From Cyanobacteriota bacterium (GTDB taxonomy: Bacteria > Cyanobacteriota > Cyanobacteriia > CACIAM-69d): a stretch of DNA of 64,000 nt. Numbering within the stretch: the first letter of the stretch is position 1; every line of letters begins with the position of its first letter. The stretch lies in NCBI GenBank assembly GCA_022402445.1, contig JAKRSF010000013.1, positions 124,001-188,000 of the forward strand. The letters are read 5' to 3'. The notes beneath the pieces are model-generated. The model made no database searches and was not told where the DNA came from. It saw nothing but the letters and a program-made list of their open reading frames with translations. Shown in pieces: positions 1 to 64,000 of this stretch. The translations under genes and the position numbers were made by a program.

Positions 1-693
1 GTCAAAATACAGCGCCACCGGCTCATCCGCATGGTGAGCCGACAAAATCCGCTCCAGTTCCCGCAACGTGCGACCGGGCACCGTCACCTCAAACTCCTCC
101 AGGGGCGGCAGCTCCTCCCCATCATCATCGAGGCCCCCCACCGCCGCCTTCACCACCGCCAGCCGGTGGCCATCCGTCGCCGCAAACTCCAGGGAATCCC
201 CCTTCACCGACAGATGCACCCCCGTCAGCACCTGCTTCGTCTCATCGGAACTGGCGGCAAACAGCGCCCCCCGCAGCCCCTCTAGGAGCGCATCCACGGG
301 CAAATAGGCCGGTTCACCATTTTCGACCACCGGCAGGGCCGTGAACTCCTCAGCCCCCATGCCCTGGATGCTGTAGCGACCGCTCTGGGCCGTCAGGATG
401 GCGGTGCTCTCGTCCGTCAACTCCAGGGTCAAGGCCCCATTGGGCAAACGGCTCACAATGTCCGCCAGCAGCTTCGCCGGTAGGGTAATTTCCCCCGAGT
501 CATCCACCTCCGCCGGGAAGCTGGTTTGGATCCCAAAGCTCAGGTCAAAGGCCGTCAGGCTCACCCGCTGGGTGCCCGCATCGCAGGTGAGGAGAACGTT
601 GGCCAGGACCGGGTGGGTCGGGCGCGAGGGCACGGCGCGGCTCACCAGGGACAGGTTGGCGTTCAGGTCGCTTTGGGCGCAGAGCAGTTTCAC
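1..693 (-). CDS. dnaN: DNA polymerase III beta subunit (sliding clamp), partial
   Basis: Encodes the N-terminal 231 residues of the beta clamp, which tethers the replicative polymerase to DNA; the rest lies beyond the left edge. The reading frame opens with GTG at 693-691 and begins VKLLCAQSDLNANLSL, followed by VSRAVPSRPTHPVLANVLL, the highly conserved start of cyanobacterial DnaN. The GTG start is chosen because it gives exactly this family N-terminus and no in-frame ATG matches better. Further conserved stretches include LPAKLLADIVSRLP and the ATDGHRLA segment. The gene is transcribed away from the DnaA-box cluster that lies about 500 bases upstream, the usual dnaN/oriC arrangement of several cyanobacteria. 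Identification is by recognition of the translated sequence; the only limitation is truncation by the window. Confidence 0.96.
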   Translation of the reverse strand, partial: MKLLCAQSDLNANLSLVSRAVPSRPTHPVLANVLLTCDAGTQRVSLTAFDLSFGIQTSFPAEVDDSGEITLPAKLLADIVSRLPNGALTLELTDESTAILTAQSGRYSIQGMGAEEFTALPVVENGEPAYLPVDALLEGLRGALFAASSDETKQVLTGVHLSVKGDSLEFAATDGHRLAVVKAAVGGLDDDGEELPPLEEFEVTVPGRTLRELERILSAHHADEPVALYFD

Positions 694-1163
694 GGGGACG
701 GGGGGTCGGGGGGTGACGATGGCGCGCGGTGCCCTGGAGGACGGCGCGGCGCGGCCAAAAAAGCAAACCCGATGCTACCACAGGTCGCGGGGGGAGGGCG
801 TTCTGAATTGTTAAGTCTTTCGGTGGCGTTGGGCTTTGGGCGGTGCCTTCGCGATGGCTCCACGGCCCCTGGCCTCCACCGCTGGGCTCGCTACGGCGGT
901 GGAGGCGTTTGGAGCGTTTGGAATCGTGCGGTTGCTGAATTTTGGGCCGTTTTGTCGAAGGGCGGTGCGGCTCAAATCCGTTCAAAGCCGTCAGCGGGGT
1001 TTTGGGCTTGGGGAGCCGACCTGTGAAGTTGGGGTTTTGGGGTGCTGAGCGTGGATCCAGATCCCCTGGATTTTGCAAGTCTAGCTCTACGGGTTTTCGA
1101 TCCCGGTTCCACGGGTCCGGGTGGATCCAACCTTGCGCGCGATCAACCCTCCTCTGATCGACC

Positions 1164-1445
1164 CCTATTTTCTTATTTATTCTTGTTTAGTAGTAGTAGA
1201 GCCTGTGGAAAATGTGGAAAACTTTTAAAAACCCTTACGGGCCAAAGGGTACAGCCGTCGATGCCTGTGGAAAACCTGTGGAAAAACCCACCTACTTTTC
1301 CACAGAGTATTTATACTTAGGAATTAATTTCCACAGGGTATAGGGCCTTTTCCACAGGTTTTCCACAGGTTTTCCACAAAATTATCCACAGATGGCGATC
1401 CGTAGGAAAACTTTTCCACAGGTTTTCCACAGGTTTTCCACAAGA
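1164..1445. other. Chromosomal replication origin (oriC) candidate
   Basis: I count eleven exact copies of the cyanobacterial DnaA box TTTTCCACA. Four lie on the minus strand (1204-1212, 1213-1221, 1266-1274, 1277-1285) and seven on the plus strand (1296-1304, 1348-1356, 1359-1367, 1370-1378, 1412-1420, 1423-1431, 1434-1442). There is also one canonical TTATCCACA (1382-1390) and one ATTTCCACA (1327-1335). Boxes at 1348/1359/1370 and at 1412/1423/1434 are spaced exactly 11 bases, about one helical turn, so they sit on one face of the DNA. The boxes change orientation near 1290. The cluster lies just upstream of dnaN. No gene is supported inside it; minus-strand ORFs here are read-through of the repeats. 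Confidence 0.95.
1166..1199. other. Origin unwinding element: AT-rich tract plus DnaA-trio (TAG)4
   Basis: Reading the minus strand from the DnaA box at 1212-1204, the order is TTTTCCACA, a four-base GGCT linker, then CTACTACTACTA, then a 22-base AT-rich tract (1166-1187). On the plus strand the trinucleotide is (TAG)4 at 1188-1199. This is the order DnaA box, short GC-rich linker, DnaA-trios, AT-rich DNA described for the basal unwinding system of Bacillus subtilis. There the DnaA-trios guide DnaA onto single-stranded DNA. The motif and its spacing are seen directly; the function is inferred from the family model. Confidence 0.8.
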
Positions 1446-1647
1446 CTCTTAAAACCCTTATGACGAGGGGGTTGTGGAGATCGCTAGGGGGCGATCGCGG
1501 GGCCATTGGACCCCCTTAGGCATGAAAATCTGGATCCAGCCCTCAAAAAATGGATCCAACCATGGATCCAGTATGGATCCGTAAGCGCCGGGATGGAATC
1601 CACCGGAGGCCCGGATTTTGGATCCATTTTTGGATCCAGTTCTGGAT

Positions 1648-2058
1648 TTAGCCTTGGGGTTGAGGTGGGGATTGGGGGCGCTTGGGTTGGTAGAGGATGA
1701 CCCGGTTGCCCTGGGGGTCAAGGCCATAGACTTCCTGGCCGTGGGAGGCGGTTTGGATGGGTCCGACGGATCCGCCCGCCGCCTCGAACCGCGCGATCGC
1801 CCCCTGGAGATCCGTCACCTGTAGACAGAGGCTCATCCCCCCCGGCCCCATCCCTTGGAAATCCGGCACCGCCGACGGCTTGGGCACAAAAATTGCCAAC
1901 ACCAGCCCCCCCGGCAGCGTAAATTCCCCGTAGCGGCCCGGTTGGTACCGTTGGGGCTCCGTGCCGAGCAGCCCCCCATAGAACGCCAATAAATCCCCCC
2001 CCGCCCTATCCGCGATCGCCACCACCGCGCGATCGCACCCATCCCATCCCAGTGCCAT
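1648..2058 (-). CDS. VOC-superfamily (glyoxalase/dioxygenase-fold) protein
   Basis: A 136-residue protein with the compact vicinal-oxygen-chelate fold: AIADRAGGDLLAFYGGLLG near the N-terminus, FTLPGGLVLAIFVP in the middle, then SLCLQVTDLQGAIARFEAAGG and the closing YGLDPQGNRVILYQP, the standard last strands of a VOC module. Members bind a divalent metal and act on varied small molecules, for example lactoylglutathione, or confer resistance to certain drugs. The sequence does not say which, so no substrate is assigned. A single module this short would act as a dimer in this superfamily. It reads toward the origin, alone, with the RTX gene divergent on its other side. Family call is firm, function open. 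Confidence 0.82.
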   Translation of the reverse strand: MALGWDGCDRAVVAIADRAGGDLLAFYGGLLGTEPQRYQPGRYGEFTLPGGLVLAIFVPKPSAVPDFQGMGPGGMSLCLQVTDLQGAIARFEAAGGSVGPIQTASHGQEVYGLDPQGNRVILYQPKRPQSPPQPQG

Positions 2059-2712
2059 GCCTTACCCTCCAATGCCCCCCCATTGTCGAGGGTCAAGGCC
2101 GCGCGATCGCGCCCCGGCGGACAATACAGCCCCTAGGGTGCAAAAACCGGAAAAATTTCCACCTCCTGCGGAACCAACCCATTTCTCCCCGCGTCCATGG
2201 GCCTTAGAAGTCAGCGGACTCCACTCCAAAGTCTGACCTCTGCGCGAAGTCTTGGGTGTGCATCATTCCTAACGGCCTTAAATTGCTTAAGGGCTTCTCA
2301 CAAAAAGCTTAAAAAGACCTATTTCCGAGTAGCCAACTCGGCCCCGCGCGATCGCGCCGCCCGGTCTTGACAATCTGCAAACTTGCGCATAAGCGCGAAA
2401 AACAGACCAAGACCCAGCAAACCTAGGGCATAGGTCTAGCTCCCAGGGCCATACAGCCCCTTTCTCAACGTCAACACCAAAATCAACGAAATTTTGGGAA
2501 CGAGTTGGGAACCCTAGTACCAGAAGCACCGTCAGAACGCTCAGCGCAGCGCTTGAAATAGCCATAGAACCCCTCGCCCGGTGAACCTACCGTCACCGCC
2601 GCGATCAGCCTATCTCAGACCCAAAAGACGCGAGCAGCGGCGTATGGCCCCGGCCAGCGCCCCACAACGAAAACGTCCGCAAATCAGACTCGATTAAGGT
2701 CACGCAGCAACT
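2059..2712. other. Divergent intergenic region, no gene supported
   Basis: This 654-base gap separates the minus-strand VOC gene from the plus-strand RTX gene, so it should hold two promoters. It is somewhat less GC-rich than its surroundings and contains a small inverted repeat, CCGAGT/ACTCGG (about 2326-2342). A 92-codon minus-strand frame at 2287-2565 begins with a hydrophobic stretch but has no family resemblance or clear ribosome site, and I do not call it. Confidence 0.5.
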
Positions 2713-4857
2713 ATGGAACCGGAAACTCTCGTAACCGACCCGACCGTCACCCCCACGGCCCAGACCCCGACGGCCACGGCCCCGACGGAACCCACCACCA
2801 CCCCAACGCCGACGGCCACCCCGACGGCCACGGCTCCGACGGAACCCACCACTACCCCGACGGAACCCACCACCACCCCGCCGGAATCCACCACCACCCC
2901 GCCGGACGCCGTGACCACCACCGCCGTGGATTCACCGGCCCCCACCAGTCCCGATGGCGTCACCACCACCAGCACCCCCACCACCCCGGCACCGGGAGAT
3001 GACCTCGGGGAACTGACGGACGAAGCCGCCCAGTCCATCGCCGGAGCCGACAAGGAAGACATTCTCAACTGCTTTGATGCGAACTACTACCTCGCCCAAA
3101 ACGAGGATGTGGCGACGGAATTCCGGGCAGGACGAGTCACCAACCTGCTGAACCACTTCCTGAACTTTGGACAGTTTGAAGGCCGCTCCGCCAGCGCCTT
3201 CTTCAGCACCTCCACCTACTTCAAGTTCAACATTGACGTGGAGGTTTCCGTTCGGACCGGTGGCTTCAAGAGCGCCTTCTCCCACTTCGTCAAAGTTGGG
3301 GCCAAGGAAAAGCGGAAGTCCAGCGCGTTCCTCGACATCAACGAATATTTCTCCCAGTACTCCGATGTGGCCGCAGCGGCCAGCGCCCAGGGCAAGAGCG
3401 GCACCTTTGCCTTCCGCCACTTCAAGGAGTTTGGCTACAAGGAGAAGCGTTCCTTCAAGTTCTCCTCCAAGGCGTCCTTCAAGTTCGATGAGGAGTACTA
3501 TCTCCGGGCCTATCCCCAGGTGCGGACCCTGATTACACGGGGTGAATTCTCCAATGCCTTTGAGCATTTCGCCTCCGTCGGCATCAACAGCAATTTCAGC
3601 CCCGATCCCTCCTTCAATGTTGATTTCTTCAAGACCTTGAATCCCCAACTTGAGGAGGACTTCAAGACGGGCAAGATCAAGAGCGCATTCCTCTACTATC
3701 TCCAAAACGGTGAAGAGGATGACGATCTGGAGTTTGATCTGGAAAATTCGACCTCTGCGGCCACGGACGGCGCGGATCTCTATCGCGGCAATGGCGATGC
3801 CAATGTGTTCAATGGCTTGGCCGGAGATGACACGCTGCTTGGCTTCGGCGGCGATGACACCCTGACCGGTGCGGCGGGTAATGACGTGATCTTCGGTGGC
3901 GAAGGGAACGACATCATCGTCGGCGGTGCGGGCGGTGACCTGCTGGTTGGCGAGGCGGGCGATGATCTGATCGTCGGCGGCGAAGGGGATGACACCATCG
4001 AAGGGGGTGGCGGCGAAGATTCCCTCTGGGGTAGCGGCGGCAACGACACCTTCGTGTTCGGCAACATCGAGAATGAAGCCGAAGAAGATGATGACGACGA
4101 TGACGATGATGATGACGATAGCGACGACGATGCCGATGATGCGGGCGATGACACGCTAGCGGGCGGCAGCGGCGGTACGTCGAGCTCGTCCTCGGATGAT
4201 GATGACGACGACGATGACGATGATGATGACGACGCCGAGGGCGATGACGACGACGACGATGATGATGACGCGATCGCGGACGGCTCCGGCACTCCGACTA
4301 GCGGCGACGACACCCTAGCTGGCGACGGCGGCTCCGGCACCCCGACCAGCGGTGACGACACCCTAGCTGGCGACGGCGGCGTGGGCGGTGACGATCCGCT
4401 GACGGGCGAAGCTGGCACCGATGTGCTCACGGGCATGTCCACCATCTTTGACTTCGAGGTGGGCAAGGATAAGGTCCAACTGCCGAAGGCGTTTGGTTTC
4501 GAGTCCGGTGAAGAGGTGCTCGATGCCATCACCGACAGCGGCGTGGATACGGATGGCAACCTGTACTCGATGGTGGATATCACGTCGAGCTTCAGCCTGA
4601 AGATCTACCACGATGTGGAGCTGGTGGCCGATAGCTTCAAGATTGGCTTCGGCAGCACGTCTGGCATGGAGGGCGGTGACGACGACGGCGCGGGCACGGG
4701 TTCCGTGGGCGGTGGCGATCCGTTTGGCTCCCTCAGCGGTCTGGTGGGTCTGCCCCCGGGCTTGGCGAAGCAGGTGCTGCTCGGTAAGCGGACGTTTGAT
4801 ACCCTGCCTTCGGGGATCCAGAAGCGCTTCGGTGGCCGCGATCGCGATGACGACTAG
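2713..4857 (+). CDS. Large secreted RTX-type calcium-binding protein with Thr/Pro N-terminus and Asp tracts
   Basis: A 714-residue protein of modular make-up. Residues 1-100 are almost only Thr, Pro, Glu and Ala (TPTATAPTEPTTTP units). Residues about 115-340 hold five roughly 45-residue modules of the type DxxYYLxxNxDV ... FxHFxxxGxxExR, common in large cyanobacterial surface proteins. Residues about 353-452 are glycine/aspartate nonapeptides (GGxGxDxxx, for example GGEGDDTIEG), the calcium-binding beta-roll of RTX proteins. Residues about 457-525 contain long pure aspartate runs. Two 16-residue copies of a GSGTPTSGDDTLAGDG unit follow, and the C-terminus carries TIFDFEVGKDKVQLP, typical of the end domain of type I secreted RTX proteins. 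No signal peptide is visible, which fits type I (ABC/TolC) export. No export genes lie nearby. A role in adhesion or surface layer is inference. Confidence 0.88.
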   Translation: MEPETLVTDPTVTPTAQTPTATAPTEPTTTPTPTATPTATAPTEPTTTPTEPTTTPPESTTTPPDAVTTTAVDSPAPTSPDGVTTTSTPTTPAPGDDLGELTDEAAQSIAGADKEDILNCFDANYYLAQNEDVATEFRAGRVTNLLNHFLNFGQFEGRSASAFFSTSTYFKFNIDVEVSVRTGGFKSAFSHFVKVGAKEKRKSSAFLDINEYFSQYSDVAAAASAQGKSGTFAFRHFKEFGYKEKRSFKFSSKASFKFDEEYYLRAYPQVRTLITRGEFSNAFEHFASVGINSNFSPDPSFNVDFFKTLNPQLEEDFKTGKIKSAFLYYLQNGEEDDDLEFDLENSTSAATDGADLYRGNGDANVFNGLAGDDTLLGFGGDDTLTGAAGNDVIFGGEGNDIIVGGAGGDLLVGEAGDDLIVGGEGDDTIEGGGGEDSLWGSGGNDTFVFGNIENEAEEDDDDDDDDDDDSDDDADDAGDDTLAGGSGGTSSSSSDDDDDDDDDDDDDAEGDDDDDDDDDAIADGSGTPTSGDDTLAGDGGSGTPTSGDDTLAGDGGVGGDDPLTGEAGTDVLTGMSTIFDFEVGKDKVQLPKAFGFESGEEVLDAITDSGVDTDGNLYSMVDITSSFSLKIYHDVELVADSFKIGFGSTSGMEGGDDDGAGTGSVGGGDPFGSLSGLVGLPPGLAKQVLLGKRTFDTLPSGIQKRFGGRDRDDD
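4282..4377 (+). repeat. 48-bp direct tandem duplication inside the RTX gene
   Basis: Two adjacent 48-base units (4282-4329 and 4330-4377) differ at only a few third positions and encode the same 16 residues, starting GSGTPTSGDD. Being in frame, the duplication can expand or contract without breaking the gene. Confidence 0.9.
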
Positions 4858-5179
4858 GGCTGTTTAGAAAACCCTGGCTTGAAGTTGAGGGGAAATGGGG
4901 TCGCTGGCTGCCGCGGTGGCCAATGACCCTGACCCCGAGACCTGTGGCCGTAGTGCCGATATGAATCAAGGGACCATCCGGGCGATCGCCTGGGTGGTTT
5001 CTGCGTTGGGGGAGGATGTTAGGATCGCCAATGCCGCTCCCGCTGGTTGGATGGGTTGTTGTGGATGGATGAGCTGTGGCTGTGGGGGGCAGGGTTGAGG
5101 TCGGATGATGAGCCCTGACTATCCACGGCGCTGCTGATGGCGAGGTGGTTGAGTTAGTAAGTCCGAAGTTGGTGGAGCT
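4858..5179. other. Intergenic, nothing recognised
   Basis: Between the RTX gene and sufU. No conserved frame, RNA gene or strong terminator is visible. The last bases carry a GGTGGAG ribosome-binding site for sufU (about 5170-5176). Confidence 0.5.
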
Positions 5180-5659
5180 ATGGCCCTAGGGAATTTGCGG
5201 GATCTGTATCAACAGGTCATTTTGGAGCACTACAAAAAGCCTCAGCATCGGGGGGTGGCGGTGCCGACCCATCGATCGCAGCGGGGCCACAATCCGTCCT
5301 GTGGCGACACGATTGAACTGACGGTGACCCTGGAGTTGGATGGGGCGGGCGATCGCATTGAGGCGGTGAAGTTTGAGGGGGAAGGCTGCGCGATTTCCAT
5401 GGCGTCGGTGGATTTGATGGCGGGGGCGGTGCGCGGCAAGACGATCGCGGAGGCCCTGGAAATGGTGCAGCGGTTCCAGCAGATGATGAAGGGGGAGGCG
5501 GAATTTCCCAAGGAGCAGAAGAAGCTGAATGTGATGCAGGGGGTGGCCCAGTTCCCGGTGCGGATTAAGTGTGCAAACCTGGGCTGGCACGCCCTGCGGG
5601 CGGCGCTGGAGTCGGTGGAACCCCCGGCGGCGGGGTTTATTAGCAATGAGGATGAGTAG
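5180..5659 (+). CDS. sufU: SUF-system Fe-S cluster assembly protein SufU (IscU/NifU-N fold)
   Basis: A 159-residue IscU-like protein. The three ligand cysteines are at C41 (NPSCGD, with D43), C70 (GEGCAIS) and C131 (IKCANLGWHAL). The insertion between the second and third cysteines, about residues 95-120, is the feature that separates SufU from IscU. In Gram-positive bacteria SufU is a zinc-dependent sulfur acceptor for the cysteine desulfurase SufS; in cyanobacteria it accompanies the sufBCDS genes, which are not in this window. The ATG is preceded by GGTGGAG at good spacing. The gene stands alone, followed by a degenerate copy of a CAAGGGGCTTAAGCC-type palindrome. Family assignment is firm; whether it works as donor or scaffold here is not shown by the sequence. 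Confidence 0.93.
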   Translation: MALGNLRDLYQQVILEHYKKPQHRGVAVPTHRSQRGHNPSCGDTIELTVTLELDGAGDRIEAVKFEGEGCAISMASVDLMAGAVRGKTIAEALEMVQRFQQMMKGEAEFPKEQKKLNVMQGVAQFPVRIKCANLGWHALRAALESVEPPAAGFISNEDE

Positions 5660-5723
5660 GGCTTTAGGGGCTGTCGTCAATTAAGCTAAAGCCCTTGAAC
5701 CATCGCGCGCTGGCTGCTGGGGG

Positions 5724-5743
5724 CAAGGGTCTTAAGCCCCTTG
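5724..5743. repeat. Palindromic repeat, copy 1 (CTTAAG-centred)
   Basis: CAAGGGTCTTAAGCCCCTTG is a 20-base near-perfect palindrome with one mismatched pair, downstream of sufU. A perfect copy of the same element is at 28247-28266. Similar CTTAAG-centred palindromes are dispersed in cyanobacterial genomes. Confidence 0.75.
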
Positions 5744-5838
5744 TTGCGATCGCTGGAGAGGATTGGATGACAGGCCCTAGGCTTTTTTTAGGGACTGGGA
5801 ATTTTTAGGAATTCGGGATTTTTAGGATTTTAGGAATT

Positions 5839-6348
5839 ATGGACGTGGCGAATCTTGGGGCGTTGGATCTGACGGCGTTGGCGGTGGAGGGGGCCAAGTG
5901 GCTGGCGATCGCGGACGGGGTGCTGGTGGTGCTGACGGTGCTGGCCTTTGTGCTGGGCTGGGGGATTCGCTTTCGGTTGGTGGGGGTAGCGTCGTTCACG
6001 GCGGTGCTGGTGGCGGGGCTGTTTGCCCTGAGTCTGGGCCTGTTTGAGCGGACGACGGTGCCGGGGGCGGTGCGCTATGCCCTGGTGTACGACTCGGGGG
6101 CGGCGCGGGCGACGATCGCGGTGCCGCTGGAACTGAAAGATGATCGCGAGGCATTGACGGCCACATTGCAGCAGGCGGCCAGTGATCTATTCTCGCCCGG
6201 TCGCCTGGGGCCGCAGCGGGAATTGACGGTGCAGGCGCGGGCCTTGGAGCATGGGGCCAATGGGGCGTCGAAAACGGTCTACCTGGGCCAGATCCGGCGA
6301 TCGCTGACGGTGCGCGAGGACGCCAATGCCCAGATCGAACTGTTTTAG
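5839..6348 (+). CDS. ycf51: Ycf51 family membrane protein (DUF2518)
   Basis: A 169-residue protein with two close membrane segments, about residues 20-40 (WLAIADGVLVVLTVLAFVLG) and 47-66 (VGVASFTAVLVAGLFALSLG). A soluble C-terminal half containing GAVRYALVYDSGAARATIAVP follows. This arrangement and the GWGIRFRLVGV link match Ycf51, a family encoded in red-lineage plastid genomes and in cyanobacteria, whose function is unknown. It stands between sufU and the alcohol dehydrogenase gene with more than 150 bases on either side, so it is probably a single transcription unit. The family call rests on recognition of the paired membrane segments and flanking motifs. Confidence 0.85.
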   Translation: MDVANLGALDLTALAVEGAKWLAIADGVLVVLTVLAFVLGWGIRFRLVGVASFTAVLVAGLFALSLGLFERTTVPGAVRYALVYDSGAARATIAVPLELKDDREALTATLQQAASDLFSPGRLGPQRELTVQARALEHGANGASKTVYLGQIRRSLTVREDANAQIELF

Positions 6349-6600
6349 CAGTCGATGGAGGGCGATCGCGGCGAAACGGGTGCAGGGCATGGGGCCAGGG
6401 CTCGGCGGCCAGGTGACATTCTCCCTTAAACACGTTATGGTCTAGAGTCACCCCGCCGAGAATTTGGGCAGCCGTCTGGGACATCGTCGCCCCCCCTGGG
6501 AAGCCCGCTCCCCCGAGGGCATCGGTCAGACCTCCTGATCTAGGCATTCATTCTTGAAACAGCGCTCCCTTGATTCCGGTTGCGCGATTGTGGTGGTTAT

Positions 6601-7845
6601 ATGGCGATTCCTCCTTCCGTCCCCTCCGCCGGTTTGACGGCCCCCGTGGCGAGTTCACCGGTTGCTTTGTCCGTTGCCCCCGCGCGGGTGATCCGTGGCC
6701 GGGGGGTGTTGGCGATCGCGGGCGATGAGCTGGCCCGTCTGGGAAAACGTCCCCTGATTGTGGGGGGCGATCGCGCACTCCATGGGGCGGCGGCCTCCCT
6801 AGATCGAGCCCTGGAGGCGCACCAGTTGCAGGGGCTCACCGCCAGCGCCCATCCCGATTGCAGTGAGGCGGTGCTGGAACGGCTGCGCGATCGCGCCCAC
6901 AGCCACCGGGCCGACGCGATCATTGGCATCGGCGGCGGCAAAGCCCTCGACACGGCCAAACTGCTGGCCCATCAGCTCCAGGTGCCCGTCGCCACGGTGC
7001 CCACCTCCGCCGCCACCTGCGCCGCCTGGACCGCCCTTTCTAATGTCTATTCCGACGAGGGGGCCTTTTTATATGACGTGCCCCTCGATCGCTGCCCGGA
7101 TCTCTTGATCCTGGACTATGACCTGGTGGTGACGGCCCCCCAGCGGACCCTGGTGGCGGGCATCGGCGACGCGATCGCCAAGTGGTACGAAGCCTCGATC
7201 AGCAGCGGTCACCTGACGGCGGCCCCGGTGGTTTCCGCCGTGCAGCAGGCGCGGGTGCTGCGGGATTTGCTGTTGCAGCGCTCCGCCGACGCGATCGCCC
7301 ATCCCGGCGGCGAAGCCTGGGAAGCGGTGGTGGACGGGTCGGTCCTGCTGGCGGGGGTCATCGGGGGCCTTGGGGGTGCCCAGTGCCGCACCGTCGCCGC
7401 CCACGCGGTCCACAATGGCCTGACCCATCTGGCGGCCAGCCACGGCACGCTCCATGGCGAAAAGGTGGCCTACGGCATTTTGGTGCAACTGCGGCTGGAG
7501 GAAACGATCGCGGGCAGCCAACTGGCCACGGCGGCCCGTCAGCAGTTGCTGGAGTTTTATGGCGCGATCGGCCTGCCCACCACGTTGGAGGATTTGGGGC
7601 TATCCGGCATTGCGATCGCGGATCTGTACCGGGCCGCCGCGATCGCCTGTGAAGAGCGCTCCGACATCCATCACCTGCCCTTCCCCGTCGAAGCGGTTCA
7701 GGTGGCCGCCGCCATGGTCTCCACCACCGCCCCCTGCTGGCCCCGTCCCGCCGCGATCGCCCCGGACGGCGACAGCCGCGACGAAAGCACCCCCCACGCC
7801 CCCCTATCATCCCTTGCCCCCCGCCCCGAGGAGGTCGGCCCATGA
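6601..7845 (+). CDS. Iron-containing alcohol dehydrogenase / glycerol dehydrogenase-family protein
   Basis: About 414 residues from the ATG at 6601; an upstream in-frame TTG at 6580 is possible but less likely. The N-terminal part has the nucleotide-binding signature IIGIGGGKALDTAKLLA followed by VATVPTSAATCAAWTALS, as in glycerol dehydrogenases. The metal-binding region is recognisable as GIGDAIAKWYEA, then AHAVHNGLTHLAASHGTLHGEKVAYGI, with the conserved Asp and His ligands. It should oxidise or reduce a small polyol or aldehyde with NAD(P), but the substrate cannot be read from sequence. The stop overlaps the start of the next gene in an ATGA at 7842-7845, implying translational coupling with the aminotransferase. 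The last 40 residues are Pro/Arg-rich and probably disordered. Confidence 0.88.
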   Translation: MAIPPSVPSAGLTAPVASSPVALSVAPARVIRGRGVLAIAGDELARLGKRPLIVGGDRALHGAAASLDRALEAHQLQGLTASAHPDCSEAVLERLRDRAHSHRADAIIGIGGGKALDTAKLLAHQLQVPVATVPTSAATCAAWTALSNVYSDEGAFLYDVPLDRCPDLLILDYDLVVTAPQRTLVAGIGDAIAKWYEASISSGHLTAAPVVSAVQQARVLRDLLLQRSADAIAHPGGEAWEAVVDGSVLLAGVIGGLGGAQCRTVAAHAVHNGLTHLAASHGTLHGEKVAYGILVQLRLEETIAGSQLATAARQQLLEFYGAIGLPTTLEDLGLSGIAIADLYRAAAIACEERSDIHHLPFPVEAVQVAAAMVSTTAPCWPRPAAIAPDGDSRDESTPHAPLSSLAPRPEEVGP

Positions 7846-9029
7846 AAATCGAAACCGCCGATCGCCTGCGGGTCTTGCCCCCCTATGTCTTCGCCCGCCT
7901 CGACGAACTCAAGGCCAGGGCGCGGGAACAGGGGCTTGATCTGATCGACCTGGGCATGGGCAACCCCGACGGCCCCGCCCCGGAACCGGTCATCGAAGCG
8001 GCCAAGGCTGCGTTCCATAATCCCCTCAACCACGGCTATCCCCCCTTCGAGGGCACCGGCTCCTTCCGCCGCGCCATCACCGACTGGTACAACCGCCGCT
8101 ACGGCGTCAGCCTCGATCCCGATCGCGAGGCCCTGCCCCTGCTCGGTTCCAAGGAAGGGTTAACGCATCTGGCCCTGGCCTACATCAATCCGGGCGACAC
8201 GATCCTCGTGCCCAGCCCCGCCTATCCGCCCCATTTCCGGGGACCGCTGATCGCCGGGGCCGACCTGTACCCAATTCTGCTGACGGCGGAGCAGGATTGG
8301 CTCATTGACTTCACAAAAATCCCCGACGCGATCGCCCAAAAGGCCAAAATCCTCTATTTCAACTACCCCAGCAACCCCACCGCCGCCACGGCCCCGAGGG
8401 AATTTTTTGAGGAGGCCGTCGCCTTCGCCCAAAAGTACGACATCATGCTCGTCCATGATTTGTGCTACGCGGAGTTGGCCTTTGATGGCTATCAGCCCAC
8501 GAGCCTATTAGAAATTCCGGGCGGAAAAGAGATCGGCGTCGAGTTCCATACCCTGTCCAAAACCTACAACATGGCCGGTTGGCGGGTGGGTTTTGTCGTT
8601 GGGAATTCCCAGATTGTGCAGGGCTTGCGGACCCTAAAAACCAATTTGGATTATGGCCTCTTTGCGGTGCTGCAAACGGCGGCGGAAACGGCCCTGTCCT
8701 TGCCGGATTCCTATCTGCAAGAGGTGCAAACTCGCTATCGCACCCGCCGGGATTTCTTGATTGACGGATTTTCTAAATTGGGGTGGTCCGTGCCGAAAAC
8801 CCGCGCGACCATGTATTTGTGGGTGCCCTGTCCGCCGGGATTAACGTCTACGGATTTTGCCCTGTCGGTGCTCGAAAAAACCGGCGTGGTGATGACACCC
8901 GGAAATGCCTTTGGGGCCGGGGGCGAAGGGTATGTGCGGGTGAGTTTGATTGCCGATACGCCCCGCTTGGGAGAGGCGATCGCGCGGCTGGAGCAGGCGG
9001 GCATTCACTACCACATGGGGGGCGGCTGA
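7842..9029 (+). CDS. Class I/II PLP aminotransferase, AlaC-like
   Basis: A 395-residue fold-type I aminotransferase. The opening LPPYVFARLDELKARAREQG and LIDLGMGNPDG, then GSKEGLTHLALAYINPGDT, YPSNPTA and VHDLCYAELAFDG, follow the E. coli glutamate-pyruvate aminotransferase AlaC nearly motif for motif. The PLP lysine lies in HTLSKTYNMAGWRVGF. Cyanobacterial members are often annotated as aspartate or LL-diaminopimelate aminotransferase, but the classical cyanobacterial DapL has a different N-terminus. Alanine/pyruvate specificity is therefore the best guess and is inference. It is translationally coupled (ATGA) to the upstream dehydrogenase and followed after 13 bases by the cyclase-family gene, so the three probably form an operon. 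Confidence 0.87.
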   Translation: MKIETADRLRVLPPYVFARLDELKARAREQGLDLIDLGMGNPDGPAPEPVIEAAKAAFHNPLNHGYPPFEGTGSFRRAITDWYNRRYGVSLDPDREALPLLGSKEGLTHLALAYINPGDTILVPSPAYPPHFRGPLIAGADLYPILLTAEQDWLIDFTKIPDAIAQKAKILYFNYPSNPTAATAPREFFEEAVAFAQKYDIMLVHDLCYAELAFDGYQPTSLLEIPGGKEIGVEFHTLSKTYNMAGWRVGFVVGNSQIVQGLRTLKTNLDYGLFAVLQTAAETALSLPDSYLQEVQTRYRTRRDFLIDGFSKLGWSVPKTRATMYLWVPCPPGLTSTDFALSVLEKTGVVMTPGNAFGAGGEGYVRVSLIADTPRLGEAIARLEQAGIHYHMGGG

Positions 9030-9042
9030 GGCGATCGCGGCC

Positions 9043-9756
9043 ATGGTGCCATTGCGGACGATTTCCTACCGCAAAGTTGTGAGCTTGACCCAGGCGATCG
9101 CGCCGGAGATGCCCTGCTGGCCTGGGGATCCGCCCCTGGAGCTGGAAACGGTGGCGGAACTTGGGCGCGAGGGCTATGGCCTGCGGCGGTTCGCCCTGGG
9201 GGAACACAGCGGCACCCATGTGAATGCCCCCAACAGTTTTTTGGCGGACGGGGCGGCCATTGATGCACCGGCGGCGGACCATTGGGTGGTGCCCGCGATC
9301 GTAGTGGATGGCCGCGATCGCGCGGCGGCGGACCCAGACTGGCAGGTGACTGTGGCGGATCTGGAGGCTTGGGAAGCCCAGCATGGCACGATTCCCCCGG
9401 ATCATCTGGTGATCCTCTGGACCGGCTGGCAGGATCGCTGGGGCGATGGGGCCGCGTTCCTCAATGGGGATGGGGACGGCGTTCTACATTTTCCTGGTTT
9501 TAGTGAAGACGCAGTGGCGTGGCTCCTGGGCGATCGCGCGATCGCGGGCCTAGGCACCGACACCCACGGCATTGATCCGGGCACCAGCACCACCTACGGG
9601 GCCAACCGCCAAATCCTCGCCGCCGGGGGTCGCGTGTTGGAGTGCCTCACCCGCCTCGATCAACTGCCCTCCGTGGGCGCAACCCTGGTGATTGGTGTGT
9701 TGCCCCTGGTGGGGGGGACCGGATCGCCCGCGTCGGTCCTTGCGTTTGTTCCCTAA
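9043..9756 (+). CDS. Cyclase-family (kynurenine formamidase-like) metal-dependent hydrolase
   Basis: About 237 residues from the ATG at 9043; the frame is open further upstream but that part overlaps the aminotransferase in another frame. The motif GEHSGTHVNAPNSFLADGAAID is the HxGTHxDxP-type metal-binding signature of the Cyclase family, with Asn in place of the usual Asp in HVNAP. DHLVILWTGWQDRWGD and GLGTDTHGIDPGTS are the other family motifs, carrying the substrate-site His and Asp. Members include KynB-type arylformamidases and isatin hydrolases, and they use zinc or manganese. Position 13 bases behind the aminotransferase suggests co-transcription. The substrate is not predictable. Confidence 0.85.
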   Translation: MVPLRTISYRKVVSLTQAIAPEMPCWPGDPPLELETVAELGREGYGLRRFALGEHSGTHVNAPNSFLADGAAIDAPAADHWVVPAIVVDGRDRAAADPDWQVTVADLEAWEAQHGTIPPDHLVILWTGWQDRWGDGAAFLNGDGDGVLHFPGFSEDAVAWLLGDRAIAGLGTDTHGIDPGTSTTYGANRQILAAGGRVLECLTRLDQLPSVGATLVIGVLPLVGGTGSPASVLAFVP

Positions 9757-9776
9757 CCGAGTCCCTAATTTGCGTC

Positions 9777-10640
9777 CTAGGCGGGGCCATCGGGCCAGGG
9801 AATTGCGGCCTGACCGTGGCTAAGATCCGACGATCGCAACTGCACCGGCTGCCCCTTGAGGCCAATGAACGTGGAGCGATCGTTAATTTTGGCCCGCCGC
9901 ATTTCCTCAAATTTCGCCACAAAGGGGCTGTGGCACTCATAAACCGAGCTAAAGCCCGCCGCACCCATCAGATTGTAGAGGGCGGGCCGCGTCAGCCAAA
10001 AACTGTTGAGATTATCCAGCGACGCCCAGAGGATTTTCAGGCGCTCCTCCGGCGGCGTGTCCGGATCATGCTCCCGGTAGTTGCGGCCCCACAGGTCCAA
10101 ATCCCCGTGGCGATGGCATACCTCCGCCGTGAAGCTCACATGAGTGTCAACCACCGCGAGGCGATCGCACACCTCCCCGATCGCGTCCATAAAATGAAAC
10201 ACCTCCGGCGCATCCAGATGATAAAAAATCCCCAGACACAGGACCACATCAAAACCGCCATGGCGCGATCGCGACAGGTTCCGCACATCCTCACACAGGA
10301 ACTCCACGCGATCGCCCAGGCCATAGGCATCCCGCACAAAGCGCGCCTTCGCTAAATTCGCCTCGCGCCCCTCAATGCCCACCACCTCCGCCCCATGGAG
10401 CGCCAACTCCAGGCCATACATCCCCTCCAAACAGGCCAAATCCAGCACCCGCTTCCCCGCCAGATCGCCCCCGCACCAGTCCAGGACAATTTGCGTCATG
10501 CGCCGCAGCTTCGGCTCCGACGGCGTAGGATGCGCCGCCACCGTATACAGCCCCTCCCCCAGGCGCATATTGTGGTTCGTCCATGCGCCAAACTGGGCCA
10601 CGAGATCCTGTTTGGCGCGTTCGAGGGCTTGCGTATCCAT
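9777..10640 (-). CDS. Class I SAM-dependent methyltransferase, CmoB/Mettl-like
   Basis: A 287-residue methyltransferase with a Rossmann SAM site: motif I is VLDLACLEGMYGLELALHGA, motif II is VVGIEGREANLAKA, and the later motif DVVLCLGIFYHLDAPEVFHFMDAI. The GIFYHL segment resembles the tRNA (mo5U34) and related small-molecule methyltransferase group. Residues 1-60 (WTNHNMRLGEGLYTV) probably form a substrate-binding cap. The gene converges on the cyclase gene with only 20 bases between and is divergent from the ABC ATPase. The substrate is unknown. A clear ATG opens the frame. Confidence 0.82.
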   Translation of the reverse strand: MDTQALERAKQDLVAQFGAWTNHNMRLGEGLYTVAAHPTPSEPKLRRMTQIVLDWCGGDLAGKRVLDLACLEGMYGLELALHGAEVVGIEGREANLAKARFVRDAYGLGDRVEFLCEDVRNLSRSRHGGFDVVLCLGIFYHLDAPEVFHFMDAIGEVCDRLAVVDTHVSFTAEVCHRHGDLDLWGRNYREHDPDTPPEERLKILWASLDNLNSFWLTRPALYNLMGAAGFSSVYECHSPFVAKFEEMRRAKINDRSTFIGLKGQPVQLRSSDLSHGQAAIPWPDGPA

Positions 10641-10886
10641 AGCTGCGGGGGCGGGGCCGTTGAAGGGGACAGTTGAAGTGGGCAGTCGCGATCGTCAGTC
10701 AAATCACCCCGAATCTTATCAGACCGCTTCGATCGCCTTGCCGTGGCAGCGTTTGGGGCGACGATCGCGCGATCGCCCCGAGCCCCGCCCGAGGTTTTGC
10801 AAAAGATTCTCATCAGTATCACAATAGGAGTCGATTTCCGGTCCCACCGCCATCCCCCCGTCACCGTTTAGGAGAGGCCCCCGTCC

Positions 10887-12029
10887 GTGCTCGAAACTGA
10901 AACTAGCGCCGCCATTTTGGACCTCGATCGCGTCGTGCGGCGGTTTGATGCCCGGTCCACCCCGGCGGTCAATGGGGTGAGTTTGACCCTGGCGGAGGGG
11001 GAATTGCTGGCGCTGTTGGGGCCGTCGGGCTGCGGCAAAACCACGCTCCTGCGGACGATCGCGGGCCTAGAAATGCCGGATGCGGGGCGGGTGATCCTGG
11101 CGGGGCAGGTGGTGGCGGAGGCGGGGGGGCCGTCGGTGCCGCCGGAGCGCCGCAAGCTGGGCATGGTGTTTCAGGATTACGCCCTGTTCCCCCACCTGAC
11201 GGTGCAGCAGAATGTGGCCTTTGGTTTGACGAAATTGCGGAAACAGGCCCCCGCGATCGCCCGGGAGCGGGTGATTGAAGCATTGGAACTGGTGGGGTTG
11301 ACGGGCCTCGAAAAGCGCTATCCCCACGAACTGTCCGGCGGCCAGCAGCAGCGGGTGGCCCTGGCCCGTGCCCTCGCCCCCAAGCCAACTTTGGTGCTGC
11401 TCGATGAACCCTTGAGTAATCTCGATGCCCAGGTGCGCCGCCGATTGCGCCAGGAAATCCGCCAAATCCTCAAGGCGGCGGGGGCGTCGGGCGTTTTGGT
11501 CACCCACGATCGCGAGGAGGCCATGGCGATCGCCGATCGCGTGGCGGTGATGCGCGAGGGCCGCCTTGAACAGTTGGATTCCCCGGAGGTGCTCTACTGG
11601 CAACCGGCGTCGCGGTTCGTGGCGTCCTTCGTGGCCCAGGTGAATTTTCTGCCCGCGTGGCGGCGGGGGGACGGGTGGATGACGGAGGTGGGGCCATACC
11701 TGGGGGAGGTGGTCCAGCCGATACAACCGGCGGCGGATGGCCAGGAGTCGGGGGAATTTTGCCTGCGGCAGGACGACTGTGACCTGGTGCCGGATGGGGC
11801 GGGGGGCGCGATCATCCTCGATCGGCAGTTTTTGGGGCGGGAATATGGCTACACGGTGCGCCTCGAAAGCGGGCGGCTGCTCCAGGTGACCACGGGCATT
11901 GAAACGGCGATCGCCCCCCAAACCCCGGTGCGGCTCCAGATCGTGGCCCCACGGCTCCAGTGGTTCCCGGCGGTCCATCCCGAGGGGGGCGCGATCGCGG
12001 CGACTCCCCTAGAAATGGCGGCGTCCTAG
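10887..12029 (+). CDS. ABC transporter ATP-binding protein, FbpC/PotA type
   Basis: A 380-residue ATPase. Walker A is GPSGCGKTT, Q-loop VFQDYALFPHLTV, signature LSGGQQQRVALARAL, Walker B LVLLDEP, and the switch His is in VTHDREEAMAIADR. The C-terminal 130 residues form the TOBE regulatory domain of the iron(III)/spermidine/sulfate CUT1-like subclass. The start is GTG, chosen because AGGAGAGG lies 9 bases upstream (10870-10877) and the N-terminus fits. No permease or binding protein gene is adjacent, so the ATPase must serve a transporter encoded elsewhere. Ferric iron (FutC-like) is a reasonable guess from the short spacing of the domains, but specificity is not shown by the ATPase. Confidence 0.88.
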   Translation: MLETETSAAILDLDRVVRRFDARSTPAVNGVSLTLAEGELLALLGPSGCGKTTLLRTIAGLEMPDAGRVILAGQVVAEAGGPSVPPERRKLGMVFQDYALFPHLTVQQNVAFGLTKLRKQAPAIARERVIEALELVGLTGLEKRYPHELSGGQQQRVALARALAPKPTLVLLDEPLSNLDAQVRRRLRQEIRQILKAAGASGVLVTHDREEAMAIADRVAVMREGRLEQLDSPEVLYWQPASRFVASFVAQVNFLPAWRRGDGWMTEVGPYLGEVVQPIQPAADGQESGEFCLRQDDCDLVPDGAGGAIILDRQFLGREYGYTVRLESGRLLQVTTGIETAIAPQTPVRLQIVAPRLQWFPAVHPEGGAIAATPLEMAAS

Positions 12030-12098
12030 GGCGTGTTCTCTCCCTTGGAATGGCGATCGTGGGGGCTGGGCGGCGGCTGGGCGAGAGATTCGGGTGGG

Positions 12099-12127
12099 GG
12101 CTGGGCGGGAAAACCCCGCCCCTACGG
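12099..12127. repeat. GTAGGGG repeat, half copy overlapping the GRP gene stop codon
   Basis: The stretch reads as a GGGCGGG/CCCGCCC hairpin with an AAAAC loop, ending CCCCTAC. On the minus strand it is GTAGGGGCGGGG..., and its TAG is the stop codon of the sugar transporter gene at 12122-12124. It matches the left half of the composites at 41963-42147 and 62777-62943. Confidence 0.8.
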
Positions 12128-13003
12128 GGTGGACGGGAGGGTGGGTGGGGGACCATTGAGGGCGATTCCCAGCAAAATGATGCCCGCCAACATCAGCGCT
12201 GACCCGCCCGCCAACTGTTTCAGGACGCGCGGATTTCTCATTTCCTTGAAATAAAAGGCCGCCCAGGCATTATTCACCACGATCGCGAGTTGGGTGGCGG
12301 GCATCCCCACGGCCATACCCAGGTAGACCACGGTGAAGCAACTGGACAGGTTCGCCACATTCCAGGCGACCCCAGCGGCGCTCCCCGGCCCCAGCAAGGA
12401 CCAGTCCATCCGCTTGCGGCCCAGGGCGATCGCTACCAGCGCCGCCCCAAAAATGCCCACGGACATGCCCAGCAAAAATTCCGTTGGCCCCAGCCCCGAC
12501 AGGCGAAAGGGCACCGCCTGGGAACCGAACAGCAGCCCCGTCATCGCCGCCAGGAGCCAATCCTGGGGTTTGAGGTCAGTGCGCGGGCTGGCGGTACTGG
12601 CCCCGATCGCGGCGACCCCAGCGGCCATCGTCAGCGTCCCCGCGATCGCCCAGCCGATCGTCACCGGTTCCCGAAAGGCAATCACCCCCCAGGCCGCTGA
12701 CGCCAAAATACTCACGCTCGCCCAGCAGGCCAGCCCCCGCGCCAGCCCCAGCCCCTGCACCGCGCGGATGGAACTGGCGGACCCGGCGGCCCAGATCACC
12801 CCCGACAGCAGCCCCCACCCTTCGATGCGCCACTGGCCCGTCGCGATCGACACCAGCAGCCCAAACCCCAGAATGCCGATCGCCATCGCCATCTGAAAAC
12901 TATTCGGATCCACCGCAGGCCGCTGCCGCACCGGCACCAGATAGGAGCCCCACAGCACCGCCGCCAGCAGGGCGCTCAACCATCCAATCGCGATCGTTGA
13001 CAT
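12122..13003 (-). CDS. GRP-family (glucose/ribose porter-like) membrane transporter
   Basis: A 293-residue protein with ten predicted membrane segments in the drug/metabolite transporter fold. It begins IGWLSALLAAVLWGSYLVPVR, the first helix typical of GRP sugar porters and EamA-like proteins, and ends ALMLAGIILLGIALNG. The conserved glycine/proline pattern WGSYLVPVR and FGSQAVPFRLSG near the start of each five-helix half shows the internal duplication. The family includes Bacillus and Staphylococcus glucose uptake proteins. The substrate here is not established. Its TAG stop is part of a dispersed GTAGGGG palindromic repeat. Confidence 0.84.
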   Translation of the reverse strand: MSTIAIGWLSALLAAVLWGSYLVPVRQRPAVDPNSFQMAMAIGILGFGLLVSIATGQWRIEGWGLLSGVIWAAGSASSIRAVQGLGLARGLACWASVSILASAAWGVIAFREPVTIGWAIAGTLTMAAGVAAIGASTASPRTDLKPQDWLLAAMTGLLFGSQAVPFRLSGLGPTEFLLGMSVGIFGAALVAIALGRKRMDWSLLGPGSAAGVAWNVANLSSCFTVVYLGMAVGMPATQLAIVVNNAWAAFYFKEMRNPRVLKQLAGGSALMLAGIILLGIALNGPPPTLPSTP

Positions 13004-13323
13004 AAATTGGGTCTTCGCCGAAAAGTCACAAATATCAAAACTCCTATCCCAACGGTACTGGAGGAGCGTCTGTCAAAGGCGCTCTACTGGCTAGGGACGC
13101 CCCCAAGGGTCTGAAGAAAATCTGAAAAACCCCTGAAGGGCCAGCCCCCGATCGCCCCTAGGAAATGGTGTCAATCCCCTAGGTATGGCGGGGATCCCGG
13201 CGCGCTCCGGGCGGATCTCAAGCCGCACCCCATCCCGACACGAGATGATCCAATCTTTGGCCCCGTTTAAACTGGAATTAGCTACGGAAGTGCCGTGAAC
13301 TGAAACGGGGAGCCGCGATCGCA
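13004..13323. other. Divergent intergenic region
   Basis: Separates the GRP transporter (minus) from the Uma2 gene (plus). No conserved frame is seen. Short repeated CCCTAGG and GGGGAT words are present but no clear operator or RNA. Confidence 0.45.
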
Positions 13324-13950
13324 ATGGTTGCCAATTTTGAGCGTCATTTCATGGATCCAGATGCGTACCTTGCTTGGGAAGCCACCCAACCGATACGCCA
13401 TGAATATCTCGATGGTGAAGTCTATGCCATGACGGGCGGTACGCTGCCCCACAATGACTTGGCGGTTAATCTAACCGTTGCCCTGCGATCGCTGCTGCGC
13501 GGCACGGGTTGTAAGGTGCGAATGGCCGATGCCAAGGTTCAACTGGACGGCGGCAAGTCGTATGTCTATCCCGATGTGGTGGTGAGTTGCGATGGGCGCG
13601 ATCGCGCGGCAACGGATGCGATTCGTTCACCGGTTTTGATTATTGAAATCCTCTCACCGGGAACGGAAAGCTATGATCGCGGCGACAAATTTAAACGCTA
13701 TCGTCGCCTATCAAGTTTGCGAGAATATATATTAGTTGATTCAACCCAAATTAGTGTTGATCGCTATTATTTAAATGATTCTGGCGACTGGACTTTAACG
13801 TCCTATCCAGCGGTGGATTGGGACAGCACGGAGGACTGGGGCGCGATCGCGGTGGACCTATCGAGCCTGGGGTTTCAGGTAACCTTGGGCCAACTCTATG
13901 AGGATGTGGTGTTGCCGTCCCGTGAGGAATCGCAGCAACCAACGGCCTAG
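13324..13950 (+). CDS. Uma2-family (DUF820) PD-(D/E)XK restriction-endonuclease-like protein
   Basis: A 208-residue protein of the Uma2 family, greatly expanded in cyanobacteria. Family marks are [28 protein letters not shown] at the N-terminus, [13 protein letters not shown] with the first catalytic Asp, [27 protein letters not shown] with the Glu and the following basic stretch, and [10 protein letters not shown]. The predicted PD-(D/E)XK core, D...E-x-L, is intact. The role of these proteins is not known. The codons of the 3' half (ATATATATTAGTTGATTC and similar) are much AT-richer than the genome around it, which suggests recent acquisition. The CHAT-TPR gene follows after 32-41 bases. 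Confidence 0.9.
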
Positions 13951-13991
13951 GCGCGATCGCGTGGATTCATTGAAACAGGGCGGTGGATCAA

Positions 13992-16379
13992 ATGGGTAAA
14001 CGATGGCAAGGAGCGATCGCCTTTGGGGCGGCGGCAACGATTGCGGCATGGGCTGGGGTGGGAGGCGCGATCGGGGCTAATGAAGTCCAGATTGTCCAAG
14101 TCAGGCAGCACCAGGAAGCCCAGCACTTCTTCCAACAGGGCATTCAGCAATTTGACGCGGGTCAGTTCCGTGAGGCACTGCAATCTTGGGGGCAATCTTT
14201 AGCTCTCTACCGTGTGATCGGCGATCGCCAGGGGGAAGCGAATGCCTTGGGTAACCTAGGGTTAGCCTATCGCTACCTTGGACAATATGAACAGGCCGTT
14301 GATTTCATTCACCAAGCCTTAGAGATTAAACAGGAGATTGGCGATCGTCGAGGATTAGGTAGATCGTTGGGAAATTTGGGATTGGTCTATCGTTCCCTAG
14401 GGCAATACGAGCTTGCTATTGATGTTTATCAACGATCTCTAGTCATCTCAAAAGAGCTCCATGACCATTCGTCTATTATCAATACCCTCGGCAATTTAGG
14501 GACTGCCTATCGCTATCTTGGACAGTATGATCAGGCAATTAATTTCCATCAGCAAGCATTAGCTCTTGCACAGGAAGTTCGCTTCCGCCAGGGAGAGGCC
14601 AATGCCTTAGGTAGCTTGGGATCCGCCTATTATTTTTTAGGACAATATGATCAGGCCATTAGCTTTCAGGAGCGTTCCCTTAGCATTTCGCAGGAAACTG
14701 GCAATCGTTACGCTCAAATGGCATCCTTGGGCAATTTAGGATCCTCGTACCATGCCTTGGGACAATACGAGCGCGCCATCGATTTTCATCATCAAGCCCT
14801 CGCCCTTTCGCAAGCCATGGGCGATCAGCAAGGCATTGCCGACTCCTTCAATAATCTAGGTAATGGTTATGATGCCCTTGGTCAACATGAGAACGCGATC
14901 GCTGCTTACCAACAATCCTTAGCGCTGAAGCGAGTCATGGGTGATCGTCAGGGAGTTGCTCACTCCCTCTATAATTTAGGATCGGCCTATTCAGTCATCA
15001 ATCGCTTTGATGATGCGGAAATGGCCCTACGTCAAAGCCTCGAAGCGTTCGATTCTATCCGCTATGACCTTGGTGATAACGACGCCAACAAAGTCTCATT
15101 TTTTGAGCAGCAAATGGGCGCTTATCAGAAATTACAAATAGTCCTCACTGCCACCGATCGCGCCGAAGCTGCCCTAGAGGTCGCCGATCGCGCCCGCGCC
15201 CGATCCCTCGCCGAATTTCTTGCCGAAGATCAACCCAAGGCCCCCACCAGCCTCGACCTTGACGGCATCCGCCAAGTGATCCGCGAGCAAAATGCCACCG
15301 CGATCATCTACTCCGACTTGGGGGGTATCCTCTACACCTGGGTTGTGCGGCCCGACGGCCACATCACCCTTCGTCACGAACAATCGGCTGACGAAACGGT
15401 GTACGACACCATGCTGCATGCGCGGAGTTCCGCCACCAATCCCAATGCAGACGGACGCGGGGCCGTCGCCAGTGACCTGGGCCAATGGTCCGCCAACCTG
15501 CGCTCCACCATTGCCCGCGACAGGGCCGTTGTTTCCCTGAGCCGCGATGATCTCAGCAACACCGGCGAAACGGGCCTTGGGGATGCCTACCAGCGCCTGA
15601 TCGCCCCCATCGCCGACCTGCTGCCCACGGACCCCGGTGCTCGACTGATCATCGTGCCCGATCGCGAACTGGGCCTGATTCCCTGGGCCGCCCTGCGGGA
15701 TCCCGCCAGCGATCGCCGCCTCATCGATCGCTACACCCTCACCCTCGCCCCGTCCCTGCAAACCCTACGGGAAACCCACCGCCGCCGCCAGAACCTACCC
15801 CCCGGTGGCCCACCCCTCATCGTCGGTAACCCCGCCCCCATGCCCAACGGCCTCGATCCCCTACCCCACGCGGAACGGGAAGCGATCGCGATCGCCCAGC
15901 GCCACCACATCACCCCCCTGGTCGGAGCCGCCGCCACCGAAACCGCCGTCAAACAAACCTGGCAAACCGCCCGCTGGCTACACTTCGCCACCCACGGCGA
16001 TCCGGGCTGGATTGCCCTGCGCCGCGATCGCACCAACGACGGCCTCCTCACCAGCGAAGAAATTTTCAACAGCCACCTGCAAGCGGAACTCGTCGTCATG
16101 AGCGCCTGCGACACCGGCCGGGGCAACGTGACCGGCGAAGGCATCCTCAGCCTCGCCCGCGCCTTCCTCAGGGCCGGAACCCCCAGCGTCATCGCCACCC
16201 TTTGGCAAGTGCCCGACGACGCCACCGCCTTTTTGATGGACATCTTCTACCGGGAACTGGCCGCCGGAGCCAGCAAAGCCGCCGCCCTCCGCACCGCCCA
16301 ACTGGAAACCCGCGCCCAACCCCAGTACGCCCACCCCCGCAACTGGGCCGCCTTCATCCTGATCGGCGAAGCGAATTAG
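13992..16379 (+). CDS. TPR-CHAT protein (caspase-like peptidase domain), exported
   Basis: About 795 residues from the ATG at 13992; an in-frame GTG at 13983 is possible. Residues 1-32 look like a signal peptide. Residues about 37-360 are eight kinesin-light-chain-like TPRs of 40 residues (LGNLGLAYRYLGQYEQAVDFHQQAL-type units). Residues about 400-795 are the CHAT domain, a caspase-fold cysteine peptidase related to separase and to HetF-associated proteases. The His of LHFATHG (about residue 668) and the Cys of MSACDTGRG (about 705) form the catalytic dyad, and both are present. In type III-E CRISPR and gasdermin systems CHAT proteases cut a partner, but no such partner lies next door. The TPR part is AT-rich compared with the CHAT part. 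A DUF928 gene, a frequent neighbour of CHAT-TPR in cyanobacteria, is 1.6 kb away. Confidence 0.92.
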   Translation: MGKRWQGAIAFGAAATIAAWAGVGGAIGANEVQIVQVRQHQEAQHFFQQGIQQFDAGQFREALQSWGQSLALYRVIGDRQGEANALGNLGLAYRYLGQYEQAVDFIHQALEIKQEIGDRRGLGRSLGNLGLVYRSLGQYELAIDVYQRSLVISKELHDHSSIINTLGNLGTAYRYLGQYDQAINFHQQALALAQEVRFRQGEANALGSLGSAYYFLGQYDQAISFQERSLSISQETGNRYAQMASLGNLGSSYHALGQYERAIDFHHQALALSQAMGDQQGIADSFNNLGNGYDALGQHENAIAAYQQSLALKRVMGDRQGVAHSLYNLGSAYSVINRFDDAEMALRQSLEAFDSIRYDLGDNDANKVSFFEQQMGAYQKLQIVLTATDRAEAALEVADRARARSLAEFLAEDQPKAPTSLDLDGIRQVIREQNATAIIYSDLGGILYTWVVRPDGHITLRHEQSADETVYDTMLHARSSATNPNADGRGAVASDLGQWSANLRSTIARDRAVVSLSRDDLSNTGETGLGDAYQRLIAPIADLLPTDPGARLIIVPDRELGLIPWAALRDPASDRRLIDRYTLTLAPSLQTLRETHRRRQNLPPGGPPLIVGNPAPMPNGLDPLPHAEREAIAIAQRHHITPLVGAAATETAVKQTWQTARWLHFATHGDPGWIALRRDRTNDGLLTSEEIFNSHLQAELVVMSACDTGRGNVTGEGILSLARAFLRAGTPSVIATLWQVPDDATAFLMDIFYRELAAGASKAAALRTAQLETRAQPQYAHPRNWAAFILIGEAN

Positions 16380-16409
16380 CTACGGGAACTGACCTGGGGC
16401 GATATGGGC

Positions 16410-17882
16410 CTACGATCGCCGCCGCAGCCGCACCGCAAAAAAGCCATCCATCTGCCAGCGGTGGGGCCAGATTTCTAGACAACCCTCCTCGGTGCAAAAG
16501 GGCGCGAGGGGCGAATCCGCCGGGGGCACTTCAATCTCCCAGTTGGGATGCTGGTCTAAAAATTCCCGCACGATCGCCCCATTCTCCGGCCCATGGATTG
16601 TGCAGGTGGCATAGACCGCCACGCCGCCGGGGCGCACCCAGTCCGCCGCCCGGGCCAGTAGCTGCCGCTGCAACGTCACAATTTCCGCCACCGTCGCCGG
16701 GGTCTGTCGCCAGCGGGCATCGGCGCGGCGGTGCAGCGTCCCCAACCCGGAACAGGGCACATCCAACAGCAGGCGATCGCACACCGTCGGAATCGGCTCA
16801 TCCCCATCCACGGCGGCGGGCAACGGCACCCCCGCGCGGCAGTCGGCAGTGGCGGCGCGGATCGAGGTTAACCCCAGGCGTTTGACGCTCTGGCGCAATT
16901 TCTTGAGGCGCGACGTGGTGCGATCAAGCGCCCACACCCGCCCGCGATCGCCCATCCGTTCAGCGATGTGGGTAGTTTTGCCCCCCGGTGCCGCGCAGGC
17001 GTCAATGATCGTCTCCTCCGGCTGGGGATCCAACAGCCAGGTCACCAACTGGGCACTGCCATCCTGCACGCTCCAGGCCCCGTCCGTGAATCCCGGCAGC
17101 CGCGCGATCGCGGACTCCTGCACCCCCACCTCCTCCCCGCGATCGATCTCGCCGCCCAACTTTTCTAGGCGAATGGCATCGGGCACCGCCCCCAACGGCT
17201 GGGCCACCGCCCCCACCGATCGCAGCCGCTCCAGCAACTCCGTCGGCTCCGCCCGCAGACGATTCACCCGCAAATCCAAACTCGGGGACCGGTCAAACCA
17301 CTGGCAAAGCTGCTCCGTCTCCCCAAAACCCAGGCGCTCAATCCACTGCTCAATGATCCAATTGGGAAAGCTGTAGCGCACCCCCAGGCGATCAACCGGA
17401 TCCGCCGGCAGGGCAAAGCCAAACCGCTGGCCCGAGGCCGTCTGCTGGCGGGCGTAGCTGCGCAACATGCCATTGACGACCCCCGTGAGGCCCCGCAGGC
17501 GATTGTGCTTCGCCAGGTCCACCGTGGTATCCACCGCCGCTGAGGGGGGCACCCGATCTAAAAAGGCCAGTTGATACAGCCCCAAATGCAGCAGGGTACG
17601 AAAATCCGGCGACTGCTGCTGGGCACTCTTGCGGCCGAGGCCATCGAGGAGGGCATCGAGCGATCGCATCCGGCGGGTGCAGCCATAGACCAGCTCCGTC
17701 ACGAAGCGGCGATCTTCAGGACTGAGGGAGCGATGTTTCCGCAACGCCCGGTCGAGGGCCACGTCGGCATAGGTGCCGCGATGGATGGCCCGCAGGGTGA
17801 GGAAGGCAACTTGTCGGGCGCTAGGGGGCAAGGGATCTGGCGTCAACGGTCTTGTTTGTACAAAAACATATCCACCGGTCAT
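16410..17882 (-). CDS. rsmB: 16S rRNA (cytosine(967)-C5)-methyltransferase RsmB
   Basis: A 490-residue protein with an N-terminal NusB-like RNA-binding domain (SARQVAFLTLRAIHRGTYADVALDRALRK ... LVYGCTRRMRSLDALL) and a C-terminal RNA m5C methyltransferase domain. SAM motif I is IIDACAAPGGKTTHIAERMGDRGRVWALDRT. The two catalytic cysteines are in LLLDVPCSGLGTLHRRADARW (motif IV) and VYATCTIHGPENG (motif VI). It methylates C967 of 16S rRNA in E. coli. The N-terminus before SARQVAF is longer than needed, so the start could be internal. It converges on the CHAT gene with 30 bases between stops. Confidence 0.94.
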   Translation of the reverse strand: MTGGYVFVQTRPLTPDPLPPSARQVAFLTLRAIHRGTYADVALDRALRKHRSLSPEDRRFVTELVYGCTRRMRSLDALLDGLGRKSAQQQSPDFRTLLHLGLYQLAFLDRVPPSAAVDTTVDLAKHNRLRGLTGVVNGMLRSYARQQTASGQRFGFALPADPVDRLGVRYSFPNWIIEQWIERLGFGETEQLCQWFDRSPSLDLRVNRLRAEPTELLERLRSVGAVAQPLGAVPDAIRLEKLGGEIDRGEEVGVQESAIARLPGFTDGAWSVQDGSAQLVTWLLDPQPEETIIDACAAPGGKTTHIAERMGDRGRVWALDRTTSRLKKLRQSVKRLGLTSIRAATADCRAGVPLPAAVDGDEPIPTVCDRLLLDVPCSGLGTLHRRADARWRQTPATVAEIVTLQRQLLARAADWVRPGGVAVYATCTIHGPENGAIVREFLDQHPNWEIEVPPADSPLAPFCTEEGCLEIWPHRWQMDGFFAVRLRRRS

Positions 17883-17950
17883 GATATCGGGCGATCGCCG
17901 CCCGCGATCGCTTCCCGCCGGAAAGGCTCCCCCAGGCCCGGTCCGTGGGC

Positions 17951-18928
17951 CTAATTTCCTGCGTTAGTTCCTGCGTTAGTGCCTGCGCTGATGCCTTCAC
18001 CGGTGCCTTCGTCAGGGACCACCGGTTGCAGGGGCAGTTCGGCGGCGCGGGTCAGGAAGGCGCGGGTGGGGTCGGGTTGCTCCTCGGTGCCGGTGGGGAA
18101 GTTGGCCGCCAGCCGCTCCAGTAGGGTGCGCCATTCCACCGCGATCGCCGGATCGTCCGGATTCGCCTGTTGCCACTCTAGAAACACCGCCAGCAGATCA
18201 TTCCATAACCCTTCCTGGGCATAGATCAAGGCGCGATCGCGCGGCCCCGCCGCCCCCTCCAGGGCATTGACCACCGCCGTATCCAACGCCACCGGATAGA
18301 GTAAACCCTCCTCCTGCTTCACGGTCCAATCCGCCGTGAGGGGATCGAGGCAGGCGCTCTGGACCGTCCCCTGGACCACCTGCTCCGGCGTCAGGGCGAT
18401 GGGTTTGCCGTCATACTCCTGCGGGATGGCTAGGGTATAAATGCCGCCCTTGCCCTTGGTCTGCACCTGGGTGCGATAGATCACTTCGGCGGTTTCGCGA
18501 TTGCTCAGGGTGAAGCGTACGGTCACCTCGCGATCGGGCACATGGAGATAAAACACCGGGCGATCGGCGCGGATGCGGCTGTAGCCATATTCAAACGTTT
18601 CCCCCGCCGCATCCATGGCGCTGAACTTGGGCAGCATCAGGGTGGCGCATTGCTCGGAGCCCCGGGTGGCTCCCCCTTCGGTGCGGCGCGGTGCCCCCAC
18701 GGGACCCGGTGGCCGGAAATTCCCGCCGGTGATGGCCTCTAACCCCTGGGCGGGGGTGGGGGCCAGCAGCCGGAGACTGGCCCCGGCGGTGGCGGTGGCC
18801 CCCAGGGCATCCTTCGGCCCCTGGGCCACGGCGACAGCGGGGGAAAGGCCGACCGTTGCGAGGGTGGCGATCGCGGCGATCGCCCCCAAACCTAAAACCA
18901 TTCGGGAAGCTTGCATCGATATGTCCAT
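17951..18928 (-). CDS. DUF928 family exported protein
   Basis: About 325 residues from the ATG at 18928. The frame is open up to 19132, but the upstream part has no resemblance, and a signal peptide starts here (MQASRMVLGLGAIAAIATLATVG, with AVAVAQG as the likely cleavage region). The core carries the DUF928 pattern: GNFRPPGPVGAPRRTEGGATRG, PVFYLHVPD and VIYRTQVQTKGKGGIYTLAIP, then the C-terminal DLLAVFLEWQQANPDDPAIAVEWRTLLE. The family is largely cyanobacterial, of unknown function, and often found next to CHAT-TPR and CHASE2 genes. The C-terminus is a short GTNAGTNAGN repeat. It is separated from CHAT-TPR only by rsmB, on the opposite strand. Confidence 0.85.
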   Translation of the reverse strand: MDISMQASRMVLGLGAIAAIATLATVGLSPAVAVAQGPKDALGATATAGASLRLLAPTPAQGLEAITGGNFRPPGPVGAPRRTEGGATRGSEQCATLMLPKFSAMDAAGETFEYGYSRIRADRPVFYLHVPDREVTVRFTLSNRETAEVIYRTQVQTKGKGGIYTLAIPQEYDGKPIALTPEQVVQGTVQSACLDPLTADWTVKQEEGLLYPVALDTAVVNALEGAAGPRDRALIYAQEGLWNDLLAVFLEWQQANPDDPAIAVEWRTLLERLAANFPTGTEEQPDPTRAFLTRAAELPLQPVVPDEGTGEGISAGTNAGTNAGN

Positions 18929-19483
18929 CCATCTAAACCCCCTAGGGCGTAGGGAACCGGCTGGGCGGAACCATGGGGCGATCAAGGCACCGGGCCTAAC
19001 CCCATCTTGGCGAACCCCATCGCCTAACCTCGATCCCCATAGGGCCGATCTATAGGTTTGGAGACGTGGCGATCGCCCCAGGGTTTCGCAAATTCCACCC
19101 AACCCGTCACCCTTCCCGAAGGGCAAACTCACTCAATTGCTTTCATTCCTAGGCAACCCGGACGGTTTTCATCCGAGAGTTCGGACAATTACGTCGTCGT
19201 CCACCCCCGCAGGCCGGGGGCACAGCGATCGCGATCTCGCCACCATCACGGCGGGCGGCACCCCTGCTCCAGTTCTACAAAATTCTACGAACGTTCAGCA
19301 ATGGTCCCCGGACTGGGGCACTCCTCCAGGTGTCCCCACCGATTCGCGCCTATGGCTACAGTTAAAGCGGCGAGACTATCCTAAGATTTACGACGCCCAA
19401 AACCAGAGCCCCGCCCGTTCCGTCGGCGAATTTGCCCCGGTTTTCCTCCCTGCCTCTGCCACCCCTTCGTCACCCCTTTGCCC
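18929..19483. other. Divergent intergenic region, no gene supported
   Basis: Lies between the DUF928 gene (minus) and the transglutaminase gene (plus). Long open frames in it are shadows. It contains a HIP1 site and GC-rich inverted words (CCCCCGCAGGCCGGGGG at about 19204-19220) but no convincing terminator or RNA gene. Confidence 0.45.
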
Positions 19484-21247
19484 ATGCATCCCGACGCCAC
19501 CGTTCCTAGCGATCGCCCCGCCCGCCCTGAACGCCCCGTCACCCACCCAAACCGCCGCCCCCTGGGGCCGCCGCGTCGCCTGCTGCGCCCCATTGGAGCC
19601 TATGCGATCCAGGGTCTTGCCTTTTGGAATGGTTTCGCGATCGCCCTGGATTCCGTGCGCGGTCAACTGTTGCGCTTGGAACTGGATGACGACAGCGCCA
19701 CCGTACTCAATCCCTACAACGCCAGCGCCTTCATGGACGCCACCAGCATCGCCCTGTCGCCGCCGGAGGAGGGGGAAACGGCCCCAACCCTCTGGCTGGT
19801 GCGCGATCGCGACGTGTATTGGTGCAGCCTGTCGAACCTGGTGCCGCAGCATTTTGGCAGCTTGCCCTACGACGCGGACGGGGTAGCCGTGTGGAAATCC
19901 ACCGTGTATGTATCGTCGCGGCAGGCGGGCTATATCTACGCCTTCAGCCGGGACACGGGCCGCCAAATCACCCGGTTCTACGCCCCCGGCATTGGCCGCG
20001 AAAATCTGGTGGCCCACGGGGAAAACCTCTGGGTGAGCGATGAGCTGGAGCAGACGATCTATTGCCTCGATCGCGCCACCGGGGATCTGCGCTTTAGCGT
20101 GATGGCCCCCCACGAGTCCCCCACGGCCCTGGCGTTCTATGAGCCGCCGGAGGGGGGAGAGAGCACCCTGTATGTGTCCTACGCCGCCGAGGAGCCCTAC
20201 ATCCGCGATGATCCCAATGCGGAGGATCCCCTACAGTTGTCCTTCCGCGATCGCACCTTCATCCACGCCCTCGACTATTCCTATAACGAAGCGGGGCGCT
20301 ATGCCCTCTCCAATGGCTACCTGGTGGAAATGTTCTACGTCGAGGAAATTGCCCCCCTCGATGCGGTGGACTTTTCTAAGGTGCAAAACCTGGAGTGGCG
20401 CATTGCCCTGCCGTCGAATACCGATCGCCAAAAGGTCCGCTCCGTAGAACCGGTGGGCATTCCCTTCGAGGAGGAGATCGAGGATGGCCAGCGGGTGGCG
20501 GTGTTCCGCTTCCCCAGTTTGCAGGCGGGGGAGGGGCGGCTGTTTGGCTGGAAGGCGATCGTCGAGGTGCGCGGCATTCGCTATCATCTGACCCCTCGCG
20601 ACGCGGAAAGCCTGGATCGGGAACCGCTGCCGGAGGGCTATGGCGATCGCTACCTGGTGGATAACGACGATTTGGCGATGGACAATCCCACGGTGATCGC
20701 GGCGGCGCGGGAGGCGGTGGGCCGCGAGACCAATGGCCTGCGGCGGATGCTGGCGATTCGCAATTATGTGTACGATCGCCTGTCCTATCGCCTCTGTGCC
20801 CGCATTGAAACGCCGGATCTGGTGCTAGAGCGCGGCACGGGGTCCTGTGGGGAATATGTGGGGGTGCTGCTGGCGATGGCGCGGCTCAATGGCATTGCCT
20901 GCCGCACGGTGGGCCGCTACAAGTGTCCGGGGCCGGGCGATCGCGTTCAGGTGCCCCTGCATCCGGACTATAACCACGTGTGGCTTGAGTTTTATCTGCC
21001 CGGTTTTGGCTGGCTGCCGATGGAGTCGAACCCGGACGATATCCAGGAGGGCGGCCCCTATCCGACGCGCTATTTCATGGGGCTGCCCTGGAACCATGTG
21101 GAAATTGCCAAGGGGATTCGCTTCCAGGGGCTGCGGGTGGAGGGGGTGCCGCCGGAGGGGATTTCCGTGGGCGATCTGGCGATGAATCATGTTCGGTTTA
21201 GGATTCTAGAGGAATTGCCCCCCTTCGGGAGTGATGGGCTGACCTGA
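19484..21247 (+). CDS. Beta-propeller - transglutaminase-like cysteine peptidase fusion
   Basis: About 587 residues from the ATG at 19484. Residues about 30-270 are short beta-propeller blades of the SMP-30/NHL type, such as GLAFWNGFAIALDSVRGQLLRLELDDD, GVAVWKSTVYVSSRQAGYIYAFSRDTGR and ENLWVSDELEQTIYCLDRATGDLRFS. Residues about 280-400 include a linker of unknown fold. Residues about 410-540 are a transglutaminase-like domain with the catalytic triad C455 (RGTGSCGEYVG), H498 (DYNHVWLEFY) and N516/D518 (ESNPDD). The first half has no signal peptide. Transglutaminase-like proteins of this kind are usually peptidases or amide-transfer enzymes. The substrate is not known, and the propeller probably presents it. 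It is followed closely by a HAD phosphatase gene. Confidence 0.85.
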   Translation: MHPDATVPSDRPARPERPVTHPNRRPLGPPRRLLRPIGAYAIQGLAFWNGFAIALDSVRGQLLRLELDDDSATVLNPYNASAFMDATSIALSPPEEGETAPTLWLVRDRDVYWCSLSNLVPQHFGSLPYDADGVAVWKSTVYVSSRQAGYIYAFSRDTGRQITRFYAPGIGRENLVAHGENLWVSDELEQTIYCLDRATGDLRFSVMAPHESPTALAFYEPPEGGESTLYVSYAAEEPYIRDDPNAEDPLQLSFRDRTFIHALDYSYNEAGRYALSNGYLVEMFYVEEIAPLDAVDFSKVQNLEWRIALPSNTDRQKVRSVEPVGIPFEEEIEDGQRVAVFRFPSLQAGEGRLFGWKAIVEVRGIRYHLTPRDAESLDREPLPEGYGDRYLVDNDDLAMDNPTVIAAAREAVGRETNGLRRMLAIRNYVYDRLSYRLCARIETPDLVLERGTGSCGEYVGVLLAMARLNGIACRTVGRYKCPGPGDRVQVPLHPDYNHVWLEFYLPGFGWLPMESNPDDIQEGGPYPTRYFMGLPWNHVEIAKGIRFQGLRVEGVPPEGISVGDLAMNHVRFRILEELPPFGSDGLT

Positions 21248-21311
21248 GGCGATGGCGCGATCGCGATCGCGGGTCCGGGGCGCACCGGGGGGCGGCTTAG
21301 CTGGGGGTTTC

Positions 21312-22004
21312 ATGGTTGCCTACCGCCCGATTGGGGCTGCGATCTACGATCTCGATGGATTGCTGCTGGATACGGAGTCGATTAATGAGACGGTGAATCG
21401 GCTGATTGCTGAGCGCCATGGCTGCCCCTACGATCCAGCGGTGAAGCGGCGGGTGGCGGGGCGTGATGCGGTGGCGTCGGCGGAGATTTTAGTGGCGGCG
21501 CTGCGGCTACCCCTGACGGCGGCGGAGTTTTTGCGGCAGCGGCGGGCGGCGATCGCGGCGATGAATCCCTATGCGGCTCCGATGGCGGGGGCGGTGGAAC
21601 TGACGCGCCATCTCCACGGCCATGGCATCCCCCAGGCGATCGCCACGAGTTCCACGCGCTATCCGTTTGATTGGAAAAGTGCGCCCCATGGGGACTGGTT
21701 TGGGGTGTTTCGGGAAGTGGTCCTGCGGGACGATCCGGCGGTGACGGCGGGCAAACCTGCCCCGGATTTATTTCTGATTGCGGCCGAGCGGTTGGGGGTG
21801 GCTCCGCAAGACTGCCTGGTATTTGAAGATTCCGTGGCGGGGGTGGAGGCAGCGATCGCGGCGGGGATGGTGGCGATCGCGGTGCCCAGCCCGGACGCGG
21901 ATTTTGGCGACTATGGCGACGCGGCCCTCACCCTAAACTCCCTGACGGCCTTTGATCCGGCACCCTGGGGTCTGCCCCCCTGGCCGAGATCGCTCAATTT
22001 TTAG
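21312..22004 (+). CDS. HAD-superfamily hydrolase (GS1/HDHD1-like phosphatase)
   Basis: About 230 residues from the ATG at 21312; an ATG at 21252 would add 20 Arg/Gly-rich residues of no family likeness. Motif I is AAIYDLDGLLLDTE with both nucleophile-pair aspartates, motif II is AIATSS, motif III the Lys of VTAGKPAPDLFLIAAERLG, and motif IV is CLVFEDSVAGVEAAIAAGM. The cap between residues about 20 and 90 is of the helical C1 type. Relatives dephosphorylate sugar phosphates or pseudouridine 5'-phosphate. The substrate cannot be chosen from sequence. It lies 64 bases behind the transglutaminase gene and could share its transcript. Confidence 0.9.
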   Translation: MVAYRPIGAAIYDLDGLLLDTESINETVNRLIAERHGCPYDPAVKRRVAGRDAVASAEILVAALRLPLTAAEFLRQRRAAIAAMNPYAAPMAGAVELTRHLHGHGIPQAIATSSTRYPFDWKSAPHGDWFGVFREVVLRDDPAVTAGKPAPDLFLIAAERLGVAPQDCLVFEDSVAGVEAAIAAGMVAIAVPSPDADFGDYGDAALTLNSLTAFDPAPWGLPPWPRSLNF

Positions 22005-22040
22005 CAAGTTCTAGAAAATTCCAGGAAATTCCAGGAAATT

Positions 22041-22760
22041 CTAGGATCCCAGGTCGCGCCCGAGACTATCGCCCAGCTTGTCGGCGATGCTTTCGATCCA
22101 GCGTTCGTCCTGGTTGGTGTAGCTGCGCGGTAGGTTCGCCCCCAGCACCAGCACGCCGCGATCGCCCACCGGCTGCACGATGATGCCCTGGATATTCTCG
22201 GGCAAATAATCAAACTCAATGCGGCCCGGATATTTCTTGGCATCCACCAGATAGACCGGTCGCCCCGTTTCCAGAACCCGCCGCGCGATCGCCCCCGGTT
22301 TAATCGAAGGTAGAGGACTTTTTTGCGCTAGATCCCCATCCGTTTCTACTGACGGAACCGGCAAAATTCCGCGCTGCAACAGGGTTTGGCCCCCCGTCCC
22401 CGTCCCATCATCCCAATAGAGCACCACGGATTTCGTCACCGTGTGGGTCAGCAGCACATGGCTCGCCCAGGCCAGCTCCGTCTTGAGGCGATCGCCCAGC
22501 CCCTCCGCCAGATCAAACCGCTGCACCCCCACCAACTCCACCGCCTCCGGCGGCAAGGGCCGCGCCTGACGCCACAGCGCCCCCGTCAGCAGCAAAATCG
22601 CGCAGGCAATCACCCCTACCGCATCCGATCGCGCCTGCCAATCCGTAATTGCGGGCGTCAGGACACGGTTGACCATCAGCACGGTCCCCGCCAACATGCC
22701 CACCGCGATCGGCAACGCCTGTAACCACCGCTCCGTCGGAGCCTGCCGCCAATTCGTCAT
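22041..22760 (-). CDS. Cofactor assembly of complex C subunit B (CCB2/CCB4 family)
   Basis: A 239-residue protein with two N-terminal membrane helices (LPIAVGMLAGTVLMVN and AVGVIACAILLLTGAL) and a soluble GAF-like C-terminal domain (SVVLYWDDGTGTGGQTLLQRGIL ... GAIARRVLETGRPVYLVDAKKYPGRIEFDYLPENIQGIIVQPVGDRGVLVLGANLPRSYT). This layout is that of the plant CCB2/CCB4 proteins. With CCB1 and CCB3 they attach haem ci covalently to cytochrome b6 of the b6f complex. Cyanobacteria encode a single CCB2/4-like protein. The gene converges on the HAD gene and its promoter side faces a small inverted-repeat element. Confidence 0.8.
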   Translation of the reverse strand: MTNWRQAPTERWLQALPIAVGMLAGTVLMVNRVLTPAITDWQARSDAVGVIACAILLLTGALWRQARPLPPEAVELVGVQRFDLAEGLGDRLKTELAWASHVLLTHTVTKSVVLYWDDGTGTGGQTLLQRGILPVPSVETDGDLAQKSPLPSIKPGAIARRVLETGRPVYLVDAKKYPGRIEFDYLPENIQGIIVQPVGDRGVLVLGANLPRSYTNQDERWIESIADKLGDSLGRDLGS

Positions 22761-22803
22761 GCCATGCCGTTAATGAATGCTCGATCTGAATCAATCAAAA
22801 ACG

Positions 22804-22983
22804 GTAGGCTGCGTTCGCCACCGTTTCAATCCACCGCACCGTTGCCACTGCGAACGCACCGCACCCTATCACCATCACCGATCTGTTTTGCTGGGGAGCG
22901 CGATCGCGATGAACTTAACCGGGGCGGTGCGTTCGGAGTAGAGAAATGGTCGTGGGAGCTAAGCCGTACCGAACGCACCCTAC
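22804..22983. repeat. MITE-like element with nested inverted repeats
   Basis: Outer ends are GTAGGCTGCGTTCG (22804-22817) and CGAACGCACCCTAC (22970-22983), inverted with one mismatch in 14. Inside, CGAACGCACCGC (22851-22862) and GCGGTGCGTTCG (22924-22935) are a perfect 12-base inverted pair. The core octamer TGCGTTCG thus occurs four times in alternating orientation. The element is 180 bases long, has no open frame of note, and ends on the base just before the rpaB stop codon. Confidence 0.8.
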
Positions 22984-23715
22984 CTAGACTTCGCCGGACT
23001 CTAGGATGCGCTGGAATAGGTAGCCCGTCCCCCGCGCCGTCAGAATCAGCTCCGGATTGCTCGGATCCTCCTCCAGCTTCGCCCGCAGCCGGGAAATATG
23101 CACATCCACCACCCGCGTATCCACATGGCGCTCCGGCGTGTAGCCCCACACATCCTGCAAAATCTCCGATCGCGAGAACGGCTCCCCCGATCGCGACACC
23201 AGCAGCTCCAGCAGGCTAAACTCCATCCCCGTCAGCCGGATCCGCTCATCCCCCTTATAAACCTGGCGCTTATTGGTATCAATGCGGATATTGCCCACCT
23301 GGATCACCCCAGAACTGGGAATCCCCGACGCACCGCCCTTATCCACCCGGCGCAGCACCGACCGGATCCGCGCCTCCAACTCCTTCGGCGAAAAGGGCTT
23401 GACCACATAGTCATCCGCCCCCAACTCCAGGCCCGTGATGCGATCGGCCACATCCCCCAGGGCCGTCAGCATAATGATCGGGATGTCCGACTCCTTGCGT
23501 AATTCCTGGCAGACGCCGTAGCCATCGAGCTTGGGCATCATCACATCCAACACCACCAAATCCGGGGTTGCCTTGCGGAAGGTCTCTAGGGCCTCCTCGC
23601 CGTCCGCCGCCGTCACGACTTCGTAGCCGATCATGGACAGCCGTGTTTCGAGGATGCGACGAATACTGGCCTCATCATCAACAACCAGGATTTTTTCCTT
23701 ATGGCTCTCCAACAC
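22984..23715 (-). CDS. rpaB: Response regulator RpaB (OmpR family)
   Basis: A 243-residue two-domain regulator. The receiver domain has the acidic pair VVDDE, the phospho-acceptor D57 (LVVLDVMMPKLDGYG) and the Lys of YVVKPFSPKEL. The C-terminal winged helix is FSLLELLVSRSGEPFSRSEILQDVWGY ... RVVDVHISRLRAKLEEDPSNPELILTARGTGYLF. The sequence is nearly identical in pattern to RpaB/Ycf27 of other cyanobacteria and red plastids. RpaB binds HLR1 sites, represses high-light genes and activates photosystem I genes in low light. An HLR1-like site occurs in this window at 46736-46753. It is divergent from radA, as in several cyanobacteria. Its terminator side abuts a MITE-like element. Confidence 0.96.
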   Translation of the reverse strand: MLESHKEKILVVDDEASIRRILETRLSMIGYEVVTAADGEEALETFRKATPDLVVLDVMMPKLDGYGVCQELRKESDIPIIMLTALGDVADRITGLELGADDYVVKPFSPKELEARIRSVLRRVDKGGASGIPSSGVIQVGNIRIDTNKRQVYKGDERIRLTGMEFSLLELLVSRSGEPFSRSEILQDVWGYTPERHVDTRVVDVHISRLRAKLEEDPSNPELILTARGTGYLFQRILESGEV

Positions 23716-23934
23716 CTGACCCCCTTTTTCTCGCCGTTTTGAATTGTTATGTTTCGTACCATATTGTTCTGGCCGATACCTGAATCATAAACCCAGAAAA
23801 GGCTTGCCCATTCAGCGCGATCGCGTTTTTGGGGTTTTACGGGGCAATTGCAATAGTTGCAATAGTTGTTAATGTTTTTTAGGGGTTTGTAACGTTCCTT
23901 TTCAGAATTGACGGCATTGGGGGCTTGGGTGGCG

Positions 23935-25494
23935 ATGGGGAAGGTGAAGACGCGGCATGTCTGCAATGCGTGCGGGGCGGAGTCGCCCCAGTGGTTTGGG
24001 CGCTGTCCGGGGTGTGGGGCGTGGGGATCGCTGATCGAGGAGGTGGTCCCGACGGCGATCGAGGCGGGGCCGGGGCGGGCGGGGGCTGCAACGTCTCGAT
24101 CGCGCAGTTCTGGCCCCTCTGCTCCGGCGCGGGCGTTGGCGGCGCAACCGTTGGCGGCGGTGACCTTGCGATCGCGATCGCGGCTGCCGTCGGGGTTTGG
24201 GGAGCTCGATCGGGTGCTGGGGGGTGGTTTGGTGCCGGGTTCCCTGGTGCTGGTGGGGGGCGATCCGGGCATTGGTAAGTCAACGTTGCTGCTCCAGACG
24301 GCGCGATCGTTGGCGGCGCGATCGCGGGTGCTCTATGTCTGCGCGGAGGAGTCGGCCCAGCAGGTGAAGCTCCGGGCCATGCGCCTGGGGAGTCCGGCCC
24401 CCCAAATTCCAGAACTGGACTCGGATCCGGAGCTAGAGCTCGATCAAGATCCAGAGCCGGAGCCGGAGCCGGATGGGGAACTGCGATCGGTCAACGCTAC
24501 GCCCAACGCCGCCCCCCAGGATTTGTATCTGCTGGCGGAAACGAATCTGGATCTGATCCTGGCGGAACTGGAGTCCCTGCGCCCGCCCGTGGCGGTGATT
24601 GACAGTATTCAGGCGATTTATTTGCCCGCCATGGCGTCGGCTCCGGGATCCGTGGCGCAAGTGCGCGAATGTACGGCGGCCCTGATGCGGGTGGCGAAAC
24701 GCAGCGAGACGACCCTGCTGATCGTGGGCCATGTGACGAAGGAGGGGGCGATCGCGGGGCCAAAAGTCCTAGAGCATCTCGTGGATACGGTCCTGTACTT
24801 CGAGGGCGATCGCTTTGCCAGTTTCCGGCTGCTGCGATCGGTCAAAAATCGCTTCGGGGCCACCCATGAACTGGGCGTTTTTGAAATGGCCGATGTGGGC
24901 CTGCGGGAGGTGCGGAATCCATCGGCCCTGTTTTTGGGCGGTCGGGATGGGGCCGTGTCCGGCACCGCCGCGATCGTTGCCTGCGAGGGCACCCGGCCCA
25001 TCGTCGCCGAAATCCAAGCCCTCGTGAGCCCCACCAGCTATTCATCACCCCGCCGCACGGCCACCGGCATCGGCCACAATCGCCTGCTGCAAATCCTGGC
25101 GGTCCTGGAAAAACGGGTGGGGGTGCCCCTCTCGCGCCTGGATGCCTATGTGTCCACCTCCGGCGGCCTGACGGTGGAGGAACCGGCGGCGGATTTGGGC
25201 GTTGCGGTGGCGCTGGTGGCGAGTTTCCGCGATCGCCTCGTCGATCCCCATCTGGTGTCCATTGGCGAAGTGGGCCTCGGGGGGCAAATCCGCCCCGTCT
25301 CCCAGCTTGAGGTGCGCCTCAAGGAAGCGGCTAAACTCGGCTTCACCCGCGCCCTAGTACCCAAAGGTCAACCCCTGCGGATCCGTGGCATGGAACTGAT
25401 CCCCGTCACCCGCCTCGTCGATGCGATCGCCACCGCCCTGGCCGGAGCCGCGATCGCCGAACCCCCGCCCGACCGCGATCGCCCCCCCGTATAA
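23935..25494 (+). CDS. radA: DNA repair protein RadA (Sms)
   Basis: About 519 residues from the ATG at 23935; an in-frame TTG at 23908 gives an unlikely extension. The C4 zinc finger CNACGAESPQWFGRCPGCG opens the protein. Walker A is GGDPGIGKST, the RadA-specific KNRFG motif is in RSVKNRFGATHELG, and the C-terminal Lon-like domain runs TSGGLTVEEPAADLGVAVAL ... GEVGLGGQIRPVSQLEVRLKEAAKLGF. RadA drives branch migration in recombinational repair. An acidic, proline-rich insertion of about 40 residues (from IPELDSDPELE to QDLYLL) sits between the Walker A region and the next helix, longer than in most RadA proteins. Confidence 0.95.
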   Translation: MGKVKTRHVCNACGAESPQWFGRCPGCGAWGSLIEEVVPTAIEAGPGRAGAATSRSRSSGPSAPARALAAQPLAAVTLRSRSRLPSGFGELDRVLGGGLVPGSLVLVGGDPGIGKSTLLLQTARSLAARSRVLYVCAEESAQQVKLRAMRLGSPAPQIPELDSDPELELDQDPEPEPEPDGELRSVNATPNAAPQDLYLLAETNLDLILAELESLRPPVAVIDSIQAIYLPAMASAPGSVAQVRECTAALMRVAKRSETTLLIVGHVTKEGAIAGPKVLEHLVDTVLYFEGDRFASFRLLRSVKNRFGATHELGVFEMADVGLREVRNPSALFLGGRDGAVSGTAAIVACEGTRPIVAEIQALVSPTSYSSPRRTATGIGHNRLLQILAVLEKRVGVPLSRLDAYVSTSGGLTVEEPAADLGVAVALVASFRDRLVDPHLVSIGEVGLGGQIRPVSQLEVRLKEAAKLGFTRALVPKGQPLRIRGMELIPVTRLVDAIATALAGAAIAEPPPDRDRPPV

Positions 25495-25622
25495 TCCAGG
25501 GGCAGCAAGATACAATCAGAACCACCCCCAGCCCCGCCCAAACGGCCCTGGGGAACCTCTCCACCACCACCGCATCAACCCTTTTCGCCTTAGACCCCAT
25601 TCCACGGAGCCCCAGAAACCGC

Positions 25623-25934
25623 ATGTCAGAAGGTCTCGGTCGCTACATCGAAAAGACCCCCGGCATTCGCGGCGGTCGCCCCCGCATGGCCGGCACCCGC
25701 ATTACGATCGCGGACATCGCCCTGATGTACCTGCGGATGGGCCAATCCCTCGAAGAAATCGCGGGCAAATACGACCTGCCCCTCGCCGGTGTCTATGCGG
25801 CCATGGCCTACTATTACGATCGCCGGGACGAGATCGAAAAATCCATCCGCGAAGATCTCGCCTTCGTCGAAGGGTTCCAGCGCAGCAACACCTCCGCCCT
25901 CGCCGAAAAACTCAGTATGCTCCGGGGCGACTAG
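25623..25934 (+). CDS. DUF433 protein, putative antitoxin
   Basis: A 103-residue DUF433 protein: YIEKTPGIRGGRPRMAGTRITIADIALMYLRMGQSLEEIAGKYDLPLAGVYAAMAYYYDRRDEIE. The RITIADIAL ... SLEEIAGKY ... VYAAMAYY pattern is a small helix-turn-helix domain typical of VapB-like antitoxins in cyanobacteria. They usually precede a PIN-like DUF5615 toxin gene, which is found here 80 bases downstream on the same strand. Such antitoxins bind their own promoter and the toxin. The start is ATG with weak ribosome-site character. It is 128 bases behind radA and so probably has its own promoter. Confidence 0.9.
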   Translation: MSEGLGRYIEKTPGIRGGRPRMAGTRITIADIALMYLRMGQSLEEIAGKYDLPLAGVYAAMAYYYDRRDEIEKSIREDLAFVEGFQRSNTSALAEKLSMLRGD

Positions 25935-26014
25935 GGCATTTCGTATTCCCATTCCCCCATCTCGGTTCCCGTTGATCGCAGCGTTCTCTAGGCATTTTCT
26001 AGGACTGTTTTGTT

Positions 26015-26353
26015 GTGGCAAGTAAACGCATTGGCTATCACCTAGACGAGCATGTGGATCCGATCATTGCCCAGGCATTGGTCCACTACGGCATTCAGGT
26101 GGCAACGCCGACCGGGGTAGGTTTGCGAGCCCACGGAGACGCAGCCCAATTGATGGTGGCCTGTCAGCGGCAACTCGCGATCGTCACCCATGACGCCTCA
26201 TTCCTGCGCTTCACCCACGATCAAGGCATCCATTTCGGGATTATCTACTGTCCCCATACGGACCCCACCACCAGCGATCTCATCCGCAAATTAATTTTGA
26301 TTTATGAGGTGCTGTCCCCCGAGGAATTAATGGGGCGCGTCGAAATTGTTTAA
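26015..26353 (+). CDS. DUF5615 PIN-like protein, putative toxin
   Basis: A 112-residue PIN-like protein starting with GTG. The acidic residue expected at the start of the PIN active site is in YHLDEHVDPIIAQALVHYG, and the second in IVTHDASFLRF. DUF5615 proteins are a divergent PIN group proposed to be ribonuclease toxins paired with DUF433. The order antitoxin-toxin and the short gap to the preceding gene match. The longer spacing (80 bases, no overlap) is unusual for a tightly coupled pair. The later acidic residue is not obvious in my reading, so activity is not certain. Confidence 0.85.
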   Translation: MASKRIGYHLDEHVDPIIAQALVHYGIQVATPTGVGLRAHGDAAQLMVACQRQLAIVTHDASFLRFTHDQGIHFGIIYCPHTDPTTSDLIRKLILIYEVLSPEELMGRVEIV

Positions 26354-26402
26354 CCCTACTCAATAACCTGGCATTGTTCAATTTTGAGTTGGACCGATCA
26401 TC

Positions 26403-26837
26403 ATGAACGATCTCTTGGGAAAAGCCATAGCGAATGCTGCATCGCAAGTGTTTATGAAGCTTCTGACGGACGAAGAGCTTCATAAGCAGGTTGCGTTACG
26501 TGTAGAAGATCTTTATCACACATACCAAGTCAAGTCAGGGCAGGTAAATCTTCACTCCCAAGAGAAGGCTATTACAATTTCCCTAAAGACGTGTCTTCGT
26601 AAGGATCAGGAAAGTCAAGAAAAAGTTGCGGCCTTCGTGACGGGTCTATATCTCCAGCATCGGATCGAACGGGCGGCTCAGGTGGGTGGAAGCTTGCTTA
26701 AACGTTTTGGAAAAAGCTGGTTTCCGCATATCCAGGATCGAGAACTGAAGTTTGCATTGGAGGTGGATGCGGAATTGGAGATGTATTTACTGAAGCAAAT
26801 TAAGGCACAGGCCATAAATTTTCCAACAGAAAATTAG
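26403..26837 (+). CDS. Hypothetical protein, AT-rich, family not recognised
   Basis: A 144-residue protein beginning MNDLLGKAIANAASQVFMKLLTDEELHKQVALRVEDLYHTYQ. It is mostly helical by appearance, with many charged residues and no membrane segment. Its base and codon use (AAG, GAA, ATT, TTA) are far AT-richer than the neighbouring genes, which points to recent transfer. It directly follows the DUF433/DUF5615 pair, 49 bases downstream, and could be part of the same accessory cassette. I recognise no family. The frame is complete, with an ATG and plausible composition. Confidence 0.65.
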   Translation: MNDLLGKAIANAASQVFMKLLTDEELHKQVALRVEDLYHTYQVKSGQVNLHSQEKAITISLKTCLRKDQESQEKVAAFVTGLYLQHRIERAAQVGGSLLKRFGKSWFPHIQDRELKFALEVDAELEMYLLKQIKAQAINFPTEN

Positions 26838-26926
26838 AGATGCTCCATCATTCGTGGATTCGGGCGATCGCACCCCACCAGCGCATCAAGTGACGTCCCA
26901 GCCATCGAGTCAATTGCAGGTTTTGA

Positions 26927-27616
26927 TTAGCGATCGCCGATCGCCTTCCCATCCATAAACGGCGTTCCCCAGAAGCGCCAATTTTCCTTATTGAACGGCG
27001 ATCGCCAGCGTCGGATCAGCCATAGCTCCTGTTGGCGGCGACGTTTCGCATCGGGGAACGCCTCACCCCAAAAACTCACACTCACCGCCTGGGCCTGCCC
27101 CAATTCCTGATGGAGCGTGTAGTAATTGCGGTAATAGCGCTTGCAGTCGTGGGGACCGGCCCAGCGCGATCGCGCCCGCACCGCCTCGCCAATATAAAGA
27201 ATCAAACCCGCCGCCCGATCAATCACAAAATAAATCACCGGCGTACTCGGACTCGGATCCTCCGGCAACTCATAAAACTCGAACGGGTGGGCCGCCAAGG
27301 CCAGTGGATCAAAATGTAGCCCATCCGTCACGCCATCCCCAACGCCATCCACGGTGCGATTGCCCCCCCATAGGCCCCCCTGGGTCGGCAGCGGCGTATG
27401 GCGCACCTGCTCCTGAAAGCGATGGATCCGCCCCTTCCACAGATCCAGAGCCTGCGCCCCCATCTGCGGACGCCCCTGGATACGCGGCAGCGATCGCGCG
27501 ATCGCCCCAGACTGCCCCTCCCACAGATCCGGCTGATGGTAGGCAGGATCGCGCGATCGCCCCCCGAGGCCATCCCAATCCAGACCCAAATCCAAATCCC
27601 GTTGATTCCCCGTCAC
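26927..27616 (-). CDS. GIY-YIG-like nuclease-fold protein
   Basis: A 229-residue protein starting with GTG. The C-terminal half carries a GIY-YIG-like core: PVIYFVIDRAAGLILYIGEAVRARSRWAGPHDCKRYYRNYY, where YF-V and LYIGE take the place of the GIY and YIG motifs and the Arg follows. Then come RRRQQELWLIRRWRSPFNKENWRFWGTPF, with the Glu and Asn expected for metal binding and closure. Residues 1-120 are Trp/Gly/Asp-rich without recognised domain. Proteins of this kind are found singly in cyanobacterial genomes and have no known role. The frame has coding-like amino acid composition throughout. Confidence 0.75.
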   Translation of the reverse strand: MTGNQRDLDLGLDWDGLGGRSRDPAYHQPDLWEGQSGAIARSLPRIQGRPQMGAQALDLWKGRIHRFQEQVRHTPLPTQGGLWGGNRTVDGVGDGVTDGLHFDPLALAAHPFEFYELPEDPSPSTPVIYFVIDRAAGLILYIGEAVRARSRWAGPHDCKRYYRNYYTLHQELGQAQAVSVSFWGEAFPDAKRRRQQELWLIRRWRSPFNKENWRFWGTPFMDGKAIGDR

Positions 27617-28303
27617 CGTCGCCCCGGATTTGATTCAACCATTGCAGGCCGCCACTGTAGATCAAGCGCCCCCGCAGGGACAACCCCCCAAAAAACGAGA
27701 GGGCCAAACCAACGGTGGCTTGACCCTAGATCGCTCTTCGGTGAATTGACTGAAGACAGGAAAAATTCAAACAGTTTAGCTCAGACAGTCCGTTACAAAG
27801 TGAACTCATCAACCCGTAGCATTCTCAGAAGGTACCGCACCGTTCAGTCGAATCAGACTGCTTTATGCGTCGCGCCATCGAGTGTCTTACCTGATACTCC
27901 GAAATCTGCCTAATCGAGTTCCAAATCAACAACTGAACTGAAAACCCAGGCAAGGCTTCGGACGCGAACGGCCTAAATAAATTGGGTGGGGTGATCGGGG
28001 ATCCTGCCACGTTGGCTCGAAGTTGCAGGAGGCACGTCAACTTCTTGCCGATCCGGTTACGAGGTTCTAACTCCTCGTTCCGTGCCTTGATTTATAAGTT
28101 AGCACCCACAACCGGTTGGGGATCAGCGCGATCGCGGAAGTTTACGAACCTTGGCAGATTGTCATAAACCCCCGCGCGATCGTCACATTGGATGCAAGTT
28201 ATCCAACCAAAAGATGAATCAATCTATCGGACTCCAGCCGCTGTAGCAAGGGGCTTAAGCCCCTTGCTTGGGGGACTTTTGGGCGATTGCTAAAGACACG
28301 TCC
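27617..28303. other. Long intergenic region, no gene supported
   Basis: This 687-base stretch between the GIY-YIG gene and argC (both minus) is AT-richer than its surroundings. It holds the hairpin ACGAGG-TTCTAA-CTCCTCGT at about 28062-28081, which is not a tRNA T-arm because no acceptor or anticodon stem surrounds it. It also holds a perfect palindrome at 28245-28268. Short frames here have no family likeness. It may hold a degenerated gene or a small RNA, but nothing specific can be shown. Confidence 0.5.
28245..28268. repeat. Perfect palindromic repeat, copy 2 (CTTAAG-centred)
   Basis: CAAGGGGCTTAAGCCCCTTG at 28247-28266 extends by AG/CT to a perfect 24-base palindrome. It is the same element as the near-perfect copy at 5724-5743. 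No T-tract follows on either strand, so it is a dispersed repeat rather than a typical intrinsic terminator. Confidence 0.8.
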
Positions 28304-29362
28304 CTAGGGATAGAAGCCCATATTCGGTAAGCCCAGGGTTTCATCCCAACCCATCATGATATTGAGGCACTGCACCGCCTGCCCCGACTGGCCCTTCAGG
28401 AGGTTATCGATCGCGGACAGGACAATCACGCGATCGGTACGCTGATCCACCTCCACCGCCAGGTAACAGGCATTCGTCCCCACCGCCCACTTGGTTTGGG
28501 GCAGCGTCCCGCTCGGCAGCAGCCGCACCCAGGGGCTATTGCGATAGAAGGCGTTATAGATCGTCCGCAGATCGTCGCGCACCAGGCCCGGATCCCGCAT
28601 CGTGGCGTAGACCGTGGACAAAATGCCGCGCGGCATGGGCACCAAGTGGGGCGTGAACTGCACCCGCACCTCATGGCCCGCCAGGGCGCTGCACGTTTGC
28701 TCAATTTCCGGCGTGTGGCGGTGGCTAGCGACGCCATAGGCCGAAAAAGATCCCTCCGCCTCCGCCAGCAGCAGATTGGTTTTTGCTTGGCGACCGCCGC
28801 CGGAGGTGCCGGATTTGGCGTCAATAATCGTCGTTTCCGGGAAAATTAAACCCTGTTTCAGCAACGGCAGCAGGGCTAGCAAACTGGCGGTGGGGTAGCA
28901 GCCCGGGCAGCCAATGAGGGAGGCTTTGGCGATCGCGTCCCGGTGCAGTTCCGGCAAACCATAGACCGCCGTGGCCGCCACCTCCCCATCGCTGCGGCTT
29001 TTGCCGTACCACGCCTCATAGGTCGCCAAATCCTGGAAGCGATAGTCCGCCGACAGATCCAAGACCTTGCAGCCCTTCGCCAGCAGTTGCGGGGCCAGAT
29101 CGCAGGCGATGCCATTGGGCAGCCCCAGGAACACCACATCGCACAGATCGCCAATCAAATCCGGCTCGATGGGGGCAATGTCCGGCAGGGTGCGGTGGCC
29201 CAGGTGGGGATAGATGCTGCTGTAGGGCTTACCGGCGCTGCTGTCGCCCCCGAGGTAGGTCAGTTCCACATGGGGATGTTCCAGCAGCAGCCGCACCAAT
29301 TGAAGGCCCCCATAGCCTGAGGCTCCGACAATTCCGACTCTGACCGTTTCCGATGCGCTCAT
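28304..29362 (-). CDS. argC: N-acetyl-gamma-glutamyl-phosphate reductase
   Basis: A 352-residue NADP-dependent reductase, third step of arginine synthesis. The start is ATG at 29362, giving [34 protein letters not shown], the standard N-terminal Rossmann motif; the open frame upstream is not part of the protein. The catalytic Cys is in [16 protein letters not shown] and the catalytic His in [14 protein letters not shown]. The substrate region [15 protein letters not shown] is intact, and [45 protein letters not shown] closes the protein. It is divergent from ribBA across about 420 bases. Confidence 0.96.
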
Positions 29363-29779
29363 GGGCTGCCCTCGTGCTCCGTTGTTGACCGTGGTGGGAT
29401 TGGACTGGTGGGTGGGATGGAAATGGGGATGGGACCGTGACGAGACTGGCCTGAAACCGGCCTGAAACCCGGATGAAATCGGGATGGGGCGGTTTGACCG
29501 CGCGATTGTTGGGAATGCTACCCGAAATTTCGCCTGCATTGTAGCGATTCCGGACCCTGGGGGCGATCGCGGCGACCCGTGGCGATCGCGGATACCAGAC
29601 GTTGACAGGATGCCACGGTTTCTGCATGGGGGGCGGCCCATGGCCTAGGCCCGCTGGATTGCAGGGGGGCCGTCGCCATCCGTCCGATCGCAAGTCCGAT
29701 AAGATGAAAGATGGTCCCTTAAAGAAAATTAACGGTGGCGTAATTCCCTGGGGCCTGCCGCTGAAGGTGCCCGCGAGAG
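29363..29779. other. Divergent argC-ribBA intergenic region
   Basis: No gene. I looked for an FMN (RFN) riboswitch ahead of ribBA and did not see its conserved core. A TTGACA word at about 29605-29610 on the plus strand and TAAGAT near 29699 lie too far apart to form one promoter. Confidence 0.5.
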
Positions 29780-31459
29780 ATGCCCGTGAACGCTGAATCC
29801 CAAACCCCGATCGCCTTTGAGTTTGATTCCATCGAGGCCGCGCTGGCGGATTTGCAGGTGGGGCGGCCCCTGGTGGTGGTGGATGACGAAAACCGCGAGA
29901 ACGAGGGGGACATTATCTACGCGGCCCAGTTCGTGACGGCGGACGCGGTGAATTTCATGGCGACGGAGGCGCGGGGGCTCATCTGTCTGGCGATGGAGGG
30001 CGATCGCCTCGATGCCCTGGAGTTGCCGCTGATGGTGACCCACAACACGGACAGTAACCAGACGGCCTTTACGGTGAGCATTGACGCGGGGCCGCAGTTG
30101 GGGGTGAGCACGGGCATTTCGGCGGACGATCGCGCCCGGACGATCCAGGCGGCCATTGATCCGAAGACCCGGCCCGAGGATTTGCGGCGACCGGGGCACA
30201 TTTTTCCAATTCGGGCGCGGGCGGGGGGCGTGCTGAAGCGGGCGGGCCACACGGAGGCGGCGGTGGATCTGGCGCGGCTGGCGGGGCTCTATCCGGCGGG
30301 GGTGATCTGCGAGATCCAAAACCCCGATGGATCCATGGCGCGCCTGGAGCAGTTGGTGGCCTATGCCCGCGATCGCGGCCTCAAGATCATTAGCATTGCC
30401 GATTTGATCAGCTATCGCCTCCAGCATGAACGGTTTATTAAGCGCGAGGCGGTCACCAAACTGCCCAGTGAATTCGGCCAGTTCATGGTCTACGGCTACC
30501 GCAATGACCTCGATGGCAATGAGCATGTGGCGATCGTCAAGGGGGATCCGGCGGATTTCCGCGATCGCCCCGTCCTGGTGCGAATGCACTCGGAATGTCT
30601 GACCGGCGACGCCCTCGGATCCCTGCGCTGCGACTGTCGAATGCAGCTCCAGGCGGCCCTCAAAACCATCGAAGCCGCCGGGGCCGGGGTGGTGGTCTAC
30701 CTGCGCCAAGAGGGGCGCGGCATTGGCCTAGTCAATAAACTCAAAGCCTATTCCCTGCAAGATTTGGGCCTTGATACGGTGGAAGCCAATGAGCGGCTCG
30801 GCTTTCCGGCGGATCTGCGGGATTACGGCGTCGGAGCCCAGATTTTGAACGATTTGGGGATCAAAAAGGTGAAACTCATCACCAATAACCCCCGCAAAAT
30901 CGCGGGCCTCAAGGGCTATGGCCTAGAGCTGGTCGATCGCGTGCCCCTGCTGATCGAAGCCAACTCCTTCAATGACGTTTACCTTTCCACCAAGGCCACC
31001 AAACTGGGCCATATGCTCCTGCAAACCTACCTGGTGACCGTGGGCATTACCTGGCGCGATCGCGCCGCCGTTGGCCAAGCCTACGATCGCCTCGAAGCCC
31101 TGCGAACCCTAGCGGCGGAGGAACATCTCCTGGTGCGCGAGGAGGCCCGCCCCTTCGCCAAGGCCCTCTTCGGCAACCCGGATTTGATCGTCCACCTGGG
31201 CTTTGATCAGGCCAACCTCACCATGGCCGGCTGGTATCGGGAACCGGGCCATCCGTACCTGCTGGCGGTGGGGGAAATCCTCGACGCGATCGCCAGCCGC
31301 ACCGACGTCGCCAGCCTAGAATTCCTCCTGGGGGAAGGCACCGACCCCCTCGCGGGCCTGCAACTCAAACTCGATCGCGCCCCCCATCCCCTCAGCGGCC
31401 CAGCCCCCTCCAACCTGCTGGGGGACGTGGAAGCCCAAGTTATCTACAGTTTCCGGTAG
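29780..31459 (+). CDS. ribBA: Bifunctional 3,4-dihydroxy-2-butanone-4-phosphate synthase / GTP cyclohydrolase II
   Basis: A 559-residue riboflavin-pathway enzyme. Residues about 10-210 are the DHBP synthase: VVDDENRENEGDIIYAAQ binds ribulose 5-phosphate and metal, THNTDSNQTAFTVSID and KRAGHTEAAVDLARLAG follow. Residues about 215-410 are GTP cyclohydrolase II, with the three zinc cysteines in HSECLTGDALGSLRCDC and the catalytic stretch RQEGRGIGLVNKLKAY. The last 140 residues (from TKATKLGHMLLQTYLVTVG) form an extension found in cyanobacterial RibBA and absent from plant and most bacterial forms; its role is not known. The enzyme supplies both branches of riboflavin synthesis. It is divergent from argC and followed by a 358-base gap before pnp. 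Confidence 0.96.
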   Translation: MPVNAESQTPIAFEFDSIEAALADLQVGRPLVVVDDENRENEGDIIYAAQFVTADAVNFMATEARGLICLAMEGDRLDALELPLMVTHNTDSNQTAFTVSIDAGPQLGVSTGISADDRARTIQAAIDPKTRPEDLRRPGHIFPIRARAGGVLKRAGHTEAAVDLARLAGLYPAGVICEIQNPDGSMARLEQLVAYARDRGLKIISIADLISYRLQHERFIKREAVTKLPSEFGQFMVYGYRNDLDGNEHVAIVKGDPADFRDRPVLVRMHSECLTGDALGSLRCDCRMQLQAALKTIEAAGAGVVVYLRQEGRGIGLVNKLKAYSLQDLGLDTVEANERLGFPADLRDYGVGAQILNDLGIKKVKLITNNPRKIAGLKGYGLELVDRVPLLIEANSFNDVYLSTKATKLGHMLLQTYLVTVGITWRDRAAVGQAYDRLEALRTLAAEEHLLVREEARPFAKALFGNPDLIVHLGFDQANLTMAGWYREPGHPYLLAVGEILDAIASRTDVASLEFLLGEGTDPLAGLQLKLDRAPHPLSGPAPSNLLGDVEAQVIYSFR

Positions 31460-31817
31460 GTTTTGCGCCCCCTTCCGAGGCCATTGTCCGCCCCCCCGTC
31501 GGCCCGCCGCTAACCGGAACTGGCCCTAAAAATACCCCCCCACCGGGCGATCCAAATAACGGCCCAAACAACGGAAGTTTTTGCGATCGCCCCAGGGCCA
31601 GTCCATCCCCCCAAAGGTCACCCCATTGGCCCCCCCAAAAAACCTCCCCCAAGGCCCCAAAACCGCCCCAAGTGCCCCATTGGCCGCCGCGATCGCCCCG
31701 GCCCGAAAGCCCCGCCCCGCCCCCCATTCACCCCTCACACCCCGGTAGAAAGCTCCGACAACGGTGTTAGGATGACCAAAGAACAAGAAAAGAGATAAAC
31801 AAAGGATCGCTGCATTC
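31460..31817. other. Intergenic region upstream of pnp
   Basis: The first 280 bases are a cytosine-rich stretch without a supported gene. Near the end, TAGGAT (31767-31772) is a plausible -10 box ahead of a purine-rich leader (about 31775-31805) and pnp. The leader could be a self-cleavage or PNPase autoregulation site, as in enterobacteria, but this is inference only. Confidence 0.45.
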
Positions 31818-33968
31818 ATGCAAGAAATCAACAAGTCAATATCCTTTGATGGTAGGGATATTCGACTGAAGATCGGGCTGCTCGCACCCCAGGCAGGGGG
31901 ATCAGTCCTGATCGAATCTGGAGAAACGGCAGTTCTCGTTACCTCCACCCGCTCTTCAGCGCGAGAAGGCATTGATTTTCTACCGCTGACTGTCGATTAC
32001 GAAGAACGCCTCTACGCCGCCGGACGCATCCCCGGCGGTTTCCTGCGCCGTGAGGGCCGCCCCCCCGAAAAGGCGATCCTCACCTCCCGCCTGATCGATC
32101 GCCCCATGCGGCCCCTGTTCCCCCAGTGGTTGCGGGATGACATTCAAATCGTCGCCACCACCGTCTCCCTCGATGAGCAGGTGCCGCCGGACATTTTGGC
32201 CGTCACCGGTGCCTCGATCGCGACGCTGCTGGCGCAGATCCCCTTTTGCGGCCCCATGGCGGCGGTGCGGGTGGGCCTGTTGGGCGACGACTTCATCATC
32301 AATCCCACCTACGCGGAAATTGAAGCGGGGGATTTAGATCTAGTCGTGGCCGGTTCCCCCGAGGGCATCGTCATGGTGGAAGCGGGGGCCAATGAGCTGC
32401 CGGAACAGGACATCATCGAGGCGATCGACTTTGGCTATGAGGCCGTCTGCGATCTGATCCAGGCCCAGCGGGAGCTGCTCCAGGAATTGGGCCTCGAACT
32501 GGTGACGGCGGAACCGCCCGTGACGGATTCCACCCTCGAGGATTTCATCCGTGCTAAGGCGGAAACGGAAATTCGCGGCATTTTGGCCCAGTTTGAGCTC
32601 GGTAAAACCAAGCGCGATGCGGCCCTCGATGACCTGCGCGATCGCGTGGCCACCGAACTCAATGACCTGGCGGAAGATGACCCCGTGCGCGTCGCCGCCC
32701 AGGCCGACACCAAAGCCCTCGGCAAAGTGTTTAAGGGCATCACCAAACACCTGATGCGCCGCCAGATTGTCGAGGACGGCGTGCGGGTCGATGGCCGCAA
32801 ACTGGATGAGGTGCGCCCCATCTCCTGCCGCGCTGGCGTCCTGCCCGCTCGGGTCCATGGCAGCGGCCTGTTCCAGCGGGGGCTCACCCAGGTGATGTCC
32901 GTCGTCACCCTCGGCACCCCCGGCGATGCCCAGGAAATGGACGATCTGCACCCGGACAGCAGCAAGCGCTATCTGCACCACTACAACTTCCCCCCCTATT
33001 CCGTTGGGGAAACGCGGCCCATGCGATCGCCCGGTCGTCGGGAAATTGGCCACGGGGCGTTGGCGGAGCGGGCCTTGGTGCCGGTGCTGCCCCCGGTTGA
33101 AGAATTCCCCTACGTGCTGCGGGTGGTGTCCGAGGTGCTGTCGTCCGACGGTTCCACCTCCATGGGCTCCGTTTGCGGCTCCACCCTGTCGCTGATGGAT
33201 GCGGGGGTGCCCATCAGCAAGCCCGTCAGCGGCGCGGCCATGGGGCTGATCAAAGAGGGCGATGAGGTGCGCGTCCTGACGGATATCCAGGGCCTTGAGG
33301 ATTTCCTCGGGGACATGGACTTTAAAGTCGCGGGCACCGCCGATGGCATCACCGCCCTGCAAATGGACATGAAAATCCAGGGGTTGCCGATCGCGACGAT
33401 CGCCGATGCGGTACGCCAAGCGGGTCCGGCCCGTCAACACATCCTCTCGAAAATGCTCGAGGCGATCGCGGAGCCCCGGCCCAAGCTCTCGGACTATGCC
33501 CCCCGTCTGCTGTCCATGAGCATCGATCAAGACCAGATCGGTCTGGTGATTGGTCCCGGCGGCAAAACCATCAAGGGCATCACCGAAGCCACGGGGGCCA
33601 AGGTGGACATCGAGTCCGATGGCCGCGTGACCATTTCCGCCCTCGACGGGGCCGCCGCCGAACGGGCCATGAAGATGATCGCCGACATGACCCGCAAAAT
33701 CTCGGCGGGCGATGTCTATTGCGGTAAGGTCACCCGCGTGATTCCCATCGGGGCCTTCGTTGAATTCCTGCCCGGTAAGGAGGGCATGATCCACATTTCC
33801 CAACTGGCGGACTACCGGGTGGGCAAGGTGGAGGACGAGGTGAATGTGGGGGATGAGGTGGTGATCAAGGTGCGCGAGATCGATGGGCGCGGCCGCATCA
33901 ACCTCACCCGTCTGGGCATCGAACCGGAGGTGGCGGAGGCGGCCCGTCAGGCGGCGGCGGCGGAGTAG
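31818..33968 (+). CDS. pnp: Polyribonucleotide nucleotidyltransferase (PNPase)
   Basis: A 716-residue phosphorolytic 3'-5' exoribonuclease, which in cyanobacteria also adds heteropolymeric tails to RNA. It holds two RNase PH domains: residues about 10-140 ([42 protein letters not shown]) and about 300-520 ([34 protein letters not shown] and [28 protein letters not shown]). A helical linker lies between them. The KH domain is [29 protein letters not shown], and the S1 domain is [34 protein letters not shown]. Catalytic [21 protein letters not shown] is intact. A strong intrinsic terminator follows at 34084-34125. Confidence 0.97.
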
Positions 33969-34457
33969 GTCGCTGTGTCGTTCATGGCCAGCCGTGGTGT
34001 GCCCCTAGGGATTCCCCTGGCTGGCTGGATGGCCCCTAGATAAAACTCCCTAGGTGGCCTGCCCATAGTTTGAATAGCCCTGGCGCGATCGCGGTCTAGT
34101 TATCTAGAGGCGATCGCGTTTTTTTAGGAATGATTGGGCATTCTTAAAGGAATGACTTTTTTAAAGAACAGATGAAGCGCCCCCAGGGGCACTATATAAA
34201 TTCTTCATAAACTGTCTGATTTAAGTAGATTTTGAACGCCGAAACCGTTGCAGTTTAAAGATTCCGTGGACCAGGGGAAATCCTATAGACAGGTCCGGAC
34301 GGGGCCGTTACTGTAGAGATTAAGGAAGGAAAGAAACCTAATAAACCAGACTTCTTTCCCCGTTCTTTCGCTACTGAGATGGCCTAACCGCGATCGCGTA
34401 GCCCCTGGGTGCTCCCCCTCCGATTCTCCACTCGACTTACTCCCCATCCCCCAAACC
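33969..34457. other. Intergenic region between pnp and the PEP-CTERM gene
   Basis: Holds the pnp terminator and then an AT-rich stretch (34130-34400) with TATAAA words around 34195, probably the promoter area of the PEP-CTERM gene. No further gene is supported. Confidence 0.5.
34084..34125 (+). terminator. Intrinsic terminator of pnp, built from two HIP1 sites
   Basis: CGCGATCGC (34084-34092) pairs with GCGATCGCG (34110-34118); inside it CTAG pairs with CTAG around a TTAT loop. Seven T follow (34119-34125). Two copies of the HIP1 octamer thus form the terminator stem. Confidence 0.88.
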
Positions 34458-35435
34458 ATGTTGCCCCTCAACTCCCCCAAGAACTTTCTAAACTTCGTTG
34501 CCATGGGCGCAGTTTCCCTGGCAGCGACGGCGGCGGTGGCACCGGCGGCCCAGGCGACGAGCTGCACCGACACGACCATGACGGGCTACAGCTACTGCCA
34601 ACTCTTCAGCGGTAACGACACCCAGGCCAACTACTTCATCAAGACTTTCCTGAACCCCAGCAGCGGCACCTCGTCCTTTGGCAGCACGGGGGATTGGTTC
34701 CTGGCGGACAAGAACGACGATAGCAGCGCCTACAGTCAGTCGGTGAATGGCTTCACCCTGGGCTTCAATGGGGTGTTGTCGGGCTTCAGCAATGGCACCA
34801 ATGCAGGCAACTCGGCGATTGACTTCAGCAAGGTGGCCCTGTCCGGCCCCGATGCCAGCCAGAATGCCTTCGGCTACGACGGTCCCCTGGTGCTGGTGCT
34901 GAAGTCCTCGACGAACTTCTCGGCCTACAAGTTTGAGAGCGTCAGCGAGCTGCTGAACGTGAAATGGGATACCCTCGGGGTCAGCGTGAACCGTGGCCGG
35001 GGTCGTGATTTGTCCCATGCGTCCCTGTACCTGACCAAGCCCAGCCTGTCGGTGAAGCCGGTGACGCCGGTGACTCCCGAGCCGGAAGTTCCTGTGACCC
35101 CCGAGCCGGAAGTGCCCGTGACCCCGACTCCGGAAGTTCCTGTGACTCCGACTCCGGAAGTTCCTGTGACTCCGACTCCGGAAACCCCGGTGACTCCTGA
35201 GCCCGAAGTTCCTGTGACGCCTGAGCCGGAGGTTCCCGTGACCCCTGAGCCGGAAACCCCGCCGGTGGTGGTGGATCCGGTGGTGACGCCTCCTTCGCTG
35301 CCCTTTGACCCGTCTGCGCCGGAAACGAAGGTGTCGGTGCCGGAACCGGGAACGATCGCGGGGCTCGCCATGCTGGCGGTGGGGGCGATCGCGTCGAAGC
35401 GCCGTCGAGTGGCGGCCCAGCGCGTCAAGGCATAG
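34458..35435 (+). CDS. PEP-CTERM sorting-domain exported protein with Pro/Glu/Val/Thr repeats
   Basis: A 325-residue secreted protein. Residues 1-33 are a signal peptide (FLNFVAMGAVSLAATAAVAPAAQA). Residues about 34-195 form a cyanobacterial globular domain with CTDTTMTGYSYCQLFSGND and NAFGYDGPLVLVLKSSTNFSAYKFESV, of unknown function. Residues about 208-265 are an eight-residue repeat PEVPVTPx. The C-terminus VPEPGTIAGLAMLAVGAIASKRRR is the PEP-CTERM signal: PEP motif, membrane helix, basic tail, recognised by exosortase. The exosortase gene is not in the window. Such proteins are exported and anchored or released at the cell surface, often with exopolysaccharide. It converges on the DUF790 gene. 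The function of the globular domain is not known. Confidence 0.93.
   Translation: MLPLNSPKNFLNFVAMGAVSLAATAAVAPAAQATSCTDTTMTGYSYCQLFSGNDTQANYFIKTFLNPSSGTSSFGSTGDWFLADKNDDSSAYSQSVNGFTLGFNGVLSGFSNGTNAGNSAIDFSKVALSGPDASQNAFGYDGPLVLVLKSSTNFSAYKFESVSELLNVKWDTLGVSVNRGRGRDLSHASLYLTKPSLSVKPVTPVTPEPEVPVTPEPEVPVTPTPEVPVTPTPEVPVTPTPETPVTPEPEVPVTPEPEVPVTPEPETPPVVVDPVVTPPSLPFDPSAPETKVSVPEPGTIAGLAMLAVGAIASKRRRVAAQRVKA
35079..35246 (+). repeat. 24-bp tandem repeat encoding PEVPVTP units (seven copies)
   Basis: Seven in-frame 24-base units at 35079-35246 encode (E/T)PE(V/T)PVTP. Units differ at single positions. As in-frame units they can change copy number without frameshift and so form a length-variable spacer between the globular domain and the membrane anchor. 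Confidence 0.9.
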
Positions 35436-35536
35436 ATGCTGGATGGGGGGTGATCGGCTGGAGAACCGGTCACCCGCCAAGGGTTTTGGTGAAATCGAAA
35501 GAACGTCAGTCAATGGGGAGACCTGGATGGGGCTCC

Positions 35537-36835
35537 CTATTTTTTTGACTTTTTGGTGGTGGGCGGCTGGTCGGGGGCGATGGGTGGGGGCGTTGCCCCG
35601 ATGGGTGGGGGCGTTGCCCCGATCGCGGCGAGGACGGCCTTGGGTTGCAGTTTGTCCTTGAACCAGATGACGGGGACGGGGATTTTTGACACCTCAATGC
35701 CCGCGCGATCGAGGTTGAGCCGCTCGGAAATGGCGAGGATCAGGTCCGGGCGCTGGGCTTGGCGCACCTGGGCGAATTTTTTGCGGAGGTAGTCGGGTCG
35801 CCAATAGCCAATGATTTCGAGGATGTGGCTGCGGCCCGTTTCCAGATGCACGAGGCGGAAGTCGGGAATCATGACGCTGCCGGGGATGGGAATGAGGTTG
35901 ACTTCCCGCTCTAAGCGCCAGCCGGTTTTGGCTTCATTCCAACGTTTGACGAAGGATTCCTCGATCGCGCTGTCGTAGGTTTTGCCCGGTGGGTAATGGC
36001 TGACGAGGCCGCAGTCGTGGTCCAGTTCAAAGCGCCGTTCAATGCGCAGGCCCGTGCCCTGATCTTTAGTTTGCAAGGTGGCCTTCAGGTGCCATTGGCT
36101 GACGTGCAGAAGGGCGGGCAGGAGTTTGGCGATCGCGAGGCCATAGCGGGTGCTGGCGTTGAAGAGGCTGGCGGGGCCATCGACGGTAACCGTAAAACCT
36201 TGATCCTCATCCCCTTCGATGTAGGTCATCAATTGGAAGAGTTTGAGATAGCGAAAGAGGAGTTTATATTCCCCCGGATCGTTGCGATAGGCGGTCAGAA
36301 CCAGGTGGCTAGCTTTATAGAAAATGCCCTGAATTTGAGAGAGGTTGTAGCGGTGGAGGAGGGCGTCGGCGGTGGGGGCTTCAAATTGGGTGAGGATGCG
36401 GTTTTCCGGCAGGTCCGCGTAGAGGCCGTTGCGGATTTCCGGGGGCAGAATGGGACGGTTATTTTCTGTCGATAATTCCTGGGCAATGGTTTCGAGGATG
36501 GCGATCGCGCGATCGCGTTGGGGGGCACCGGTGGCCGCCGCCATCGTAAAAACCCGCCGCCGCAGGTCCACGGGATCGAGGGGACTGACCACCTCAAACG
36601 TACTGAAACTATTGCGGAGCAGATGGGCGAGGCCCCGCTCAATTTTGTAGTCCGGGCTGGCCCCTTCCCGTTCCCCGAGGGCGCTGTCGAGTTCCTTTTG
36701 CGATCGCCCCACCTTGCTTTGAAACAGATCAATGAGGCCCGAAGCGCGATCGCGGTGGGCCGCATCCAAAGGCAACCGTTTCGCCACCAACGTTTCGCCC
36801 CGATAGCGATGGATTAATAGCTCCGTTGGCAACAT
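35537..36835 (-). CDS. DUF790 family nuclease (Bax1-type, XPB helicase partner)
   Basis: A 432-residue DUF790 protein. Archaeal members are called Bax1, an endonuclease that binds the XPB helicase. It opens MLPTELLIHRYRGETLVAKRLPLD, with the central RYLKLFQLMTYIEGDEDQGFTVTVDGPASLFNASTRYGLAIAKLLPALL. A PD-(D/E)XK-type site follows, with Asp about 325 in VMIPDFRLVHL and Glu about 340 in ILEIIGYWRPDYLRKK, and both acids are present. No XPB-like helicase gene lies within the window. The C-terminus is a Pro-rich tail carrying two IGATPPP copies from a 21-base tandem duplication. It would act in DNA repair if the archaeal role applies. Confidence 0.88.
   Translation of the reverse strand: MLPTELLIHRYRGETLVAKRLPLDAAHRDRASGLIDLFQSKVGRSQKELDSALGEREGASPDYKIERGLAHLLRNSFSTFEVVSPLDPVDLRRRVFTMAAATGAPQRDRAIAILETIAQELSTENNRPILPPEIRNGLYADLPENRILTQFEAPTADALLHRYNLSQIQGIFYKASHLVLTAYRNDPGEYKLLFRYLKLFQLMTYIEGDEDQGFTVTVDGPASLFNASTRYGLAIAKLLPALLHVSQWHLKATLQTKDQGTGLRIERRFELDHDCGLVSHYPPGKTYDSAIEESFVKRWNEAKTGWRLEREVNLIPIPGSVMIPDFRLVHLETGRSHILEIIGYWRPDYLRKKFAQVRQAQRPDLILAISERLNLDRAGIEVSKIPVPVIWFKDKLQPKAVLAAIGATPPPIGATPPPIAPDQPPTTKKSKK
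35579..35620. repeat. 21-bp tandem duplication in the DUF790 gene tail
   Basis: Two identical 21-base units at 35579-35599 and 35600-35620 encode IGATPPP twice on the minus strand, near the C-terminus of the DUF790 protein. The duplication is in frame. Confidence 0.95.
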
Positions 36836-36884
36836 AGGACAGGGATGGGGGCCGTGGCGGGCGAGACACCCACGCTACGGGGAA

Positions 36885-38072
36885 TCATTGACAGGTTTGA
36901 GGGGATTTTTCTAGGCTCGCCACAAATTTTTCTAGGCGATCCATCCCCTTCAAAATCGTATCCATTCCAGTGGCGTAGGACAGGCGCACATTGCGATCGC
37001 TCCCGAAGGCAATGCCCGGAATAATCGCCACCTGATGTTCCTCTAGAAAACGCTCGCAAAATTCCATTGAACCGATGCCCAGGGCCTCAATTTCTGGGAA
37101 CAAATAAAACGCCCCCTCCGGCTCCGTACAGGTGAGCCCCGCGATCGCGCGGATCCGCTCCAACATCACCCCCCGCCGCTCGGCAAACGCTTGGCGCATG
37201 GTCTCCACGCAGTCCTGGGGCTCCGTCAACGCCGCGATCGCCCCGTACTGGGCAAACGTACAGACATTCGACGTGGCATGGCCCTGGATTTTCGCCACCG
37301 CATTAATAATTTCCACCGGCCCCGCCAGGTAGCCCACCCGCCAGCCAGTCATGGAATACGCCTTGGCAAACCCATTACTAATGAGCGTCCGCTGCTGCAA
37401 CTCCGGGCTCACGGCGGCAATGCTCAAATGCTGCGCCCCGTCGTAGAGGATTTTTTCGTAGATCTCGTCCGACACCACCCACAGGTCATGGCGCAGCACC
37501 ACCTGGGCGATCGCGCGAACCTCGTCCGGCGTATAGACCTTTCCCGTCGGATTCGAGGGGGAATTGAGCACCAGCAGCTTCGTACGCGGCGTAATGGCCG
37601 CCTCCAGTTGCGCGGGCGTAATTTTGTACCCCGTCGCCGCCGTCGTCTCCACAATCACCGGCGTCCCCCCCGCCAGGGTCACCATATCCGGATAGCTCAC
37701 CCAGTAGGGGGCCGGAATGATCACCTCATCGCCCCCCTCAATCACCGCCATCATCAGGCCATAGAGCGAATGCTTGCCCCCATTGGTGACAATCACATTC
37801 TCCGCCGCCCAATTCACCCCGTTATCCCGCGCCAGCTTCGCCGCGATCGCCGATCGCAACGCCGGTTCCCCCGCCACCGGGCCGTAGCGCGTTTTCCCCT
37901 CATCGAGCGCCCGCTGGGCCGCCGCGATCGCATGGGCCGGCGTCGGAAAATCCGGCTCCCCCGCGCTGAAACTACACACATCCAGACCATCGGCCGCCAT
38001 CGCTTTCGCCTTCGCCGTGATCGCTAGAGTGAGGGACGGCTTGACCTGGCCGACCCGCGCCGCTAGTTTCAT
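36885..38072 (-). CDS. Aspartate (prephenate) aminotransferase, class Ib
   Basis: About 395 residues from the ATG at 38072, giving [32 protein letters not shown], the standard start of the Ib-type AspAT. The open frame continues upstream to 38144 but adds a non-conserved stretch. PSNPTGKVY and [11 protein letters not shown] bind PLP and substrate, and the PLP lysine is in [21 protein letters not shown]. It converts oxaloacetate to aspartate. In cyanobacteria and plants related enzymes also transaminate prephenate to arogenate, giving tyrosine and phenylalanine. Specificity cannot be separated by eye. The gene lies behind the DUF790 gene on the same strand but 49 bases from it. Confidence 0.92.
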
Positions 38073-38404
38073 CGCTTCGTCCCCTCGCTTGATGCTTGCT
38101 GAATTGTAGAAATGGAAGCTTGCTGAGTGTGCTGGGCTCGCCAAGGGCCACCGGGCAGCGTTCGGGAATAGTTTCGCCCGTTCCTTCGCCCGTTAATGTA
38201 GCGTTAACCCCTAAGTCTTACAGGTGTACCCCCGCAAGTCAAAGGCAAAAGTCAGCGACAAACCACTTCCGATCCCATCCTTGAGCCCCTTCGTCATCTA
38301 CTCCTGATCTGCGGCCCCGTTAACCTATGGCAAGGTAGGTGGAGCCCACGGTTGGGCCAGCGTTTCTATCCCTCTCCCCCATACTCCCTTAACCCTTTGC
38401 CCCT
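38073..38404. other. Divergent intergenic region
   Basis: Between the aminotransferase gene (minus) and the pentapeptide gene (plus). No gene is seen. The bases around 38200-38225 include TTAACCCC and CTTACAGG but no full known operator. Confidence 0.45.
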
Positions 38405-39652
38405 ATGGCTTTGCCCTTGCCTCCGAATGTGTCGAACGGGTCCCCTGAGCCCCTTGGCCCCTCGCCGATCGCCCGTCCTGTTCCCCCCATGATTGCCTCG
38501 GCCCTCCATCCCGGCGGTGGGGTGGTGCTGCCCCTGACGCGGGTGCTGGCGTCGGTGGTGGTGCCGTTGGGGGTGGCGGCGATGGCGGTGGGGCTGCTGA
38601 GCAGTTCCCTGTGGCTGGGGACGACGGGGGGGCTCATTACCCTAGCGGCGTCCCTGTGGCTGCTGACGCCGTTTCGGACGCAGTTGTGGACGGAGTTGAT
38701 TCCCCCGGCGTGGCGGGTGCCGATCGTGGCGGCGTTGGGGACGATCGCGGCCCTGTTTGGCCTGCTGCTGCTGTGGGGGACGGAGTGGTCCCAGGCCCAG
38801 AGCGGGTCGCGGTTTCCGGGGATTAATTGGGATGCGGTGGGGGCCATCAGTGAGGCGCTGGGGGCGCTGGGGCAGATCGCGATCGCGGTGCTGGCGGTGT
38901 ATGTGGCGTGGCAGCAGTACGTGATTTCGCGGGATTTGACGATTCAGCAGAACCGCATCACCCAACAGCAGACCATTGATGCCTACTTCCAAGGGGTGTC
39001 GGATCTGGCCCTCGATGAGCAGGGATTTTTGGAGGATTGGCCCCAGGAACGGGCGATCGCGGAGGGGCGCACGGCGGCAATTTTGAGCAGCGTGGATGCG
39101 GAAGGGAAGGCCAAGGTGGTGCGGTTTTTGTCCCAGGCGCGGCTGCTGACCCCCCTGAAGCGCGATCGCGTCCTCGGGCGACCGATCCTCGATGGCGACG
39201 GCGGCTATGAGGAAGATCGGCGGCGGGGCCTGCGGGTGATCGATCTCGGCGTCATGCTGGCGGGGGCAGACCTGGCGGGCACGGACCTGCGCTGGACCGA
39301 CCTGAGCGGCGCAAACCTGGTGCGGGCGCGGCTGATCCAAACCAACCTCACGAGGGCCAACCTCAGCCGCACGGTGCTCTTCGAGGCGGATCTGCGGGGG
39401 GCGGACCTCAAGGGGGCGCAACTGTTTTACGGCGATCCGCGCACCGCGTCGCCCCGCACCCCCGGAGAGGCGTCCGAAGCCAACTATGAAACCGGCGAAG
39501 GGACCGGGGCCGTGATCGAAAATGCGGACCTGAGTGGGGCGATCGACCTGTCCGAAGAGCAGCGCTACTACTGCTGTGCCTGGGGCGGCGAGGCCACGCG
39601 GGGTACGGTGCCGGGGGGCTGCGCGGGCATCGAAAATAAACTGGGGCGCTAG
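38405..39652 (+). CDS. Pentapeptide-repeat protein with N-terminal membrane helices
   Basis: A 415-residue protein. Three membrane helices lie at about residues 44-62, 70-88 and 108-125, and a longer hydrophobic stretch at about 150-175 (ISEALGALGQIAIAVLAVYVAWQQYV). After a coiled helical linker (residues about 180-270) come pentapeptide repeats A(D/N)LxG: LAGADLAGTDLRWTDLSGANLVRARLIQTNLTRANLSRTVLFEADLRGADLKGAQL, a right-handed beta-helix of about three coils. The C-terminus returns to ADLSGAIDLSEEQRYYCCAWGG. Membrane-anchored pentapeptide proteins are common in cyanobacteria; RfrA-type members affect metal uptake. No function can be assigned here. Confidence 0.88.
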   Translation: MALPLPPNVSNGSPEPLGPSPIARPVPPMIASALHPGGGVVLPLTRVLASVVVPLGVAAMAVGLLSSSLWLGTTGGLITLAASLWLLTPFRTQLWTELIPPAWRVPIVAALGTIAALFGLLLLWGTEWSQAQSGSRFPGINWDAVGAISEALGALGQIAIAVLAVYVAWQQYVISRDLTIQQNRITQQQTIDAYFQGVSDLALDEQGFLEDWPQERAIAEGRTAAILSSVDAEGKAKVVRFLSQARLLTPLKRDRVLGRPILDGDGGYEEDRRRGLRVIDLGVMLAGADLAGTDLRWTDLSGANLVRARLIQTNLTRANLSRTVLFEADLRGADLKGAQLFYGDPRTASPRTPGEASEANYETGEGTGAVIENADLSGAIDLSEEQRYYCCAWGGEATRGTVPGGCAGIENKLGR

Positions 39653-39858
39653 GGGGCCGCGATCGCGCCGCGCGCCCTCCACCCCCCCCACGGCAAAGAC
39701 GACGGCGAGGAGATTAGTCTATCCTGCCCAATAGGCCCCTTTTGCAATAGCCCCCCTTAGTTGGTGGGGTCGCCCTGGGGGTCGCCGTCAGTCCTGCCCG
39801 ATGGATCCGCCCATCCGGGGGGCACGGTCGAGGTGATCTGCGAGGTGATCTGCGCTGT

Positions 39859-40827
39859 ATGGCTAAACGCCCCCGTTCCCAAAATTCCAATGGTCGGTCC
39901 CCCCGTCCCCAGACCTCGCCCTTCGAGGAAGCCTTGGACGATGGGGATACGCCGGTTCCAGAAACGGCCCCGCGTCGGTCGGGCTGTCTGCGGACCCTGG
40001 GCTGCTTGGGGCAACTGTTTGTGGCGGGCGGGGCGATCGCCCTGTCTGCCGCCGGAGGGATTGCGATCGCCCAGATCTGGCCCCGCAGCAGTGCCACGCC
40101 CCCCGCCATTGTCCAACTCCTCGATACCCCAAATCCCCTGGCGGCCCTGCGCGATCGCCTACCCGCCGACCTGCCCTTTTTGCCCGCCCCCGAAGCGAGT
40201 CCCGAAGCGAGCCCTGAACCCAGCCCCGAAGCGAGCCCCGAAGCCAGTCCCGCGCCCTTAAACCTGCCCCCCGAAGGCCGCCAAGCCCTCGAAACCCAAC
40301 TGCAAGCCATCCAGCAGCAGCTCACCAACGCCACCGCCGACGCCGACGCCCTCGAAACCCGCCTCGGGATGCCCCGCACCGATGCGCCCCTTGAAACCCG
40401 GCTCCAGGCGATCGTCCGGCGGCTCAACCCCGACCTCGTGCCGTCCACCCCCGCCGATGGCCGCGATCGCAGTGACCGCCCCGTTGCGATCGTCCTGCCC
40501 AGCGACAGCCTCTTTCGCGACAGCTACAGTATTCTGCGCCCCGAAGCGGGTACGATTTTAGATACCATCTTGGCCGAACTCCAGAGCTATCGCGGAGCCA
40601 CCCTCCGCACCATCGCCCACACCGACACCCTCGGGGAGCCCACCGCCAACCGCGAACTATCCCTTCGCCGAGCCAGGGCGGTGACCCAGTACCTAGCCCA
40701 ACGCCTCGAAGGCCAGTACCGATGGGTGGCCGTAGGCATGGGCGCAAGCCGCCCGATCACCACGGGCGAGGATGATGCGGCCCAGCAGCGCAACCGCCGC
40801 ATCGAAATTCAAGTCGATCCTCGCTAG
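39859..40827 (+). CDS. OmpA/MotB-domain protein with one membrane anchor
   Basis: A 322-residue protein. Residues about 50-73 are a membrane anchor (LFVAGGAIALSAAGGIAIAQIW). Residues about 113-135 are a short PEASPEASPEPSP repeat, followed by a helical section. The C-terminal 100 residues are the OmpA-like peptidoglycan-binding domain: FRDSYSILRPEAGTILDTILAELQSY, then RTIAHTDTLGEPTANRELSLRRARAVTQYLAQRL ... AVGMGASRPI ... QRNRRIEIQV. It should bind peptidoglycan from the periplasmic side. fmt follows after about 60 bases on the same strand, so co-transcription is possible but functionally unexplained. Confidence 0.9.
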   Translation: MAKRPRSQNSNGRSPRPQTSPFEEALDDGDTPVPETAPRRSGCLRTLGCLGQLFVAGGAIALSAAGGIAIAQIWPRSSATPPAIVQLLDTPNPLAALRDRLPADLPFLPAPEASPEASPEPSPEASPEASPAPLNLPPEGRQALETQLQAIQQQLTNATADADALETRLGMPRTDAPLETRLQAIVRRLNPDLVPSTPADGRDRSDRPVAIVLPSDSLFRDSYSILRPEAGTILDTILAELQSYRGATLRTIAHTDTLGEPTANRELSLRRARAVTQYLAQRLEGQYRWVAVGMGASRPITTGEDDAAQQRNRRIEIQVDPR

Positions 40828-40886
40828 CTGCGCGCGGGGACATGGCACCCCTGTTTGATTTGTGTTCATTGCTCCGAATGGCTCCC

Positions 40887-41933
40887 ATGCGAATCATCTT
40901 CTTCGGAACGCCCGACTTTGCTGTCCCCAGTCTGCAACGGCTCCTGACACGCCCAGAATTCGAGGTGGTGGCGGTGGTGACCCAGCCGGACCGTCGCCGG
41001 GGCCGGGGCAGTGCGACGATCGCGTCTGCGGTGAAGCAGGTGGCGATCGAGGCGGGGGTGCCCGTCTGGCAGCCGACGCGGGTGAAGAAGGATGAGGAAA
41101 CCCTGGAGCGCCTACGCACGGCCCAGGCGGATGCGTTCGTGGTGGTGGCCTATGGGCAGTTGCTGTCGGCGGAAATTTTGCAGATGCCTCGCCTGGGCTG
41201 CATCAATGCCCATGGATCGCTGCTACCGGCCTATCGCGGGGCGGCTCCGATCCAGCGATCGCTGGCGGACGGGGTGACGGAAACGGGCATCGACACGATG
41301 CTGATGGATGTGGGCATGGACACGGGGCCGCTGCTGCTGCGGGCCAAGACCGATGTGCCCCTGCTGGACAATGCGGACTCCCTGGCCCACCGGCTGGCGC
41401 TGCTGGCGGCGGATCTGCTGCCGGAAACGCTCCTGGGCCTGGATGAGGGTGACCTAGAGCCCCAGCCCCAGGATCACGATCGCGCCACCGCCGCCCCGCC
41501 CCTGCGGAAGGAAGAATTTATCCTGCGTTGGGATCAGCCCACCTTGACGCTGCACAACGCCATTCGCGGCTTTTTCCCCCACTGCGTGGCCCAGTTCCGG
41601 GGGGCGAGTCTGAAGGTGCTGGCGACGGCTCCGTTGGGGCCGGAATATTGGGATGGGCTGCCCTTCGAGTTCAGCGTCCTAGAGCATGACTGGCCCGCCC
41701 TGGAGCGGCAGTTTGAGCAGGTACACCACCGCGATCGCCCCGGCACCGTCGTAGCTGTGGTGAAAAATATCGGGCCGATCGTCCGCACCCAGGATGGCTA
41801 TCTGCTGCTGAGAAAAGTGATTCCCGCTGGTAAGCGGCTCCAGTCCGGCTGGGATTTTGCCAACGGCCTCCATCTGGAACCGGGGGAAATGCTGGAGGAA
41901 TTGGTGGGCGATCGCGTCGCCGAAATGGTTTAA
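40887..41933 (+). CDS. fmt: Methionyl-tRNA formyltransferase
   Basis: About 348 residues from the ATG at 40887, giving MRIIFFGTPDFAVPSLQRLL; two in-frame starts lie 9 and 45 bases upstream, less consistent with the family. The formyl-transfer site is INAHGSLLPAYRGAAPIQRSL ... GIDTMLMDVGMDTGPLLL, with the catalytic Asn, His and Asp in place. The C-terminal OB-like domain ends at LHLEPGEMLEELVGD. Fmt formylates initiator Met-tRNA for translation start. It converges on the RNB-family gene across a repeat-rich gap. Confidence 0.96.
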   Translation: MRIIFFGTPDFAVPSLQRLLTRPEFEVVAVVTQPDRRRGRGSATIASAVKQVAIEAGVPVWQPTRVKKDEETLERLRTAQADAFVVVAYGQLLSAEILQMPRLGCINAHGSLLPAYRGAAPIQRSLADGVTETGIDTMLMDVGMDTGPLLLRAKTDVPLLDNADSLAHRLALLAADLLPETLLGLDEGDLEPQPQDHDRATAAPPLRKEEFILRWDQPTLTLHNAIRGFFPHCVAQFRGASLKVLATAPLGPEYWDGLPFEFSVLEHDWPALERQFEQVHHRDRPGTVVAVVKNIGPIVRTQDGYLLLRKVIPAGKRLQSGWDFANGLHLEPGEMLEELVGDRVAEMV

Positions 41934-41962
41934 AGTCACCCGCCATCATCGTCGTCGTCGTC

Positions 41963-42147
41963 GTAGGGGCGGGGTTTCCCCGCCCAGCCCCCACCGGTCA
42001 ATTTCGCCCAGCCCCCACCGGCAAATTCCACCCGGTCCCCACCGGCAAATTCCACCCGGTCCGGCCCCGCCACCGCGATCGCCGATCCAGAGATTGAGCG
42101 GGTTTGGGGTCATTGGACGGGGCCGGGTTGGGAGACCCAACCCCTAC
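41963..42147. repeat. GTAGGGG composite repeat 1
   Basis: The left end GTAGGGGCGGGGTTTCCCCG forms a hairpin, and the right end GGGTTGGGAGACCCAACCCC followed by TAC forms another. The ends are inverted copies of GTAGGGG. Between them are tandem words CCCCACCGGCAAATTCCACC (two copies). A (GTC)n microsatellite (about 41950-41962) precedes it. A second composite with the same ends is at 62777-62943. Confidence 0.85.
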
Positions 42148-42208
42148 GGTGGCGGACATGGAGACCACCCCGCCGATCTCACTTGGATCATTGGGGTGGT
42201 TTTGGGCG

Positions 42209-44533
42209 CTATTCCTCCTCATCCGCGCGGCGATCGCCCCGGTCCTCATCCCCCTCAGACCCGGCCTCGGTTCCAGAATCAGCCCCGGCACTGATGGCCG
42301 CCAGGTCGATCTGCTGGCGGTAGTAATCCACCCCGCGCACCTCCACCTCGACCCGCGTCCCGAGGGCATATTGGCGACGGCTCTTGCGGCCAATGAGCGT
42401 CTGTTGCCGCGCCCGGTACTCGTACCAGTCATCCTTGAGGGACGACACATGGACGAGCCCCTCCACCTGCAATTCGTCGATTTCCACGAAGAAGCCGTAG
42501 GATTGCACCCCCACGATCAGCCCCGTAAACGTGTCGCCGATGCGGGCCTTCATGGCGGAGGTTTTTTGCAGGCCGCAGATGTCCGCCTCCGCCTCCTGGA
42601 TCAGCCGCTCGCGATCGCCCAGGCCACTGAGGATCGTCGCCAATTCCGCCTCGAGATCCTGCTGCACATCCGGCGGCAGCACATTCCACTCGATTTGGCC
42701 GTGGCAGGAGCTATGGCGCAGATTTGCCAGGGTTTTCGATCGCGTCGTCTTGCGATCGCGCCCCTGCTCGAAAATCAACGTCAAAATGCGCTGGATCCAT
42801 AGATCCGCATAGTGGCGGGCCGGCGCATTGAACGTCACATACTGGGGCAGAGCTAGCCCAAAGTGGGGCCGGGGCACCGCCGTGTAGCCACAGGGCTTGA
42901 GGGTCGGCACCAGCAGATAATTCAACACCTTGCGGGCATCCTCACCGGTCACCTGCTGGAAGAACCGTTGATAATCCTCCGGCTCGACGGCCTCCTCCGA
43001 AGCCAGTTCCAGGGCCACATCCAGATTCGCCGCCACCTTCAGGGCATCCTGCACATCCCCCACGCTGGGCATGGCCTGGAAGCGATAGAGCCCCGGCACC
43101 CCCAGCGCCCGCAGATGATCCGCCACCACCTGATTGGCGCAGATGCTCAATTCCGCCAAAATGTCGCTGGCGGTGGGGGTTTCTCCGGCGGTGATCACCG
43201 TGCCGGGGATGCCTTCGCGGTGGAATTGGGTGCGCCCCTGGGTGGTCACCAGGTCAAAGCTGCCCCGCTGGTGTCGCTGCTGCCGCAGGGCGATCGCGAG
43301 GTCCTGGAGCCCCGTGACCAGTTCCTGGAGGCGATCGTCCTGGGGAATGGTGGGGTCATTGGCCTGCCCCGCCAGGAGGCCATCCATCTGCGCCTCCGTG
43401 AGCGCCACGTCCGCCCGCACGATACTGGGCTGGATTTCAAATTCCAGCAGTTCGTACCGCTCGTTAAACGTCACCAGGACCGAATGGGCCAGGCGATCGC
43501 TCTCCGGCAGGAACGACCCCGCCTCCGTCAGCAGCGATTCCGGGAAAATCGGCAGGACGTGATCGCCCAGATAGGCCGTCATACCCCGGCGGCGGGCCTC
43601 GCGATCGAGGGGAGAATCCACCGGCACATGGCGGGCAATTTCCACCACATGGACCCCCAGCCGGATCCGCCCCGCCCCATTGGTCTCCAGGGTCAAGGCC
43701 CGATCCAGAATCGGCTTCGGCCCCGGCACCCCATTCGGATCAATCGCCAGGGTCAGCAGGGGCCGCGCATCGAAACGATTCTTGAGATCCGCCGCCTTAA
43801 ACCCCTTCGCTGGCGTCGCCACCTGGGCCGCCGCCTCCAGCACCGCCGCCGGGAACGACTCACTCAGGCCGTACTTGCAGGTGACGATATCAAAGTCCGC
43901 CGCCGACTCCGCATCCACCCCCAAAATCTTGGTCACCCGCCCCAGGGGGGGCAGCGGCCCGAGGGGATAGCGCACAATTTCAACGCTGGCCAGGTGATCC
44001 ACCACGGCCCCCAGGTCTAGCTCGCTGGGCAGCAGTTCCACCTCGAACAGGAGGCGATCGTCGAGGGGCACCGCCCGGAAGCCGCCGCCCTCCACCGGGG
44101 CGATGCGCGCCAGCACGGACGGGTTTGATCGCTCTAGGACCAGGTTCACTTCCCCCTCGGGGCTGCGGCGACGGCTGCGACCACCCCCTTCCTTGGTGAC
44201 CGTGACCAGGACGCGATCGCCATTCCAGGCATTGCTGAGGTTGCATTCGCGGATATAGACATCCTCCGCATCATCCCCCTCATCCTGGATGGCGAAGCAA
44301 AAGCCCTTGCTCGAACAGCGGAGTTTTGCCTCAATGGCCTGCTCCTGGGGCAAGCGACGATAGCGACCGCGTTCCTTTTCGAGGATGCCGATTTTTTCGA
44401 GGGCATCGAGGGCAATTTGCAACTGCTCCTGTTCCGCCTCCCCCTGGATTCCCAGCTTGTGTTCGAGTAACTTCAGGGTGAGGGATTTATCACGGGCGAA
44501 GCTAGCTAGCAATGAAGCGATCGAAAAGTCCAT
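42209..44533 (-). CDS. zam: RNB-family protein with degenerate catalytic site (Zam-like)
   Basis: A 774-residue protein with the layout of RNase R: N-terminal winged helix, cold-shock folds, RNB core and a C-terminal S1 domain (IGDTFTGLIVGVQSYGFFVEIDELQVEGLVHVSSL). In active RNB enzymes the metal site reads ID-x5-D-x-DD-A. Here it is AIDPNGVPGPKPILDRAL, keeping only D265 and D277 of the four aspartates, with an insertion between them. The later FTSPIRRYADLLVHR motif is changed to FNAPARHYADLWIQR, keeping the Arg. This pattern resembles the cyanobacterial Zam protein, named for acetazolamide resistance, reported as an RNB member that is not a normal exoribonuclease. I assign Zam by this likeness. 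The frame is intact, so it is not a pseudogene. The next gene upstream is divergent. Confidence 0.8.
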   Translation of the reverse strand: MDFSIASLLASFARDKSLTLKLLEHKLGIQGEAEQEQLQIALDALEKIGILEKERGRYRRLPQEQAIEAKLRCSSKGFCFAIQDEGDDAEDVYIRECNLSNAWNGDRVLVTVTKEGGGRSRRRSPEGEVNLVLERSNPSVLARIAPVEGGGFRAVPLDDRLLFEVELLPSELDLGAVVDHLASVEIVRYPLGPLPPLGRVTKILGVDAESAADFDIVTCKYGLSESFPAAVLEAAAQVATPAKGFKAADLKNRFDARPLLTLAIDPNGVPGPKPILDRALTLETNGAGRIRLGVHVVEIARHVPVDSPLDREARRRGMTAYLGDHVLPIFPESLLTEAGSFLPESDRLAHSVLVTFNERYELLEFEIQPSIVRADVALTEAQMDGLLAGQANDPTIPQDDRLQELVTGLQDLAIALRQQRHQRGSFDLVTTQGRTQFHREGIPGTVITAGETPTASDILAELSICANQVVADHLRALGVPGLYRFQAMPSVGDVQDALKVAANLDVALELASEEAVEPEDYQRFFQQVTGEDARKVLNYLLVPTLKPCGYTAVPRPHFGLALPQYVTFNAPARHYADLWIQRILTLIFEQGRDRKTTRSKTLANLRHSSCHGQIEWNVLPPDVQQDLEAELATILSGLGDRERLIQEAEADICGLQKTSAMKARIGDTFTGLIVGVQSYGFFVEIDELQVEGLVHVSSLKDDWYEYRARQQTLIGRKSRRQYALGTRVEVEVRGVDYYRQQIDLAAISAGADSGTEAGSEGDEDRGDRRADEEE

Positions 44534-45158
44534 GAAGCGCCTTAACCTCCGAAATCAGTCGATGAGTCGGTCCAGTGCTACGGCTGCGCGAGATGTATAG
44601 TGCCCCTTGGTCGCCGCGCGCGATCGCGCGCGAACCCGCCCCATGAAACCCAGCCCATGGATCATCCCTGGGGGTCGCCGTCCCCCGGCGGAATTCCTTA
44701 TGCTGAAGGGCGATCGCGAGGGGACAACCGATGATGAACCGCGAGCAACCGCAGGGGCTTGCCGCTCGTGGGGGCGATCCATCCTTAGGGAGGGATCCAG
44801 GGCTGATGGGGTCCCCCGCGATCACCATTGGGCACCTGCCAGACCGGTGGAGTGCAGGCACGAGGCCGATGGGATGGGGAAGCCCGGTTGCGGGGCATGG
44901 GGGGGCGGCGGCGGCTCCGGCAAGGGTATCGAAAGGATGTCTTGCTGCTTAGGGGGAAACCCCAGCGGGGCCAGCCGTCCGGGACGACAAATTGGTCAAT
45001 TTGCGGGCCGTATGGGTCCATCTTCCCATAAACTGGAGCGCGCCCAGGGGAATTTCCGCCGCTGGGGTGGGGCTGGCTGGGGGGCGGGCCGTGGGAGGTC
45101 GGGTTGAAACCTGGTCTGGGCCGCTGGGGATGCTGCTGTTGAGAGAAAACCAGGTGCT
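44534..45158. other. Divergent intergenic region, no gene supported
   Basis: Between the Zam-like gene (minus) and a hypothetical gene (plus). A 166-codon frame at 44607-45107 is rich in Arg and Gly with no family likeness and reads as a GC-rich shadow. No tRNA, tmRNA, SRP RNA or RNase P RNA signature was found when I checked for their conserved cores. Confidence 0.5.
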
Positions 45159-46034
45159 ATGTTTGCTGAATTTCGAGCCCAGTATCCGACGGGAAGTTTG
45201 GTCTCGAAGCTGATCGAGGCGGCGAACGGCCAGTACATTATCCGCGTGACGGTGAAGCTGGGGGGCGAGACGGTGGCGACGGGGATGGCGGCGGCGGCCA
45301 CCCTGGAGGAGGCCGAAGATCGGGCGCGGGTCCGGGCGCTGGAGGCGTTTGGCTTTGTGATGGAGGATGCGGCGGGGCAGGTCTATCTGCTGCAACCGGG
45401 CGATCGCGACCCCCAGCGGGCTTGGTTGCTGACGGCGGTGGAGGCGACGGCGGAACCGGGGCCGGAGATGGGGGCGATCGCGGCGGGGCAGCAACTGCCG
45501 CTGCTGTCGATGGGTTCGGCGGCGGCGACGGTGACCGATGCCCTGGTGACGTCACCGCCAACCCCAGAACCGTTACCAACACCACCACCAACACCGGCAC
45601 CGGCACCGATACCGGCTCCAGAACCAACCCTAGAACCGGAGCCGATCACGATCGCGCCCCTCGATGATCCTTTATCGGGTGAAGCGGCCCCCGATGAGCC
45701 GGACGAGGACTGGCTGCGGGAGGGACCAGAGCCGATCGCGCCGAGCCCCGCGATCGCCCCGGAGCCAACCCCAACGCCCCCGCCGGTGCAGGCAATGCCC
45801 CCCGCCCCCAGTCCCCCCGCGATCGCTGCCCCGCCCCCCGCCCCGACGACGCCCTTCGACCTCTCGGACGTGATCGCCAAAACCGACACCCTCATCAAGC
45901 AACTGCGCTGGACCCGCAAACAGGGCAGCCAACATTTACAGGCCACCTACGGCAAACGCACCAGGGCGGAATTGACCGATGAGGAATTGATGGAATTTTT
46001 GCGCTATCTCGAAGCCCTCGCCGCCACCACCTAG
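45159..46034 (+). CDS. Conserved-type hypothetical protein with Pro-rich linker
   Basis: A 291-residue protein in three parts. Residues about 1-75 are a small alpha-beta domain: LIEAANGQYIIRVTVKLGGETVATGMAAAATLEEAEDRARVRALEAFGF. The pattern of a beta sheet followed by EEAEDRARxRALEAFG recalls single-strand annealing or double-stranded RNA-binding folds, but I cannot assign one. Residues about 110-235 are Pro/Ala/Thr-rich and probably disordered. The last 50 residues, LIKQLRWTRKQGSQHLQATYGKRTRAELTDEELMEFLRYLEAL, look like a helical domain that could bind nucleic acid. No neighbour gives a hint of function. The first and last parts look conserved in type; the linker is not. Confidence 0.7.
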   Translation: MFAEFRAQYPTGSLVSKLIEAANGQYIIRVTVKLGGETVATGMAAAATLEEAEDRARVRALEAFGFVMEDAAGQVYLLQPGDRDPQRAWLLTAVEATAEPGPEMGAIAAGQQLPLLSMGSAAATVTDALVTSPPTPEPLPTPPPTPAPAPIPAPEPTLEPEPITIAPLDDPLSGEAAPDEPDEDWLREGPEPIAPSPAIAPEPTPTPPPVQAMPPAPSPPAIAAPPPAPTTPFDLSDVIAKTDTLIKQLRWTRKQGSQHLQATYGKRTRAELTDEELMEFLRYLEALAATT

Positions 46035-46397
46035 GGCCAGTGGACCTGGCGAGCTACCCCGATTGACGCGCCGCTCATACTCGCGCTCAGGATCACGGCG
46101 AAGTTGCGGCGACCCAAAACCCAGAGCCGATTTAGGGGAGTTTAGGAATACCCAAAACATCACCTTTGAAGGGAGGGGCAACGGTTGTCGGAGGGGCGAG
46201 GCGGGTAGATGCTTGGGGCACTAGGCCGTGGTTTCGATGGGGCCTTTGATGGGTGAAGGGGGAATTTTGTAAGGGCGATCGCGCCCCCACCGCAACAATA
46301 AACAACAATAAAAAACAACCCCCCGGAGGCGACCAAAGCCGTCCCCAGGGGGTGAGATGACCCGAAAAGTCCGGGTCAAGCAACTTGGTTTAATTCT
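46035..46397. other. Intergenic region with terminator for the small membrane protein gene
   Basis: Separates two convergent genes. It carries a terminator for the minus-strand gene at 46311-46352 and a hairpin GACCCG/CGGGTC at 46359-46377. No gene is seen. Confidence 0.55.
46311..46352 (-). terminator. Intrinsic terminator of the small membrane protein gene
   Basis: Read on the minus strand, GGGGG-paired sequences (CCCCC at 46352-46348 side, GGGGGG at 46324-46319 side) enclose a CG-rich imperfect stem, followed by TTGTTTTTT. A second hairpin, GACCCGGACTTTTCGGGTC, precedes it at 46377-46359. Confidence 0.75.
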
Positions 46398-46640
46398 TTA
46401 GATCGTGCTGCTGAAGAACACGCCCCACAGCACCCCCACCGCCGTCACGGCCAGCAGGGCATTGGTGAAAAAGCGACCGGCTTCCGCATTGAAGCCCAGG
46501 GCCTTATCCTCGCGCCCCGCCGTGAAGAACAGGGACCAGGCTTGGTTCAAATTAATTGTTTCGCCCGTGGCGTTGAAGTCGGGGCGGAAGACCACGGAGT
46601 CCAGCAGATAGCGATTGGAAAAATCTAGATCGGTTTTCAT
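46398..46640 (-). CDS. Small single-pass membrane protein, probable thylakoid/photosynthesis-related
   Basis: An 80-residue protein from the ATG at 46640, which has GAGG at good distance upstream; 21 further bases upstream are open but not needed. It begins MKTDLDFSNRYLLDSVVFRPDFNATGE, then NQAWSLFFTAGREDKALGFNAEAGRFF and one membrane helix TNALLAVTAVGVLWGVFFSS. The ALGFNAEAGRF to helix part recalls the high-light-inducible protein layout (GFN.. E..NGR..), but the ENGR core is not there, so I do not call it an Hlip. An HLR1-like RpaB site sits about 96 bases upstream of the start and a strong terminator lies below. This makes a single light-regulated unit likely. Function unknown. Confidence 0.8.
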   Translation of the reverse strand: MKTDLDFSNRYLLDSVVFRPDFNATGETINLNQAWSLFFTAGREDKALGFNAEAGRFFTNALLAVTAVGVLWGVFFSSTI

Positions 46641-46735
46641 GGCGGTCCTCGGATGGGTCAACGGTCCAGGGGACGGAACCCGGGGGCCACTGCCTGTGGC
46701 TGACCGGATGGCTTCGTCTGCTCCTGTTGCTACTC

Positions 46736-46753
46736 AATGTAACACGATGTAAA
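46736..46753 (-). promoter_or_regulatory. HLR1-like RpaB binding site
   Basis: On the minus strand the 18 bases read TTTACATCGTGTTACATT. The HLR1 consensus is two (G/T)TTACA(T/A)(T/A) repeats two bases apart. The second half is a perfect match and the first deviates only in its last base. It lies about 96 bases upstream of the small membrane protein gene and points toward it. Confidence 0.75.
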
Positions 46754-46852
46754 TTTTTGTTTCTTGGAATTGACATGGGGCGACGTAGGGGTATCCGCCC
46801 TGGTGGGGTAGGGTTTGCCCGCGATCGCGGCCGAGGCCAGGGGCGGAGGGGG

Positions 46853-48787
46853 TTATGGGGCGGGGGTTTGGGGGGACGGGACCGCGTAGCCTCGGGGGGT
46901 GATGGCGAAACCCTGGTGCATGAACGTGGTTTGGTTGCCGATGAGGACGACGGTGAGCATGTCGATCGCGGTGGGATCTACGGCCTCTAGGGTGGTGAGG
47001 ATAATGGTTTCGTCGGGGCGGTAGAGCGATCGCGCCAGGATGACGGGGGTGCTGGGGGGGCGATGGTGGCGGAAGGTGGCGATCGCGAACTCGATTTGGG
47101 TGGTGCGGGTTTTGGAGCGGGGGTTGTAGAGGGCGGTGACGAAATCCGCGATCGCGGCGGCCTCTAGGCGTTTTTGGATCACGGGCCAGGGGGTCAGCAG
47201 ATCCGAGAGGGAAATGGCGCAAAAGTCGTGCATCAATGGCGCACCGACGCGGGCGGCGGCGGCCTGGAGGGCGGTGATGCCGGGGATGGTTTCCACCTGC
47301 GGGCGATCGCCATCCCAACCCCGCGCGGCCAGGGCTTCGAGCACCAGACCCCCCATGGCGTAAATGCCGCAGTCGCCGGAGGACACAACCGCTACGGTCA
47401 GGCCACGGCTGGCTAGGGCGATCGCGCGGTTGGCCCGCTGCACCTCCTGGGTGATGGGGGTGCCTTCGATGATTTGGCCGGGGTGGAAGAGGGGATCGAG
47501 CAGATCCAGATAAAGCTGATAGCCAATGACCGCATCCACCTGGGCGATCGCGGCCTTGGCGGCGGGGGTGAGCAGGCTCAAATCGCCGGGGCCGGTGCCA
47601 ATCAAATAAATCTTGCCCGGGCGGTCGGTGTACTCGATGGCGCTGCGGGCGATCGCGATCGTGGCGGCTCCGGCGGCGTCCAGTTCATGGCCCCTCACAA
47701 TCTGTTTGGAAACCACTAATGGACCGTCGCTGGCGGCGATCGCGGCGGCCTCGGCGACGGATTGGGTGCCCACCTCTTCCTTGACGATGGCGGAGGGGGT
47801 CGGCACGGCGATCGCATCGAGGGTGGCCGCATCAAAGCAGCGCAGGGGCACGTTCAGCTTGGCCGCCAGCTCCAGAAGCGCCGGTTCATCCCCCTTCAAA
47901 TCCAGGGACGCCAAGCCTGCGATCGCCTCCACCGCCAAATTTTCCTGCGCCAAAGCCCGGTCCAGGGCCGCCTCTAAAACCGCCAGACCCGTCCCCCGCT
48001 CGCAGCCGATGCCCACCCAAAGGACGCGCGGATGCCACGCCACCACGGGACCGGCCACCGGGGGCGATCGCCGCTCCGAGATCCAGACCAGGCCGCTGCC
48101 GTCCCCCGGCGGGGGCTGATCCGGCTCCAGATCCGCCGGTGTGAGCAAATAAAGCTGACAAAAATCCGGGATTTCTTCGCGCCACAGATCCCAGCCGCAG
48201 GTCTGCACCACCGCCACCGGTTCAAAGGCCAGCAGCGATCGCGCGATCGCCAGCCAATGGCCATCACCGCGCCGCCAGCCAAAGGGCGTCCCCAGGGTAT
48301 CAATCGCCGGAAGCCCCCGACCGTCCGACCCCGTCGTAATAATCGCCTCGCCCCCCGTCAGGGCCGCCACCTGCCGCGCGATCGCCTCACCACCGCCCCC
48401 ATGGCCCCCCACCAGGGCGATCGCCGCGCGGCCCCCCTCATCGATCACCACCACCGCCGGATCCGTGAACTTGTCCCGCAGCAGCGGCGCGATCGTCCGC
48501 ACCACCGCCCCCACCGCCAGCACAAACACCAGCGGCCTTCCCTCGCCCCACCGCTGCCCCAGCCAATCCACCAAACTCTCGCCATAGGATTGCAGCGTCG
48601 CCCCATCCCCATAGGTCGGCTGCGTCCAAATTTCCAAGGTCGGCCAATGCGATCGCCACTGCGCCGCCACCTCACAACCCCGGCGGGTGGGAGCTATGAC
48701 CACCGGCACCGGCACCGGAATCCCCACCGGCTGCCCCATTGCCCCATCGCGCTCACCCATTGGCCCCGCCTGCTCCTGCTGATCCAC
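46853..48787 (-). CDS. CbiG-CobJ fusion: cobalt-precorrin-5A hydrolase / precorrin-3B C17-methyltransferase
   Basis: A 644-residue cobalamin-pathway fusion. Residues about 20-370 are CbiG: PVVIAPTRRGCEVAAQW, then FVLAVGAVVRTIAPLLRDKFTDPAVVVIDEGGRAAIALVGGHGGGGEAIARQVA, and the C-terminal CbiG part with VGIGCERGTGLAVLEAALDRAL. Residues about 390-640 are CobJ/CbiH: KIYLIGTGPGDLSLLTPAAKAAIAQVDAVIGYQLYLDLL, VSSGDCGIYAMGGLVLEAL and FVTALYNPRSKTRTTQ, a class III tetrapyrrole methylase that carries out ring contraction. The fused form is typical of cyanobacteria, which make pseudocobalamin. Start is GTG at 48787; ATG at 48760 or 48739 would also do. No other cob genes are in the window. Confidence 0.93.
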   Translation of the reverse strand: MDQQEQAGPMGERDGAMGQPVGIPVPVPVVIAPTRRGCEVAAQWRSHWPTLEIWTQPTYGDGATLQSYGESLVDWLGQRWGEGRPLVFVLAVGAVVRTIAPLLRDKFTDPAVVVIDEGGRAAIALVGGHGGGGEAIARQVAALTGGEAIITTGSDGRGLPAIDTLGTPFGWRRGDGHWLAIARSLLAFEPVAVVQTCGWDLWREEIPDFCQLYLLTPADLEPDQPPPGDGSGLVWISERRSPPVAGPVVAWHPRVLWVGIGCERGTGLAVLEAALDRALAQENLAVEAIAGLASLDLKGDEPALLELAAKLNVPLRCFDAATLDAIAVPTPSAIVKEEVGTQSVAEAAAIAASDGPLVVSKQIVRGHELDAAGAATIAIARSAIEYTDRPGKIYLIGTGPGDLSLLTPAAKAAIAQVDAVIGYQLYLDLLDPLFHPGQIIEGTPITQEVQRANRAIALASRGLTVAVVSSGDCGIYAMGGLVLEALAARGWDGDRPQVETIPGITALQAAAARVGAPLMHDFCAISLSDLLTPWPVIQKRLEAAAIADFVTALYNPRSKTRTTQIEFAIATFRHHRPPSTPVILARSLYRPDETIILTTLEAVDPTAIDMLTVVLIGNQTTFMHQGFAITPRGYAVPSPQTPAP

Positions 48788-48935
48788 GGTCGCCTATCCT
48801 AGCGCGATCGCCCCAGCCCCAAGGCCCCCCGGCAAAAAGTCAGAAAAATAGAAAAAGCTTCAACCCTGCCCGCGCCGCAGGACACCCTCAGGGAACCGGA
48901 CCCTTCCGCCCGTCGCCCTGTGCATCATCGATCCT

Positions 48936-49145
48936 TCAGCCCGCCAACAGCCCGCAATTGGGCAATTGGGCCAACACCGCCTCCACATACTCCAACGGAT
49001 GCTGGGTGCGCTCCGCGATCGCCTTCGCCGTCACCGGCACCGCCCGCAGGGCCAACGCCTGACTCCACACCTTCACATCGCGCTCAATTTGCGACCAACG
49101 ATTCATACCTTTCATCGCTTCCGACCATTCCGGGGACTGGCTCAT
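48936..49145 (-). CDS. Small hypothetical protein
   Basis: A 69-residue frame from the ATG at 49145 (MSQSPEWSEAMKGMNRWSQIERDVKVWSQALALRAVPVTAKAIAERTQHPLEYVEAVLAQLP...). An earlier in-frame ATG at 49187 and open frame to 49307 exist. The composition is that of a compact helical protein with a helix-turn-helix-like end, VTAKAIAERTQHPLEYVEAVLAQLP. Convincing amino acid content, but I do not recognise the family and the ribosome site is weak. It lies upstream of the CbiG-CobJ gene on the same strand, with about 150 bases between. Confidence 0.5.
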   Translation of the reverse strand: MSQSPEWSEAMKGMNRWSQIERDVKVWSQALALRAVPVTAKAIAERTQHPLEYVEAVLAQLPNCGLLAG

Positions 49146-49376
49146 GGGACGATCCACGCAGGGGACAACAGGGTTGTAGAACGACATCAGAGGGCACCCG
49201 GAACTATTTACAGTATGCGTTGCTACCATTAGCCCTCGAATGATCCCATCACCCCTCAGAAGTGATGATGACCGACCCAACCCTGTGATATTGATCGCAC
49301 CCCCCACCCCCCCATCCGGACACCACCCCCATCTTTGGCCGCCCGCGATCGCCCCCCACCCGCCACCAAAACACGC

Positions 49377-49398
49377 AAAAAAATAGGGGCCAGCCCCT
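49377..49398 (-). terminator. Intrinsic terminator of chlP
   Basis: On the minus strand AGGGG-CTGG-CCCCT forms a five-pair hairpin, followed directly by ATTTTTTT. It lies about 85 bases behind the chlP stop codon. Confidence 0.78.
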
Positions 49399-49483
49399 CA
49401 GCCGACCCCCATACCCGCAAAAGCAGGGGTTGAATATTGAATTAAACGTTTTTGGGAAACGTCACCAATCTAGGGTTTTAACC

Positions 49484-50707
49484 CTAGGGCGCGAGGGCAT
49501 TGCCCCGCAGGAGACTGCCCAGGGTCTTCGCCGTAATCTTCAACTGGGTCAGCGGATTCGCCGGCACCACCGTCTTGTAGAGGTAGCTATCGAACGTCAG
49601 CTTCTGCACGTCGATGTCCTCGCACATTTCCACAAACGCTTCCCGCGTCGCATCGGAGCGGTAGAACACCCGTTGCAGGATATCCAGCACCAGATAGGTG
49701 ATGCCGTACTTCTTATCCCAGCGCTTGAGATATTCCTTCAAATCCGCCTCCGTGGGGATGCGCTGGCCGCGATGGGACGTGGCGACGATCGTTTCCGCGC
49801 ACATGCGACCGGACTTGGCGGCAAAATAAATCCCTTCGCCAGAGGACTTGGTGACGGTGCCCGCCGCATCGCCCACCAGGGCCACACGACCGACGACCCG
49901 CCGGGGCCGGGGATGCTCGGGAATCGGGTGGGCTTCCACCTTGATGATTTCGCCCCCTTCGAGGCGCTTGGCGGCCCGGGTGCGGATGCCCGCTTGCAGT
50001 TGCTTGATCTTGGCTTGGTTCACCCGCATGGTGCCGGTGCCCACGGCCACGTGGTCGTATTTGGGGAAGACCCAGGCGTAGAAGTCGGGGGACACGTCAT
50101 CGCCCACGTACATTTCGGCCAGTTCGTTGTAGTAGGCCATCTTGTCTTCCGGCAGGCGGATGCGCTCCTGGAACGCGATCGCGTAGTTGTAGTCCCCCGC
50201 ATCGATCGCCTTCGCCACCCGAGAATTGGCCCCATCGGCCCCGATCACCACATCCACCTGGAGGGTTTTGAAGGTGCCCTGGATGCTGCCGTCGGAATGG
50301 TCCGCGTAGTGGAGCGTGTAGGGATCCTTGTCGCTGCCAGGAATTTCCAGCTTGTGGACCGTGCCGTTGATGACGTGGGTGCCGAGCTTTTCCGCCCGCT
50401 CCCGCAGGAAGCCATCGAGCACCTCGCGGCGGCACATACCAATGTATTCGCCGTCCTTGAGGGTGGAGCCGATGTTCACCTCAATGTTCGACGGTGAGAT
50501 CATTTTCATCTTGCGGACCCGACGATCCACAATCTCCGGCGGAATGTCAAACTCGGACACCATGCACAGGGGAATGGCTCCGCCGCAGGGCTTGGCGTTG
50601 TCGAGTTTGCGCTCGAATAGATAGGTTTCGATGCCAGCTTTAACTAGCGTTTCAGCCGCAGAAGAACCCGCCGGTCCACCACCAACCACAGCAACCCGTA
50701 ATGCCAC
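49484..50707 (-). CDS. chlP: Geranylgeranyl reductase
   Basis: A 407-residue flavoprotein that reduces geranylgeranyl chlorophyll or diphosphate to phytyl, for chlorophyll, tocopherol and phylloquinone. The N-terminal FAD site is RVAVVGGGPAGSSAAETLVKAGIETYLFERK, followed by NAKPCGGAIPLCMVSEFDIP. The central VVIGADGANSRVAKAI and later VALVGDAAGTVTKSSGEGIYFAAKSGRM complete the FAD fold. The C-terminal TYLVLDILQRVFYRSDATREAFVEMCEDIDVQKLTFDSYLYKTVVPANPLTQLKI is the cyanobacterial ChlP ending. It has its own terminator and the neighbours are not pigment genes. Confidence 0.97.
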   Translation of the reverse strand: MALRVAVVGGGPAGSSAAETLVKAGIETYLFERKLDNAKPCGGAIPLCMVSEFDIPPEIVDRRVRKMKMISPSNIEVNIGSTLKDGEYIGMCRREVLDGFLRERAEKLGTHVINGTVHKLEIPGSDKDPYTLHYADHSDGSIQGTFKTLQVDVVIGADGANSRVAKAIDAGDYNYAIAFQERIRLPEDKMAYYNELAEMYVGDDVSPDFYAWVFPKYDHVAVGTGTMRVNQAKIKQLQAGIRTRAAKRLEGGEIIKVEAHPIPEHPRPRRVVGRVALVGDAAGTVTKSSGEGIYFAAKSGRMCAETIVATSHRGQRIPTEADLKEYLKRWDKKYGITYLVLDILQRVFYRSDATREAFVEMCEDIDVQKLTFDSYLYKTVVPANPLTQLKITAKTLGSLLRGNALAP

Positions 50708-50877
50708 CGGTCTCTCCTAACATCGCTCATCGCTACGGAAAGTCATGGTATCACGGGGCTTTGGGGGCCTTGGGGCGGGGATCGGCCTATGTGAACAGAA
50801 TGAAATGGAGCGTAATATTCCGATACGCGATCGCGGCTGGAATGGCGGCCATGGGGGCGTTTGGGCGGGGTTGGCCC

Positions 50878-53538
50878 CTAGGACAGCAGGGAGGGGCGGC
50901 GCAGGAGTTCGGTGGCGGCGATCGCGGGGACCGGGGGCGACAGCAAAAATCCCTGGGCGTTGTTGCAGTGCATCGACCGGAGCTGGCGCACCTGGTAGGG
51001 GCTGCTGACCCCTTCGGCCACCACCCCGAGGTCGAGCTGATGGGCGAGGGTAATGATGGCGCGGACGATGCTGGTGTTGCGGGGGTTGTTGCCCAGGTCG
51101 CTGATGAAACTGCGGTCAATTTTGAGGCTATTGAGGGGCAGCCGATGGAGATAGCTCAGGGACGAGTAGCCGGTGCCGAAGTCGTCAATGCTCAGTTGGA
51201 TGCCCTGGGCGCTGAGGGTTTCCAGGTGGGTTTGGGCCTGGTCGGCCCCCTGCATCAGGAGGCTTTCGGTGATCTCTAAGGTGAGGCCGCTGAGTTCAAG
51301 CTGGCTGTGGCGGACGATCTCCAGGACGCGATCGGCAAAGTTGGCATGGCCAAGCTGCACGATGGAGCAGTTGACGGCAATGCGGGGCGGGACCGCGAGG
51401 CTGGAATCGCTGCGCCACCGCTGGGTTTGGTGGCAGGCTTGATCGAGTACCCATTCCCCCAGTTCGACGATCGCGCCGGTCTCTTCGGCGATCGGGATAA
51501 AAACCGTGGGGGAAATCAGGCCCCGGACCGGGTGCCGCCACCGCAGCAGGGCTTCAAAGCTGCTGATCTGACCGGTGCGCAGGGAAATGATCGGTTGATA
51601 GAAGGTTTCCAGTTCGCCGCGATCGATCGCCTGGTGCAGGTCGCTTTCCAGTTCAAAACGGTTGCGGCTGCGCTGGCGCATGGCGGCATCGAAGGGGGCA
51701 TAGCGGGATTTGCCCTGGCGTTTGGCTGCGTAGAGGGCCAGGTCCGCATCCCGGAGCACATCGCCCACCTGCCGCGCGGTGGAGGCGTCGCTGTGGAAGA
51801 GGCCGATGCTGGTGCGGGCAAAGATGGTGTGGCCCTGGAGGTTGAAGGGGGTGTTGAGGCCGTTGCAGATGGTGTCGGCGATCGCCGTGGCGTCTTCGGT
51901 GGCGGTGGCGGGCAGCAGGATGATGAATTCATCCCCCCCAAAGCGTCCGAGGGTGGCCTCGGCTGGCAGGGTTTGGCGCAGGCGCTGGGCAACGGCCATC
52001 AGGAGGCGATCGCCCGTGGGGTGGCCCAGGGTGTCGTTGACCACCTTGAAGTCATCCAGATCCAGGAACAGCAGGGCGAAGGGCCACAGGAATGTCCCCT
52101 GGTCGCTGAGGATGTGTTCGAGCTGCCTCGAGAAGCCGGCCCGGTTCAGCAGGCCCGTGAGGGGATCGGTGATCGCCTGCCGTTCCAGTTCGTCAAAGGT
52201 TTGTTGGAGGTGGTCGGCGGTGGTTTGAAAGGCGATCGCGAGGCGGTCTAGTTCCCCAATGCGCGAGTGGGGTAGGCTGACCTGCCAGGATCCCTGGGCG
52301 AGGCGATCGGCGGCGTCCACCAGGCGGCGGATGGGTTGTTCGAGCCACCGGGCCGTCAGGAAGCTGAGGAGCAAACTGCCCACGAGGGCGACGGCCAGGG
52401 AGGTCAAAATGGTGCGTTTATTGGTGACCAGTTGCTCGGCAAAGTCCACCTCGGGGATGGCGATGATGATGCGCCAGCGCAGGCCGAAGTCATCGCGAAA
52501 GGGCATTTCCCGCACCAGGTAGCGCTGGCCGTGGAGGTGGAGGTTGAGGGCGCGATCGCCGGGGAGCTCGGGGCTGGTGGGGGGGTGGGGCGCTGGGGGG
52601 GATTGGGCGAGGGTTTGGGCGATCGCCCGGAGGGTTTCGTGGTGGCTCTGGGCCGCCCGCAGGCGCTGGGGTGGCGGCCCGGAATCTTGGGCCGAAGGAT
52701 CAGACATCCCCATCATCAAAGGCGTCGGTTGGGAAGAGGCCACCAGCCGATCCTCCTCATCAACGACAAAGGCGAGGCCGTGGGGGCTGATCTGAAGCTG
52801 TTGCAAAAAGGTGTTGAGGTCCGCCAAATAAATCCGCGTTGACACGACCCCTTCCAGATCGCCAAAGCGGCCATAGACGGGATAGTTGGCCGCCAGGACG
52901 AGGGTGCTGCCATCGTTGAAAAACGGGAAGATGGGGCTCCAGACCGCCCGCTGGGCCGCCGCCGCCGACCGATACCAGGGGCGATCGCGCGGGTCAAAGT
53001 TGGGGGTTGCGCGCACCTCATCCGTGGCCCGATACTGGCCCGAACGATCTAAGCGGTAGACCACGAGGGACCGACCCTGCGATCGCATCTCCGCCTGGAG
53101 CAAACTCATCTGCGATCGCGCAATATCAAACTGGAGCGCCAGATACTCCCCCGTGCGATCGCCCCAGGCCAAATTATCCACACTCGCGAACCCCGTCAGG
53201 GTCTGCCAAAAAAACCGTTGGCGCGCCTCGCGATCCGTAATATCCAACTGGCCGCGACGGATCGCCTGGGCCACAAACCGCGCCAACTCCTGGGTCAGCA
53301 GCAGGCGCGGTTCCAGATAGTCCGCCACCCGACTGGCCGTTTCCCGCTGGAGCCGCGTCGCCAAAATATCCACAGCCCGCTGGCCGCTCTGCCACGACAG
53401 CCAGCCCATCAACAGCGCCATCGCCCCCGTCTGAATCGCCAGCGGAATCACCAAAATCCAGCGCAGCGCCAGGGAGCGAGAGTGCAGTTGCCGAAAGGGA
53501 AGAGGAATTGGGTTTCCCATAAATTGGCCTGCGCTCAC
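50878..53538 (-). CDS. Membrane-bound dCache-HAMP-GGDEF-EAL c-di-GMP enzyme
   Basis: An 886-residue sensor (GTG at 53538 or ATG at 53520). A membrane helix (residues about 28-50) precedes a double-Cache sensor domain with the motif FDPRDRPWYRSAAAAQRAVWSPIFPF. A second helix (TILTSLAVALVGSLLLSFLTARWL) and HAMP follow. The GGDEF domain (residues about 450-615) has an intact GRFGGDEF, but no RxxD inhibitory site lies before it. The EAL domain (residues about 630-880) has SFEALLRW, the ITESLL Glu, DDFGTGYSSLSYL, KIDRSFI and AEGV, so phosphodiesterase residues are in place. It may both make and degrade c-di-GMP. It is the first of three signalling genes reading the same way. Confidence 0.93.
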   Translation of the reverse strand: MSAGQFMGNPIPLPFRQLHSRSLALRWILVIPLAIQTGAMALLMGWLSWQSGQRAVDILATRLQRETASRVADYLEPRLLLTQELARFVAQAIRRGQLDITDREARQRFFWQTLTGFASVDNLAWGDRTGEYLALQFDIARSQMSLLQAEMRSQGRSLVVYRLDRSGQYRATDEVRATPNFDPRDRPWYRSAAAAQRAVWSPIFPFFNDGSTLVLAANYPVYGRFGDLEGVVSTRIYLADLNTFLQQLQISPHGLAFVVDEEDRLVASSQPTPLMMGMSDPSAQDSGPPPQRLRAAQSHHETLRAIAQTLAQSPPAPHPPTSPELPGDRALNLHLHGQRYLVREMPFRDDFGLRWRIIIAIPEVDFAEQLVTNKRTILTSLAVALVGSLLLSFLTARWLEQPIRRLVDAADRLAQGSWQVSLPHSRIGELDRLAIAFQTTADHLQQTFDELERQAITDPLTGLLNRAGFSRQLEHILSDQGTFLWPFALLFLDLDDFKVVNDTLGHPTGDRLLMAVAQRLRQTLPAEATLGRFGGDEFIILLPATATEDATAIADTICNGLNTPFNLQGHTIFARTSIGLFHSDASTARQVGDVLRDADLALYAAKRQGKSRYAPFDAAMRQRSRNRFELESDLHQAIDRGELETFYQPIISLRTGQISSFEALLRWRHPVRGLISPTVFIPIAEETGAIVELGEWVLDQACHQTQRWRSDSSLAVPPRIAVNCSIVQLGHANFADRVLEIVRHSQLELSGLTLEITESLLMQGADQAQTHLETLSAQGIQLSIDDFGTGYSSLSYLHRLPLNSLKIDRSFISDLGNNPRNTSIVRAIITLAHQLDLGVVAEGVSSPYQVRQLRSMHCNNAQGFLLSPPVPAIAATELLRRPSLLS

Positions 53539-54385
53539 CCGCGATCGCGGTTCAAATAACAGTCAGCATCAGCGCGAAACACGAACAACGCCCAAAAACT
53601 AAAGACTAAAAATCAGGTTCAGACACCCATCCCCGCCGCAAATTTCAGCCACACCAAACCCAGAAACAACCGTTTCAGAATTCCCCAACCCAGGGGGTTA
53701 CCCTACCAGCGCTCCGACAATGCCATGGGGTTGTCGAAAACTTAATGATTCCTTAAGGAGATGTCTGAAACCTAATGGGCGTAGGTTTTGGGCTAGGATC
53801 CTGGGCCTAAATTTCGGGGGGAGAGGGGACGGCGGCCCCGTGGTCGAGCCAGGTGGGGCGTCAGAGGAAGACGAAGATTACCACTTTTCCAGATATCCCT
53901 ATCTCTGTACCCCAAGGGATGCCCAACGGCCCCGAAATGCTCGCCATTGTGGTCCAACGGAACACCACCGATTTTCAGCGGCACGGCGGCCAGCATCGCC
54001 CCTTCGTGCCCGTGATCCATCACCCCTCCCACGCATGGGTAAAGGGCCAGATTCATCCAACACTCCCTAATTCAACTATCGCAAACAAACCTGCTCTGAC
54101 CTGCCCAGGGCGGAAAAAAACGTAAAAAACCCTAACATACCGACCCTTCCGTGCTCCTGGTACTTTTGGTGCTTTCCATTTCCTTACGGCGCGCCCACGG
54201 GGCCACCGGGACTTGGGCGGCTGTCCCATGGCCCCGAATCCAACTGCCTAGGGTAATGCCCAAGGCAGGGAAATTGCCCCCCCGGTTCCTGGGGGATGTC
54301 TGGAAATTGGCCCGCTGGGAGTTGCCCCAGGCGTCGGGGTTCTTGACCCAGCGATCGCGCAGGGAGATCAGGGCAGGGCAGATTC
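53539..54385. other. Long intergenic region, no gene supported
   Basis: An 847-base gap between the GGDEF-EAL and cyclase genes, both minus. Two overlapping frames at 53793-54125 (one per strand) have plausible length, but the composition is that of shadows and no family likeness is visible. It could hold a degenerated gene. I see no repeats, no RNA gene and no strong terminator. Confidence 0.5.
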
Positions 54386-57300
54386 CTAGGGCGATCGCCG
54401 CCCCGTCAGCCAGTAGGTCGGCATATCCCCCCGGCCCTTAATTTCCACCACCCCGCGCGCCTCGAAGTGGAAATGATCCCGCAGCAGTTCATGGACCGTT
54501 TCCGTCACTTGGATGCGATCGGGCTCCCCTTGGGACTCCATGCGGCTGGCCACATTCACCGTGTCGCCCCAGAGATCGTAGGCAAATTTCTTGATGCCAA
54601 TGACCCCCGCCACCACGGAGCCGGAATGGATGCCCACCCGCAGTTGGAAGGGCTTGCCGTCGGGCCGCTGGAGTTTGCCCACCACCTCGATCATGTCTAG
54701 GGCCATGTTGGCCACCGCTTCGGCGTGGTCCGGCTTCGGCAGGGGCAGGCCCCCCACGGCCATGTATTCATCACCGACGGTTTTGATTTTTTCGAGGCCA
54801 TGGACCTCCGCGAGGCGATCGAACTCCGAGAAGATGCGGTTGAGGACATTCACCAGATCGATCGGGCGCATACTGGCGGAAACCGGCGTAAAGCCCACCA
54901 AATCCGCAAAAAGGATCGTCACATTGGCATATTGGTCCGCCAGGGACTGTTCCCCCTGCTTGAGGCGCTCCGCCACCGGGGCCGGGAGGATATTGAGCAG
55001 GAGGCGATCGGCCTTGGCCTGTTCCGCCACGAGGGCATCCTCGGCGAGCTTGCGCTCGGTGATGTTCTGCATGGTCCCTTCGTAGTAGAGCAGGTGACCG
55101 TCCACGTCCTTGACGGCGCGGGCATTTTCCGAGATCCAGAACTGGCGACCGTCCCTCGCATGGACCTTGGAGACGAAGTTAAAGACGGCCCCGTGTTCGG
55201 CGATGAGGGTCAGGAAACTGTTCCAGCGATCGGGATCGACGTAGAAGCGGCGGGTGCGGTTGAGGCCCGTGGGACCGAGGCAGGCTTCGATGGAGTCGTA
55301 GCCAAACATGCGGGCGAGGGCGCGGTTGCCGCTGAGGAATTGGCCGTTGGGGGCGCATTGGTAGATGCCTTCGACGGCGTTTTCGACGATGCTGCGGTAT
55401 TTTTCTTCCGCTTGCAGCAGTTTGTCTTCCATGGCCTTGCGATCGGTGACGTCGCGGGCGGTGGCGAGGAAGACGCGCTGGCCACCGGAGAGCCGGACGC
55501 CGACGCGGGTTTCGACGGGGAAGGTGCGGCCGTTGCGGCAGCGGTACATGCCCTCGAGGGTGACGGGTTCGCCCGGATGCATCATGGCCCAGATGCGATC
55601 GTGCTGGTCGAGGGAGGCTTGGGTGTCGATGTTGTGGACGTTGAGGGCGAGGAGTTCTTCGCGCTTGTAGCCGAGGATGCGGCAGGCTTGTTGGTTGACG
55701 TCGAGGATTTTGCCGCGCACGTCGTGGACGAACATGAGGTCGCCGCCGGCCTGGTCGGCGAGGAGGCGGAATTGGGCTTGGCTTTCGCGCAGTTCCATTT
55801 CGGCCTGTTCGCGATCGGTGATGTCGTCGGCGATGCACAGGAGGTAGGCCACTTCCCCCTGGGGGTCGAAGAGGGGGACTTCGATGGTGCGTAGGATGCG
55901 GGGGCCGTTGGGGGATTGGATGGTTTCGGCGGGGATTTCGATCGCGCGGCGGCTTTCGACGGCTTCGACGTCGCGGTTGAGGACGATCTGGGCGCGATCG
56001 ATGGGATATAAATCTTCGGCGCTTTTGCCGATCGCGCGATCGCGGGCAATGCCGAAGGTAGTTTCGCAGGCGCGGTTCCACAGGACGATCTGGAAATCGC
56101 GGTTGGCATCTTTGACATAGACCGCCAGGGGAATGTGTTCGACGATGCCATCGACAAAGCGTTTGGCCCGCAGGACTTCGCCAATGAGCTGCTTGCGCTC
56201 ACTGATGTCCCGGACGATCAACACGGCGCTGGCGGGGGTCGGGAAGGCGTCCCGGTGGCGTTCCGCGAGCTTGAGGGCGGCGGCGGCGGCGGTGGTGGTG
56301 GCCGTGGCGGCGGTGCCGTTGGGGGGATCGGTGGGGGTGGGGGCCAGGGCGACGCCGGCCCAGGAAATTTCTAGGGAGAGCCGTTCTTCGGTGCCGTCCC
56401 CTTCGTAGGGGGCGTGGGGGCCGCTGGGGGTGGGGGCGTGGCCGTTGCCATCGAGGGGACGGCCCTTGGCGGGGTCGAGGGCGGTCAGGTGGGGGGGATG
56501 GCCATGGTTGCTATGGTTGCCGCTGGGGTGGTGGCCGTGGGGGGTGCCGGGACCGAGGCGATCGGGCAGGTGGAATTCATAGGCGGCTTTGCCGGTGCTG
56601 CCCTGCATCCCTCGGGTGGCGGGGTGGAGGGCCACGGGGACCGCTTGCCCCTGGCGGTAGAGGGGGAGGTTATCGATCAGGGGGCTGCCGAGGATTGTGG
56701 CGCGATCGCGGCCCACCAGACTTTCAAAGGCGGGATTGCACCACTGCACCAGACCCGCATCATCGGTCCAGACCAGGGCATCCTGCACCGAGCCCAAAAT
56801 GGTTTCCATCTTGGTGAGGGTGGAGTGCAGTTCATCGCGCGAGAGCTCCAGCAGGGCAAACTGCCGCTGCCGTTCCATGTGTTCGATGCGCTGCTGCGAC
56901 AGGCGTAGCTCCTCTTCGAGGCGCTTGTGGTCGCTGATGTCATTGAGGACAAAGAGGGCACATTCGGCCCCATTGATATAAACCGCCTCGGCGGACAGCA
57001 GGAGGGTGCGGATGTCGCGGGATTTGGTGCGCGCCTGAATTTCCTGGTTGCGGACGCTGCCGCCCCGCCGCAGGGTTTGCATGACCACGGCCCGGTCTTC
57101 CGCATGGAGCCAGATATTAAATTCCATGTTGCTGAAGCCGAGCATTTCCTCGCCGCTGTAGCCGAAGATGTTGAGGAAGCTGTCGTTGTAGTCCACGATC
57201 GCGCCATCGACGAGCCGCTGTACATAAATGCCGCTGGGGCTAGCGCGGAAAATTTTGGAGAATTTGGACTCTGATCGGCTCAGCTCCGTGGTGCTGTCCT

Positions 57301-58774
57301 TGACTCGGGTGGCCAGGTCGTTGCGGGCGCGCTCGGCGGCGTTGAGGGTGTTTTGGGTGTCGTTGAGCAGCAGGCGCACGGCGCGGATCAGTTCGTCCAC
57401 TTCGGCGATGCCGGTCGGTTCAAAGGGCAGGTCGCTCTGGCCCTTGGCGATCGCGTGGGTGGCGCGGGTGCAGGCTTGGATGGGGGTGGTGATCCACCGC
57501 AGCAGGCCCCAACTGATGGCGGCGCTGGTGAGGACAAGGCCGCCGATGGTGAGGAAGATCAGGCCGTTGGGGGCACCGCTGGCCGGGTTCGGGAAGGTGG
57601 CCACCAGCAGCCAGTCCACCTGTTGAGGTTCCCGCAGGACGATCGCGGTGAAGCGGAATTGGCGATCGCGGTGATAGGTGCTGCGGGAGAGGGTTTCGAT
57701 CGCCCGTTCCCAACTGCCATAGGTGCGCTGGAGGATTTCGGCGGCGCGGCGCACTTCCGGGCGATCGCTCGTCAGGGCAACCACACTGGCGGGCGCTGGG
57801 GTGGGGGCATCGGCTCCGGAGGGCACCGCCGCCGGGGGCACCGGAAGCGTATCGTCCACCGCTGGATTGGCGGAACCGTTGGCGGACTTAGGATTCGGGC
57901 TGGTTTGGGCGACGAGCTGCCCCGCGCGATCGATCACAAATGCGCTCGCCCCCCCCTCGGGCAGCAGATCCCGCCAGCGTCCGGTCAAGGCTTCCAGGGG
58001 CACCGCCGCCGCCAAAACCCCCAGCCGTTTGCCGCGCCCGTCATAGATCGGTTCCGCCAGGACGAGGGTTGCCCCCTGGCCCCCGGCGTTGCCCGGATCC
58101 ACGGTCCAGGTGGCCTGCCCCGCGAGGACGGCGCTGCGGTACCAGGTTTCGCGATCGAGATCAAAGCTGGTGGTGGGGGCTTCCGTCGATCGCCGCTGGC
58201 CCTGGCCATCGAGGTCGTAGCGATCGAGCTGTTCCGCCGCGCGATCGCCCCGGAGTAGCTGTAGGGAATCCGCCGCCCCCGGAGTGGCCGCAGATCGCTC
58301 CACCGCCGTTAAATTTTTAGATTCATCCGCGATCGCGATCCAGGCCGCCGTGGGGAACCGATCCATCTGCCGGATCAACTGCTGGGCCACCGCCCCCTCA
58401 TCCTGCGCCGCCAACGCCCCCGATCGCAGGGCACCCTTGAGGGGCATCGCCATCGATAGGGGGAGTTCGAGATAGCGCCCCGTTTCCGCCGTCAGCCGCC
58501 CGAGGGCCTCGCGATCGCCCTGGAGCATCAGCCGTTCCGCGCGATCGCGCCCCTGCCGCCCCATCACCCCCTGGGCCAACAGCAGCGCCCCCCCCACCTG
58601 CACCACCACCGCCAGCAGCAGCACCGAGCGCAGGGAAACCCGCCCCGGCCAACGCCAGACGCGAGCCGCCAGGGCACGATGAACAGGTCGCTTAGGTTCC
58701 ACAGGGGGGCTCGATGGCAAACTTAACGGCGAATGAACGGCAACGGAACAGGCAACCAACAACTCAAACGGCAC
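54386..58774 (-). CDS. Large dCache-HAMP-PAS(5) class III adenylate cyclase
   Basis: A 1462-residue membrane receptor cyclase. Two membrane segments (residues about 47-70 and 403-427) frame a Cache sensor; HAMP and then five PAS modules follow (starting about residues 505, 650, 880, 1000, 1120). The class III cyclase domain begins about 1282. Metal Asp1291 (ILFADLVGFT) and Asp1335 (VGDEYM), transition-state Asn1407 and Arg1411 (TVNVASRM) are all present. Substrate residues are Lys1331 (EKIKT) and Asp1400 (YDLWGD), the pair that selects ATP; guanylate cyclases have Glu and Cys there. So this is a predicted adenylate cyclase. The second PAS carries a His/Gly/Pro-rich insertion (about residues 741-763). 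Multi-PAS cyclases of this kind are known from cyanobacteria, where cAMP controls motility. Confidence 0.93.
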   Translation of the reverse strand: MPFELLVACSVAVHSPLSLPSSPPVEPKRPVHRALAARVWRWPGRVSLRSVLLLAVVVQVGGALLLAQGVMGRQGRDRAERLMLQGDREALGRLTAETGRYLELPLSMAMPLKGALRSGALAAQDEGAVAQQLIRQMDRFPTAAWIAIADESKNLTAVERSAATPGAADSLQLLRGDRAAEQLDRYDLDGQGQRRSTEAPTTSFDLDRETWYRSAVLAGQATWTVDPGNAGGQGATLVLAEPIYDGRGKRLGVLAAAVPLEALTGRWRDLLPEGGASAFVIDRAGQLVAQTSPNPKSANGSANPAVDDTLPVPPAAVPSGADAPTPAPASVVALTSDRPEVRRAAEILQRTYGSWERAIETLSRSTYHRDRQFRFTAIVLREPQQVDWLLVATFPNPASGAPNGLIFLTIGGLVLTSAAISWGLLRWITTPIQACTRATHAIAKGQSDLPFEPTGIAEVDELIRAVRLLLNDTQNTLNAAERARNDLATRVKDSTTELSRSESKFSKIFRASPSGIYVQRLVDGAIVDYNDSFLNIFGYSGEEMLGFSNMEFNIWLHAEDRAVVMQTLRRGGSVRNQEIQARTKSRDIRTLLLSAEAVYINGAECALFVLNDISDHKRLEEELRLSQQRIEHMERQRQFALLELSRDELHSTLTKMETILGSVQDALVWTDDAGLVQWCNPAFESLVGRDRATILGSPLIDNLPLYRQGQAVPVALHPATRGMQGSTGKAAYEFHLPDRLGPGTPHGHHPSGNHSNHGHPPHLTALDPAKGRPLDGNGHAPTPSGPHAPYEGDGTEERLSLEISWAGVALAPTPTDPPNGTAATATTTAAAAALKLAERHRDAFPTPASAVLIVRDISERKQLIGEVLRAKRFVDGIVEHIPLAVYVKDANRDFQIVLWNRACETTFGIARDRAIGKSAEDLYPIDRAQIVLNRDVEAVESRRAIEIPAETIQSPNGPRILRTIEVPLFDPQGEVAYLLCIADDITDREQAEMELRESQAQFRLLADQAGGDLMFVHDVRGKILDVNQQACRILGYKREELLALNVHNIDTQASLDQHDRIWAMMHPGEPVTLEGMYRCRNGRTFPVETRVGVRLSGGQRVFLATARDVTDRKAMEDKLLQAEEKYRSIVENAVEGIYQCAPNGQFLSGNRALARMFGYDSIEACLGPTGLNRTRRFYVDPDRWNSFLTLIAEHGAVFNFVSKVHARDGRQFWISENARAVKDVDGHLLYYEGTMQNITERKLAEDALVAEQAKADRLLLNILPAPVAERLKQGEQSLADQYANVTILFADLVGFTPVSASMRPIDLVNVLNRIFSEFDRLAEVHGLEKIKTVGDEYMAVGGLPLPKPDHAEAVANMALDMIEVVGKLQRPDGKPFQLRVGIHSGSVVAGVIGIKKFAYDLWGDTVNVASRMESQGEPDRIQVTETVHELLRDHFHFEARGVVEIKGRGDMPTYWLTGRRSP

Positions 58775-58995
58775 AAGCCAAAGGCTCAGGGCACATCACC
58801 CAATCGCTTCGATGCCTTCAAGCCAAGGACCTTCAACCCCTTGCCCCACCGGTTTAGCAACGGTGGCGTGGGGATTTTGATCTCCCCTAGGGATTAGCCC
58901 AGGACCGCGATCGCAGCGATCACCCAACCTACCCCCTCAATCTTAATCGGCCAGCCCAAGGTGCGGCGCGACTTCCTGCCCCCCTACAGTTCCCC

Positions 58996-60723
58996 TTAAG
59001 AATCAGAGTCCCCAGGCCCCAACTCCGGCGCAACGCAGTAGGTATTGCGGCCCTTGCGCTTCGCCTGATAGAGCGCCGCATCCGCCCGCGCCAGCAACGA
59101 CTCCGGCTGCTCAGTTCCCCCTGGCACCGTCCAGGCAATGCCCACACTCAAGGTCACCCAATCGGCAATGGGCGAGTCCGCATGGGGCAACTGCCGCGCC
59201 ACCACCCCCGCCCGCATCCGTTCCGCCAACGCGATCGCCCCCGCCCGATCCGTATCCGGCAGCAGCACCACAAACTCTTCCCCCCCATACCGGGCCGCTA
59301 AATCCGTCCCCCGTTGCAGGGAACTGCCCAACACCTGGGCCACCGCCACCAAACAGTCATCCCCCATCTGATGGCCGTAGCAGTCGTTATAGAGCTTGAA
59401 ATAATCCACATCGCACATCAACAGCGCGATCGGTTTCCCCTGGCGCTTGGCCCTTGCCCAATCGCGGGCGAAGCAACTGTCAAACTGTCGCCGGTTCGCC
59501 AACTGGGTCAGGCCATCAATCGACGCCCGCCGTTCCAGCTCCTGGTTCGCCACCCGCAGTTGGGCCTCCGTCCGCTCCAATTCTTCATTGCGTTCCGCCA
59601 GCAGTTCCCGCTGCTCCCGTTCCGCCGCCAGCAGCCGCGCCTGGGCCAGGGCCACCCCCACCTGGGACGCCACCGCCACCAGCAATTCCTGCTCGAAGGA
59701 CTGCCACGGATCATCCGGCGCGGTGCGGGCCACGACGATCGCCCCATTGGGCTGTTGCCGGTAGGACGATCGCGCCGCCAGCAGATCCCCCCAGGGCGAC
59801 TCCCCATCCCCCGTCCACCAATGGTCCGGATCCGCCCGCAACACCCGATCCTCCCGCAGCAGCCGCGTCATGAAGGGATGCTCAATGGGCGGCAACGACA
59901 CCCCCTGGGCCAACAGTTCCGGCGTTTTGGCATATTGGGCGATGCGCGGCAGGTGCAGCATTCCCCAGGTGCGGAAGGTGTAAATGGCGCAATAGTCCGC
60001 CCGCAGGGCCGCCCCCAGTTTGGCGGTGGCGGTGGCGAGGATGTCGTCCACCTCCAGGGTGGAGCGCACTTCGTCGATGATTTCCTGGAGGACGAGGAGG
60101 TAGTTATTCTGTCGCGCTAGGATGCGTTCCGTTTCCAGGCGATCGCGGATTTCCCCTTGCAGTTGTTCATTGCGCCGCTGGAGCTGCCGCTGGAGATCCA
60201 ACAGCCGAAGCTGAATCTGCACCCGCGCCAGCAATTCCTTCGGATGAAAGGGTTTGACGATGTAGTCCACCGCCCCCGATTCGAGGCCCCGCAGCTTCGA
60301 GGGCAAATCATCCAGCGCCGTCATAAAAATTACGGCCATGTCCCCCTCGCGGGTCTGCTGCTGGAGCGCCTGGTAGACCTCGAAGCCATTGAGATCCGGC
60401 AGCATCACATCCAAAATCGCCAGATCCACCGGCTGCTCATGGATACACGCGATCGCCTCGCGGCCCGTGGTGGCCGTCAGGAGCCGCAGGGATTTGCCAT
60501 GGATTTCCTTGCGCCGCAGGGCTCGCCGCACCAGATCAATATTCTGGGGCACATCATCCACCACGGCGATCGTATAGGTTTCTAGGTCATCGGCCGGCGC
60601 GATCGCCTCCTCAACTCCCCCCTCCCCCGGTGTCAGATCAGGGGGCGGCGGGGCCGGCGGCGCAACGGGAACCGACGGGCGGACATTAGGACCAGTGGCG
60701 GGCAAGGGACGCAACTCCTCCAC
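58996..60723 (-). CDS. Response regulator REC-GAF-GGDEF diguanylate cyclase
   Basis: A 575-residue cytosolic protein. Residues 1-45 are a Pro-rich leader. The receiver domain (about 50-175) has the acidic pair VVDD, the phospho-acceptor Asp in LAILDVMLPDLNGF, and the Lys of YIVKPFHPKEL. A coiled coil and a GAF domain follow (about 215-375). The GGDEF domain (about 400-565) has ARYGGEEF and an RGTD inhibitory site five residues before it, so it should be an active, product-inhibited diguanylate cyclase. It lies behind the adenylate cyclase, same strand, 221 bases apart. The partner kinase is not in the window. Confidence 0.92.
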   Translation of the reverse strand: MEELRPLPATGPNVRPSVPVAPPAPPPPDLTPGEGGVEEAIAPADDLETYTIAVVDDVPQNIDLVRRALRRKEIHGKSLRLLTATTGREAIACIHEQPVDLAILDVMLPDLNGFEVYQALQQQTREGDMAVIFMTALDDLPSKLRGLESGAVDYIVKPFHPKELLARVQIQLRLLDLQRQLQRRNEQLQGEIRDRLETERILARQNNYLLVLQEIIDEVRSTLEVDDILATATAKLGAALRADYCAIYTFRTWGMLHLPRIAQYAKTPELLAQGVSLPPIEHPFMTRLLREDRVLRADPDHWWTGDGESPWGDLLAARSSYRQQPNGAIVVARTAPDDPWQSFEQELLVAVASQVGVALAQARLLAAEREQRELLAERNEELERTEAQLRVANQELERRASIDGLTQLANRRQFDSCFARDWARAKRQGKPIALLMCDVDYFKLYNDCYGHQMGDDCLVAVAQVLGSSLQRGTDLAARYGGEEFVVLLPDTDRAGAIALAERMRAGVVARQLPHADSPIADWVTLSVGIAWTVPGGTEQPESLLARADAALYQAKRKGRNTYCVAPELGPGDSDS

Positions 60724-61165
60724 AGGGACGGAACGCGCTCGAAACGCGGCGTGGGACGATTAAAAACGGCAAAACCAGCAGTAATGAGGCGAGAGCCCCC
60801 ATCGGTCGAGTCCGGTGGGACCGATGCTAGCCCCCGGCATCCCCTAGACGCCATGGGGAGTGGGGGGGTAGGCGGCCCGATCGGGCGATCCGCAGATCCC
60901 CCGCCCGCCCCCAAACTCCAACGCTAAGGGCCTGAGGAGCACCGGTCCCCGAGGGACGCTTCTAGGCAGACCTGCCTACCCCAAGATTTTAAAGATCGCG
61001 CCCTAGGTTCATCTTGCCTCGCGAGGGCGAGCCCCGCCCCCTGGGGGCCTTACGATGCCTAGGACCTGGGTGCTCCATTAGGCTCTTCGGACGGAAATGG
61101 CCCTTACCAGGATTATCCTAGGGGCTCCCCTGGGGGCTCTGAGGCCACGGGATCAAGGGACGGAT
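60724..61165. other. Divergent intergenic region
   Basis: Between the REC-GAF-GGDEF gene (minus) and ruvC (plus). No gene is seen. Short inverted words such as GGCAGACCTGCC (about 60964-60975) are present. The open frame upstream of ruvC from 61097 is in phase but not conserved. Confidence 0.45.
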
Positions 61166-61672
61166 ATGGTCACAATTCTCGGGATTGATCCAGGTTTAGC
61201 TATTCTAGGCTTCGGCGCGATCGCGTGTCCGACGGTCAGTGGGGGGGAAGGGGCGGGGGCGATCGCGCGGCAGATGCCCATCGAGCCGTTGGACTATGGC
61301 ATCATCCAAACGCCAGCCCATACGCCCTTAGGCGATCGCCTCTGCACCCTGTATGGGGATCTCAATGACCTGCTCGATGCGATCGCGCCGGACCTCGTCG
61401 CCCTCGAAAAGCTGTTTTTCTACCGCATGGGCAACACCATCGCCGTCGCCCAGGCCCGGGGGGTCACCCTGCTGGCGATCGCCCAGCGACAACTGCCCCT
61501 GGTGGAATTCACCCCCGCCCAGGTCAAACAAGCCCTGACGGGCCACGGCAACGCCCCCAAGGCCGATGTCCAGGCCGCCGTCGCTCGGGAACTTGCCCTC
61601 GACCATCTACCCAAACCTGACGACGCCGCCGATGCCCTGGCCGTCGCGATCGCCGCTTGGTTTAGCACCTAG
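61166..61672 (+). CDS. ruvC: Holliday junction resolvase RuvC
   Basis: About 168 residues from the ATG at 61166, giving [20 protein letters not shown]. The frame is open from 61097 but the extra part is not family-like. The catalytic acids are Asp of GIDPG, Glu of [12 protein letters not shown], and the paired Asp of [14 protein letters not shown]. The junction-binding stretch [24 protein letters not shown] is intact. The protein resolves Holliday junctions as the RuvABC nuclease; ruvA and ruvB are not adjacent. An insertion of about 15 residues ([17 protein letters not shown]) after the first strand is longer than in E. coli. Confidence 0.95.
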
Positions 61673-61930
61673 GCCCAGGGGCAACCGAACCCCAACCGAA
61701 CCCCGCACCGAACCGGCCCCCGCACCGCCCCTTGCGGTATTGTCAGAAGCATCACTACGCACAATTAAGTTTTGTAAAAGCTTTTGTTACACTCGGGTCA
61801 GTAGCCCCCTCTTGTTCAGGAACCATAGCCGTCCGGCTCCGTTTGATAGGGCCATGGCAGGGCGATCGCGGCTTCGGCCCGACGGCTGGCTTCACCCACT
61901 TGCGTCCAACGGCATCCATATCCACAGCCT

Positions 61931-62746
61931 ATGTTTGGGAATCCAGCGGGAATGTCAGGAATTGGCGGGGCAGACTGGGGCGCACAAATGCTCAATGCGG
62001 TGGCCACCCAGACCCTTAAGCACATGTTCACGGCGGTGGACCGTTTGGCGGTGGATATCCGCTGCCAGCCGCCCAGTAAGTTGCTCCAGGGGGCCTTGGA
62101 TGGCTTCCGGATGGAGGGGGCGGGTCTGACGATCCGCCGGGAGTTCCGCACGGAGTCGATGACGTTCGAGACCGATGCGGTGGCGGTGGATTTTGGTTCG
62201 GCGCTCCAGGGGCGCTTGGCCCTCAAGCAGCCGACCCAGGCGATCGCCCAGGTGGTGTTGACGGAGGCGGATATTAACCGGGCGTTCCAGGCGGCTTTGG
62301 TGACGCAGCATCTAGAAAATGTGACGGATCCGGCCCTGACGGCGGCGGCGGGGGATGGCCCGATTTCGTTCCGGGAGGTGACGATGACGCTGCTGCCCCA
62401 AACGCGGGTGGCGATCCGGGCGATCGCGGTGCTGGCGGATGGGTCTGCGGTGCCGGTGGCCCTGACGGCGCGGGTGGATGTGGAACGACGGCGGCGGCTG
62501 CGGTTTGCGGACTGTGTCTTCGATGGGGACGCGATCGCGGCGACGGAAAGTGCAGAAAAACTAGCGGCCCTGGGCGATCGTCCGGCCAAACTATCGGCGG
62601 CCCTGGGGGAAATTTTGGATCGGATGGTGGATCTGGACCGCTTCGATCTCGATGGGGTGACCATGCGGATCAATCGCTTGGAAACCCAGGGCAAAACCCT
62701 CGTATTTGCGGGCTATGCCCAGATCGAGCGGCTGCCCCAGGTCTAG
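61931..62746 (+). CDS. DUF2993 (LmeA-like) protein
   Basis: A 271-residue protein with the DUF2993 pattern: SKLLQGALDGFRMEGAGLTIRREFRTESMTFETDAVAVDFGSALQGRLALKQPTQAIAQVVLTEADINRAF, then a second sheet part RVDVERRRRLRFADCVFDGDAI. Mycobacterial LmeA, the characterised member, is a phospholipid-binding mannosyl-extension factor; cyanobacterial members are of unknown role. No signal peptide is obvious. The frame begins MFGNPAGMSG, and an alternative start at MLNAVATQ is possible. It converges on ubiA across a GTAGGGG repeat. Confidence 0.85.
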   Translation: MFGNPAGMSGIGGADWGAQMLNAVATQTLKHMFTAVDRLAVDIRCQPPSKLLQGALDGFRMEGAGLTIRREFRTESMTFETDAVAVDFGSALQGRLALKQPTQAIAQVVLTEADINRAFQAALVTQHLENVTDPALTAAAGDGPISFREVTMTLLPQTRVAIRAIAVLADGSAVPVALTARVDVERRRRLRFADCVFDGDAIAATESAEKLAALGDRPAKLSAALGEILDRMVDLDRFDLDGVTMRINRLETQGKTLVFAGYAQIERLPQV

Positions 62747-62776
62747 AAAAAATCTGGCCCCTAACCCATCAGCCCC

Positions 62777-62943
62777 GTAGGGGCGGGGTTTTCCCGCCCA
62801 GCCCCACCGGCTCCCATTCGCCTCTCCCTCACCGATTCCCATCCGCCCCTGTCCCATCGGTTCCTGAGGTTCCCAGGGTTGAACGGGGTTGAACGGGGTT
62901 GAGGGTGATCGGTGGGGCGAGGGTTGGGAGACCCAACCCCTAC
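62777..62943. repeat. GTAGGGG composite repeat 2, overlapping the ubiA stop codon
   Basis: Left end GTAGGGGCGGGGTTTTCCCG hairpin, right end GGGTTGGGAGACCCAACCCC plus TAC, inverted ends as in composite 1 (41963-42147). Inside are three copies of GTTGAACGGG-like words. The TAG in the right end (minus strand) is the stop codon of ubiA at 62940-62942. Confidence 0.85.
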
Positions 62944-63848
62944 GGCCAAGACCAGCCCCCGGCCACCATGCCCGCCAGCAGGACAAAGCCGATGGTGACA
63001 TTTTCGGCGAACAGTTTGCCGTAGGCTTTGCGGGACAGGGTGCGGCGCAGGAGTTTCCAGCTTTGCTGACCCCAGAGGCCCACGGCGATCGCCAGGGTCA
63101 GCCAATAGATCAAGCCCAACTGGAGCGCCAGACCGGCATTGAACAGCATCACCGCCGTCAGGGCAAAGCACACCGCGATCGCGTGGGGAGCCTTCGAGCC
63201 AAAAAATAGGGCACTGGAATTGACGCCAATGCGGCGATCATCCTCGCGATCGGCCATGGCGTAGATCGTATCGAACCCCAGGGTCCAGAAAATCGTTGCC
63301 CCCCACAGGAGCCACGCGGGCAGGGCCAATCCCGGCGGATCCGCCGCCGCGCTCCAGGGAATCAGCACCGAAAAGCCCCACGCGATCGCCAGCACCAACT
63401 GCGGCACCGGAAACACCCGCTTCGCCAGGGGATACAGGCCAATCACCGGCACCGCCAGCACGCACAGGCCAAAGCTCAAGGGATTCAGAAACAGCGCCAG
63501 CCCCGCCGCACACACCAGCGCCACCACCGTCACCGCGATCGCCACCTTCACCGACAGCTCCCGCGACGCCAAAGGCCGCTGCCGGGTGCGCTCCACCTGG
63601 GGATCAATATCGCGGTCCCACAGATCATTAATGGCGCAGCCCGCCCCGCTCGTGGCAAACGTCCCCACAATCACAATCAGCAGCAACGGCAGCGGCGGCC
63701 GGCCCCCCGTCGCCAGCACCAGCGCCCACAGGGCCGGCACCATCAAAATCAACCGCCCCGCCGGTTTATCCCAGCGCAGGAGCCGCACGATCGCCCCCCA
63801 CGGCGTTGGCGGTGGCGACGGATTGGGGCGGGGTGCGTCGGTGGTCAT
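62940..63848 (-). CDS. ubiA: 4-Hydroxybenzoate polyprenyltransferase (UbiA family)
   Basis: A 302-residue membrane protein with about nine helices. The two aspartate-rich prenyl-diphosphate motifs are NDLWDRDIDPQVERTRQRPLASRELS and YAMADREDDRRIGVNSSALFFG. It attaches a polyprenyl chain to 4-hydroxybenzoate, the first membrane step of plastoquinone synthesis in cyanobacteria. Length and helix pattern are those of UbiA. The TAG stop is part of a dispersed repeat, and the purS gene lies 15 bases upstream on the same strand. Confidence 0.92.
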   Translation of the reverse strand: MTTDAPRPNPSPPPTPWGAIVRLLRWDKPAGRLILMVPALWALVLATGGRPPLPLLLIVIVGTFATSGAGCAINDLWDRDIDPQVERTRQRPLASRELSVKVAIAVTVVALVCAAGLALFLNPLSFGLCVLAVPVIGLYPLAKRVFPVPQLVLAIAWGFSVLIPWSAAADPPGLALPAWLLWGATIFWTLGFDTIYAMADREDDRRIGVNSSALFFGSKAPHAIAVCFALTAVMLFNAGLALQLGLIYWLTLAIAVGLWGQQSWKLLRRTLSRKAYGKLFAENVTIGFVLLAGMVAGGWSWP

Positions 63849-63863
63849 GGTTGAGCAAATCCC

Positions 63864-64000
63864 CTAGGCGATGTCGATGTGGTAATTTTCAATCGTCGGA
63901 TTCGCCAGCAGGCGATCGCACATGCTGTCCACCTGGGCGCGGGCCGTTTCCAGATCCTCCGCCGTCAGGGTCAGTTCAATATATTTACCGATGCGGACCC
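63864..64000 (-). CDS. purS: Phosphoribosylformylglycinamidine synthase subunit PurS, partial
   Basis: The last 45 codons of purS; the start lies beyond the right edge. The visible protein reads VRIGKYIELTLTAEDLETARAQVDSMCDRLLANPTIENYHIDIA, the characteristic PurS C-terminal helix and strand. PurS joins PurQ and PurL in the fourth step of purine synthesis. It precedes ubiA on the same strand by 15 bases. Confidence 0.93.
   Translation of the reverse strand, partial: VRIGKYIELTLTAEDLETARAQVDSMCDRLLANPTIENYHIDIA

Follow-up and report, generated by a model that had tools for sequence, protein, structure and literature searches.

The stretch of DNA analysed here (the 64-kb window, C5:124001-188000 of a 4,077,419-bp draft genome in 13 contigs) carries a dense cluster of DnaA boxes beside dnaN. 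The question raised by this locus is whether it is the chromosomal replication origin and whether so rich a cluster implies strict control by DnaA. The sequence count showed eleven exact TTTTCCACA boxes within 239 bp (1204-1442), against a mean of 0.24 and a maximum of 3 when the whole window was dinucleotide-shuffled 100 times. In the genome-wide count, 12 of the 64 TTWTCCACA sites lie inside these 239 bp. With one TTATCCACA box (1382-1390, plus strand) and one variant box ATTTCCACA (1327-1335, plus strand), the result agrees with the earlier note, which had described eleven exact boxes and two variants in fewer than 250 bases.

The gene to the left, dnaN (DNA polymerase III beta clamp; 1-693, minus strand; Pfam PF00712, 1.9e-28, and PF02767, 1.3e-16), is truncated by the window edge and transcribed away from the box cluster. 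Its orthologues were found in 39 of 39 relatives, and in one genome (G339, contig C19) dnaN is apparently interrupted by stop codons. The right boundary of the intergenic region is a glyoxalase-like gene (1648-2058, minus strand; PF00903, 2.6e-05, and PF18029, 1.5e-05). Farther to the right, positions 2713-4857 encode an RTX-repeat protein with very long aspartate and threonine/proline runs.

The left edge of the cluster, read on the minus strand, has the structure TTTTCCACA-TTTTCCACA-GGCT-CTACTACTACTA-AACAAGAATAAATAAGAAAATAGGG. It consists of two exact abutting boxes (1204-1221, of which 1204-1212 is proximal and 1213-1221 distal to the trios), the GC-rich 4-nt linker GGCT (1200-1203), four perfect CTA (3'-GAT-5') repeats, the DnaA-trios (1188-1199), and an AT-rich tract that is the probable DNA unwinding element (1163-1187). 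The AT content of positions 1161-1191 is 74% vs 37% for the contig (contig GC 63%), and CTACTACTACTA or its complement occurs only once in the entire 365-kb contig. In the relatives, the tandem is conserved, the trios lie in the same place and likewise precede an AT-rich tract, and the linker is 4 nt long in most of those that bear the module.

The order of a DnaA box, a short GC linker, 3'-GAT-5' trios and an AT tract is that of the basal unwinding system, BUS (PMC8287927, PMC6669920), and the earlier reading of this edge as a BUS was confirmed. Such a system comprises one or two DnaA boxes at most 16 bp from the trios, at least three consecutive 3'-NAN-5' trios with GAT preferred, an AT-rich tract past them and a cognate DnaA with ISM isoleucines and an Arg finger, all of which are found here. 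A BUS is predicted in 85% of 2070 origins, and that of S. elongatus was reconstituted in vitro in 2021 with its own DnaA and oriC, the opening requiring boxes, trios, the Arg finger and the ISM isoleucine (PMC8287927).

The earlier note had made its interpretation depend on the presence of dnaA, as does the definition of a strictly DnaA-dependent origin of the S. elongatus type. One full-length, intact copy (535 bits) is present in the genome, on another contig than the box cluster. The protein has domains I, III and IV. In the alignment to PDB 8btg, its I217 and I220 correspond to the ssDNA-binding ISM isoleucines I190 and I193 of B. subtilis, and its Arg finger aligns with R264. The DnaA of S. 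elongatus is 79% identical in domains III-IV. The boxes and the trios are also conserved in close relatives, the same origin core being present in four genomes of the same family (L022-L025) and in many other families.

To the right of the BUS lies a central group composed of a box pair on the minus strand (1266-1274 and 1277-1285, both exact TTTTCCACA), a pair present in the 41 origins anchored on the box triple, and an opposed exact TTTTCCACA box on the plus strand (1296-1304), 85 bp from the trio-proximal box of the BUS. Two base pairs beyond the opposed box there is a conserved dyad, GTATTTATAC (GTATAAATAC on the opposite strand; 1307-1316). The plus strand then carries two three-box arrays (1348-1378, with boxes at 1348, 1359 and 1370, and 1412-1442, with boxes at 1412, 1423 and 1434). 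The exact 11-base spacing noted previously was confirmed as the start-to-start distance in both arrays, and positions 1411-1443 are an exact 33-nt duplicate of 1347-1379.

The palindrome TGGATCCA occurs seven times around the box cluster, at 1052-1059, 1122-1129, 1531-1538, 1551-1558, 1563-1570, 1619-1626 and 1631-1638. These copies lie on both sides of the cluster and account for 7 of 22 copies counted on the 365-kb contig, and pairs at most 30 bp apart were found nowhere else in the genome. In the relatives checked, no dnaN-flanking locus has more than two GGATCC sites, and TGGATCCA is possibly a private origin-flanking site.

An intergenic TTTTCCACA cluster adjoining dnaN, one mark of a cyanobacterial oriC in the sense of DoriC/Ori-Finder, is present; a GC-skew minimum, the other mark, was not seen at the locus on the 365-kb contig, which is part of the chromosome. 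The skew inversion anticipated by the earlier note was likewise not observed on this contig, the mean being about -0.005 both to the left and to the right. The 10-kb values scatter within about 0.05 of zero, mostly with an absolute skew below 0.04, and the minimum of the cumulative skew of the contig lies at 280.9 kb, 156 kb from the locus. No gene-strand bias was found either (plus-strand coding fraction 0.41 to the left of the locus and 0.40 to the right), and half of an 803-kb contig showed an equally flat skew. As irregular skew is common in cyanobacteria and an unreliable origin marker (PMC5987646, PMC7198777), the missing inversion weakens the assignment without refuting it. Irregular skew correlates with DnaA independence and polyploidy (PMC7198777), so the claim of strict DnaA control gains no support from it, although it is not refuted by it either.

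Considering the BUS order, the intact dnaA with its key residues and the in vitro opening of the S. elongatus system, the cluster adjoining dnaN is very probably a DnaA-dependent oriC. We are confident, on the strength of sequence and homology, that the locus would act as the chromosomal replication origin, with DnaA opening the duplex at the BUS and the central boxes, distal boxes and dyad assisting. From this anatomy we infer initiation at the locus, BUS opening in this species, looping and a role of the dyad. DnaA would bind the clustered TTTTCCACA boxes, and an oligomer would grow from the tandem (1213-1221 and 1204-1212) across the GGCT linker to contact and stretch the strand complementary to CTACTACTACTA. 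Through this stretching, the duplex would open (1163-1199) into the AT-rich tract towards dnaN, and the opened tract would allow helicase loading. The central opposed group (1266-1304), 85 bp or about eight helical turns from the BUS, probably loops onto the BUS or raises the local DnaA concentration. The distal arrays probably do the same, by analogy with the distal box group of B. subtilis, which exerts its effect on the BUS by DNA looping (PMC6669920). Something that establishes the complex is probably bound or bent at the dyad next to the opposed box, and the dyad would thereby place or bend the central group.

Thus, the oriC-type locus, the complete BUS, the intact dnaA and the conservation within the family stood up to analysis, while novelty, strict control and the skew did not. 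The earlier note went too far in calling cyanobacterial origins poorly studied: dnaN-linked TTTTCCACA origins are standard in the phylum (68 were tabulated in 2015, with 1 to 12 boxes each; PMC4674748), and a cyanobacterial BUS was tested in 2021 (PMC8287927). The origin described here is of a known type, not new in kind, and is a clean example of it.

The flat, irregular skew and the absence of gene-strand bias are the state reported for DnaA-independent cyanobacteria (PMC7198777), and they would suit a locus that is intact in sequence and nevertheless optional or a relict, in a polyploid cell with several DnaA-independent start sites like Synechocystis 6803 or Nostoc 7120. We regard this as improbable. 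The trios are perfect here, whereas they are decayed in lineages with DnaA-dispensable members (a BUS at 0 of 56 Nostocales-type loci among the matches listed), DnaA is fully conserved, the BUS is kept at all four same-family dnaN loci examined, and a flat skew may have other causes, e.g., rearrangement. It is far less credible still that the cluster only titrates DnaA or regulates dnaN and contains no start site. The cluster does lie upstream of dnaN, DnaA regulates genes in other bacteria, and three boxes at C5:304331-304380 demonstrate that box clusters exist without a BUS, but regulation does not need the order of tandem box, linker, trios and AT tract, no sigma-70-like promoter was found within 600-1750, and one genome (G023) has the core beside dnaA, with dnaN megabases away in assembly coordinates. 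A DnaA-opened origin remains our preferred reading of the locus.

To follow the module through the phylum, a strict BUS pattern (TTTCCACA, 3-5 nt, CTAYTACTR) was used. It was present in 39 of 386 genomes from 22 genera, at most once per genome, while the reversed-pattern control gave 3 hits in the 386 genomes. In the comparison anchored on dnaN, most relatives with a box cluster had CTA trios and a linker of 4 nt. Conservation of the trio module extends from Gloeobacter to Prochlorococcus; its core was found in the genomes that we take to be S. elongatus PCC 6301 (G035), T. elongatus BP-1 (G034) and Gloeobacter violaceus PCC 7421 (G018), in a second Gloeobacter-type genome and in a presumed Prochlorococcus genome. 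The f17 genomes G021 and G261 (L116, L117) kept the BUS and use TTATCCACA boxes throughout, so the box preference has switched in this lineage.

For counting, a stricter CTA/TTA definition of the trios was applied, because the permissive published criterion of three NAN within 16 bp is very loose. The stricter definition misses some cases in which the trio-proximal box is degenerate (L028, L042, L044 and L047), and these were read by eye. The shuffled control for it gave 31 of 375, a value that is too high, since genuine trio sequence was part of what was shuffled.

The module is absent from several groups. Nine sampled genomes without dnaA carried no BUS and no more than one box near dnaN, in so far as dnaN was located in them. 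In families f29, f31 and f32, several genomes that do have dnaA showed a few boxes at most and lacked trios at dnaN; in those for which the dnaA flank was examined as well, this flank was likewise without trios. Among the matches listed in a scan covering 84,980 species, the canonical BUS occurred at 0 of 56 Nostocales-type loci vs 14 of 19 other cyanobacterial loci. Selection of these loci rested on the dyad rather than on the BUS, so the comparison is not circular. The 56 loci are related within Nostocales and hence not independent. The central boxes are intact at these 56 loci. In a quick DnaA tree, the trio-less, dnaA-bearing families f30, f29 and f32 grouped together (support 0.86), and f31 adjoined BUS-bearing genomes. 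The Nostocales DnaA proteins checked had lost none of the ssDNA-binding or Arg-finger residues, so trio loss there is not explained by visible decay of these residues.

Read at the level of sequence, this distribution shows that the predicted DNA-opening module was lost in several lineages, one of which no longer needs DnaA. Unlike S. elongatus, Nostoc 7120 and Synechocystis 6803 can do without DnaA (PMC7198777), and loss of the trios in DnaA-independent lineages was predicted by the authors of the 2021 study (PMC8287927); the absence of trios in Nostocales and in genomes without dnaA fits this prediction. The earlier suggestion that an origin so rich in boxes implies strict DnaA control did not hold, as box clusters are kept in Nostocales and DnaA is nevertheless dispensable in Nostoc 7120 (PMC7198777). 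Box number is accordingly a poor predictor of DnaA dependence, and the BUS trios look like a better one.

The second conserved element, the dyad GTAT(A/T)(A/T)ATAC, is separated from the opposed central box by 2 bp and from the BUS by 84-87 bp; about 18 families, Gloeobacter among them, have it in this position. The recurring arrangement is GTATAAATAC, 2 bp, TGTGGAAAA, 8-11 bp, TTTTCCACA, 2-3 bp, TTTTCCACA, about 44 bp and the BUS. The distance from the opposed box to the trio-proximal box is 84-87 bp in about twenty loci; in the single clear exception (L026/L090) it is 108 bp, and two additional box units of 11 bp are present there. By analogy, the constancy of this distance of about eight turns, which one lineage has changed by two box units, suggests that the central group may act by a loop. 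With at most two mismatches, the dyad was present in 20 of 41 origins anchored on the box triple alone, against a background of 0.09% per position. The dyad together with the box occurred in 31 of 386 cyanobacterial genomes and the reversed control in 0 of 386. In the scan of 84,980 species, 75 of 80 loci among the matches listed were cyanobacterial and five were scattered. The BUS does not require the dyad, as none of the loci examined in S. elongatus, Thermosynechococcus and Prochlorococcus has it. Its presence in Gloeobacter-type genomes makes the dyad probably ancestral. A text search of mainly non-subscription literature returned no origin-related description of the motif, and an earlier mention is possible.

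The form of the dyad varies between lineages. In Nostocales it persists as AAGTATAATTACC, often 100-400 bp before dnaN. Pseudanabaena-type genomes have the asymmetric centre the other way round (GTATTTATAC), with GTA and TAC unchanged on the outside. The Nostocales form includes TATAAT, so the dyad might be the -10 element of a promoter directed towards the BUS and dnaN, serving transcriptional activation of the origin or DnaA-controlled expression of dnaN, and its position before dnaN would agree with this. We find that reading unlikely, and the dyad was rejected as a dnaN promoter: no -35-like partner and no sigma-70-like match were found in the window, the centre is flipped in the Pseudanabaena type while GTA and TAC stay, and the dyad persists where dnaN is 3.4-4.2 kb away or farther (L159, L188, L189, L122) or megabases away (G023). 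A second, oppositely directed trio unwinding site is more doubtful still. The sequence TTTTCCACA-GA-GTATTTATACTT does satisfy the NTN rule over four triplets, both in the window and in many relatives, but the register is broken in Pseudanabaena-type (GTA TAA ATA) and Rivularia-type (GTA TAT ATA) genomes, where the GTA-N4-TAC symmetry is retained, and this candidate was rejected on these genomes. Together, the reversed centre and the broken register with GTA and TAC kept argue against a trio or a promoter of fixed direction; they argue for a predicted symmetric site or flexible bend.

Two further candidates were set aside. An NtcA site is GTA-N8-TAC; the dyad shares the GTA and TAC half-sites, but its spacing is 4, so it was not called NtcA. 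The dyad was also rejected as the operator of a regulon, since the 4.08-Mb genome has just two copies of GTATAAATAC, which is therefore not a general operator.

As the box-dyad module outlives the trios in Nostocales, it may serve a function of DnaA that is separable from strand opening. We tentatively propose, as a possibility that falls somewhat short of an even chance, an ancestral core of oxygenic cyanobacteria in which the GTA-N4-TAC dyad and the opposed box, separated by 2 bp, stand at a fixed 84-87 bp from the BUS (in one lineage with exactly two 11-bp box units added), a core not described in the searchable literature. The dyad would be the site of an origin-binding or bending factor, the module would serve this separable function, and the trios would mark those cyanobacteria that initiate with DnaA. 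The need for DnaA in cyanobacteria has so far been settled knockout by knockout. If retention of the trios tracks DnaA dependence, a link to which the comparisons point, the sequence could reveal which cyanobacteria depend on DnaA, and this could be checked across the phylum. A box-dyad module that survives trio loss would offer a concrete site for studying DnaA where it is kept but not needed (PMC7198777). The pattern of trio loss across the phylum and the dyad element are what goes beyond the earlier note.

Among the named systems, the oriC/BUS of Synechococcus elongatus (Pelliciari et al. 2021, PMC8287927; L034 from G035) shares the dnaN linkage, TTTTCCACA boxes, abutting tandem, 4-nt linker and CTA trios, as well as the central box group and its distance; its BUS opening was demonstrated in vitro. 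It differs in that it is without the GTATAAATAC dyad and has 8 boxes near dnaN vs 12 here and a reported regular V-shaped GC skew vs the flat one here. The oriC of Thermosynechococcus elongatus BP-1 (12 boxes, PMC4674748; L081 from G034) likewise has a rich TTTTCCACA cluster, the central pair and a BUS, but it does not adjoin dnaN and has no dyad. The Nostoc/Anabaena dnaA-oriC-dnaN region (PMC5987646; L122-L200) has the opposed box triple of the centre and, in the form GTATAATTAC, the dyad, both at the same positions, while the trio module is decayed or missing, edge boxes are often lost and DnaA is dispensable in Nostoc 7120. The incC BUS of Bacillus subtilis (PMC6669920, PDB 8btg) shares the box pair, short GC linker, 3'-GAT-5' trios and AT tract, and its distal box group acting at a distance can be likened to the box groups here. 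It differs in its dnaA-dnaN context, other box spacings and Firmicute helicase-loading partners, and the available part of the article does not mention a dyad.

Two smaller groups of DnaA boxes were observed elsewhere in the genome. One, at C4:737-821 (L277), near the end of a 73-kb contig, has three exact boxes and variants and is without trios. The other, at C5:304331-304380 (L017:4331-4380), consists of three TTTTCCACA boxes spaced 20-21 bp apart between the 3' ends of convergent GMP-synthase-like and cation-efflux-transporter-like genes, named from their translations, and could titrate DnaA.

Follow-up and report, generated by a model that had tools for sequence, protein, structure and literature searches.

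The window, a stretch of 64,000 nucleotides from a cyanobacterial contig, carries on its minus strand a short open reading frame at 46398-46640 that encodes 80 amino acids and a stop codon, with a candidate RpaB box upstream and a terminator downstream. The features of the locus, together with the gene for RpaB, are as follows.

46309..46378 (-): intrinsic terminator, GC hairpins at 46358-46378 and 46318-46353 followed by a T run (fold, z -4.2)
46398..46640 (-): lilA orthologue by sequence, 80-aa single-pass membrane protein (translation, 58% identity to the Synechocystis PCC 6714 gene, profile)
46404..46487 (-): codons of the single membrane helix, residues 52-79 (AlphaFold2, pLDDT about 83-97 per block over residues 51-80)
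46521..46544 (-): codons of the QAWSLFFT surface helix, residues 33-40 (near-invariant columns in 77 sequences; modelled helix 31-39)
46736..46753 (-): HLR1 site (RpaB box) with one mismatch, 95 bases before the ATG (motif scan; kept upstream in 61/87 genomes)
22984..23715 (-): rpaB, the HLR1-binding regulator, 23 kb off and no neighbour gene (NF045944, 399 bits, cut-off 330)

The AlphaFold2 model of the protein (mean pLDDT 77) contains helices at residues 20-24, 31-39 and 52-79, the last being the single long helix, as in LilA; an earlier sequence-only reading of this DNA had described an 80-residue single-helix protein with its own terminator, which is borne out by the translation and by this helix, and for the terminator by the fold of the stretch 46305-46400 on the minus strand (-41.8 kcal/mol, z -4.2). 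In an alignment of 77 sequences, conservation peaks at FN...QAWSLFFT...D..LG, a stretch preceding the membrane helix, which is itself less conserved. Sequence searches of Pfam, NCBIfam and PDB retrieve no entry for the window protein, and its relatives give no match above noise in the same databases. No PDB chain is retrieved at E up to 10 by sequence or profile search, and thus no named photosystem subunit is matched; searching PDB folds with the AlphaFold2 model likewise gives 0 matches at E up to 10, a result that is little informative for a one-helix protein. With PHROGs included, nothing convincing emerged as a named family or solved structure, the PHROG matches (best E 0.0017) being weak and treated as noise. 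Carriage by phages was considered as well, and viral contigs and phage records yielded no relative.

Judged by its sequence, the gene is a lilA orthologue of the Limnothrix type, placed through the copies of PCC 6714 and PCC 7338, which assign it to the same family as the one-helix protein LilA (Slr1544) of PCC 6803. It is 58% identical over 78 columns to the protein of Synechocystis sp. PCC 6714 (G390), whose gene lies between an armed (HliA/B-type) hli gene and, downstream, an ECF sigma gene; the latter would match an order of slr1544 before sigG, SigG being Slr1545 (PMC2758279). Because of this identity, the post-hli position and the adjacent ECF sigma gene in PCC 6714, the window gene is filed as lilA, its orthology to the Synechocystis protein encoded after hliB running through the PCC 6714 copy. 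No hli lies upstream of lilA in the window (L009); a lone lilA still fits the family because the hli-lilA operon is found in many members (38/87 genomes) and not in all.

LilA is reported as the partner of hliB in the Synechocystis hliB-lilA operon, and has been named and described as high-light induced (PMC6331805, PMC7372957, PMC7496141). In one experiment at high light and high CO2, no genes were more strongly up-regulated than lilA, scpB and scpD (PMC6331805), and yet plasmid records annotate its homologues as hypothetical proteins. The same report includes LilA among the SCPs as a less closely related member, and LilA is said to associate with HliB and HliC (PMC7496141, citing Kufryk 2008). 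The remaining mentions of slr1544 in the literature searched are in stress or expression tables, and neither a function nor a family model for LilA was found in the literature and databases searched. The sequence-only reading had suggested an undescribed factor, which is wrong in view of the three reports naming LilA; its statement that the protein has no named family holds for Pfam, NCBIfam and PDB, but not for the Synechocystis papers.

LilA relatives are present in 18 of 59 related genomes by single-sequence search, and the profile search across cyanobacteria proposed in the earlier reading finds the family in 110 of 388 sampled cyanobacterial genomes of the class, the window copy, itself part of the profile, scoring E 5.5e-38. 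The closest named relative is that of Limnothrix sp. CACIAM 69d (L030; 84%), which makes a Limnothrix-like source of the window probable, and G001, G003 and G005, of the same family as the window genome, give no match in either search. Forty-three named lilA loci were retrieved, and 114 full-length loci were obtained once identical copies were removed, of which 113 have enough upstream DNA for counting (L031 was dropped for its short upstream region). Within 500 bases upstream of lilA, HLR1 (KTTACAWW-N2-KTTACAWW, as in the review PMC13421787) is perfect at 36/113 loci, present with at most one mismatch at 80/113 and with at most two at 99/113, vs 0, 1 and 9 of 113 downstream control stretches and means of 0, 0 and 5.2 of 113 after shuffling. 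The reversed pattern is matched at 15/113 loci with at most one mismatch, a control probably inflated because tandem HLR1 arrays fit the reversed pattern too, and reliance is therefore placed on the shuffles and downstream stretches. When each genome is represented by its single best full-length locus, 61 of the 87 genomes have the site (at most one mismatch, within 500 bases), as do 17 of the 21 families; the family figure is the safer one because the loci share descent. This count does not include G200 (short upstream), G162, G184, a number of second copies, genomes whose copies are all short or broken, and G390, which is outside the sampled set. No clean HLR1 is found in the sampled genomes of families f11, f36, f37 and f40.

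Since HLR1 is conserved upstream and rare or absent in the controls, control of the LilA family by RpaB is very likely as far as binding sites can indicate, and the light-regulated, HLR1-controlled membrane factor of the earlier reading finds good support family-wide. A literature search covering few subscription papers, in which LilA occurs in a handful of Synechocystis papers and two papers mention LilA together with RpaB, gave no description of this conservation across LilA orthologues; the name, the high-light induction and the hliB-lilA operon were already known. At 28 of 82 loci, counted with no control set, a TAnnnT box within or adjoining HLR1 is preceded, at a distance of 16-19 bases, by a TTGACA-like box, which is the geometry of repression in PMC13421787. 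Short relatives of 64 amino acids (L024, L025, L186-L205) are without the N-terminal 15 residues and have varying neighbours; HLR1 (at most one mismatch, within 500 bases) is found at 0/25 loci of the leftover short-paralogue group, which includes a few truncated full-length copies.

In 38 of the 87 genomes, belonging to 11 of the 21 families, lilA is immediately preceded by an hli gene in the same orientation. At hli-lilA loci HLR1, often in tandem, sits before hli, as in Synechocystis PCC 6714, where it is upstream of the whole unit; unlike in Synechocystis, lilA of the window stands alone, with no upstream hli, its own terminator and a one-mismatch HLR1. Nearly all upstream Hlips from 55 loci have the HliA/B-type arm (AxEPxxY), which is not shown by those of L180 and L194 or the partial ones of L043 and L083. 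This arm scores against the Psb34 model NF033486, but below the cut-off, and the N-terminus shared by the Hlip arm and Psb34 has been suggested to be important for CP47 binding (PMC9458560). The hli-lilA pair is also carried by Nostocales plasmids (L238, L239 and L240, at 2226-2740 in each), one of them typed as conjugative, where petJ, transposase genes or genes for the transport of iron or siderophores lie nearby.

The window genome has no HliA/B-type Hlip, and contains only unarmed Hlips and a ferrochelatase tail. LilA is likewise present without a full-length armed Hlip in G015, G023 and G145, several genomes have an armed Hlip without LilA, and G001, G003 and G005 have no full-length HliA/B-type match. 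LilA therefore does not need HliA/B, and its partner is not HliA/B alone. Two Psb34 genes of the window genome score over the cut-off (L206, L207).

We regard it as an even call that LilA is an RpaB-repressed, high-light-released accessory working beside Hlips on CP47 photosystem II assembly or repair intermediates. In low light, RpaB on HLR1 would hold lilA low, and in high light this repression would be lifted, as for hli genes. The product would cross the thylakoid membrane once, with an amphipathic helix (QAWSLFFT) at the surface ahead of the membrane helix, and be placed beside Hlips on CP47-containing intermediates, and the conserved surface helix would make protein contacts, rather than LilA binding chlorophyll. 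The computation supports orthology, HLR1 conservation, hli-lilA operons, a single helix and the missing Hlip motif. We infer the thylakoid location, the binding of RpaB in the window strain, the sign of regulation and the target of LilA: the regulatory step draws support from the conserved HLR1 sites, the direction (repression) from analogy with hli and from the promoter boxes (28/82 loci, no control), and the CP47-Hlip target from operon pairing with hli and one second-hand report of LilA with HliB and HliC, so that the link to CP47 is indirect. Counting against this mechanism are the lack of an HliA/B-type Hlip in the window genome, the degenerate HLR1 of its relatives G002 and G004 and the absence of a recognisable promoter. 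HLR1 conservation, the conserved surface helix and the hli-lilA pairing together link LilA to photosystem II photoprotection in a concrete way that can be tested.

These data suggest that the "light-harvesting-like" label of LilA owes more to gene neighbourhood than to homology. We tentatively entertain, as a prospect short of probable, the bolder proposal that LilA is not light-harvesting-like at all: a separate family without a Pfam model, pigment-free, it would travel with HliA/B, also on plasmids, as the second half of a mobile high-light kit, and would dock, stabilise or recycle Hlips on photosystem II intermediates via the QAWSLFFT helix, some lineages, that of the window among them, using it without HliA/B.

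Regulation at the window locus itself is less clear than in the family. As the sequence-only reading claimed, an 18-base near-HLR1 site lies upstream of the gene: TTTACATCGTGTTACATT at 46736-46753 (-) differs from the consensus KTTACAWWNNKTTACAWW by one mismatch, and rpaB, also claimed for the window, is confirmed by its NCBIfam model. This site is the only match at two or fewer mismatches within the window, and the shuffled window gives a mean of 0.12 such matches, with at least one in 12 of 100 shuffles. In the 4.08 Mb genome, HLR1 with at most one mismatch occurs 9 times vs 3 for the reversed control pattern, from which the background for HLR1 within 500 bases of a given gene would be roughly 0.1%. 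Two others of the nine (L144, L146; one mismatch each) lie near a Psb35-related gene (NF047380), upstream of or near its start, and about 124 bases before a phytoene desaturase gene. Such positions are in line with a small high-light regulon, crtP/pds being an RpaB-repressed gene (review PMC13421787). As to whether orthologues keep HLR1, most of the distant ones do, whereas in the two nearest Limnothrix relatives (G002, G004) the site is degenerate at the aligned place. A less likely but not negligible reading is that the window site arose by chance or is a remnant, and that this lone lilA has escaped an RpaB control which is real family-wide. The mismatch, the lack of a sigma-70-like promoter within 46000-47000, the decay in G002 and G004, the missing HliA/B-type Hlip and the modest genome-wide excess (9 vs 3) would all fit such a loss, but the site stands at the aligned place, the background for a given gene is low, and other sites of the nine precede the Psb35-related and phytoene desaturase genes. 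RpaB control in this Limnothrix-type strain thus remains plausible from its sequence but less certain than in the family, because of the decayed site of its relatives and the missing HliA/B-type gene.

The presence of LilA without HliA/B in several genomes would also agree with an action elsewhere in the thylakoid, on photosystem I, on NDH-1 and cyclic flow or as a protease adaptor, with lilA merely co-regulated with hli, and RpaB does control photosystem I, cytochrome b6f and ftsH genes as well (review PMC13421787); the recurrent pairing, in 11 of 21 families and on plasmids, is nevertheless with hli, and we consider such an action improbable. No solved chain is related to LilA by sequence, which is proof neither for nor against it.

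LilA resembles the HliA/B-type Hlips (SCPs) in being small, in having one helix and HLR1 control, and in sharing an operon with them in 38 of 87 genomes. Unlike them, it shows no detectable homology to Hlips at the sequence level: hhalign of 25 LilA against 14 HliA/B sequences gives a probability of 0.1% over 7 columns (with shallow profiles), PF00504 has no match in 13 LilA members at E up to 1, and the ExxNxR chlorophyll-binding motif, or ExxNGR core, is absent from the LilA alignments. By motif and Pfam match LilA is not placed in the Hlip/SCP (CAB) superfamily, and the earlier remark on the missing Hlip core was right. We therefore give very little credence to LilA as a diverged Hlip whose membrane helix binds chlorophyll and carotenoid, as its name implies, since its listing in the SCP family to a lesser extent (PMC6331805), its one helix and its operon with hli are set against these null results and a membrane helix less conserved than the stretch preceding it.

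Psb34 and Psb35 are likewise small and have one helix, and published work connects them with Hlip function (PMC9458560); HLR1 also occurs near the Psb35-related gene of the window genome. LilA matches neither of their NCBIfam models (NF033486, NF047380). A photosystem II intermediate of T. elongatus contains an unidentified helix close to Psb34 (PMC9458560); LilA was considered for it, and was rejected for lack of a match in G034. No LilA is found there by single-sequence search, nor among the profile matches listed. G034 is presumably T. elongatus. We regard it as coincidental that lilA lies close to rpaB and chlP in the window. Gene order is not shared with G002 and G004, where none of the tested window neighbours is near lilA in the stretches compared. 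Beside lilA, the window encodes a protein with CbiG-like and CobJ/CbiH domains (46853-48787) and the chlorophyll geranylgeranyl reductase ChlP (49484-50707).
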